Of a stretch of 32,274 bases of DNA, positions 1-32,274 are shown one piece after another (position 1 is the stretch's first letter; the number at the start of each line of letters is the position of its first letter). A program made the translations under genes and the position numbers. The notes beneath the pieces were generated by a model. That model was not told the DNA's origin. It ran no database searches and saw only the letters and a program-made list of their open reading frames with translations. The stretch comes from Bacteroides sp. GTDB lineage: Bacteria > Bacteroidota > Bacteroidia > Bacteroidales > Bacteroidaceae. Location of the stretch: positions 1-32,274 of the forward strand of contig JAFURM010000021.1 of assembly GCA_017471925.1 (NCBI GenBank). Direction: 5' to 3'.

Positions 1-50
1 ACACCGAAATCCCCCAACGCATCGCCAAGGCTGCAGGATATAAGTGGTAA
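1..50 (+). CDS. C-terminal tail of an unidentified protein (cut by window start)
   Basis: Reading from position 3, the codons give TEIPQRIAKAAGYKW and then a TAA stop at 48-50. A perfect 8-bp hairpin follows directly, which supports this being the true end of a gene rather than chance. Only 15 residues are visible, too few to name a family. The orientation is convergent with the DUF5020 gene. Confidence 0.5.
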   Translation, partial: TEIPQRIAKAAGYKW

Positions 51-68
51 AGCCACAGATGTGGCTTT
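49..68 (+). terminator. Short perfect hairpin overlapping the stop codon of the first gene
   Basis: AAAGCCAC (49-56) and GTGGCTTT (61-68) are perfect inverted repeats around an AGAT tetraloop. The right arm ends in TTT. It starts inside the TAA stop of the partial gene, a usual position for an intrinsic terminator. Confidence 0.55.
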
Positions 69-80
69 CATACAGAAAAT

Positions 81-126
81 GGGAGCGTGTCAAAAAACGA
101 ATCATTGAGATTTTAGGCACGCCCTC
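81..126 (-). terminator. Probable terminator of the DUF5020 gene
   Basis: GGGAGCGTGTC (81-91) pairs with GGCACGCCCTC (116-126): an 11-bp stem with one mismatch and two G-T pairs. On the minus strand the T-rich stretch lies within the loop rather than after the stem, so it is an imperfect intrinsic terminator. It lies 58-104 bp downstream of the DUF5020 stop. Confidence 0.4.
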
Positions 127-184
127 AGAATTTTCGTCATATTTCTCCCTCATTGTACCCTCAAGCCGTCCTAACGGACATGCC

Positions 185-889
185 TCAGAAGCTCCACTTC
201 AGGGCAAGCGTGGGATTCAGATACCAGCCGTCCATAACGGCGAAGTTGGAAGAGAGTTCCCACTCGGTGCCGATGCTCAGGTTGAAGTCTTTGTCGATGC
301 CGGAGAACTTGTTCAGGTTCACCCAGAACTGGGGTTCGGCCAGGAAGACGTAGTCGTGCGGGTTGCCGTTGATGTCGGTATGCTCCTCACGCCAGAAGTC
401 GGCAAAGCCCGTGAAGGAGAACTTACCCTTGCCGAAATGCAGGTACCAGGTGACGGTCAGCTGGAAGTTATTGGGAGTGGGATTGCTGCAGATGTACTTG
501 TACATGGGGCTTACGGTGAATCCCTTGCTGAAGTCCCGGCTGTTCCACGAATAGGTGAGACCGGCCAGATAGGCATCCTTGATGTAGTTCAGGCCACCGT
601 CATACTCGGCATGGATGGAGAGCGGGCCTTCCCAGAACTTCAGTTCACGGGCAATTTCCCAATAGGCCGACTTCACCTCATTGTCGGCATAGTCCATATC
701 CACGAAAAAGAAAGTACTGCCCCACTTGTCGGGCTTGAACATCTCCACGGTGGTGGTCAACTTGGCACGGCTGTCCTTCAGTTCGTCATAGAGAGCATGA
801 CCAAAGTCATAGTGCAGCTGCACGTTCTGTGCCACGGCTGCCGCTGCGCCCCAAAGGGCCATCAGCGCAAATAGAACAATTTTCTTCAT
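185..889 (-). CDS. DUF5020 family outer-membrane barrel-like protein
   Basis: The 234-residue product begins with a clear Sec signal peptide (MKKIVLFALMALWGAAAAVAQ, cleavage near residue 21). The rest is rich in alternating aromatic and polar residues, as in amphipathic beta strands, and ends LALKWSF with a C-terminal Phe, typical of outer-membrane barrels. The sequence (FGHALYDELK, TTTVEMFKPDKWGSTFFFVD) matches what I know of DUF5020, a Bacteroidetes family related to nucleoside-specific (Tsx-like) channels. No substrate can be assigned. It stands alone, divergent from the helicase gene, with a -7 box at 944-951. The family call rests on remembered resemblance; the barrel call rests on the sequence. 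Confidence 0.8.
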   Translation of the reverse strand: MKKIVLFALMALWGAAAAVAQNVQLHYDFGHALYDELKDSRAKLTTTVEMFKPDKWGSTFFFVDMDYADNEVKSAYWEIARELKFWEGPLSIHAEYDGGLNYIKDAYLAGLTYSWNSRDFSKGFTVSPMYKYICSNPTPNNFQLTVTWYLHFGKGKFSFTGFADFWREEHTDINGNPHDYVFLAEPQFWVNLNKFSGIDKDFNLSIGTEWELSSNFAVMDGWYLNPTLALKWSF

Positions 890-943
890 GAGTGTGTTTC
901 CGATTAGTGTTTAGTAACGTTGAAAAAATCAGTTTAACCGGTT

Positions 944-951
944 GCAAAGAT
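944..951 (-). promoter_or_regulatory. -7 promoter box for the DUF5020 gene
   Basis: On the minus strand this reads TATCTTTG, a perfect match to the Bacteroidetes -7 consensus TAnnTTTG, about 55 bp upstream of the start codon. I see no good -33 TTTG at the expected distance. Confidence 0.5.
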
Positions 952-1078
952 AATCCATTATCCGTATTGATGCCATTCTTTTCCAGAAAAAGAGCCGAAA
1001 AGAGGGGCATAAAAAGCGATTAATGAAAGGACGGGACTATTCCCAAACAGGGGCTTAGGCCAAAACTATTTCCAATCT

Positions 1079-1110
1079 ATTGTGGATAAGCGCAAATGTT
1101 CCTATCTTTG
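1079..1110 (+). promoter_or_regulatory. Bacteroidetes-type promoter of the RecQ-like helicase gene
   Basis: ATTG (1079-1082) is followed after 20 bp by TATCTTTG (1103-1110), matching the -33 and -7 elements recognised by the Bacteroidetes primary sigma factor. Transcription would begin near 1117, about 30 bp before the helicase start codon. Confidence 0.7.
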
Positions 1111-1148
1111 CGCATGTGCAATAGAATGCTTTTAACTATACCATTGAT

Positions 1149-3608
1149 ATGACAAAGACACAGGAGACGGCAGCCCCCCTGCTGCCGATGACAGAAGCCC
1201 TGAGAGAGCGACGGATTCCCGACGGATACCGGGAGGAACTGAAGAAGCTCCTGAAGGATGTTTACGGCTATGACGACTTCCGCACGCTGGAAATCTATGA
1301 CGACCTCAGCCGCAGCAAGAAGACCCGCCACATCTCCCAAGGGCAACTGACCGAACACGTATTGCAAGAAGCCGAGAAGGCCATGGAGGGCCGGACGGAC
1401 GTGGACAACATTCTGCTGACAGCCCCCACGGGGTCGGGCAAGTCGCTGCTGTTCCAGCTGCCGGCCATCTACCTGGGCGAACGTCACAACCTGCTCACAC
1501 TCGTGATTTCACCGCTGAAAGCGTTGATTGTGGACCAGGTGGAAAGCCTGCAGGACGTGGACTACCACCGCGTGGCCTATGCCTCGTCCGACCTTTCGCC
1601 CGAACAGAAGGCCGAGGTGTATCGCAGTGTGCGGGATGGTGAAGCGGACCTCTTCTACCTCTCGCCCGAACTGTTGCTCTCCTATGACATCCGGCATTTC
1701 ATCGGCGGCCGACGCATCGGCATGGTGGTCATTGACGAAGCCCACACCGTGACCACCTGGGGCAAGGAGTTCCGCGTGGACTACTGGTTCCTGGGTCGCT
1801 ACGTCAACAGCCTGAAACAGGCACTGGGCTACAACTTCCCGCTCTTTGCCCTGACCGCCACGGCCGTGTGGAACCCCAACGGCTCCAGCGACATGGTGTT
1901 CGAGACCATACGCTCCCTGCAGATGCAGCCCTGCGTGATCTACGTGGGAACCGTGAAGCGCCACAACATCGGCTTCGACATCCGCCAGATGGAGATTGAA
2001 GAGGGAGAGACCTACGACAAGGCCAAACAGCGTGTGGTGTCGGCACGCATCGAGGAGTTTCTGAAGAGCCACAAGACCCTGCTCTACTATCCCTTTGCCG
2101 GCGGCATAGACATGCGCATCAAGACTTGGGTGAAACCTGCCGACTGGCACCTGGTAGCCTCCTACTACGGCAAGAAAGAGAAGGAGCAGAAAGCCGCTAT
2201 CGTGCAGGAATTCAAGGAGGGGACAAAAAAACTCATCGTGGCCACCAAGGCATTCGGCATGGGTGTGGACATCAGCGACATAGACCGTGTGTACCACGTA
2301 GCCCCCAGCAGTACTTTCGTGGACTACATCCAGGAGATAGGACGCTCGGCACGCGATGCCGACATCCAAGGCTGCTCGGCCACAGACTTCCATGAACGCG
2401 ACTTCTACTACATGAAGCGGCTACACCAGAGCGGCAGCATCGCACAGGAACAGCTGGCCCTCATCCTGCACAAGCTGATGGAGGTCTGGCGCATGAAGGG
2501 TGGGAAGAACGAGATACTGGTGTCACTCACCGACTTCGAGTTTGTGGTGAAACTGCCACGGCTGAAGAGCAAACTGGAGTATGAAGCCGAACTGGGACAG
2601 TTCATCAAGACCGCCCTGCTGTGGCTGGAAGACGACATGGCCCGACGCTATGGCCGTCATCTCATGGAGGTGAGTCCGCAGAACCTGCTGACCGAGGGCT
2701 ACGTGCAGGACAAGACCGGCGACAACTTTGCCCGCGAGTTTGCCCCATACCTCACCAAGGTGGAAGGCGAGGAAGGGGTCTACAAAGCCCGCTTAGAGAG
2801 CATGTGGGAAGAGCGTTTCCCCGAACTGGGCTACAAGGAGTTCAAGCAGAAGCTGAACGGAGGTACCCTGTGGGAAGGTGCCCGCCCCGTCTCCGTAGGC
2901 AAGCACGAGGTGCTGCTGAAGGAGGATGCCTGCGTCATCCGCCAGCGCATGGATGCCCTGTTCAAGAGTCTCACCCTGATGATGAAGAGTGCCCTGCTCA
3001 AGAACAAGGGCAAGTTTGACGAAGAGGAACTGCGTGCCGTCTTTGCCGAACACAACATGGACGTGCGCTCGGCCAAACGCTTCATCGGCTCGCTCTTAGA
3101 GAGCCGCACGGAGGAGGGACGAAGCGTCAGCTACATCAGCAGTGCCAAGAAGAAGGAGAGCAACGAGCTCTCGTTCACCGTGACCCGTGGCTTCGACCTG
3201 TTGCTGTCGCGCTATCAGAAGTTGTTCCAACAACGCATCACGGGCAACAAGGGCACGCGCCTCACCTTCTATTGCACCCCTTTCTCGGACCTGAACATGC
3301 TGCTCAACCTGCTTTCCATACTGGATTGCCTCTCCTTCAGCGTGGAGGGTGGCGGCACGCCCTGCGTACTCATCCGTTTCAACGACCCCGACACCTTGCA
3401 ACAGTTGGCCGATGACGGGGAATACCGCAACCAGATTCTGGAGAACAACGAGCGCATTTTCGAGGAACAGATGGAGCTCTACCGTCTCTTTTTCGGCAGT
3501 AACACGCTCACCGACGAACAGCGGTGGGACTTCGTGGAAAGATATTTCACGGGAGCAACGGTAGAGGAGTTAAAGAAGGACTATGGTGAATTTGAAAAAA
3601 GGGGATGA
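1149..3608 (+). CDS. RecQ-like superfamily 2 DNA helicase, variant architecture
   Basis: An 819-residue ATP-dependent DNA helicase, presumably in repair or recombination. A short N-terminal region (about 1-70) precedes the core. Motif I is APTGSGKS (92-99), motif II DEAH (196-199) is followed by the RecQ-type aromatic loop TVTTWGKEFR, motif III is LTATA, and motif VI is QEIGRSARD. The order and the W-G-x-x-F-R signature place it in the RecQ group. However, I see no RQC zinc-binding cysteine set and no HRDC domain after the second RecA fold. The last 380 or so residues are a long, charged, helix-rich region I cannot assign. It has its own promoter and leads a same-strand run with the lipoprotein and NamZ genes. 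I give no symbol because orthology to E. coli recQ is doubtful. Confidence 0.85.
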   Translation: MTKTQETAAPLLPMTEALRERRIPDGYREELKKLLKDVYGYDDFRTLEIYDDLSRSKKTRHISQGQLTEHVLQEAEKAMEGRTDVDNILLTAPTGSGKSLLFQLPAIYLGERHNLLTLVISPLKALIVDQVESLQDVDYHRVAYASSDLSPEQKAEVYRSVRDGEADLFYLSPELLLSYDIRHFIGGRRIGMVVIDEAHTVTTWGKEFRVDYWFLGRYVNSLKQALGYNFPLFALTATAVWNPNGSSDMVFETIRSLQMQPCVIYVGTVKRHNIGFDIRQMEIEEGETYDKAKQRVVSARIEEFLKSHKTLLYYPFAGGIDMRIKTWVKPADWHLVASYYGKKEKEQKAAIVQEFKEGTKKLIVATKAFGMGVDISDIDRVYHVAPSSTFVDYIQEIGRSARDADIQGCSATDFHERDFYYMKRLHQSGSIAQEQLALILHKLMEVWRMKGGKNEILVSLTDFEFVVKLPRLKSKLEYEAELGQFIKTALLWLEDDMARRYGRHLMEVSPQNLLTEGYVQDKTGDNFAREFAPYLTKVEGEEGVYKARLESMWEERFPELGYKEFKQKLNGGTLWEGARPVSVGKHEVLLKEDACVIRQRMDALFKSLTLMMKSALLKNKGKFDEEELRAVFAEHNMDVRSAKRFIGSLLESRTEEGRSVSYISSAKKKESNELSFTVTRGFDLLLSRYQKLFQQRITGNKGTRLTFYCTPFSDLNMLLNLLSILDCLSFSVEGGGTPCVLIRFNDPDTLQQLADDGEYRNQILENNERIFEEQMELYRLFFGSNTLTDEQRWDFVERYFTGATVEELKKDYGEFEKRG

Positions 3609-3627
3609 AAGGAGGGAACACTCCTTT
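3608..3627 (+). terminator. Small hairpin at the end of the helicase gene
   Basis: AAAGGAG (3608-3614) and CTCCTTT (3621-3627) form a perfect 7-bp stem beginning at the last base of the helicase stop codon. The T run is only the three bases inside the stem, so it would be a weak or partial terminator, possibly allowing read-through to the next gene 30 bp on. Confidence 0.3.
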
Positions 3628-3656
3628 AACTCCCACTTAAACAAGACTATTGATTG

Positions 3657-4532
3657 ATGGAAAGAAGAGGATTATACCCCTACCTTTGGGGACTTCTGCT
3701 GCTATGCATGGCCTGCGGAGAGAGCAGCGATGAAGGGGAAGCACCAGAGCCGGAAATTCCCACGGCATCGGAGTTTCCCTACACGGCCTTCAGGAGTATC
3801 GAGACGAGCGAAGTGCAACACTCTGACGCACAAGCGGTGACACTCATCCGCACCTTCGGTTACAACGGCGAGGGGAAGATTGTCTCCTACACCATGTGCC
3901 AGCGTTACCAGGCCGTGGAGGCGGTGGAGATGAAACGGACCACCACCGTGAGTCACGGTGAAGGAACGGTCGTCGTGACCGAAGAGACGGGCAACAGCTA
4001 CACCTACACGCTGAACGACAACAGAAGGGCCGCCACCTGCCTGTGGCAAAGCGTCAACGGGAGCCAACGCCACTACGCCTTTTCCTATCACACCAGCTCC
4101 ACCGGGACGCCTCTCCTGAAAAGCGTTACCGAGACCCTCCAGGGAGAGACGCAACCCTTCGCCTCCATAGAGGTGGACTACGATGAGGCCACTCCCATCG
4201 TGACCCAAAGCCTCAACGGAGCCACCCAAAGCCATCGCCTCACGCTGGCTACCGGTGCAGCCGGCATCAACACGGCCACCCTGCCCCCACTCTTCCTCAG
4301 CGAGCTATATCCCCTGTCGGAACATCTCCCTGCCCTCTACGGCAAACTGCTGGGCGAGCCCCTCCCTTTCCTCGTGGAACAAGTGACCCCAATCGCAGAC
4401 AACGACGGCAACGAAAGCATCACCTATACCTATTCCCTCAACGAAGAAGGACTTCCCATCACCATCAAAGCCGTCACCACCAGCTATGGCAACCACTTCA
4501 CCCGAGAGATAGAAACGACCTTCAATGATTAA
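3657..4532 (+). CDS. Putative surface lipoprotein, DUF4595-like
   Basis: I chose the ATG at 3657 (291 residues), since the upstream TTG is not needed. The N-terminus is a lipoprotein signal with lipobox LCMAC, modified Cys at residue 20. The residues after it (GESSDEGEAPEPE) are strongly acidic, resembling the lipoprotein export signal that sends Bacteroidetes lipoproteins to the cell surface. The remainder is built of repeated short beta segments such as YNGEGKIVSYTM and YTYSLNEEGLPITIKAV, reminiscent of DUF4595 lipoproteins. The pattern is like that of RHS/YD-type meander sheets, with no catalytic motif. It lies between the helicase and NamZ genes, 32 bp before the latter, so cotranscription with namZ is likely. 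Function is unknown. Confidence 0.7.
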   Translation: MERRGLYPYLWGLLLLCMACGESSDEGEAPEPEIPTASEFPYTAFRSIETSEVQHSDAQAVTLIRTFGYNGEGKIVSYTMCQRYQAVEAVEMKRTTTVSHGEGTVVVTEETGNSYTYTLNDNRRAATCLWQSVNGSQRHYAFSYHTSSTGTPLLKSVTETLQGETQPFASIEVDYDEATPIVTQSLNGATQSHRLTLATGAAGINTATLPPLFLSELYPLSEHLPALYGKLLGEPLPFLVEQVTPIADNDGNESITYTYSLNEEGLPITIKAVTTSYGNHFTREIETTFND

Positions 4533-4535
4533 CCC

Positions 4536-4563
4536 CAACTATCAATTATCAACTGTCAACTAT
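4536..4563 (+). repeat. Two 14-bp tandem repeats abutting the NamZ start codon
   Basis: CAACTATCAATTAT (4536-4549) and CAACTGTCAACTAT (4550-4563) are adjacent and differ at two positions. Each is itself a doubled 7-mer of the TCAA(C/T)TA kind. The repeat fills almost the whole gap between the lipoprotein stop and the namZ ATG, including where a ribosome-binding site would be. Similar TCAATTATCAA-type runs are, from memory, common between genes in Bacteroidetes. Confidence 0.7.
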
Positions 4564-4564
4564 C

Positions 4565-5761
4565 ATGAAGTTCCTCCTTTCCCTCCTCCTTCTTCTCCCG
4601 CTATACGCACATGGACAAGAGAACCGGCCTGCCGCCCCGACAGCTGCGGAAACACGCATCATCCTCGGCAACGAACAGACCGAGGAGTACTTCCCGTTGA
4701 TAGAAGGCAAGCGCATTGCCCTCTTCTCCAACCACACTGGGATGGTGAGCCCCGACAAGCATCTGCTGGACCTGTTGGTGGAGCAAGGATTCAACGTCAC
4801 GGCCATCTTCTCGCCCGAGCATGGATTCAGAGGCAAGGCCGATGCCGGCGAGCACATCTCTAATACGGTGGACAAGAAGACCGGTGTGCCCATTCTTTCG
4901 CTCTACAACGGCCGGGAGAAACGTCCCTCGGAAGCCTCCATGAAGAAGTTCGACCTGCTGCTGGTAGACATCCAGGACGTGGGGCTGCGCTTCTACACCT
5001 ACTATATCACCCTGTGCCGCCTGATGGATGCCTGTGCCGAGTATGGCCGCCAGGTGGTGTTGCTGGACCGGCCCAATCCCAACGGGCACTACGTGGATGG
5101 GCCATTATTAGACATGGAAAGGTATAAATCGGGTGTGGGCTGGCTCCCCATCCCCGTGGTACATGGCCTGACGCTCGGCGAGCTGGCCCGCATGGTGAAC
5201 GGTGAAGGCTGGCTGCCTCAGGAGCGTCGCTGCAACCTCTTCGTAGTGCCCTGCCGCAACTACACCCACCAATCCCGTTACGACCTGCCCATCGCGCCTT
5301 CACCCAACCTGCCCAACATGACGGCCGTCTACCTCTACCCCTCCATCTGCCTCTTTGAGGGTACGCCTGTCAGCCTGGGACGTGGCACGCCGCTCCCCTT
5401 CCAGGTCTACGGACACCCCGACATGACGGGCTATGATTACAGCTTCACCCCCCACAGTCTGCCCGGTGCCAAGAACCCGCCCCAACTGGGACGCCTGTGT
5501 CATGGCCGCAACCTCAGCACCCTGCCCCAGGACTCCCTGCGCCACATAGGACTGGACCTCACCTACCTCATCGATGTCTACCGAAACCTGAACATCGGTG
5601 ACCGTTTCTTCACTTCCTTCTTCGAACTGCTCATCGGCGTGGACTACGTGCGTCCCATGATTCAGGCCGGCCACAGCGCCGCCGACATCCGTGCCCGTTG
5701 GCAGGACGATGTGGTCCGCTTCCGTGAACAGCGTCGTCCCTACCTGCTCTATGCGGAGTAG
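4565..5761 (+). CDS. namZ: Exo-beta-N-acetylmuramidase, NamZ/DUF1343 family (GH171)
   Basis: A 398-residue secreted protein with signal peptide MKFLLSLLLLLPLYAHGQ. The DUF1343 hallmarks are present: LFSNHTGM (about 54-60), IFSPEHGFRG (81-90, with the conserved Glu85), DIQDVGLRFYTY (135-146), LDRPNPNG (167-174), and a C-terminal GVDYVRPMIQAG segment. NamZ enzymes release terminal N-acetylmuramic acid from the non-reducing ends of peptidoglycan fragments; the family is described in Bacillus subtilis and Tannerella forsythia. Here it would act in the periplasm in cell-wall recycling or scavenging. No MurNAc kinase, etherase or transporter gene is adjacent. Length and motifs look complete. It is convergent with the OmpA-family gene. 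Confidence 0.88.
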   Translation: MKFLLSLLLLLPLYAHGQENRPAAPTAAETRIILGNEQTEEYFPLIEGKRIALFSNHTGMVSPDKHLLDLLVEQGFNVTAIFSPEHGFRGKADAGEHISNTVDKKTGVPILSLYNGREKRPSEASMKKFDLLLVDIQDVGLRFYTYYITLCRLMDACAEYGRQVVLLDRPNPNGHYVDGPLLDMERYKSGVGWLPIPVVHGLTLGELARMVNGEGWLPQERRCNLFVVPCRNYTHQSRYDLPIAPSPNLPNMTAVYLYPSICLFEGTPVSLGRGTPLPFQVYGHPDMTGYDYSFTPHSLPGAKNPPQLGRLCHGRNLSTLPQDSLRHIGLDLTYLIDVYRNLNIGDRFFTSFFELLIGVDYVRPMIQAGHSAADIRARWQDDVVRFREQRRPYLLYAE

Positions 5762-5786
5762 AGAACGACAGGGTATACAAGCAAAA

Positions 5787-5822
5787 GGGCATCCCGAATG
5801 TTTTGCCAACATGGGGATACCC
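5787..5822. terminator. Possible bidirectional terminator between convergent namZ and OmpA-family genes
   Basis: GGGCATCCC (5787-5795) and GGGATACCC (5814-5822) can pair with a single mismatch. On the minus strand the stem is followed by TTTTGC, a weak T run. It is the only hairpin I see in the 115-bp convergent gap. Confidence 0.3.
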
Positions 5823-5876
5823 TCGTCATCTCCCGCAGGAGAGTCATTGAGATGAGTTTATTTTGAAAAGGCCTAT

Positions 5877-6950
5877 TCAATCGGCAGTAATGACTACAAC
5901 ACGGTTCCAGTCATTGGTAGAGAAGGGCTGTTCGTCGTTCTCCATGCTTGTCGTGGTCAGGCGGTTCTCATCTATACCATATTTCCGGACCAGACAGTCG
6001 CGCACGGCCTCGGCACGTTGCTTGGCTAAGCGCAGGTTGATTTCGGCCGTGCCCGTACCCTTGTCGGCATAGCCGCTGATGGTGGCTCTGGCCTCGGGGT
6101 GCTGTTTCAGATAGTCGGCAACAGCCAGGACATTGATTTCCTGATTACCCCTCACCTCGGTCTTGCCCAGTTCGAAGGAGACGTGGCTGCGGATGCCTCT
6201 CACAACCTTTTCGGCCGCCTTTTCGATAATGATGGTATCGTGCTTCACGGTTTCGTGCGTGGTCTCGATGATTTGTGCACGCTGTTCGTTGATGAGCTGG
6301 TTCACCTCCTCTTCGGTGTAGACCTGTTCGGGATACTCCGTGGAGAGGCAACTGATGCACTTGAAGCCGGTGCGCAGTTTGTAGGTCAGGCCCACACCCA
6401 CGTTGAAGTAGGTGTCGATGCCGTGGTCGTCGCGTCCGTTCCAGCGGTCGGAGACGCCATTGGCCATAGCCTCTACATTCAGGTCGATGGCCTCATTCAG
6501 CCGCAAGGAAGCCTGTAGGCCCAGGCGTCCCATGAAACTGCTGGCACAGCTGCCACTGAAGGTGCGGTTGAAGCCGATACCGGCAATGACGCTGACGTCC
6601 ACGGGACGCTCGTGATAGCGCCGGATGAGCTGGCTGAGGTTCATCATCCCGTCTACCGTGGCTGCGCCGTAATAGAATCCCCGGGCCAGGTTGCTCCGTT
6701 CAGAGCCCGCACGGCCCTGCCAGCCGCTGACGGCAAGACGGGCTCCCCACATGTGGCTGAAGTACTTGCCCACGGCAATCTGTCCGCCCGGTGACAGCAG
6801 CTTGCCGAAATCGGCATCGCCACTGCTGTAGGTCGCTCCCATCTGTCCCTGCAGAAACCAGGGATTGGGATTGTCCTTCTTCTCCTGAGCCTGAGCGCAA
6901 AGGGCTGCAGCAGCCAGGGCCAGGGTGATGGTGATTAGTTTGATGTTCAT
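5877..6950 (-). CDS. OmpA-family outer-membrane protein with peptidoglycan-binding domain
   Basis: 357 residues. The signal peptide (MNIKLITITLALAAAALCAQAQ) is followed by a barrel-like domain (about 30-200; GQMGATYSSGDADFGKLL, TYFNVGVGLTYKL), a hydrophilic linker, and an OmpA C-terminal domain (about 255-357). The last contains ISGYADKGTGTAEINLRLAKQRAEAV, split here as ISGYADKGTGTAEIN then LRLAKQRAEAV. It carries the Asp and Arg expected to hold the diaminopimelate of peptidoglycan. It would anchor the outer membrane to the wall. It is the last gene of the five-gene minus-strand cluster, 17 bp after the DUF4369-like gene. Two close cysteines, CISC, sit at the barrel/linker junction. Confidence 0.88.
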   Translation of the reverse strand: MNIKLITITLALAAAALCAQAQEKKDNPNPWFLQGQMGATYSSGDADFGKLLSPGGQIAVGKYFSHMWGARLAVSGWQGRAGSERSNLARGFYYGAATVDGMMNLSQLIRRYHERPVDVSVIAGIGFNRTFSGSCASSFMGRLGLQASLRLNEAIDLNVEAMANGVSDRWNGRDDHGIDTYFNVGVGLTYKLRTGFKCISCLSTEYPEQVYTEEEVNQLINEQRAQIIETTHETVKHDTIIIEKAAEKVVRGIRSHVSFELGKTEVRGNQEINVLAVADYLKQHPEARATISGYADKGTGTAEINLRLAKQRAEAVRDCLVRKYGIDENRLTTTSMENDEQPFSTNDWNRVVVITAD

Positions 6951-6967
6951 GATGAAATAGCTTTTGA

Positions 6968-7549
6968 TTAATTGGACATTTCTGCCTTTACCCGTTCCCT
7001 ATCTTCCTGATTCAGCCTATTGGCATAGCGGCTGTAGAGGTAGTGACCCACGGGATTGTCCTTGTTGAGCAGCATCTGTTGACTGAAGAAGGCGGAGGCT
7101 TGAGCGTCTTTCACGGCCTGACTCAGGTCGTTCCGTCCCGCCCATTCGTCATGCAGTGCCTGCAAGGCATCCAGGAAGTGCTGAAGGCGTTGGTTCAGGG
7201 GCGTACCTTCTGTTCGGATGTAGCGCCCGATGGAGACGTTCACACGTCCCGGCTCCACGACGAAGGGCATGTTCAGGATGTCGGTAGAGTCGGCCGGATT
7301 CTCCAAATGCAACAACAGGAGGCGAGGCATGACAGCAGTGTCGGGCCAGGTTAGGATGGCCCGGCCTTCAGCATCCACCTGCAGTGTGTCGGTAGGGCAT
7401 CCTTCCGGGGTCATCAGGCATACCTCCGTATATCCGGGCAGGGCAATCTCCACCCGCAGGTCGCACGCTCCGGAAGCCTCATCACCCGGGCGGCAGGCCG
7501 CGAGCGCCATCAGACAGCAGAGGGGCAAAAACAACAATGGTTTTCTCAT
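6968..7549 (-). CDS. Small DUF4369-like lipoprotein without a thioredoxin domain
   Basis: I place the start at the ATG at 7549 (193 residues, MRKPLLFLPLCCLMALAAC), which gives a clean lipoprotein signal with lipobox ALAAC. An in-frame ATG at 7600 would start inside a hairpin and add 17 residues before the signal. An ATG at 7564 is also possible. The body (VEIALPGYTEVCLMTPEGCPTDT, TDILNMPFVVEPGRVNVSI) resembles DUF4369, the domain usually found in front of a thioredoxin-like domain in Bacteroidetes thiol:disulfide proteins. Here no CxxC thioredoxin fold follows; the C-terminus is a helical 70 residues ending KAEMSN. It is 17 bp upstream of the OmpA-family gene, so cotranscribed. Role unknown. 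Confidence 0.7.
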   Translation of the reverse strand: MRKPLLFLPLCCLMALAACRPGDEASGACDLRVEIALPGYTEVCLMTPEGCPTDTLQVDAEGRAILTWPDTAVMPRLLLLHLENPADSTDILNMPFVVEPGRVNVSIGRYIRTEGTPLNQRLQHFLDALQALHDEWAGRNDLSQAVKDAQASAFFSQQMLLNKDNPVGHYLYSRYANRLNQEDRERVKAEMSN

Positions 7550-7578
7550 TTTCAGTTCGTCCATAGTTTCGAAAGAAA

Positions 7579-7612
7579 GCGATTCGGCTAATAGACTCAT
7601 TAGCAGAACCGC
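7579..7612 (-). promoter_or_regulatory. Intercistronic hairpin ahead of the DUF4369-like lipoprotein gene
   Basis: GCGATTCGGCTAAT (7579-7592) and ATTAGCAGAACCGC (7599-7612) pair at 12 of 14 positions around a 6-base loop. On the minus strand the stem is followed by TTTCTTTCG. It sits between the barrel gene stop and the lipoprotein gene start, where it could act as a partial terminator, an RNA-processing site or a 3'-end stabiliser. Confidence 0.5.
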
Positions 7613-7670
7613 TTCCCTGCATTCATATCAATTATGTTATGTCCTTGCTCGGGGCACACACGTCCCTTCC

Positions 7671-8603
7671 TCAGAATCTGAAACCAAGTTTCAGCACGGG
7701 CATCTCCACCAGCTTGATGTTGTGGTGCGACAGGTTGTACTTGTCGAAGCCCTTGGGGGCTATCTGAATCACATCATAGCGATAGGCCAACGGCTGGCAT
7801 TCCAGTCCAATGATGAGACCGCGAGCCACACTGTATTCCAGGCCGCCGACAAGCGCTCCCTTGATGCCGAACATCTGTCCCACCTTTCCGGCCGGCAGAT
7901 AGACCTGCTGGTCCACCGCTTCATCGGCTGTGTCATCGTCGCTGCTGACGTATAGCTTGCCGGTATAGGGTTCCATGGTTTCGATGCGTGCCATCTGGAA
8001 GCCTGCTGTGACTCCTATGTAAGGATGGATGCGTGGATTGCTCGTCTTGAAATAACGGTCGGTTCCGATGTTGACATACCAGTTGTTGGTGGTTTGAGCG
8101 TTCACATACTTCTGGCTGGGAATCACCATGTCGGCAATGTCATAGTTGCCTTCGATGAAGTCCTTCTTGGGCGTAACGCTGATGTTCATGCCCAGAGAGA
8201 AATTGATGTCCCAACAATCGCTGACGAAGTACTTGGCCTGCAGGCCAACAATGTTAACCAGACTGTTGTTGTTGAAGCCGCCGATCAGGAGGTAATCATT
8301 CAGGTTGCCCGATTGATTGCCGTTGGCAAGGATTTCGTTGGAGGTGCTTCCGCTGTTCAGGATGCTACCGTCGCCGCCATTGGGCAGGCCGATGCTTCCC
8401 GACACATTGTTGTATTCGGGCAGTAGGTAGCTTCCCGTATTCTCGTTATAGAACGAGTTGCTGCCGCCCAACACCAACGAAACTTGCCACTGACCTTTGC
8501 GGGGAGCAAACACTACACCCTCCTTGTCGCCCTTGGGAGACTGTGCCCAGCAGGGCACAGCCACCAAGGCTGACAATAAGATTGTGCAAAGTTTCTTAAT
8601 CAT
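7671..8603 (-). CDS. Outer-membrane beta-barrel protein of the coiled-coil lipoprotein cluster
   Basis: 310 residues with signal peptide MIKKLCTILLSALVAVPCWAQ. The mature part has strand-like alternation (QWQVSLVLGGSNSFY, WDINFSLGMNISVTP, NWYVNIGTDRYFK, IHPYIGVTAGFQMARIE) and ends LKLGFRF, with Phe as the final residue, so an outer-membrane barrel is likely. The segment around residues 60-110 is rich in Gly, Asn and Ser and looks like a long surface loop. I do not recognise a named family. It begins 24 bp after the coiled-coil lipoprotein gene ends, which points to cotranscription and a joint function, for example as the outer-membrane partner of that lipoprotein. Confidence 0.75.
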   Translation of the reverse strand: MIKKLCTILLSALVAVPCWAQSPKGDKEGVVFAPRKGQWQVSLVLGGSNSFYNENTGSYLLPEYNNVSGSIGLPNGGDGSILNSGSTSNEILANGNQSGNLNDYLLIGGFNNNSLVNIVGLQAKYFVSDCWDINFSLGMNISVTPKKDFIEGNYDIADMVIPSQKYVNAQTTNNWYVNIGTDRYFKTSNPRIHPYIGVTAGFQMARIETMEPYTGKLYVSSDDDTADEAVDQQVYLPAGKVGQMFGIKGALVGGLEYSVARGLIIGLECQPLAYRYDVIQIAPKGFDKYNLSHHNIKLVEMPVLKLGFRF

Positions 8604-8627
8604 TGTCGTTTCTTTAAAGTGTTACTT

Positions 8628-11498
8628 TTATTCTACAGAGAGCTTGGCAATCATGTCGTCCAGTGCCTTCTGGGCTGCATCCAGAGCGGCCTTGGCACGG
8701 TCTACCTTCGTTTGGGCATCCTCCAGGTCGTTCTTGGCGATGTCCAGAGCACTCAGTTCACCGCTGTTCCAGCCTGCGAGGTTCTTCTCGGCAGTCATCA
8801 CTGCTGTTTCGGCATCATATACCTGCTGCTCCAGCATGGTGATCTGCGATTTCAACGTCTCAATGTAGTTCTCGATTTCCTCGGCTGTCCATACTTCCTC
8901 ACGGGCTTCTATCTCATAGTCGTAGATAGCCTGGTTGATGGCATTCAGCAAGTCACCCATAGGATCTCTCTCTGCTATCTTGGCAGCGATGGGTTCGATG
9001 GTAGCCTGCATGTCGGCCTCCAACTGTTCCTCCAGCAACTCCAGAGCCTCTTCTTCGGCCTCGATGCTTGCGGTCAGTTCTTCATTGGCCTTCTCCATAG
9101 CGGCGATAGCCTCCTCGGCCTGAGCTATCTTGGCCTCGATGATGCTACTGTTGCCAATCCATGACTTGGCGATACGAATCTTTTCTGCAAGGGAGATGCG
9201 TTCACCGACAACGCCCCACTTGGCGCATTCGTTGTAGTAGTCATCGAGAGAAGCGTCCTCCTTGGCAGCGATAACCTCGGCAATGGCAGCGGCAATGGTC
9301 TCGTCGCTGATGGGCTTCAGGCGGGCTTCGAAGTCACCGTATGCATTCTCAAAATTCTCTGCATAGAAGAGCGGTGTGCCATAAAGGGCATTGGAACGGC
9401 TGATGACAACTCCGGTCAAGGCATCCTTGTTCAGTACCAGCAGTTCGTCCAAAGCGATAAGGCTCTTTTCGAAATAACCCTTTTCTTCGTTCCAAGCATC
9501 TCGGGCAGCCTCCTCAATGTCAGTCACATTGATGGGGTTCATCTCGCTGATATTGGCATTATAGGCTTCGGCTGCAGTCTTAAGGGGTTCAACCTGCTCG
9601 TCTACGGCTTCGGCGAGTTTGGGCAGAGGCTCTTCGGCGGCAGCCAGGGCAAGCGCGCTTGTACCCTTCTCGGCATCCCATTTGTCATTGTAGGCTTTCT
9701 GGGCAGCAGCCACTGCATCCTCGTGTGTCTTGATGGCGGCAGCTACAGCTTCTTCCCAAGCCTTGTCAATAGCTGCCATTTCAACGAAGGCATCATACTC
9801 GCGATAAGCTTTATCGGCATTAGCCAAAGCTTTCTCGGCAGCTTCCAAAGTTGTTTTGGCACTTGCCAGTTTGTTTTGCAACACCTTCAGTTCCGTCTCA
9901 TCCGTGCTGGTGGTCTCATCCCAAGCCTTCTGGGCTTCATCCACAGCCTTCTGAGCAGTCTCAACTGCGGCTGTTTTATCTGTTACATCCTTCTTCAGCT
10001 CTTCGGTCTTGGCAGTTACTGTATCCTCCAACTTCTCCATAGCAGCATTTTTGCTTTCATCAGCAGCTTCGAAAGCTGCATCACGTGCGTCAACGGCAGC
10101 CTGAACGGCATCGGCCTTAGCTTTGGCATCGGCCTTTTCTTCTGCCTTCAAAGCCGCGATGGCTGCCTGCTGATTGTTATAGGCTGTAACGGCTTCGTTG
10201 AAAGCAGTCACTCCGGCATCCACCTTGTCATATCCGCTAATCTTGCTGGGGTCAGTTTCGTTATACTTATTGGTATTGTAAGCGGCAACAGCTTCTTCCC
10301 AAGCCTTCTGATAGACTTCTATATCTTTGTCTACATCTTCCAGTTCGTGCTCCAGCACAAGGATGCGCTCGGCTGTCCAGGCATCGTCATTTTCATCGCG
10401 TGTCCACGTCTTGAACTCTTCCAACCATCCCTGTAAGTCAGCGATGCGTGCGTCATAGGCGCGTTGGTCACTGTATGTATAAGACGTTTCCTCCAACGTA
10501 TATACGCCTCTTGACACGCTTGTGGGGAAGCCCGTTCCGTCTGCGAAGTCAAACTCTACAGCGGCAATCACCTGCTCGGCATTCTTCATTCCATAGATTT
10601 CAGTATTCTTGTTAGAGATTTCGCTGACACGACCATTGGTGATATATTCATAACGCTTTTCGGCAGCAGCAACGCTGAGGTCAGCAATCTCCTTCGTGAT
10701 ATTGTTCAGTTTCTCGCTAATCTCGCTTTGCTTGTTGGCCAGGTCAGAGGGTTGCATGCTCTGTGCCTCGGTCAGTTCGGCCTTGGCAGTCTCCAGGGCA
10801 GCCTGCGTACCTTCCAGACTGGCCTTTGCCACATTGACCTTCCACTGCAGTCCTCTGGTTTCGAGTTCCTTGAAGGCTTCTCTCTCTTCCAAAGCAACCT
10901 CAGCCGCATTCACAGCACGCTGCTTCTCGCGAAGTTCATCCAAAGCATCGTAGTACTTCTCGGTAGCCTGACCCAGGGCAGTCACGTAGCTGCGCAGGGC
11001 TGTCTCTTGTGCATTCTGCAGAACAATCAGTGCCTCTTCATACTTGATTTTGGCCCTCAGTGCGGCATATTCAGCCTCCTTGATGGCAGCCTCAGCCTTG
11101 GCAGCACGCTCGGCAGCCTGTTCCTCCCACTCCTTCTTTGCACGTTCATTGGCTTCAATGATGCCCTGCAGAGCAGCCTTCTCTTTCTCCGTCTGTGCCA
11201 CGAGCAGAGCAGCCTTGGCCTCCTTCACGGCAGCCTCGGCCTCTATCTTCTTTGCCTCAGCCAGAATCTTGGTAGCTTCGGCTTCCTTCACTTTTGCCTC
11301 TGCCTGTGCTAAAGCGGCATTGGCCTGAATCTCAGCCACCTTGGCAGCTTCCACTGCAGCCTTAGCACTGATTAATTCTGCCTTCGCACCGCGCAATGCG
11401 GTGATACCCTCCGGCTCATCGTTGTCAATACAGCCGGTGAAGATCGGTGTTGTGCCCGCCAATAAGCCGGCTGCAACTAAATAGGTCCATTTCTTCAT
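8628..11498 (-). CDS. Giant coiled-coil lipoprotein (956 residues)
   Basis: The N-terminus is a lipoprotein signal ending FTGC, with the modified cysteine at residue 23. The next residues are IDNDEPEG, acidic as in Bacteroidetes surface-export signals. From residue 35 on, the protein is almost entirely Ala/Glu/Lys-rich heptads (KAAVEAAKVAEIQANAALAQ, AEATKILAEAKKIEAEAAVK), broken by two short non-helical zones near 290-380 and 690-780. A WTAE(R/E)I motif occurs at W374 and W870 and is followed each time by a similar helical stretch, suggesting internal duplication. Such a protein could form a very long rod or folded hairpin. No catalytic motif is visible. The family has no function I can name. 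It lies between the AraC-type regulator (23 bp upstream) and the barrel gene (24 bp downstream). Confidence 0.8.
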   Translation of the reverse strand: MKKWTYLVAAGLLAGTTPIFTGCIDNDEPEGITALRGAKAELISAKAAVEAAKVAEIQANAALAQAEAKVKEAEATKILAEAKKIEAEAAVKEAKAALLVAQTEKEKAALQGIIEANERAKKEWEEQAAERAAKAEAAIKEAEYAALRAKIKYEEALIVLQNAQETALRSYVTALGQATEKYYDALDELREKQRAVNAAEVALEEREAFKELETRGLQWKVNVAKASLEGTQAALETAKAELTEAQSMQPSDLANKQSEISEKLNNITKEIADLSVAAAEKRYEYITNGRVSEISNKNTEIYGMKNAEQVIAAVEFDFADGTGFPTSVSRGVYTLEETSYTYSDQRAYDARIADLQGWLEEFKTWTRDENDDAWTAERILVLEHELEDVDKDIEVYQKAWEEAVAAYNTNKYNETDPSKISGYDKVDAGVTAFNEAVTAYNNQQAAIAALKAEEKADAKAKADAVQAAVDARDAAFEAADESKNAAMEKLEDTVTAKTEELKKDVTDKTAAVETAQKAVDEAQKAWDETTSTDETELKVLQNKLASAKTTLEAAEKALANADKAYREYDAFVEMAAIDKAWEEAVAAAIKTHEDAVAAAQKAYNDKWDAEKGTSALALAAAEEPLPKLAEAVDEQVEPLKTAAEAYNANISEMNPINVTDIEEAARDAWNEEKGYFEKSLIALDELLVLNKDALTGVVISRSNALYGTPLFYAENFENAYGDFEARLKPISDETIAAAIAEVIAAKEDASLDDYYNECAKWGVVGERISLAEKIRIAKSWIGNSSIIEAKIAQAEEAIAAMEKANEELTASIEAEEEALELLEEQLEADMQATIEPIAAKIAERDPMGDLLNAINQAIYDYEIEAREEVWTAEEIENYIETLKSQITMLEQQVYDAETAVMTAEKNLAGWNSGELSALDIAKNDLEDAQTKVDRAKAALDAAQKALDDMIAKLSVE

Positions 11499-11521
11499 AA
11501 ACGATAGTGTTAAATAAAAAA

Positions 11522-11995
11522 TTAAACGGTTAATAAATTGTTGATATTTGCTTCTATTTCTCTAAGCACTTTCATGCTATGATACTTTGCACGGTATTCG
11601 GCCGGAGTAACATTCTCATATTTGCTGAACGCACTATAGAACGTGCTTCGCGAAGTGAATCCGCATTGCTTGGCCAGCTTCTTGATGCAGCACCGCTCTT
11701 CACACAAGAGTTTCTTGGCATACTCAACGCGATACTTGTTCAATACACACTTCAAATTGCAGTGAAAATAACGATTAACACACCTTGATAAATATGTCGT
11801 ATTAGTGCAAAGTAAAAAACTTAGCTTCGTAAGATTGATATTTGAATCTAAATATATATATTTGCACTCTAATGCATACAGAAGATCATCGTAGAGTTTC
11901 TTTAGCTTCTCTACGCCCTCTTCAGCCTGCTTCTCGTTGGAAGTGCCGCTATATACCCCATTCTTATCGGTTTCTGACGAAGCAACCATAATCAT
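11522..11995 (-). CDS. Small cysteine-rich AraC-type DNA-binding protein
   Basis: 157 residues. The second half is an AraC double helix-turn-helix: first HTH around LTKLSFLLCTNTTYLSRCVN, second around IKKLAKQCGFTSRSTFYSAF, closing with TPAEYR. Residues 1-45 are hydrophilic and helical. There is no arabinose-binding cupin, TPR or membrane segment, so it is far shorter than most AraC regulators. Nine cysteines lie between residues 40 and 115, including a CC pair, unusual for this family and suggestive of redox or metal sensitivity. It is the first gene of the cluster, and a 12-bp palindrome covers its promoter and start codon. Its codons are more AT-rich than those of the neighbours. It may activate or autoregulate the downstream envelope genes. 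Confidence 0.8.
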   Translation of the reverse strand: MIMVASSETDKNGVYSGTSNEKQAEEGVEKLKKLYDDLLYALECKYIYLDSNINLTKLSFLLCTNTTYLSRCVNRYFHCNLKCVLNKYRVEYAKKLLCEERCCIKKLAKQCGFTSRSTFYSAFSKYENVTPAEYRAKYHSMKVLREIEANINNLLTV

Positions 11996-12026
11996 ATTAC
12001 TTTTGTTTTTTCTGCAAAAGTAATAT
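11994..12026. promoter_or_regulatory. 12-bp perfect palindrome over the start and promoter of the AraC-type gene
   Basis: ATATTACTTTTG (11994-12005) and CAAAAGTAATAT (12015-12026) are exact inverted repeats separated by 9 bases. The right arm contains the minus-strand -7 box TACTTTTG (12015-12022); the left arm overlaps the ATG at 11995. A protein dimer bound here would block both transcription and the start region. The left arm also supplies a TACTTTTG box facing the other way. Confidence 0.65.
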
Positions 12027-12440
12027 ATTATTTTAATGAATCACATTCTTTTCTTGTCAAAGTTGAAATAATCTGTAAATTTTCAAAACAGTAGGACAGA
12101 TTTAAAATTGTAGGACAGGTATGCAAATATCATATTTCAAATTTATCATCCATCCGCCTGGCCGTTTTTGCGACTTCTTACAGAAGCATCTGAGGGAAAA
12201 GCAGGAACCATCTGCACGCCGTAGCACACTATATATAATAAGGAAGAGGTATAATTACACTGCAGGGGAATACAAATCTCTGTGCAGGAGAGAATAGGGG
12301 AATCCTCAGCAGATGGCTAATGAGCGAACAAAGCCAACCGCCGGCATCTGACAGGAGTGCAGCGCTGAGGAATGCGCAAACATTGTGGAGTTGTCTGAAA
12401 GGGAAATAATGGCAGACAGTCGGAAGAGAAAGGTAATAAA
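12027..12440. other. Gene-free, AT-rich region upstream of the AraC-type regulator
   Basis: About 400 bp without a convincing gene. The part to 12160 is very AT-rich. It contains GTAGGACAG twice (12091-12099 and 12110-12118), a 19-bp period compatible with binding on one face of the helix and so a candidate operator for the regulator. The open frame on the minus strand at 12229-12495 has no recognisable features and runs through the manC terminator, so I do not call it. Confidence 0.5.
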
Positions 12441-12449
12441 AGAGGAAAA

Positions 12450-12492
12450 AGGGTGTGCCATGATTCACATTCACGTGTTTCAGGCACACCCT
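12450..12492 (-). terminator. Intrinsic terminator of manC
   Basis: A perfect 10-bp stem (AGGGTGTGCC at 12450-12459 with GGCACACCCT at 12483-12492) can extend by three further pairs past a bulge. On the minus strand the stem is followed by TTTTTCCTCTTTT. It lies about 40 bp past the manC stop codon. Confidence 0.88.
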
Positions 12493-12530
12493 CATCTTTT
12501 CACTTCAATACACGCACCTTGTATTGTCCC

Positions 12531-13616
12531 TTAGATGTAGTCTTCGCCCATCTTGATTTGGGCATCGTTCACATATTTACGGATAGCGTGTTCTTCGTCC
12601 TTCTTGCAGATGAGCAACACGTTGTCCGACTCGGCAATCAGATAGCCATCCAAGCCTTCCACCACGGCCAGTTTGCCCTGAGGAAGTACCACGATGTTGT
12701 TGCCGCTATTATAGAACAGGGAGTCGCACTTCAGTGTAACATTCCTGTTGCTGTCTTTGGGAGAGAGGTCGTAGAGCGAGCCCCAGGTACCAAGGTCCGA
12801 CCATCCGAAGTCTCCCAAGGAGACGTAGACATTGTCGGCCTTTTCCATTACGCCGAAGTCTATGGAGACATTGGGACAGGCGGGGAAGTGCTCGTTGATG
12901 AATGCCTTCTCATCCGGAGTGGCATAGATGCCCTCACCGGGAGCCAACTTGGCCGCCACTTCGGGAAGCAGGTTTTCAAAGGCATGGATGATGCTGTCCA
13001 CGTTCCACATGAAGAGACCGGAATTCCAATAGAACTCACCGCTCTCTACGAACACCTTGGCCAGTTCCAGCTCGGGTTTTTCGGTAAAAGTCTTCACCTT
13101 ATAGAAATTATCGCCTGCCTGTTCGGCAATCTGGATATAGCCATAGCCCGTCTCAGGACGATTGGGCTTGATGCCGAGGGTCAAGAGTTTTTCAGAGCGC
13201 GAAACGAACTCCAAGCCCTTTCCGATAACGTCCAGGAACTCGCCCTCCTTCAGAATCAGGTGATCAGAAGGGGCCACAACGATGTTGGCCTTGGGATTCA
13301 GGGCACGGATGTGATAGGAGGCCCAGGCAATGCAAGGGGCCGTATTCCTGCGTGCCGGTTCCAGGAGAATCTGCTCGGGACGGAGCTCCGGCAACTGTTC
13401 CTTCACCAGGTCGGCATAGAGTTCATTGGTCACCACCAGGATGTTCTCGGTGGGAATCACTTTTTGGAAACGGTCGAAAGTCTGTTGCAACAGGGAGCGT
13501 CCTGTGCCGAAGAAATCCAAGAACTGTTTGGGGAGTGTCTTGCGGCTGAAAGGCCAGAAGCGGCTGCCAATGCCTCCGCCCATGATGACACAAAAGTTGT
13601 CCTTATTGTTTGCCAT
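12531..13616 (-). CDS. manC: Mannose-1-phosphate guanylyltransferase
   Basis: 361 residues. It makes GDP-mannose from mannose-1-phosphate and GTP in the cytoplasm, feeding GDP-mannose- and GDP-fucose-dependent glycan synthesis. The nucleotidyltransferase signature is at the N-terminus, MGGGIGSRFWPFSRKTLPKQ (12-31), with later family motifs LEPARRNTAPCIAWA (about 85-99), VAPSDHLI, FTEKPELELA and NSGLFMWNV. The protein ends shortly after the nucleotidyltransferase fold and lacks the cupin phosphomannose-isomerase domain of bifunctional enzymes, so it should be monofunctional. It is monocistronic with a strong terminator. A near-consensus -7 box (TACTTTAG on the minus strand, 13641-13648) lies 25 bp upstream. 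Confidence 0.93.
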   Translation of the reverse strand: MANNKDNFCVIMGGGIGSRFWPFSRKTLPKQFLDFFGTGRSLLQQTFDRFQKVIPTENILVVTNELYADLVKEQLPELRPEQILLEPARRNTAPCIAWASYHIRALNPKANIVVAPSDHLILKEGEFLDVIGKGLEFVSRSEKLLTLGIKPNRPETGYGYIQIAEQAGDNFYKVKTFTEKPELELAKVFVESGEFYWNSGLFMWNVDSIIHAFENLLPEVAAKLAPGEGIYATPDEKAFINEHFPACPNVSIDFGVMEKADNVYVSLGDFGWSDLGTWGSLYDLSPKDSNRNVTLKCDSLFYNSGNNIVVLPQGKLAVVEGLDGYLIAESDNVLLICKKDEEHAIRKYVNDAQIKMGEDYI

Positions 13617-13718
13617 TACGATTGATTTTGAATTTTGCTGCTAAAGTAATGTATATTTCCTGAAAAACGAATGAATGCCCTCTTTTTCTCCAAAAAAAGC
13701 GTTTTTTTTAGCAAAACT

Positions 13719-13749
13719 ATTGCGCATTTAAGGAAAAGCCGTATCTTTG
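13719..13749 (+). promoter_or_regulatory. Promoter of tRNA-Leu
   Basis: ATTG (13719-13722), a 19-bp spacer and TATCTTTG (13742-13749) match the Bacteroidetes promoter. The tRNA starts 26 bp beyond the -7 box. Confidence 0.75.
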
Positions 13750-13775
13750 CACCGCATTTGAGAAATCAAGTCGCT

Positions 13776-13859
13776 GCCCAGATGGCGGAATCGGTAGACG
13801 CGCTGGTCTCAAACACCAGTGGATTCACTTCCATCCCGGTTCGACCCCGGGTCTGGGTA
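13776..13859 (+). tRNA. tRNA-Leu (anticodon CAA)
   Basis: The 84-base cloverleaf has acceptor arms GCCCAGA and TCTGGGT (G1-U72 wobble), D arm GCG/CGC, anticodon stem CTGGT/ACCAG with loop CTCAAAC giving anticodon CAA, a long variable arm (TGGA/TCCA) typical of class II tRNAs, and T arm CCCGG-TTCGACC-CCGGG. The 3' CCA is not encoded. It reads UUG codons. Confidence 0.95.
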
Positions 13860-13887
13860 CAAAGATCTAACATAGCGAAATGTTTTT

Positions 13888-13927
13888 AAAGCCAAGCATT
13901 GAACGATTCAATGTTTGGCTTTTTTCT
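13888..13927 (+). terminator. Intrinsic terminator of tRNA-Leu
   Basis: AAAGCCAAGCATTGAA (13888-13903) pairs with TTCAATGTTTGGCTTT (13907-13922) over 16 positions, with a single G-T wobble and a 3-base loop, then runs into TTTTCTTTT. It lies 29 bp after the tRNA. Confidence 0.9.
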
Positions 13928-13948
13928 TTTCCACATAACGGGGAGCAG

Positions 13949-14026
13949 CCCCGCACGCACTACGCAGCAACCCTGCACACACTATGGAGTACATAACAAA
14001 GCACTTAATTTACGCTTAATTCACGC
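13949..14026. repeat. Two sets of short direct repeats upstream of the kelch-SARP regulator gene
   Basis: CCCCGCACGCACTACG (13949-13964) and CCCTGCACACACTATG (13971-13986) match at 13 of 16 positions with a 22-bp period. CTTAATTTACG (14004-14014) and CTTAATTCACG (14015-14025) are adjacent and differ at one position. Both lie just upstream of the promoter at 14075, where activator or autoregulator sites would be. Confidence 0.5.
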
Positions 14027-14074
14027 TTATAAACAGGAAAGGGCGGCGTTTCTGAAATAAAGTTGGCGCAGGAT

Positions 14075-14106
14075 TTTGTTTTTTCAAACGATAAACAGTA
14101 ACTTTG
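14075..14106 (+). promoter_or_regulatory. Promoter of the kelch-TM-SARP regulator gene
   Basis: TTTG (14075-14078), a 20-bp spacer and TAACTTTG (14099-14106) fit both Bacteroidetes promoter elements exactly. The start codon follows 31 bp later. Confidence 0.78.
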
Positions 14107-14137
14107 CGCAGACTAATATTATGACGCTAAAGTCTCC

Positions 14138-16732
14138 ATGAGAAAATCACTGAGGTTCACTTTGACATTGATTGCATGTCTGCTGATGACATGCCTGCAC
14201 GCCGCCGGGAAAGAGCCGGAATATGGCCTGCACATCCAAACATATCCGCTCCCGAATGCCGAATTCACAACGCTGGCATTGGACAATGGCAACAACATCT
14301 CCTTCAAGGGAGAGACACTGACCATGGATTTCAAACTATGGGCACGTCCCGAGAATGTACTCGGCACCGTGTTCCGTGTCATCACCGACAACAACCGTAA
14401 CGTCGACCTGGTGTTCAGCGTAGGAGCTGACAACCAGCGCTTCCCCATGCTGGTGACGGGCGACGGCATACACACCATGCAACAGCCGGTGAAGCAGGAA
14501 ACCTGGCTGCCGGTAAGCCTGACCATCGATGCCGACAAGGGACGCCTGAAACTATCTTTCGGCGAACAAATCATAGAGACAAACTATCCCGAACTGGTCG
14601 GAGCCAAGGGAGCGCGCATCTCCTTCGGCTTCTGCCCCTTCCCAGGCTGGATATTATCGGACATCGCCTCGGTAAACCTGAAGGACATCAAGCTGACATT
14701 GGACAAGAAGAAGATACGCCTGTGGCATCTGGGATGTCATGATGGCAACACCTGCTACGACGAGGTGCAGCGTGCACCGGCCAAGACGACCAACGGCAAC
14801 TGGATGCTGGACCGTCTCATCACCTGGAAGAAGCTCTATGCCGAACGCTTCGACTGCTCCCCCTCCATCGCCTTCGACCCTGCCATGAACACATTCTACA
14901 TTGCCATGGACAGCAAGGAGTTGTACGTGTTCCATGCCACCGAGCGGGTGAGCGACACGCTGCGCATCCGGGGCGGCGAGATGGTGGCCAACTATCCCAA
15001 CCAGATGATTTACCTGGAAGGCAAAGGCAAGGAGAAGGGACAACTGCTCTCCTTCAACCTGACGGAACAGAGCTTCTCACCCTTCGACCCCGACAGACAG
15101 GTATGGAAAAGCAACCGCCCCGCAGAGCGGGAGACGGAGTACTGGAACAACTCCATGGTGTGGAATCCCGCAGACAAGTCACTCATCAGCTTCGGCGGCT
15201 ATGCACAATATCACTACAACAACAAACTGATCAGTTTCTACCCCTTCAGTCCCGAGAAGGAGCCGTCCGAATATACCCTTACGGAGATTGCACCGCGCCA
15301 CTCGTCCGCATCCATACTCGTGGGCGATATGCTCTATATCTTCGGCGGACGCGGATGCCCCACAGGACGACAGGAACTCTCACCACGCAATTACTATGAC
15401 TTCTACAGCGTGAACCTCACCACCCGCCAAGTGACCAAGTACTGGGAACTGGAGGGCCGTCCCGAACACGGTGAGTTCACCCCCGGCGAGAACCTGATTT
15501 ACGACAAGGAGAACGACTGTTTCTATGCCTTCGCCTCCCAGCGCGGCGGCATCCTCATCAAGATAAACAAGAAGGAGGCACGGATGGAACAGATGTCCCT
15601 GCCCATAGGTATCCAGTTCGACTCACACTACCTCTACAGCGACCTCTTCTACTCGCCCACGCAAAAGAAGCTCTATGTGGTGACCCACAAGGCGCAAGTG
15701 TTGCAGAAGAATGCCGACATAGACATCTATGAACTGGCCTACCCGCCCATCCCGGCCTCCATGTTTGTGCAGACGGCTCCCCAGGCCGAAGCCTCCAGCG
15801 AGAGCGACGTTCCTGATTTGGTCATCTGGTGTGCCGTTCTCCTGATTCTCATCAGTCTCATCTATTATTATATAAGGAAGAGACAGCATGGCAAGGGCCC
15901 GACTGCATCGGCCGCCACTGCGGAGAAGGCTACAGCCTCATCAGCCGCCACCGATGAGGAGAAGGGAGAAAACAAGCTGGAAATCTCTGCAAACGAACCC
16001 GAAGCACTGAACAACTACGACTTCTCCCGACAGTGCGTCTGCTTCTTCGGCGGGTTCAAGGTTATTGACCGCAACGGCGCAGACATCACCATGTCCTTTA
16101 CGCCCATCCTGAAATACCTGCTCATCCTGCTCATCCTCTACACTGCCAAGGACTCCAAGGGTATCAACGGCAACAAGCTGATTCAGCTGTTGTGGTTCGA
16201 CAAGTCGGAAGAGTCGGCCAAGAACAACCGGAACGTCTACATGAGCAAACTGCGCACCCTGCTGAGCGAGGTGGGCGACGTGAAGATTGGCAACAAGAAT
16301 GGTTTCTGGAACATCCAGTTCGAGAACGGCACCCTCTGCGACTATATGGAGGCGCAACAGCTCTATCGCGAGCACGACAGCAAGAACCTGGAGAAGCTGC
16401 TGGAACTGTTGCTGCGCGGCGTGATGCTGCCCAACGTAGAGACCGAATGGGTGGACACCTTCAAGAACCAGTTCTCGGACAGCACCATCGACCTGCTGAG
16501 CCGGATAGTGAAGCAAGAAGAGCTGTCGGACAACATGCGCCTGAAGGTGGCCGACGTCCTCTTCCAGCACGACTGCATCAGCGAGGAGGCATTGCAGGTG
16601 AAATGCCGCATCCTCTGCAAACAAGGCAAGAAAGGACTGGCCAAGACCATCTACGACACCTTCTGCAAGGAGTATCTCACCATCCTCAACACGGAATACC
16701 CGCACACCCTGACCGAACTGATTGGGGAGTAA
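14138..16732 (+). CDS. Transmembrane one-component regulator: kelch-like sensor, TM helix, SARP-like winged helix
   Basis: 864 residues. The signal peptide (MRKSLRFTLTLIACLLMTCLHA) leads into a periplasmic part. Residues about 30-190 look like a concanavalin/LamG-type beta sandwich. Residues about 225-545 contain kelch-type repeats (LISFGGYAQYHYN, LYIFGGRG, FYAFASQRGG), a likely beta-propeller. One TM helix follows (VIWCAVLLILISLIYYYI, 562-579, then RKRQ). After a Ser/Ala/Thr linker, residues about 632-730 form a SARP/OmpR-like winged helix (CFFGGFKVID, ILKYLLILLILYTAKD, LIQLLWFDKSEESAKNNRNV, YMSKLRTLLSEVG). The C-terminal 130 residues are helical and BTAD/TPR-like. No kinase or receiver domain is present, so sensing and DNA binding are in one chain. 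The convergent GH2 gene is a possible target. Confidence 0.82.
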   Translation: MRKSLRFTLTLIACLLMTCLHAAGKEPEYGLHIQTYPLPNAEFTTLALDNGNNISFKGETLTMDFKLWARPENVLGTVFRVITDNNRNVDLVFSVGADNQRFPMLVTGDGIHTMQQPVKQETWLPVSLTIDADKGRLKLSFGEQIIETNYPELVGAKGARISFGFCPFPGWILSDIASVNLKDIKLTLDKKKIRLWHLGCHDGNTCYDEVQRAPAKTTNGNWMLDRLITWKKLYAERFDCSPSIAFDPAMNTFYIAMDSKELYVFHATERVSDTLRIRGGEMVANYPNQMIYLEGKGKEKGQLLSFNLTEQSFSPFDPDRQVWKSNRPAERETEYWNNSMVWNPADKSLISFGGYAQYHYNNKLISFYPFSPEKEPSEYTLTEIAPRHSSASILVGDMLYIFGGRGCPTGRQELSPRNYYDFYSVNLTTRQVTKYWELEGRPEHGEFTPGENLIYDKENDCFYAFASQRGGILIKINKKEARMEQMSLPIGIQFDSHYLYSDLFYSPTQKKLYVVTHKAQVLQKNADIDIYELAYPPIPASMFVQTAPQAEASSESDVPDLVIWCAVLLILISLIYYYIRKRQHGKGPTASAATAEKATASSAATDEEKGENKLEISANEPEALNNYDFSRQCVCFFGGFKVIDRNGADITMSFTPILKYLLILLILYTAKDSKGINGNKLIQLLWFDKSEESAKNNRNVYMSKLRTLLSEVGDVKIGNKNGFWNIQFENGTLCDYMEAQQLYREHDSKNLEKLLELLLRGVMLPNVETEWVDTFKNQFSDSTIDLLSRIVKQEELSDNMRLKVADVLFQHDCISEEALQVKCRILCKQGKKGLAKTIYDTFCKEYLTILNTEYPHTLTELIGE

Positions 16733-16774
16733 GCAAAAAGGATATAATCTGAACACACTTTTCAGGGCTTTTCA

Positions 16775-16881
16775 CCATACATGTGTGGTCCGTGGACCAC
16801 ACATGTATGGACGACGGACCACACATGTATGGACGACGGACCACACGTGTATGGACGATGGACCACACGTGTATGGACGAT
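16775..16881. repeat. 22-bp tandem repeats led by a 17-bp perfect palindrome
   Basis: Four 22-bp units run head to tail at 16794-16815, 16816-16837, 16838-16859 and 16860-16881. The first two are identical and the last two share the changes CATG to CGTG and GAC to GAT. A degenerate fifth unit continues to about 16905. The first unit is mirrored by CCATACATGTGTGGTCC (16775-16791), which pairs perfectly with 16794-16810 across two bases. The array lies between convergent genes. Confidence 0.85.
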
Positions 16882-16924
16882 GGGCTATACGTATAGGGGC
16901 ACAAGGCCATACGTATCTACTTAT

Positions 16925-17003
16925 TTTCAGGCACGGATTACACGGGATTTCGCGGTTGTCAGCACATACAAACCATAGAAATCCGTACAATCCGTGCCTG
17001 AAA
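16925..17003. repeat. Inverted repeat with 15-bp perfect arms (GGCACGGATT type)
   Basis: TTTCAGGCACGGATT (16925-16939) is the exact reverse complement of AATCCGTGCCTGAAA (16989-17003), and pairing continues imperfectly inward (CGGGATTTC with GAAATCCG). The AATCCGTG word recurs in intergenic repeats of Bacteroides as I remember them. It probably serves as, or started as, a bidirectional terminator between the kelch-SARP and GH2 genes. Confidence 0.75.
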
Positions 17004-17059
17004 TATCAATGATTGCTCTATGAACACAGTTTCTATCCTTCCACAAGAAAGTGCGTACC

Positions 17060-20000
17060 CTATTCCATGGGAATGAAGGAAGCCTTCAGCAGCGGGAGGA
17101 AGTCGTTGCGATTGTCACAGCGGAAGTAGGCCGAGAAGTCGCGCAGGCGGTCGGCAGGGAGCTGGATGGTCAGTCTGTTCCATCCTTGCAGCAGGGGCAG
17201 TTCCTTATAGAGCACCTCCTCATTGTTCCGACGGTCCATCTTATAGGGCTTGCCATTGATGGAGAGCGCAGCGGCACCGGGCTTCATCACCAGGCTCAGC
17301 TTGGGCATATTGGGCTCTATCAGCAGGTCGTCCAACGGACGCGGACTGAAGACGTAGATGTCCACGGAGGCCGATGCGTCCTGCTTCTGCATCTTCCGGA
17401 CGGTAGCGGCGGGGAAGTGAAGCTGTCCGTCGCGCAGGAAGAACATCTCTTCGCCATTGGCCTCCACCTTGCTGCAGGGCACGCCGGCATTCTTCAGCAC
17501 AGCGGCCAGCGTATGGAAGCCCTTCTCGGAATTGGCAAACTCGGTCAGGGTGCTGACATAGTAGGACGCATTGCCCTGACGGCATTTCACGAAGACCGGT
17601 GTGGCGGCCGTACATTCATACTCGCTGCGCAGCACGCCGGCAGTCTTCAGCTCTTCGGGGCGTTTGTTCCACTTGCGCCAGTCGGTCTTGCAGGCGTGGA
17701 GCAGCACCTCGCCCTCGTCCACCAGCTGTCCCTTCAGCGTGTAGCGGGCAGCATGGGCACGCTGCAGTTCGCAGAAGTAGAAGTCGGAGTTGTTCAGCCC
17801 GCGCATCCATGACTTCTGCACCGGCAGGAAGGAGGAGCGTTCCAGGCGGTCCACAGCCACCGGCAAGGGCAGCAGGCGGTTGTAGCACTCCACCTGTTCG
17901 GGCACCAGTCCCCAAATCCAGATGTCTGCACCCTTGTCTGCATGGCGGCGCAGCTGTTCCATCTCTTTCGCGGTAGGCGTATAGCTGCCGTCCACGACAT
18001 ACAGCAACCCTACAGGGAGGCTCGCTCTCGCAGCGAACTTCACTCCCTGTGTCTCCATGAGTTGCTTAACGTTGCTATTTTGATTACCTATGAAAACTAT
18101 CTCTTTGTAAGCAGCGGCCGGCACGGCTTCTGCTGCATCGACATGCTGTTTCTCCACCTCGGCATAGGGCGACCAGGCCGGCGCACCCGGCGCGTTGGCT
18201 GCCCGCATGGCTTCATAGAGAGGCCAGGGGTCGAAGAGCGGCAAGGCAGGGTCATAGCCGGGATTGAAGGTGGTACAGTAGGGTCCCACCCGTTCGGGCT
18301 GGATGCCGGGCACACCCTCCCGATAGTCACTGAAGAAGACGCCGTCGGTCGCCAGCGAAGGGGCGGACGTCAGGTCGCGCTTGCCTAACGGCAGCGGTTT
18401 CAGGGCATACCACACCATGTTGAACACCGTGCTGTAGGAAGCCCCCATGCGGCGTTGGTTGGCGATGAGGTTGTAACATTCGTTGGCCAGTCCCTCCATG
18501 CGTCCCTCCTGGGATTCATAGGCCCGCTCGCCGTTGTAGACGGAGACCTGCTCGGGGGTGCCATAGTAGGCCATGCTGTGTTCGCCGATGCCCCAGGGCT
18601 TGCCGATTTCTATCCAGTGCTTCATGGAGTTCATGTCGCCATAGTGGCCCACGGTGACGGGCAGGATGCCGTTGCCGTCGTCCTCGCCGTCCGAGGAAAT
18701 CCAAGGCCGCGTAGGGTCACACTCGCGCACGATGTCGCGCCACTCCTCCCAAGCCTTCAGCTGTCCGGGCATCAGGTCGGGACGATTGAATACATGCAGG
18801 ATGACGGGCTTGTTCTCGTTGCTGATGCTCCATCCGAAGACCGAAGCATGGTTGCGGTCGCGCATCACGAAGCGGCGCAGATGTTCCTTAGAGGCTTTCC
18901 AGAAGTGGTCGGAGTCCAGTTTGGGACCACCGTCGCTGGCCCAGTTGGCCGTCTCGTTCAGCACACAGATGCCCATCTCGTCGGCCATGTCCAGGTAGAA
19001 GCGGGGATAGACCTGTGCATGGGGGCGCACGGCATTGCCGTTCATCCCCTTGATGGCCGTAAACCAGGCCCAGGCATAGCGACGGGTCATCTGGGGCACA
19101 CCCATGAAGTGCCATGAGTCTCCGTGCAGGGCATAGGGCTTGCCGTTCAGGCAGTGGGTCGTGCCCTGCAGGGTCCATTCGCGCCAGCCGAAGCGTTCAT
19201 ACTTGGTGTCCACCACCTGCTTCTTCTGCTTCAGGGAGAGCAGCAGGGCGTAGAGATTGGGCTGTTCGGGTGTCCAGTATTTCAGTACCTCCTCGCCCAC
19301 CGGAAGTTGCAGGGTCACCTGCCGCACGGCATCGGGTTCAATGGCCACACGGGTCTCGGGCAGGGTCATGGCCACACGGCCCAGTTCCCAGGCAGGCACC
19401 GGAGCCGATATGACATCCGTTCCGGCCAGGTTGAGCCATTCGGAGATGTCACCGCCCAGGCGGACATCGGCCCGCTGCGACGTATGGTTGCGCACGGTCA
19501 CTTCCAGTTCCAGTATGCCCCGGCCCACCAACGGTTTCACGAACACATCTTCTATATGGAGTTTGGGGAGTGCCTGCAGATAGACATCCTGCCAGATGCC
19601 GGCAATATGATAGCCCCACATGGAGCCGGCCGGAACAATGCGGCGTCCCACCGTGGAGTTGTCTTCAAAGAGCGACTGGCTGCGTACACCCACCAGCACC
19701 TCGGCCTGTTCGCCGGGGCTGACCAGCGAGGTCACGTCCAGGCTGAAGGGAAGGAAGAGGTCGAAGTTCTCCCCGGCCTTCTGTCCGTTCACATAGACCA
19801 CCGTCTGTCCGGCAACAGCCTCAAAGTGCAGCCGGATGGCCTGCCCCTCCCAGTCGGCGGGCACGTCCACCACCTTCTTCATCCAGGCCATCTTCACCTC
19901 CTCCCACTCACGCGGATACGAGGGATAGTTGCGATGGTCGGGGCCTTCCAGGTTGCGGTAGGCAAAGGCATTGATGTTCCAGGGAGAGGGAATCTTGATG

Positions 20001-20347
20001 CGGGCTGTGCTCCAAGCCTCTGCACGGGGCAGGGGCAGTTCGGGCGCGATGCCCTTGCCCTGCACGTAGTCGCTCGGAAGGGAGACGGGCTGGAACTCCC
20101 AATAGCCGTTCAGGCAAATCTCCTGACGGTAAGGCTTCTCCAGTCGGTTCACCAGCCCCTCAGAGGGAGCGAAAGGGAAAGGGAACACAAGCCGAGCATC
20201 CTGCCAATCGTTTTTCGCAGAGTCTTCAGAGTTAGGAATAAGGGCATGTTGCGCAGCACACAAGGCCTGTGTCTGTTCCCTGTTCTCGGTTGCATGTACT
20301 CTCGCAGCACAACAAACGAGCAAACCAATTAATAAAAGTTTCTTCAT
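17060..20347 (-). CDS. Secreted glycoside hydrolase family 2 enzyme (beta-galactosidase/glucuronidase-like)
   Basis: I start at the second ATG (20347), giving 1095 residues and signal peptide MKKLLLIGLLVCCAARVHA. An ATG two codons upstream is possible. The GH2 layout is clear: sugar-binding jelly roll (about 75-280; ICLNGYWEF, IPSPWNINAFAYRN), immunoglobulin-like domain, then a TIM barrel with acid/base Glu511 in GWSISNEN and nucleophile Glu589 in WGIGEHS. About 400 residues after the barrel are accessory beta-rich domains ending near residue 1095. It would cleave beta-linked sugars from glycans in the periplasm or at the surface; substrate cannot be read from sequence. No SusC/SusD pair is nearby. 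A near-consensus -7 box (TTCCTTTG on the minus strand, 20393-20400) lies upstream. Confidence 0.88.
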   Translation of the reverse strand: MKKLLLIGLLVCCAARVHATENREQTQALCAAQHALIPNSEDSAKNDWQDARLVFPFPFAPSEGLVNRLEKPYRQEICLNGYWEFQPVSLPSDYVQGKGIAPELPLPRAEAWSTARIKIPSPWNINAFAYRNLEGPDHRNYPSYPREWEEVKMAWMKKVVDVPADWEGQAIRLHFEAVAGQTVVYVNGQKAGENFDLFLPFSLDVTSLVSPGEQAEVLVGVRSQSLFEDNSTVGRRIVPAGSMWGYHIAGIWQDVYLQALPKLHIEDVFVKPLVGRGILELEVTVRNHTSQRADVRLGGDISEWLNLAGTDVISAPVPAWELGRVAMTLPETRVAIEPDAVRQVTLQLPVGEEVLKYWTPEQPNLYALLLSLKQKKQVVDTKYERFGWREWTLQGTTHCLNGKPYALHGDSWHFMGVPQMTRRYAWAWFTAIKGMNGNAVRPHAQVYPRFYLDMADEMGICVLNETANWASDGGPKLDSDHFWKASKEHLRRFVMRDRNHASVFGWSISNENKPVILHVFNRPDLMPGQLKAWEEWRDIVRECDPTRPWISSDGEDDGNGILPVTVGHYGDMNSMKHWIEIGKPWGIGEHSMAYYGTPEQVSVYNGERAYESQEGRMEGLANECYNLIANQRRMGASYSTVFNMVWYALKPLPLGKRDLTSAPSLATDGVFFSDYREGVPGIQPERVGPYCTTFNPGYDPALPLFDPWPLYEAMRAANAPGAPAWSPYAEVEKQHVDAAEAVPAAAYKEIVFIGNQNSNVKQLMETQGVKFAARASLPVGLLYVVDGSYTPTAKEMEQLRRHADKGADIWIWGLVPEQVECYNRLLPLPVAVDRLERSSFLPVQKSWMRGLNNSDFYFCELQRAHAARYTLKGQLVDEGEVLLHACKTDWRKWNKRPEELKTAGVLRSEYECTAATPVFVKCRQGNASYYVSTLTEFANSEKGFHTLAAVLKNAGVPCSKVEANGEEMFFLRDGQLHFPAATVRKMQKQDASASVDIYVFSPRPLDDLLIEPNMPKLSLVMKPGAAALSINGKPYKMDRRNNEEVLYKELPLLQGWNRLTIQLPADRLRDFSAYFRCDNRNDFLPLLKASFIPME

Positions 20348-20506
20348 AAGCATTATTTAATGTAAGAGTTAGGAATGTCGGTTATTCGTTTGCAAAGGAA
20401 AGGGGAAAGACTTAAAGAAGGGGTTTAAAACGGATTAATCAAACATTAAAATTCGCTTAATGCCGCTTTTTCCATGCAAAAACAGAGGTTTGACAGATAA
20501 ATACAT

Positions 20507-20514
20507 TACATTTG
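20507..20514 (+). promoter_or_regulatory. -7 promoter box for proA
   Basis: TACATTTG matches TAnnTTTG and lies 70 bp before the proA start codon. The nearest TTTG (20489-20492) is only 14 bp upstream, too close for a standard -33 element. Confidence 0.45.
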
Positions 20515-20584
20515 CCCCCGAAAGGAGGAAAAGCCTCTTCCTCCATACGTCAAACCATCGTATTCATTTAAAAAAACCACTGCA

Positions 20585-21835
20585 ATGAAAAACCTGAACG
20601 AAACCCTTGCCGCCGTGCAGTCTGCCGGTCGGGACCTGCTCGTCTTGAACGAAGCGGACATAAACCGCATACTGCTCGACATTGCCGACGCCACCCTGCA
20701 GCAAAGCGACTATATCCTGGAAGAGAACCGCCGGGACCTGGAGCGCATGAGCCCCGAAGACCCCAAGTATGACCGTCTGAAGCTGACGCCCGAACGTCTG
20801 CAGGCCATTGCGGACGACACCCGCAACGTAGCCTCTCTGCCCTCCCCCTTAGGACGGGTGCTGAAGGAGAACATCCTGCCCAACGGGCTGAAGATTCGCC
20901 GCATCAGCGTTCCCTTCGGCGTGATAGGCATCATCTATGAGGCACGCCCCAACGTGAGTTTCGACGTCTCGGCCCTCTGCCTGAAGAGCGGCAATGCCTG
21001 CGTCCTGAAAGGAGGAAGCGATGCCGACTATTCCAACAGGGCCATCGTGAACGTCATCCATCAGGTGCTGAAGAAGCACCACATAGACCCGCATGTCGTG
21101 GAACTGTTGCCCGCCACCCGCGAAGCCACCGCCGAACTGCTGCACGCACGCAAGTACGTGGACCTCATCATACCGCGAGGCAGCAGCAACCTCATCAACT
21201 TTGTGCGCGAGAATGCCTCCGTTCCGGTCATCGAGACGGGAGCCGGCATCTGCCACGCCTACTTTGACCGCTATGGCGACCTGAAGAAGGGCATCGCCAT
21301 CGTGAACAACGCCAAGACCCGCCGCGTCAGCGTGTGCAACGCCCTGGACTGCCTGCTCATCGATGTGGACCGCCTGAGCGACCTGCCCGCACTCTGCCAG
21401 CCGTTGGCCGAGAGCAAGGTCATCATCTATGCCGACACAGCGGCTCATGCCGTCCTGCAAGGGCACTATCCCGACCAACTGCTGCAAAAGGCTTCCGAGG
21501 AAGACTATGGCCGGGAGTTTCTGGACTACAAGATGGCTGTGAAGACCGTTGCGGACATCTGGGAGGCCCTGACCCACATCGCGACCTACAGCTCCAAGCA
21601 CAGCGAATGCATCATCACCGAAGACGAGGACCACAAGCATCTCTTCACCCGTGAGGTGGATGCCGCCTGCGTCTACGTCAACGCACCCACCTCCTTCACC
21701 GACGGAGCACAGTTCGGACTGGGCGCCGAAATCGGCATCAGCACCCAGAAACTTCATGCACGCGGCCCCATGGCCTTAGAAGAGATTACCACCTACAAAT
21801 GGGTCATCGAGGGAGAAGGACAAATCAGAAAATAA
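20585..21835 (+). CDS. proA: Glutamate-5-semialdehyde dehydrogenase (gamma-glutamyl phosphate reductase)
   Basis: 416 residues, full length for ProA. It reduces gamma-glutamyl phosphate with NADPH in proline synthesis. Family landmarks are [16 protein letters not shown]-like ([17 protein letters not shown], about 108-124), [41 protein letters not shown], and the catalytic cysteine at residue 251 in [14 protein letters not shown]. The C-terminus has [26 protein letters not shown] split across the usual NADP-site region. proB is not in the window. The polysaccharide deacetylase gene begins 23 bp after the stop, so the two are probably cotranscribed. The transcarbamylase of arginine synthesis lies 2.2 kb downstream, a proline/arginine grouping seen in Bacteroides. 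Confidence 0.95.
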
Positions 21836-21858
21836 ACATCAATAAAACATACTGCACC

Positions 21859-22596
21859 ATGAGACACCTCTTTATATATATAGCCACTGCCGCCATGAGT
21901 CTGCTGACCATGAGCGCCTGTTCCGGCAAGAAGGGACAGCAAGAGAACCCCGCCAACGAAACGGTGGAGAAGAAGATTGCCGTACTGAGCTTTGACGACG
22001 GCCCCAACACCACGACCACCGTCCAGATGCTGGACATGCTGCAGAAGCATGGGGTCGTAGGCTCCTTCTTCGTCATCGGAAAGAACATCAACGAAGAGAG
22101 TGCCCGGGTCATGAAGCGGGCGCATGACATGGGGTGTGACATCCAGAACCACTCGCGCACCCACAGCAACATGGCCACGATGAAGGCCGGAGAGCTGCAG
22201 GCGGAAATCGCCTATACGGACAGTCTCGTGGAGCACTATATCGGCGTGAAGCCCACCTTCTTCCGCCCGCCCTACATCAGCGTCAGCCCGCTGATGTACG
22301 AGAGCATCGGCCTACCCTTCATCTGTGGTGTGGGCTGCACCGACTGGGAGGATGAGGTGACCACCGCACAGCGGGCCGAAACCATGCTGAAGAGTGCCGC
22401 CGACGGCATCATCTTCCTGCTGCACGACTTTGAAGGAAACGCTCAGACCGTTGCCGCCCTGGACATCGTCATCCCCCGCCTGAAGGAACAGGGATACGAG
22501 TTCGTCACCGTCAGCGAACTGTTCCGCCGCAAGGGAGTCACTCCGCAAAGAGGCGTGCTGCACAGTCTGGTGGGTGCAGAACAGGCAGCAGAATAG
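21859..22596 (+). CDS. Lipoprotein polysaccharide deacetylase (NodB/CE4 fold)
   Basis: Start chosen at the ATG at 21859, which gives a lipoprotein signal (lipobox TMSAC, Cys21); an upstream ATG would overlap proA. 245 residues. Metal and catalytic motifs of carbohydrate esterase family 4 are present: SFDDGPN (44-50, Asp46/47), NHSRTH (97-102, His98 and His102), RPPY (136-139) and LLHD (187-190, His189). It would deacetylate N-acetylated glycans, possibly peptidoglycan or an envelope polysaccharide. The residues after the cysteine (SGKKGQQ) are not acidic, so a periplasmic rather than surface location is more likely. Linked to proA by a 23-bp gap. Confidence 0.9.
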   Translation: MRHLFIYIATAAMSLLTMSACSGKKGQQENPANETVEKKIAVLSFDDGPNTTTTVQMLDMLQKHGVVGSFFVIGKNINEESARVMKRAHDMGCDIQNHSRTHSNMATMKAGELQAEIAYTDSLVEHYIGVKPTFFRPPYISVSPLMYESIGLPFICGVGCTDWEDEVTTAQRAETMLKSAADGIIFLLHDFEGNAQTVAALDIVIPRLKEQGYEFVTVSELFRRKGVTPQRGVLHSLVGAEQAAE

Positions 22597-22646
22597 CTCC
22601 ACCACCCCACACCAATCACCGTCAGCGTCAGCAGCTCACCCCCCTG

Positions 22647-23828
22647 TCAGAAGACCGGAATCGTATAGACCAAACCCAGGGAAACCCGTTGCGTATCATA
22701 GCTGCGGGCGCCCAGGGCCTGAGCACGTTCCGTCATGCCATAATGCTTGTAGAGGAGGTGGAAGAAGATGAGCAGTTCGCTGTTCTTCATGGGGAAATAC
22801 TCGGCACAGGCCTGAAAGTTCCACGTGCGGCGGTAGGCTCCCTCTTCGTAAGGACCGTTGGTTTTGTAGACCCCGCCGGTCTCGTAGGCTCCCTTCAGGT
22901 AGAGGTTCCAGTGGGAGTGGATGCGATAGTCCACATTGGCGATGGTGGTGAGATAGGAGACATGCTGGGCCGTCACGCCACCACCGGGACGGGCGGCCGA
23001 CAGTTCGCTGACCATGCCCTTGCTGTCCACACCCTCACGCGAATACATCAGGTCCACATAGGCCAACAGGGGACCACGCTTCCACACATTGCCGCAAGTG
23101 AGATAGAGAATGCCCCGCTTGTCGGCCAGCTGTCCGTAAGAGGCGGAGTAGCGCAGGTTCAGGGCCTTGTCACAGAAATAGGCATCCCAGTTCAGCGTGC
23201 CCAGCAAAGGGGCCTTCACCTTCTCCACCCCTTCGGGGCGGCCATAGAGGAAGGAGGCTTCATCGCCGTCGCTACGGTTGTTCACCACCTGCATGGTCAG
23301 GGTCTGCGTCTCGCTGAAGGCATAGTTTCCCGACACGCCGGCCTGCCAGCAGGCCAGGTTGTTGTTGAAGTCGGAGAACTCACGCACCTTGATGGGATTC
23401 ACCCAATATTCATAGCCACCCAGTTCGATGGCCTGCTTGCCCACCGTCAGGGCAAAGCGCGGCGAGACCTGCCACTTCACCAGGGCACACTCGATGGAGG
23501 AAGAGAGGTTGTCTAAGGCATGAGGATTGCTGTACTTGTTGTACGACTGCCGAAAGTGGTAGGAGAAGTTCTTGTCGAACTCGCCCAATATCTCCAGGCG
23601 CACTCCGTTCAGTTTGAAAGCCGCCTCATCCAAGGCACCATCGGTAAAGTCTCCGGCCAGGGAGGTGTAGAACTGCAGGTTCATGTTGCTGGAGTTGATG
23701 CGCTTCTCGCCCTTACTGACGCGTTCCAGCAGGGTCTTGCCGGTGTCGGGTTGCAACAACGGCTCTTGCGCGGCAAGAGGAGAGAAGAGACACAGCAGGG
23801 GAAGGAGGATTCGGCATGTTTTCATCAT
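22647..23828 (-). CDS. Phosphate-selective porin O/P-like outer-membrane protein
   Basis: 393 residues from the ATG at 23828; the next codon is also ATG. The reading frame is open much further upstream, but only this start gives a signal peptide (MMKTCRILLPLLCLFSPLAAQ), and it sits just after the -7 box at 23854-23861. The mature protein is a barrel, with VKWQVSPRFALTVGKQAIELGGYEYWVNP divided here as VKWQVSPRFALTVGK and QAIELGGYEYWVNP, AYFPMKNSELLIFFHLLY, and a final VSLGLVYTIPVF ending in Phe. This fits the OprO/OprP family of anion-selective porins. Real substrate unknown. It is divergent from the transcarbamylase gene and convergent with the deacetylase gene. Confidence 0.8.
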   Translation of the reverse strand: MMKTCRILLPLLCLFSPLAAQEPLLQPDTGKTLLERVSKGEKRINSSNMNLQFYTSLAGDFTDGALDEAAFKLNGVRLEILGEFDKNFSYHFRQSYNKYSNPHALDNLSSSIECALVKWQVSPRFALTVGKQAIELGGYEYWVNPIKVREFSDFNNNLACWQAGVSGNYAFSETQTLTMQVVNNRSDGDEASFLYGRPEGVEKVKAPLLGTLNWDAYFCDKALNLRYSASYGQLADKRGILYLTCGNVWKRGPLLAYVDLMYSREGVDSKGMVSELSAARPGGGVTAQHVSYLTTIANVDYRIHSHWNLYLKGAYETGGVYKTNGPYEEGAYRRTWNFQACAEYFPMKNSELLIFFHLLYKHYGMTERAQALGARSYDTQRVSLGLVYTIPVF

Positions 23829-23853
23829 ATCACATTCAGGGTTTGTATTTCCG

Positions 23854-23884
23854 CAAAGGTAAGGGAAATCAAAGAAACTACGAA
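23854..23884 (-). promoter_or_regulatory. Promoter of the porin gene
   Basis: On the minus strand TACCTTTG (23854-23861) is a perfect -7 box, 25 bp from the ATG. At 19 bp upstream, TTCG (23881-23884) is a 3-of-4 match to the -33 element. Confidence 0.6.
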
Positions 23885-23924
23885 GTTTTGTAACCACAAA
23901 TCCCCACCTTTCTAAGAAATACAC

Positions 23925-23932
23925 TATCTTTG
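23925..23932 (+). promoter_or_regulatory. -7 promoter box for the transcarbamylase gene
   Basis: TATCTTTG matches the Bacteroidetes -7 consensus exactly, 64 bp before the start codon. No clear -33 TTTG is present at 19-20 bp. Confidence 0.5.
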
Positions 23933-23996
23933 CCCCCAAAGCGAGACAAGCCGCATGCCGGCATAGAGCAACAGAACCATCAAAGTAATAACAGAT

Positions 23997-24962
23997 ATGA
24001 GAACTTATACCAATGTATTCGACCTGGGCGACCTGAAGCAGGCACTTGCCGAGGCTTTCGAGATTAAGAACGACCGCTATAAATATGAAACGCTGGGCCG
24101 CCACAAGACCTGTCTGCTGATATTCTTCAACAACAGTCTGCGCACCCGTCTCAGCACCCAGAAGGCTGCACGCAACCTGGGCATGGATGTCATTGTGCTC
24201 GACGTGAACCAAGGGGCATGGAAACTGGAGACCGAGCGCGGCGTTGTCATGGACGGCGACAAGAGCGAGCACCTGCTGGAAGCCATCCCCGTCATGGCCA
24301 GCTACTGCGACCTCATCGGCGTGCGTTCCTTTGCCCGCTTCGAGAGTCGTGAGGACGACTATACCGAGAAGATTCTGAACCAGTTCATCCAATATTCCGG
24401 CAAGCCGGTCTTCTCCATGGAGGCCGCCACGGGACATCCCCTGCAGGCTTTCGCCGACCTCATCACCATTGAGGAGTACAAGAAGAAAGAGCGTCCCAAG
24501 GTAGTGCTGACCTGGGCTCCCCACCCCAAGGCGTTGCCTCAGGCCGTGCCCAACTCGTTTGCCGACTTCATGAACGAGGCGGATGTGGAGTTTGTCATTA
24601 CCCACCCCGAAGGTTATGAGCTCGACCCCAAGTTCGTGCGTGGTGCCCGTGTGGAGTATGACCAAAGGAAGGCTTTCGAAGGTGCCGACTTCATCTATGC
24701 CAAGAACTGGGCCTGTCCGGGCGTCATCCGCCCCGAGGATTATGGCAAGGTGCTCAGCAAGGACATGAGCTGGACAGTGGACAGCGAACACATGGCATGG
24801 ACCGACAATGCCTGCTTCATGCACTGCCTGCCCGTACGCCGCAACATGATTGTGACCGACGAGGTCATCGAGGCTCCGACCTCACTGGTGATTCCCGAAG
24901 CAGCCAACCGCGAAATCTCAGCCACAGTGGTACTGAAGCGCATGCTGCAGGCATTGGCATAA
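23997..24962 (+). CDS. argF': N-succinyl-/N-acetyl-L-ornithine transcarbamylase
   Basis: 321 residues. It transfers carbamoyl to an N-acylated ornithine in the Bacteroidetes arginine pathway, as in the characterised Bacteroides fragilis succinylornithine enzyme. Motifs are FNNSLRTRLSTQKA (44-57; the carbamoyl-phosphate loop, SLRTR replacing STRT), GAWKLE, DGDKSEHLLEA (86-96), SMEAATGHPLQAFADL, and FMHCLPVRRNMIV. From memory, the B. fragilis enzyme has Pro90, which favours succinylornithine, whereas acetylornithine enzymes have Glu; here residue 90 is Ser. The loop KNWACPGVIRPEDYG also appears longer than in B. fragilis. Substrate preference is therefore open. It is monocistronic and convergent with the sensor kinase gene. 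Confidence 0.9.
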   Translation: MRTYTNVFDLGDLKQALAEAFEIKNDRYKYETLGRHKTCLLIFFNNSLRTRLSTQKAARNLGMDVIVLDVNQGAWKLETERGVVMDGDKSEHLLEAIPVMASYCDLIGVRSFARFESREDDYTEKILNQFIQYSGKPVFSMEAATGHPLQAFADLITIEEYKKKERPKVVLTWAPHPKALPQAVPNSFADFMNEADVEFVITHPEGYELDPKFVRGARVEYDQRKAFEGADFIYAKNWACPGVIRPEDYGKVLSKDMSWTVDSEHMAWTDNACFMHCLPVRRNMIVTDEVIEAPTSLVIPEAANREISATVVLKRMLQALA

Positions 24963-24978
24963 GGACGGATTCCGAAAA

Positions 24979-26490
24979 TCAGGTGTGCAATTCTATAATG
25001 AATCGCGCACCTTTTGTATATCCCTCGTCCAGGGTCAGCGTGCCGTTCATCTTGGCCACAATGAGGGAGCAGATGGGGAGTCCCAGTCCGTCACCGGTCG
25101 TCAAATCCTTCACCTCCGTGAAAGGCTTGAAGAGGTGGGTACGCTGCTCTTCGGGGATGCCGCATCCCGTGTCGCTCACGATGAACTGATGGGTGTGTGC
25201 GCCACGCTTCTTGAAGTCCAGCCAGATTTTTCCATCGGCCGGTGTGTACTCGGCAGCATTGCGCAGCAGGTGCAGCAGGACGCGTTCCAGCTGCTCGGGA
25301 TTGATTTTCACACTCAGTTTGGGAGCATTCACGGCTAAGGAGACATTCTCATGGGTCAGTCCCTTAATCTTGTCCATCACGCTTTCACAGAAGGCGGCCA
25401 CGTTCTTCTCCTGCAGTTCATAGCTCTCGGACAGGGTGTTCTCCAGTTTCGAAAGTTCCTGAATGTGTACGGAAAAGGCGCGCAGGGCCTGCACGCCGGG
25501 ATGGGAAGCATCCAGCGTGTCGAGCGTCGGCTCCATCTGGGCGGATATATTCTGAATAAACTTGGTCTTCAGTTCATTGTGTTCGTTGGCCACCAGGATA
25601 GCCTTCTTCTGCTTGCGCGTCAGCAGGATATAGCGCAGCAGGATGACCACGCCCATCACCAACACACCGGCCAGAATGACGGCCAGGATGCAGAGTCCGA
25701 CGATGACATACTGCTTCATGTCCAGCGACTCCTCTTTCTCCTGAATCGTGGCCTGACTCTCGTCATACTTCAGTTTCAGGGCGTTCAGTTCGTCCTGGGC
25801 CGTCAGTGTCTTCACGGAGTCACTCCAAAGGATGTATTTCTCATAGGTGCGGGCCACGAGGCGGGCATTGTTTGCCCGGCGTGCCATGTCAATGAGGTTC
25901 TTGTAGCACCTGTCCACGCCCTCATAGTTCTTCTGCTCCTTGTACTGGCCTATCAGACGGTTGATGGCCTCGTCTCCCTGGGAGTTCATGCCGAAGGTGT
26001 AGTAGAAGTTGGCCTTCGTATAGAGCAGGTCGTTGCTCAGCGAATCGTTGGCGGCAGCCTTGGCCACCTCTTCCAGCAGCGCCAGCTGTTCCTTGGCATT
26101 GGCGGTGCGCTTCATCTTGATGTACATCTGTAGGCGTTCCTTGTAGATGGGGAAGCGGAGGGCCGGAAGTTTCTTGCCTTGCTTCTGCTCGCCGGCGGTC
26201 ACTAAGGCATTGATGTCGCGCAACAGGTCGAAAGCCTCCTTGTAGTAGTTCTCCCGATGATAGAGCGCGGCAGCCTGAACGCCACACGCCACTGCCTCGT
26301 CATAGTTGTTGCGGTTGGCAAACGCCTTATGGGCCTGCAGGAAATGGTAGCGGGCCTTGATATATTCCTTCTGGGTCAGGTGTTCCCGGGCCTGTTTCTT
26401 CAGTTCCTCACCACGCTCCTGTGCCCACAAGGTGCAAGAGCAGACCACAGCGACAAATAGTGCAATAAACTTCTTCATACGTCTATACAT
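24979..26490 (-). CDS. TPR-containing sensor histidine kinase-like protein lacking the phosphoacceptor His
   Basis: Start between 26490 (MYRRMKKF) and 26478 (MKKF, 499 residues). A longer frame to 26508 is excluded because that ATG lies inside the -7 box. From MKKF numbering: signal peptide to about 20, TPR-like helical periplasmic domain 25-235, TM helix 257-285, DHp-like helices 295-350, HATPase domain 380-499 with N box (Asn407), G1 (DTGCG 436-440) and G2 (GDGLG 462-466). In the H box the expected SHExRTPL reads SAQMEPTL, so Ala313 replaces the phosphoacceptor histidine. The ATPase site looks intact. No response regulator gene is adjacent. It may act as a phosphatase, a dimer partner, or through a different residue. 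Confidence 0.85.
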   Translation of the reverse strand: MYRRMKKFIALFVAVVCSCTLWAQERGEELKKQAREHLTQKEYIKARYHFLQAHKAFANRNNYDEAVACGVQAAALYHRENYYKEAFDLLRDINALVTAGEQKQGKKLPALRFPIYKERLQMYIKMKRTANAKEQLALLEEVAKAAANDSLSNDLLYTKANFYYTFGMNSQGDEAINRLIGQYKEQKNYEGVDRCYKNLIDMARRANNARLVARTYEKYILWSDSVKTLTAQDELNALKLKYDESQATIQEKEESLDMKQYVIVGLCILAVILAGVLVMGVVILLRYILLTRKQKKAILVANEHNELKTKFIQNISAQMEPTLDTLDASHPGVQALRAFSVHIQELSKLENTLSESYELQEKNVAAFCESVMDKIKGLTHENVSLAVNAPKLSVKINPEQLERVLLHLLRNAAEYTPADGKIWLDFKKRGAHTHQFIVSDTGCGIPEEQRTHLFKPFTEVKDLTTGDGLGLPICSLIVAKMNGTLTLDEGYTKGARFIIELHT

Positions 26491-26505
26491 AATTGGATTT
26501 GCAGA

Positions 26506-26513
26506 CAAAGGTA
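26506..26513 (-). promoter_or_regulatory. -7 promoter box for the sensor kinase-like gene
   Basis: TACCTTTG on the minus strand, a perfect match, located 15 bp before the ATG at 26490 and 7 bp after the GT2 stop. It fixes the start codon and shows that the kinase gene is not simply the tail of the mtaB operon. Confidence 0.6.
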
Positions 26514-26520
26514 TGGAAAA

Positions 26521-27552
26521 TTATGAAAGTAACCGCAAGTCGTGATAATGTTTCTTTCCCTTGAAATAGAATTGCCACAGGATGCTGAAGCGGGTGCGCT
26601 CGGGAATCTCACGCTCCATGCTCTTCTGCAGGTTTTCGCAGCGGGAAGGCAGGAAGGAGGGACGCAGGCGTCTGTAGTCCCGGCGTGCCCGAATCACGGC
26701 CCGGCCATTGGCCCAGTCGCCCGTCAGGAAATACTTCAAGGCAGCCACATAGTCAAGCAGGGCACGCACACGCATGACGGGACGCAGTTCATCATCGGGC
26801 AGATTCTTGTAGAGCATCAGCAGGTTGTTGCGAAAGTTGAGGAAGGTCTTGTGGGGATTCTCGCGCTTCAGGGTGGCTCCTCCCCAATGATTGACGCAGC
26901 TGGATGGCACACAGGCCACTCCCATGCCACGGGCCCGGAACCTCCAGCAGAGGTCAATCTCTTCCATGTGGGCAAAGAAGCGGCCGTCCAGTCCGCCTAC
27001 GCGGCGATAGGCTTCCAGCCGTACGAACAGAGCTGCTCCCGTGGCCCAGAAGATGGTGCAGGGTGTGTCATACTGCCCACGGTCCTCCTCCGTCACCCCC
27101 ATGATGCGTCCGCGGCAGAAGGGATAACCATAACGGTCCACGAAACCGCCGGCCGCACCGGCATACTCAAACCATCCGGGGCGGCGGAGGCTGTGAATCT
27201 TAGGCTGGCAGGCGGCCACGTCGGGATGGGTATCCATATATGCCTGCAGAGGGAGAAGCCATTCCGGAGTGACCAGGACATCCGAATTGAGCAACACGAC
27301 ATACTCGGCCTCCACCTCGGCAAGGGCACGGTTGTAGCCCTCGGCAAAGCCATAGTTGCGATCCAGTTCTATTCGTCTCACGCCAGGAAATTCCCTGCGA
27401 AGCATCTCTAAGGAGCCGTCGGTAGAGGCATTGTCGGCCACATAGACCGTCACGCGCTCCCCACCCATAGCAGCGGCATCCTTCACGACGGCGGGCAGAT
27501 AGGCCTGCAGCATCTCCCGCCCGTTCCAGTTCAGTATGACGACGGCAATCAT
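26521..27552 (-). CDS. Family 2 glycosyltransferase (rhamnosyltransferase-like)
   Basis: 343 residues, cytoplasmic, GT-A fold. The N-terminus VVILNWNG is followed by YVADNASTDGS (about 36-46), the DXD-like LLNSDVLV (about 86-93), ATGAALFVRLEAYRRVGGLDG and HMEEIDLCWRFRARG (the acceptor-side ED motif). The last 100 residues include a helix-rich membrane-associating part. It would add a sugar to an envelope glycan or lipid. Its ATG overlaps the acyltransferase stop by four bases (27549-27552), indicating translational coupling, so a role in lipid A or LPS assembly is a fair inference. Confidence 0.9.
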   Translation of the reverse strand: MIAVVILNWNGREMLQAYLPAVVKDAAAMGGERVTVYVADNASTDGSLEMLRREFPGVRRIELDRNYGFAEGYNRALAEVEAEYVVLLNSDVLVTPEWLLPLQAYMDTHPDVAACQPKIHSLRRPGWFEYAGAAGGFVDRYGYPFCRGRIMGVTEEDRGQYDTPCTIFWATGAALFVRLEAYRRVGGLDGRFFAHMEEIDLCWRFRARGMGVACVPSSCVNHWGGATLKRENPHKTFLNFRNNLLMLYKNLPDDELRPVMRVRALLDYVAALKYFLTGDWANGRAVIRARRDYRRLRPSFLPSRCENLQKSMEREIPERTRFSILWQFYFKGKKHYHDLRLLS

Positions 27553-28439
27553 CCGATTTCACTCCGTTTCAGTTTCCAGCGTCTGTGCGACCAGAACCAG
27601 TAGGGCGGATTGCGGCGGATGGTCTGATCCAGGCGGCGGGCAAAAAGTTCGGTAATCTCTCCCTCGGCCGTCAGCTTGGGGGTCTCGGTAAGGAGGTCGA
27701 AGCGCACCTTGCAATAGCCGCGCTTCACGTGCTCCAGTTCGGCATAGAAGACGGGAAAGTCCATCATCTTGGCAATGCGCTCGGCACCGTCCATGAAGAC
27801 GGTCTCCTGATGGAGGAAGGTGGTCCAGTATTTGGCTTCGTTGCGGTTGGGCGACTGGTCGGTAATCAGTCCCAGGGCCATGCGTTTGCCTTCCCGGCGC
27901 AGGCGGATGACTTCGCGGGCCGTGGAGTGCTTGGCAATGTTATAGCCTCCGAAGCGGGAGCGGATGACCTTGAACATCTCGTCGAGATAGCTGTTGTGGA
28001 GGGGTTTGTAGACCTGGGCGGGAATGTCACCCGGCTGCATGATGGCCCCCATGCCGATGAGCCACTCGAAGTTGGCGTAGTGAGGAATCATCACCACGAT
28101 GCCGCCATGCTTCTCTATCATGGAGAGGTAGGCCTCGGTATTTTCATAGGTCATGCGGCGTTTCATCTCGTCCAGCGACATGCGGAGCATTTTCACCTCC
28201 TCCATCATGTAGTCGCAGATGTAGTGGTAGAAGCGGCGTTCTATCTCGCGCAGCTCCTTCTTTCCCTTCTCGGGGAAAGCGTTGGCCAGATTGGTGCGCA
28301 CCACCCTGCGGCGATAGCGGAAGAGGTGACGCAGCAGGAAGCAGATGGCATCGGAAAGCACATGGAGTGCCCCCAGGGGCAGGAGAGCCAGCAGCCACAT
28401 GCCGGCGTAGGTGAGCCAGTAAATCAGTTTAGACTTCAT
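27549..28439 (-). CDS. LpxL/HtrB-type lipid A acyltransferase
   Basis: 296 residues. An N-terminal hydrophobic segment (LIYWLTYAGMWLLALLPLGA) anchors it to the inner membrane. The catalytic HX4E is His120-Tyr-Ala-Asn-Phe-Glu125 in MIPHYANFEW. Further family features are QVYKPLHNSYLDEMF, LITDQSPN and the Arg-rich segment RYRRRVVRTNLANAFP. Such enzymes transfer a secondary acyl chain to Kdo-lipid A. It is 13 bp after mtaB and overlaps the GT2 gene by four bases. I withhold a symbol because LpxL and LpxM cannot be separated here. Confidence 0.9.
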   Translation of the reverse strand: MKSKLIYWLTYAGMWLLALLPLGALHVLSDAICFLLRHLFRYRRRVVRTNLANAFPEKGKKELREIERRFYHYICDYMMEEVKMLRMSLDEMKRRMTYENTEAYLSMIEKHGGIVVMIPHYANFEWLIGMGAIMQPGDIPAQVYKPLHNSYLDEMFKVIRSRFGGYNIAKHSTAREVIRLRREGKRMALGLITDQSPNRNEAKYWTTFLHQETVFMDGAERIAKMMDFPVFYAELEHVKRGYCKVRFDLLTETPKLTAEGEITELFARRLDQTIRRNPPYWFWSHRRWKLKRSEIG

Positions 28440-28452
28440 TATTCCGTTGTTT

Positions 28453-29775
28453 TTATGTAGGTTCGTTATGGGTCATCAGTGCCGTTCCCTCTTCGTTGAA
28501 TGCGCCGAGTTTCACTGTCACCACACGGTTGTCCAGCGCATCGTCGTGGGGCATCTCCACGCGGATGTAGTTGGGTGTAAAGCCGTGCATGGGCGTGCCG
28601 GGCTTGGAGCGTTCCATCAGCACCGGCATCTCCTTCCCGATGTGGCGGGCATAGAAGGCACGGGTCTTCTCGTCCGACAATTCCAACAGCAACTGGCTGC
28701 GGCGGTGCTTCTCTTCGGGTGACACTACATGGGCAATCTTCAACGCCTGCGTACCGGGACGCTCGGAGTAGCTGAAGACATGCAGCTGGGTCACGTCCAG
28801 CCCACGGATAAAGTCATAGGCCTGCCGGAAATACTCCTCGGTCTCGCCGCGTGTGCCCACAATGACATCCACGCCGATAAAGGCATCGGGCATCAGCTCC
28901 TTGATGCGCTTCACCTTGGCGGCAAAAAGGGCCGTGTCGTAGCGGCGGCGCATCAGTTTCAGCACCTCGTCGCAGCCGGCCTGCAGGGGAATGTGGAAAT
29001 GGGGCATGAAGCGTTTGGAGCGGGCCACGAAGGCTATGATTTCCTCGGTCAGCAGGTTGGGTTCAATGGAAGAGATGCGGTAGCGCTCTATGCCCTCCAC
29101 CTCGTCCAGGGCCTGCACCAGGTCATAGAAGGTCTCGCCCGTGCTCTTGCCGAAGTCGCCGATGTTCACGCCGGTCAGCACTATCTCCTTGCCCCCCTCG
29201 GCTGCGGCGGCACGGGCCTGTTCCACTAAGGAGGCAATCGTGCCGTTGCGACTGCGGCCACGGGCAAAGGGAATGGTGCAGTAGGAACAAAAGTAATCGC
29301 ATCCGTCCTGCACCTTCAGGAAAAAGCGGGTGCGGTCGCCACGCGAACAGGAGGGGGCAAACGAGCGGATGTCCTTCAGGGGAGTGGTGAACGTTTCGCC
29401 ATGCTCCCGCTTCTGCAGGTCGCCCAGGTAGAGGAGCAGGTCTTTCTTCTGCTCGGCACCCAGCACCACGTCCACACCATCGATGGCCGCCACCGTGTCG
29501 GGCTTCAGTTGGGCATAGCAGCCGGTCACCACCACGAAGGCACCGGGATGCTGCTTCACCAGGCGATGGATGGCCTGGCGGCACTTCTTGTCGGCCACCT
29601 CGGTCACCGAGCAGGTGTTCACCACGCAGATATCGGCCCTCTCGCCTTTACGCGCCGTGCGCACCCCGGCCTCGCGCAGCATACGCCCGATGGTGGAGGT
29701 CTCGGAGAAGTTCAGTTTGCAGCCCAGGGTATAGTAAACGGCTGTCTTATCTTGGAAAACATGTGTATCTATCAT
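28453..29775 (-). CDS. mtaB: tRNA (t6A37) methylthiotransferase MtaB
   Basis: Start taken at the second ATG (29775; 440 residues). It converts t6A37 to ms2t6A in tRNAs reading ANN codons. The N-terminal UPF0004 domain has cluster cysteines Cys19 (TLGCKLN), Cys55 (NTCSVT) and Cys86 (TGCYAQ). The radical SAM motif CDYFCSYC holds Cys159, Cys163 and Cys166, followed by IPFARGRSRN. A C-terminal TRAM-like domain covers about the last 65 residues. The LGCKLN and CxxxCxxC patterns favour MtaB over MiaB and RimO. It leads the mtaB-acyltransferase-GT2 operon and is divergent from the acyl-CoA synthetase gene. Confidence 0.93.
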   Translation of the reverse strand: MIDTHVFQDKTAVYYTLGCKLNFSETSTIGRMLREAGVRTARKGERADICVVNTCSVTEVADKKCRQAIHRLVKQHPGAFVVVTGCYAQLKPDTVAAIDGVDVVLGAEQKKDLLLYLGDLQKREHGETFTTPLKDIRSFAPSCSRGDRTRFFLKVQDGCDYFCSYCTIPFARGRSRNGTIASLVEQARAAAAEGGKEIVLTGVNIGDFGKSTGETFYDLVQALDEVEGIERYRISSIEPNLLTEEIIAFVARSKRFMPHFHIPLQAGCDEVLKLMRRRYDTALFAAKVKRIKELMPDAFIGVDVIVGTRGETEEYFRQAYDFIRGLDVTQLHVFSYSERPGTQALKIAHVVSPEEKHRRSQLLLELSDEKTRAFYARHIGKEMPVLMERSKPGTPMHGFTPNYIRVEMPHDDALDNRVVTVKLGAFNEEGTALMTHNEPT

Positions 29776-29797
29776 ACGAGCAATCACTTTTTCGCCA

Positions 29798-29805
29798 CAA
29801 ATGTA
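29798..29805 (-). promoter_or_regulatory. -7 promoter box for the mtaB operon
   Basis: TACATTTG on the minus strand, 22 bp upstream of the ATG at 29775. No good -33 element is visible at 19-20 bp. Confidence 0.5.
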
Positions 29806-29827
29806 CGCATTATATTATATTTTTCCT

Positions 29828-29835
29828 ATTTTTGC
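29828..29835 (+). promoter_or_regulatory. -7 promoter box for the acyl-CoA synthetase gene
   Basis: TATTTTTG matches TAnnTTTG and lies 22 bp before the ATG at 29858. It is divergent from the mtaB -7 box, 22 bp away. It also shows that an in-frame ATG at 29801 cannot be the start. Confidence 0.5.
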
Positions 29836-29857
29836 ACAATCAACAATAAAATGTGCA

Positions 29858-31534
29858 ATGATACAAGAGAACTTTATCAAGCTATACGAACACAGCTTTC
29901 GTGAAAACTGGGAGCTCCCTTGCTACACCAACTATGGCGAGAAGGAGAGTTACACCTATGGACAAGTGGCTCAAGAGATAGCCCGCATGCATCTGCTCTT
30001 CAAGCACTGTCAGCTGCGAAGGGGAGACAAAATCGCCATCATCGGCAAGAACAACGCCCGATGGGCCATTGCCTACATGGCCACCGTGACCTATGGCGGC
30101 ATCGTGGTCCCCATCCTGCAAGACTTCAACCCCAACGACGTGCACCACATCGTGAACCACTCCGAATCGGTGTTCCTCTTCACCGGCGATGCCATCTGGG
30201 ACCACCTGGAGGAGGACCGCATGGAGGGACTGCGCGGCGTCTTCTCCCTGACCGACTACCGCTGCCTCTACCAGCGCGACGGCGAAAACATCCAGCAGTT
30301 CCTGAAGAACCTGGACAGCGAGATGGCCGAGACCTATCCCAACGGTTACCGCAAGGAAGACGTAGTCTACACCGATCTCTCCAACGACAAGGTGATGCTG
30401 CTGAACTACACCTCGGGCACCACCGGATTCAGCAAGGGCGTCATGCTGACGGGCAACAACCTGGCCGGCAACGTCACCTTCGGCATCCGTACCCGCCTGT
30501 TAGAGCGCGGCAACCGCATCCTCTCCTTCCTCCCCCTGGCTCATGCCTATGGCTGCGCCTTCGACTTCCTCACGGCCACTGCCGTGGGCACCCATGTCAC
30601 CTTCCTCGGCAAGATTCCTTCACCCAAGATTCTGCTGAAGGCTTTCGAAGAGGTGAAGCCCAACCTGATTATCACCGTGCCCCTCGTCATCGAGAAGATA
30701 TACAAGAATGCCGTGCAGCCCATCATCAACAAGCGAAGTATGAAGTGGGCACTCAACATCCCCCTGCTGGATGCCAAGATATACAGCCAGATACGCAAGA
30801 AACTGATAGACGCCCTGGGCGGACGCTTCAAGGAGGTCATCATCGGCGGTGCCGCCATGAACCCCGAGGTAGAAGAGTTCTTCCACCGCATCAAGTTCCC
30901 CTTCACCATCGGCTATGGCATGACCGAGTGTGCCCCGCTCATCAGCTATGCCCCCTGGGACGAATTCATTCCCACCTCATCGGGCCGCGTACTGGAAGGC
31001 ATCATGGAGGCACGCATCGCCAAGAAGCACCCCGATGACCCCATCGGCGAAATACAGGTGCGCGGCGAAAACGTCATGGCCGGCTACTACAAGAACCCCG
31101 AAGCCACCAAGGAGGTGTTCACCGAAGACGGCTGGCTGCGCACGGGCGACCTGGGCACCCTGGACGAGAAGAACAACCTCTACATCCGTGGCCGAAGCAA
31201 GACCATGATTCTCAGCAGCAGCGGACAGAACATCTTCCCCGAAGAGATTGAGGCACGCCTGAACAACCTGCCCTTTGTCATCGAAAGCCTTGTCATCGAG
31301 CGCAACAAGAAGTTGGTGGCCCTGGTCTATGCCGACTATGAAGCCCTGGACTCCTTAGGTCTCAACAACGACGAAGGCCTGAAAGCCGTCATGGACGAGA
31401 ACCTGAAGAACCTGAACAAGAGCGTTGCCTCCTACGAGAAGGTCAGCAAGATACAGCTCTACCCCACTGAGTTCGAAAAGACCCCCAAGCGCAGCATCAA
31501 GCGTTACCTCTATGACAGCATTGCGATAGACTGA
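29858..31534 (+). CDS. AMP-forming long-chain acyl-CoA (or acyl-ACP) synthetase
   Basis: 558 residues from MIQENFIKLYEHSF. ANL-superfamily enzyme that activates a fatty acid through acyl-AMP. Motifs are the phosphate loop YTSGTTGFSKG (184-194), FLPLAHAYG, GGAAMNPEVEEFF, GYGMTECAP (352-360), GWLRTGDLG (aspartate that binds ribose), and the hinge GRSKTMILSSSGQNIFPEEIE around 445-465. At the C-terminus the catalytic-lysine region reads EKTPKRSIKRYLY, with lysines at 544 and 548; which one serves catalysis is not obvious. It resembles FadD-type enzymes, but Bacteroidetes anaerobes often use these for lipid recycling rather than beta-oxidation. Confidence 0.9.
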   Translation: MIQENFIKLYEHSFRENWELPCYTNYGEKESYTYGQVAQEIARMHLLFKHCQLRRGDKIAIIGKNNARWAIAYMATVTYGGIVVPILQDFNPNDVHHIVNHSESVFLFTGDAIWDHLEEDRMEGLRGVFSLTDYRCLYQRDGENIQQFLKNLDSEMAETYPNGYRKEDVVYTDLSNDKVMLLNYTSGTTGFSKGVMLTGNNLAGNVTFGIRTRLLERGNRILSFLPLAHAYGCAFDFLTATAVGTHVTFLGKIPSPKILLKAFEEVKPNLIITVPLVIEKIYKNAVQPIINKRSMKWALNIPLLDAKIYSQIRKKLIDALGGRFKEVIIGGAAMNPEVEEFFHRIKFPFTIGYGMTECAPLISYAPWDEFIPTSSGRVLEGIMEARIAKKHPDDPIGEIQVRGENVMAGYYKNPEATKEVFTEDGWLRTGDLGTLDEKNNLYIRGRSKTMILSSSGQNIFPEEIEARLNNLPFVIESLVIERNKKLVALVYADYEALDSLGLNNDEGLKAVMDENLKNLNKSVASYEKVSKIQLYPTEFEKTPKRSIKRYLYDSIAID

Positions 31535-31843
31535 CGCCCCTGTACACCGGCCGCATGTGCCGGCCTTCAACTGCCCGTTGCCTTTAAAACTTTCCCTCCG
31601 TCTGTTTTAAAGGTAACGGGCATTCGTTTAAAAGAAAACGTCCCGACGTTTTAAAGAGCCTCTCTTCCCCTCCCAATCCATGCCGCATCATCCCCGTCCA
31701 TAAGGGCGCAGCATGCCATATCCGATTAACCATCCGCTCATCAGCCGTAGGGGTCATTTTTTGGGGGGCAGGGTCACCTATGACCCCTCCTCCGGCAAAA
31801 CCTTCAAGAAAAAACCCCAAACAGCGGGAATTGGAAAAGCCAC
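31535..31843. other. Gene-free region with several hairpins between the acyl-CoA synthetase gene and the IS remnant
   Basis: No convincing gene. CCGGC (31547-31551)/GCCGG (31559-31563) just after the stop may be part of a terminator. A 19-bp hairpin lies at 31572-31622, and AAAACGT (31635-31641)/ACGTTTT (31646-31652) form a 7-bp hairpin. AGGGGTCAT (31749-31757) and ATGACCCCT (31780-31788) form a 9-bp inverted repeat. Confidence 0.5.
31572..31622 (+). terminator. Long 19-bp hairpin downstream of the acyl-CoA synthetase gene
   Basis: TGCCCGTTGCCTTTAAAAC (31572-31590) pairs with GTTTTAAAGGTAACGGGCA (31604-31622), all positions pairing with one G-T wobble. No long T run follows, so it may be a 3'-end stabiliser or a repeat element rather than a simple terminator. 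Confidence 0.5.
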
Positions 31844-32274
31844 TGAACTTTGACCCTTTTGGTCAAGTTGAATAGCCCCCTTTGGTCTTAATGTGATTGC
31901 CCCTTTTGGGTAAAATAAGATTGACCATTGGGTTGCAAGCATTATTAGACTTTTTTTGTGTAGATTTGAATACCCAAGTCCTGGTGTGACGGGCTGTCCG
32001 TGAGTACAAGTTCCACACAAAGGTTGTCGGTCATGTCGAGCACTATGCCGCAGACCAGATGTATATTGATTTTGCCGGTGACAGGCTTGAAGTCGTTGAC
32101 GAGATGACCGGGGAGACGAAGAAAGCCGAGGTATTTGTTGCCGTTCTGCCGTTCAGTCATTACACCTACTGCGAAGCCGTATGGTCACAACGCAAGGAAG
32201 ACCTGATAAAAGGTTGTGAGAATGCCATGCTGTATTTTGAAGGTGCTCCGGCTGCCATTGTTCCCGACAATCTG
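31844..32274 (+). mobile_element. IS21-family insertion sequence remnant (left end and damaged istA; continues past the window)
   Basis: Four related 12-14-bp words, TTTGACCCTTTTGG (31849), ATAGCCCCCTTTGG (31872), ATTGCCCCTTTTGG (31896) and ATTGACCATTGG (31920), recur every 23-24 bp. This matches the multiple terminal repeats bound by IstA at IS21 ends. The left boundary is probably the TGAACTTT near 31844, since IS21 ends begin with TG. An IstA fragment follows on the + strand. IstB and the right end would lie outside the window. Confidence 0.75.
31990..32274 (+). pseudogene. istA: IS21 transposase IstA, missing its N-terminal part and cut by the window end
   Basis: After a TGA at 31987-31989 the frame gives REYKFHTKVVGHVEHYAADQ and on through MYIDFAGDRLEVV to APAAIVPDNL at the last base. 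This is the start of the DDE catalytic domain: first Asp in YIDFAG and second Asp in VPDNL, about 70 residues apart. Normal IstA has some 100 or more residues with a helix-turn-helix before this domain. Here only about 146 bp separate the presumed IS end from this frame, and they contain no matching HTH coding. The gene therefore seems to have lost its 5' end through internal deletion. Confidence 0.82.

Follow-up and report, generated by a model that had tools for sequence, protein, structure and literature searches.

Gene organization of the locus

The analyzed window is a 32,274-nt stretch of a Bacteroides sp. genome (GenBank assembly GCA_017471925.1, contig JAFURM010000021.1), and positions 5877 to 12026 of it hold five co-oriented genes on the minus strand, together with a candidate promoter box and an inverted repeat ahead of the first gene (Table 1). 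The intergenic gaps, in the order of transcription, are 23, 24, 70, and 17 nt, with the third widening to 121 nt when the likelier start of the small lipoprotein, which is favored by the alignment of its relatives, is adopted. This layout reproduces the gene order and gaps reported in an earlier sequence-only reading of the same DNA. That reading also placed export signals on four of the five products, and these are likewise predicted here, as judged from the sequences and from alignments in which the lipid cysteines are invariant (Cys23 of the giant lipoprotein in 21 aligned rows and Cys36 of the small lipoprotein in 22 of 22).

Table 1. Features of the AraC-headed locus, with coordinates given in the window
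Feature	Position	Strand	Remarks
AraC-type regulator, 157 aa	11522..11995	-	DNA-binding domain preceded by a short N-terminal extension; Pfam HTH_18 2.4e-16, HTH_AraC 1.5e-11
Giant coiled-coil lipoprotein, S-layer-type protein (SLP), 956 aa	8628..11498	-	NF053619 leader match
310-aa outer-membrane barrel of the BT1926 type, putative anchor or secretion partner	7671..8603	-	PF16961 'Putative OmpA-OmpF-like porin' 1.5e-24
Small lipoprotein, 193 aa when read from the likely start	6968..7549 (ORF as listed to 7600)	-	Beta-sandwich and helices; invariant Cys36
357-aa outer-membrane barrel with a fused periplasmic OmpA domain (peptidoglycan binding)	5877..6950	-	Pfam OMP_b-brl 3.1e-8, OmpA 3e-15
Candidate Bacteroides -7 promoter box TACTTTTG	12015..12022	-	Upstream of AraC; TAnnTTTG pattern
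Perfect 12-bp inverted repeat, 9-nt spacer, possible operator	11994..12026	.	Spans the promoter box and the AraC start

The lipoprotein-barrel core

Residues 1 to 158 of the SLP match NF053619, 'BT1927 family outer membrane S-layer protein' (E = 7.4e-25, 87.6 bits), a family that all 21 aligned SLPs, including that of the window, match at an E value of ≤1e-5. The BT1927-type leader is present, with residues 1 to 45 being 76% identical to those of a B. faecis locus (L036), whose SLP passes the family cut-off under the entry L021. Membership in the BT1927 equivalog is defined by a whole-protein score of ≥1300 bits, far above that of the window SLP, which beyond residue 45 is 24% to 46% identical to the 37 other copies compared. 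An acidic stretch, C-I-D-N-D-E-P-x-G, lies at and after the lipid cysteine in most copies, and acidic stretches just past this cysteine are tied to the surface export of Bacteroidota lipoproteins. The structural model of the 956-residue protein is mostly helical (mean pLDDT, 74.1; pTM, 0.41). Its fold matches were only long coiled coils (SMC/Muk and others), with TM scores to the query of ≤0.16 among the matches listed (50 of 293), and were discarded as uninformative; no S-layer protein of known structure was among the sequence or fold matches listed for the SLP. Searches of PDB sequences with the giant lipoprotein and with the barrel returned nothing credible.

Directly downstream of the SLP gene lies the BT1926-type barrel, which shares 52% to 83% identity with the barrels found at 21 other loci. 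Its likeness to BT1926 was judged through the barrels of L021 and L022, to which it is 58% and 56% identical, respectively, and whose SLPs score 1518.8 and 1405.9 bits against NF053619, above the cut-off of 1300. BT1927 is reported to form a surface lattice and to guard against phage and complement (PMC12548429), and for BT1926 a role as an anchor or secretion barrel has been put forward (PMC12578637).

The sequence-only reading had taken the five genes for an undescribed system without a named counterpart, which is wrong: the lipoprotein-barrel-lipoprotein core is that of the BT1927/BT1926-type S-layer locus of Bacteroides thetaiotaomicron, and the five genes look like a variant of this known system rather than an unknown machine. 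By sequence, the giant lipoprotein is distantly related to BT1927, the phase-variable S-layer lipoprotein, and because the core is of this type, a role as a subunit of a surface lattice is likelier for it than one as a rod reaching to the wall. The rod or tether role once suggested for the 956-residue coiled coil is not supported, since the leader and the barrel point to an S-layer locus. An adhesin, or a phage or complement shield, made of loosely packed coiled coils without crystalline order would leave the genes and their topology unchanged. The SLP bodies, with the low identities given above and lengths that range from 600 to 1210 aa across the compared copies, vary more than a fixed lattice might permit, but BT1927, the characterized member, makes a visible lattice (PMC12548429 and PMC12578637), and its close relatives also differ in length (940 and 980 aa). 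We regard such a noncrystalline coat as rather unlikely and retain the surface lattice as the preferred reading.

Accessory proteins and distribution of the five genes

The model of the small lipoprotein is confident (mean pLDDT, 85.6) and shows a beta-sandwich with helices after it. The protein had been called DUF4369-like; its DUF4369 match falls below the Pfam threshold (E = 0.21). A fold search gave many weak transthyretin-like folds (TM score to the query, ~0.3), which are indicative of the fold class only. Human HGSNAT chains headed this list (E = 6e-4) and are not believed, with an rmsd of ~17 to 20. The last protein has the architecture of OmpA-type wall-binding proteins, with Pfam OMP_b-brl at residues 10 to 189 and a C-terminal OmpA domain at residues 259 to 347. 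Asp296 and Arg312 of the OmpA domain, which we take to be the wall-binding residues, are invariant in 16 aligned sequences.

A total of 41 copies of the barrel, including that of the window, were surveyed. The SLP gene lies upstream of the barrel in 40 of them, the 41st ending at a contig end, and the small lipoprotein is found in 39. The identical five-gene order occurs in 12 of the 41 copies, namely, the window and 11 other loci of the same genus (here, the AraC-headed loci), and this recurrence is more than chance. These 12 loci have AraC and OmpA with no integrase near, and 10 Bacteroides loci have an integrase without a close AraC and without an OmpA gene directly downstream. An AraC gene was counted when it exceeded 40% identity and 400 nt, which leaves out a 27% match at L061, and an integrase was counted when it started 2.0 to 4.5 kb upstream of the barrel, which leaves out an opposite-strand integrase-family gene located further upstream, 5.2 kb from the barrel, in the AraC-headed locus L025. 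Two loci of the same genus (L042 and L044) have neither AraC nor integrase. OmpA also occurs in eight copies without a called AraC gene, of which two (L029 and L052) are truncated on the upstream side and one (L054) retains an AraC remnant, and it lies once beside an integrase (L051); thus, OmpA is not tied to AraC. L033 was entered as OmpA positive, its OmpA gene being split into two ORFs. Contig ends hide genes in L029, L045, L052, L053, L055, L056, and L060, so absences at these loci were not counted as real, and partial OmpA genes lie at the ends of L053, L055, and L056. The NamZ and ManC neighbors of the window had no counterpart within ~8.5 kb on either side of any other copy, as far as the sequence reached.

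Since some copies are without AraC, OmpA, or both, the five genes constitute a variable set around a three-gene core. The proposal that they form one coherent unit, spanning the surface, outer membrane, and wall with its own regulator, is supported by the recurring order and the short gaps in the 12 loci; a scattering of the homologs in related genomes, which had been named as evidence against a joint unit, was looked for, and the outcome did not refute such a unit. A periplasmic giant lipoprotein would, together with the OmpA-fused barrel, act as a long spacer or tether between the outer membrane and the wall, with no S-layer being formed. The mostly helical SLP model and the presence of an OmpA-domain gene within the operon agree with such a tether. 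However, the leader and the barrel partner are homologous to those of a proven surface-lattice system, the acidic export-associated stretch is found in most copies listed, and a directly downstream OmpA gene is missing from ten integrase-type copies, and we therefore consider a periplasmic tether highly improbable compared with a surface coat.

The AraC-type regulator and its candidate promoter region

The regulator has the double helix-turn-helix of AraC/XylS-type proteins (HTH_18, residues 62 to 136) and is 43% to 51% identical to the AraC proteins of the other 11 AraC-headed loci. In the seven AraC-type genomes searched, its close relatives are located only at SLP loci, and none was found in the three integrase-type genomes searched. 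In 11 of the 12 loci, all but L025, the TAnnTTTG pattern lies no more than 120 nt ahead of AraC, as compared with 3 of 12 for the end of AraC and the gap to the SLP gene. This -7 consensus was taken from PMC4747536, a report on B. fragilis OMV inversion that, in the sections consulted, concerns other genes. The inverted repeats upstream of the window AraC gene are short or imperfect, the 12-bp palindrome on the promoter box alone being notable; this palindrome might tentatively be read as an operator.

Signs of promoter inversion were also sought. The repeats of the invertible promoter, CCGTTACCTABVRAGTAAC, have no match in the window with up to three mismatches allowed; no repeat pair of the tested kind lies within 700 nt upstream of AraC, and the five integrase queries have no match in the ~8.5 kb upstream of the barrel. 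Among the surveyed copies, the published inverted repeats (≤2 mismatches) are present in 10 of 10 integrase-type Bacteroides loci versus none of the 12 AraC-headed loci, two of which (L026 and L034) have an unrelated repeat pair upstream.

A single AraC-type regulator frequently acts on several targets, and the promoter pattern occurs in the last 150 nt of AraC or in the gap to the SLP gene in 3 of the 12 loci, both of which would suit a regulator that is merely adjacent, with unrelated targets, and an SLP operon with its own promoter. Against this, AraC is co-directional with the SLP gene and 23 to 114 nt upstream of it in all 12 loci, the single other AraC match in the window's own genome (E ≤ 1e-10) is only 37% identical, and the Phocaeicola cassettes described below join their expression site within AraC itself. 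An unrelated AraC is, in our judgment, improbable, and a regulator dedicated to the SLP genes is preferred.

Proposed function

The locus is probably an S-layer operon that has a dedicated regulator of the AraC type and a wall anchor of the OmpA type. It would be an operon of the BT1927/BT1926 kind, headed by AraC and noninvertible, with transcription most likely starting upstream of araC and running through all five genes. By analogy with BT1927, the 956-residue lipoprotein may reach the cell surface and form a helical lattice, and the PF16961 barrel would either anchor it in the outer membrane or take part in its export, in line with the proposal for BT1926. The small beta-sandwich lipoprotein might help assembly, which is a guess, and the OmpA-fused barrel, given its domain, would fasten the coat to peptidoglycan. 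AraC would serve as a dedicated activator, a condition-triggered switch for the coat that replaces the random DNA inversion of the BT1927 type.

Bacteroides S-layers are known as coats that are switched on and off at random and give protection from phage and complement. The sister arrangement, in which the same kind of coat is placed under a dedicated regulator and a wall-anchor gene is added, makes it testable whether the coat is a regulated response or a bet-hedge and how such coats attach to the cell. No description of this AraC/OmpA arrangement was found in the portions of the literature searched.

Half-regulator cassettes in Phocaeicola

In the Phocaeicola stretches examined, a giant lipoprotein ORF comes directly after a gene of this AraC subfamily in 20 of 23 cases. 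A 21-bp site lies within the Phocaeicola AraC frame, and an exact copy of it also opens silent cassettes that carry half an AraC gene, one of which, in P. massiliensis, contains SLP, barrel, lipoprotein, and OmpA genes. Two Phocaeicola genomes share a near-identical AraC front half, with different cassettes behind it. This arrangement looks like a shufflon that exchanges half of the regulator along with the surface protein. Within the window's genus, CGGCACGAATACKACCTACCT inside an AraC reading frame, the Phocaeicola cassette site, was found in 0 of 158 genomes (≤1 mismatch), including the window's own, and the window showed no sign of a cassette system.

One reading, which we hold to be evenly balanced between true and false, is that AraC acts as the 'licence to express' of an exchangeable coat cassette and is locked to the S-layer genes in Bacteroides, whereas in Phocaeicola a tyrosine recombinase crossover at the 21-bp site would bring in a new giant lipoprotein, sometimes a whole S-layer operon, along with a chimeric regulator bearing a new second helix-turn-helix. 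If so, each shuffling event would change the coat gene together with the DNA-binding specificity of that gene's own regulator. The Phocaeicola relatives suggest a route from one form to the other, as well as a recombination scheme that exchanges half a transcription factor plus its surface gene.

Comparison with known systems

Like the BT1927-BT1926 operon (NF053619), for which the gene order was taken from close relatives such as the B. faecis locus L021/L036, the window locus has a giant lipoprotein whose leader is of the same kind, a PF16961-type barrel next, and a small lipoprotein third. It differs in that no integrase or invertible promoter was found in the window, an AraC-type gene comes first and an OmpA-domain barrel gene last, and the mature SLP is so diverged that its score lies far below the family cut-off. 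In the AraC-headed loci of Phocaeicola, as in the window, an AraC gene of this subfamily immediately precedes a large lipoprotein whose leader is similar, but some Phocaeicola species have many such loci per genome, most of them lacking a barrel or OmpA, and the cassette loci have a tyrosine recombinase and the 21-bp AraC-internal site, neither of which was found in the window. The Campylobacter fetus sap locus, in which S-layer genes are switched by inversion of a promoter segment, likewise combines one expression site with silent S-layer cassettes, as proposed here for the Phocaeicola relatives; however, the proteins are unrelated, and the Phocaeicola crossover would fall inside the regulator gene.

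The five-gene unit of the window

The five genes lie on the minus strand at the places at which the sequence-only reading had proposed an envelope system, with gaps of 23, 24, 70, and 17 nt when the small lipoprotein (LP) starts at 7600; the 121-nt gap that it had reported results from the alignment-favoured start of LP. The DUF4369 match of LP stays below the threshold. The predicted structure of the giant S-layer-type lipoprotein (SLP) is mostly helical (pLDDT, 74.1; pTM, 0.41), and that of LP is a confident beta-sandwich with helices (pLDDT, 85.6).

Features of the window, units of the likely Phocaeicola shufflon, and a further Phocaeicola locus (L060)
Feature	Location	Strand	Remarks
araC	11522-11995	-	HTH_18/HTH_AraC
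SLP	8628-11498	-	first 158 residues match NF053619
Barrel	7671-8603	-	PF16961
LP	6968-7600 (alignment-favoured start, 7549)	-	DUF4369 below threshold
OmpA-fused barrel	5877-6950	-	OMP_b-brl + OmpA
Mannose-1-phosphate guanylyltransferase-type gene (ManC)	12531-13616		flanks five-gene unit
NamZ-type muramidase gene	4565-5761		flanks five-gene unit
864-aa protein	14138-16732		kelch-type beta-propeller matches, all subthreshold
725-aa ORF	22647-24824		Porin_O_P confined to C-terminal half (392-722); about 390 residues ahead without assignment
AraC/21-bp-site units	L064:4160-7388, L064:7465-10434, L065:9829-15616		shufflon evidence
AraC/21-bp-site units	L066:766-1277, L066:8442-11678, L066:12611-15617		shufflon evidence
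Further loci	L084-L087, L051, L055, L090		shufflon evidence
Facing SLP-barrel-LP units	L060:38-10088		two units on one short contig

Distribution and arrangement of barrel loci

A search with a barrel profile gave 27 copies, spread over 25 of the 158 genomes from the window's genus; in a sample of 399 genomes from the family, 11 carry copies, the window's own genome among them. The 39 fetched stretches and the window together hold 41 barrel copies, with SLP upstream in 40 (the exception, L029, is cut by a contig end) and LP downstream in 39 (absent in L062 and L063). AraC and OmpA genes without a near integrase accompany 12 copies, including the window; 10 have an integrase without AraC or a downstream OmpA gene, 8 have OmpA only, without AraC or an integrase, 1 (L051) has an integrase and OmpA, and 10, several of them cut by contig ends, have none of the three. 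The third arrangement, with OmpA only, also occurs in the window's genus (L042 and L044). L025, an AraC-type locus, has a gene of the integrase family (by Pfam on its L011 copy) on the opposite strand, 3.9 to 5.2 kb upstream of the barrel, which falls outside the limits of the copy table.

Gene order, codirection, and short gaps are conserved among the AraC-type loci, and identities to the window across the 11 others are 43 to 51% for AraC, 30 to 48% for SLP, 69 to 83% for the barrel, 33 to 42% for LP, and 52 to 73% for OmpA. The NamZ and ManC genes adjoin none of the other barrel copies, and the five-gene unit therefore has clear edges.

In the integrase-type loci L035 and L036, an OmpA-like gene lies ahead of the integrase, about 4.7 to 5.8 kb upstream of the barrel, and the one in L021/L036 shares 30% identity with the window's OmpA protein; the OmpA partner may be encoded elsewhere rather than missing. 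The OmpA gene downstream of LP in L033 appears as two ORFs, possibly through a frameshift or sequencing error. Each SLP start in L060 is 37 nt from a contig end, as though the contig had broken at a common repeat upstream of SLP.

Control regions and proposed mechanism

The published inverted repeats were searched for as two arms about 280 to 310 nt apart ahead of SLP with up to 2 mismatches. They are present in all 10 Bacteroides integrase-type loci; at this stringency they are absent from all 12 AraC-type loci, from L051, and from every remaining locus with sequence to search. Eleven of the 12 AraC-type loci have a Bacteroides -7 box in the 120 nt that precede AraC, compared with 3 of 12 for the stretch made up of the 3' end of AraC and the following gap. 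Close AraC relatives are confined to SLP loci in the seven genomes of the AraC type that were searched; a more distant relative (37 to 38% identical) is found elsewhere in those seven and in three integrase-type genomes.

The SLP leader is 40 to 84% identical and the body 24 to 46% identical between the window and 37 copies, and most SLP copies compared have an acidic run directly after the lipid cysteine. Such runs are linked to surface export of Bacteroidota lipoproteins. Asp296 and Arg312 of the OmpA protein are invariant in the alignment and fit wall-binding residues. In the mechanism proposed here, the five genes would share one transcript, with AraC as a putative activator; SLP, given its acidic run, would be exported to the surface and, by analogy with BT1927, may form a lattice, the barrel would act as its anchor, the OmpA protein would link to the wall, and any role for LP is a guess.

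Cassettes with a 21-bp site inside AraC in Phocaeicola

An AraC piece precedes the S-layer operon in three Phocaeicola copies (L051, L054/L065, and L055). None was found ahead of the operon in G524 (L057) or G469 (L060), and the best that L061 gave was a 27% match; L052, L053, and L056 are truncated. An exact 21-bp site, in full-length or truncated AraC frames, occurs in 7 of 61 Phocaeicola genomes (21 exact matches), with 0 matches of the reversed control pattern over the same genomes. None of the 158 genomes searched in the window's genus has the site.

In Phocaeicola G280, the site occurs six times on one contig, three per orientation. One falls within a complete AraC gene (L064:4160-4642) that has an 894-aa lipoprotein behind it, and the other five each open a truncated AraC frame, after which comes a lipoprotein leader. 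Of these five lipoproteins, four were seen whole and the fifth spans the edge of two stretches; an SLP-barrel-LP-OmpA unit (L065:10150-15616) has one of the four as its SLP. The expression-site lipoprotein shares 99.8% identity with the copy on the recombinase side, which could reflect recent duplication or an effect of assembly.

In two further genomes, G437 (four sites) and G477 (two sites), all sites of each genome lie on one near-genome-length contig; one site is within an intact AraC gene, and a cassette adjoining a 372-aa tyrosine recombinase has another. Expression site and silent cassettes carry the same exact 21 bp, and the cassette behind the full AraC differs between the two genomes, which, by the design of the genome set, are different species and in which expression is judged from an intact AraC. 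A lipoprotein that is silent in G437 occupies the position after the complete AraC in G477 (95.6% identity over 1,041 residues). Over the 220 nt that lead up to the site, the two expression sites share 99% identity; past it, the G477 expression site is 95% identical to the silent G437 cassette, and that of G437 is 96 to 98% identical to two other G437 cassettes. The simplest reading of these sequences is site-specific switching with a crossover inside AraC, which would give chimeric regulators; homologous exchange between cassettes may account for them instead. Phocaeicola likely carries a recombinase-driven shufflon that crosses over within the AraC coding sequence.

Among the 23 distinct full-length AraC-subfamily genes in the fetched Phocaeicola stretches, with four expression sites counted, 20 have, within the next 400 nt, an ORF of 500 aa or more with a cysteine near its start; of the other three, a stretch end truncates the first, the second is situated at the end of a contig, and integrase-like genes come after the third. 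Many AraC-subfamily genes, mostly of about 165 aa, were seen in L068-L071, L073-L081, and L083, each directly upstream of an 850- to 1,090-aa lipoprotein with the leader MNKKFLSAILFGALM or a close form. A Pfam scan of three such lipoproteins (L068, L077, and L064) gave nothing above the threshold.

Comparison with the BT1927/BT1926 S-layer system

In B. thetaiotaomicron, the surface lipoprotein BT1927 is phase variable and is tied to a lattice and to protection from phage and complement (PMC12548429), and BT1926, a predicted 8-stranded barrel, is its putative outer membrane anchor or secretion partner (PMC12578637). Two further genes of the operon are upregulated, an integrase lies nearby, and the repeats CCGTTACCTABVRAGTAAC lie ahead (PMC12118408). 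A 1,100-aa S-layer protein of P. vulgatus has been modelled by SymProFold (PMC11410804). Among the listings of the full-text literature searches, none describes an S-layer operon headed by AraC or a cassette system with its crossover in AraC. The Phocaeicola relatives are a better lead than the AraC-headed locus itself.

The NCBIfam model NF053619 ("BT1927 family outer membrane S-layer protein") matches residues 1 to 158 of the window SLP (E value, 7.4e-25) at 87.6 bits, far below its curated cutoff of 1300, and SLP is therefore a distant BT1927 relative and no equivalog. All 21 SLPs aligned around barrel loci, window included, match the model at an E value of ≤1e-5. Eight proteins were scanned singly (five SLPs and three Phocaeicola lipoproteins): the Phocaeicola three were unmatched, the SLPs of L020 (319.8 bits), L017 (81.1), and L008 (76.8) fell under the cutoff, and those of B. 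faecis L021 (1518.8) and Bacteroides sp. GM023 L022 (1405.9) exceeded it. The window barrel is 58% identical to the barrel of L021 and 56% identical to that of L022.
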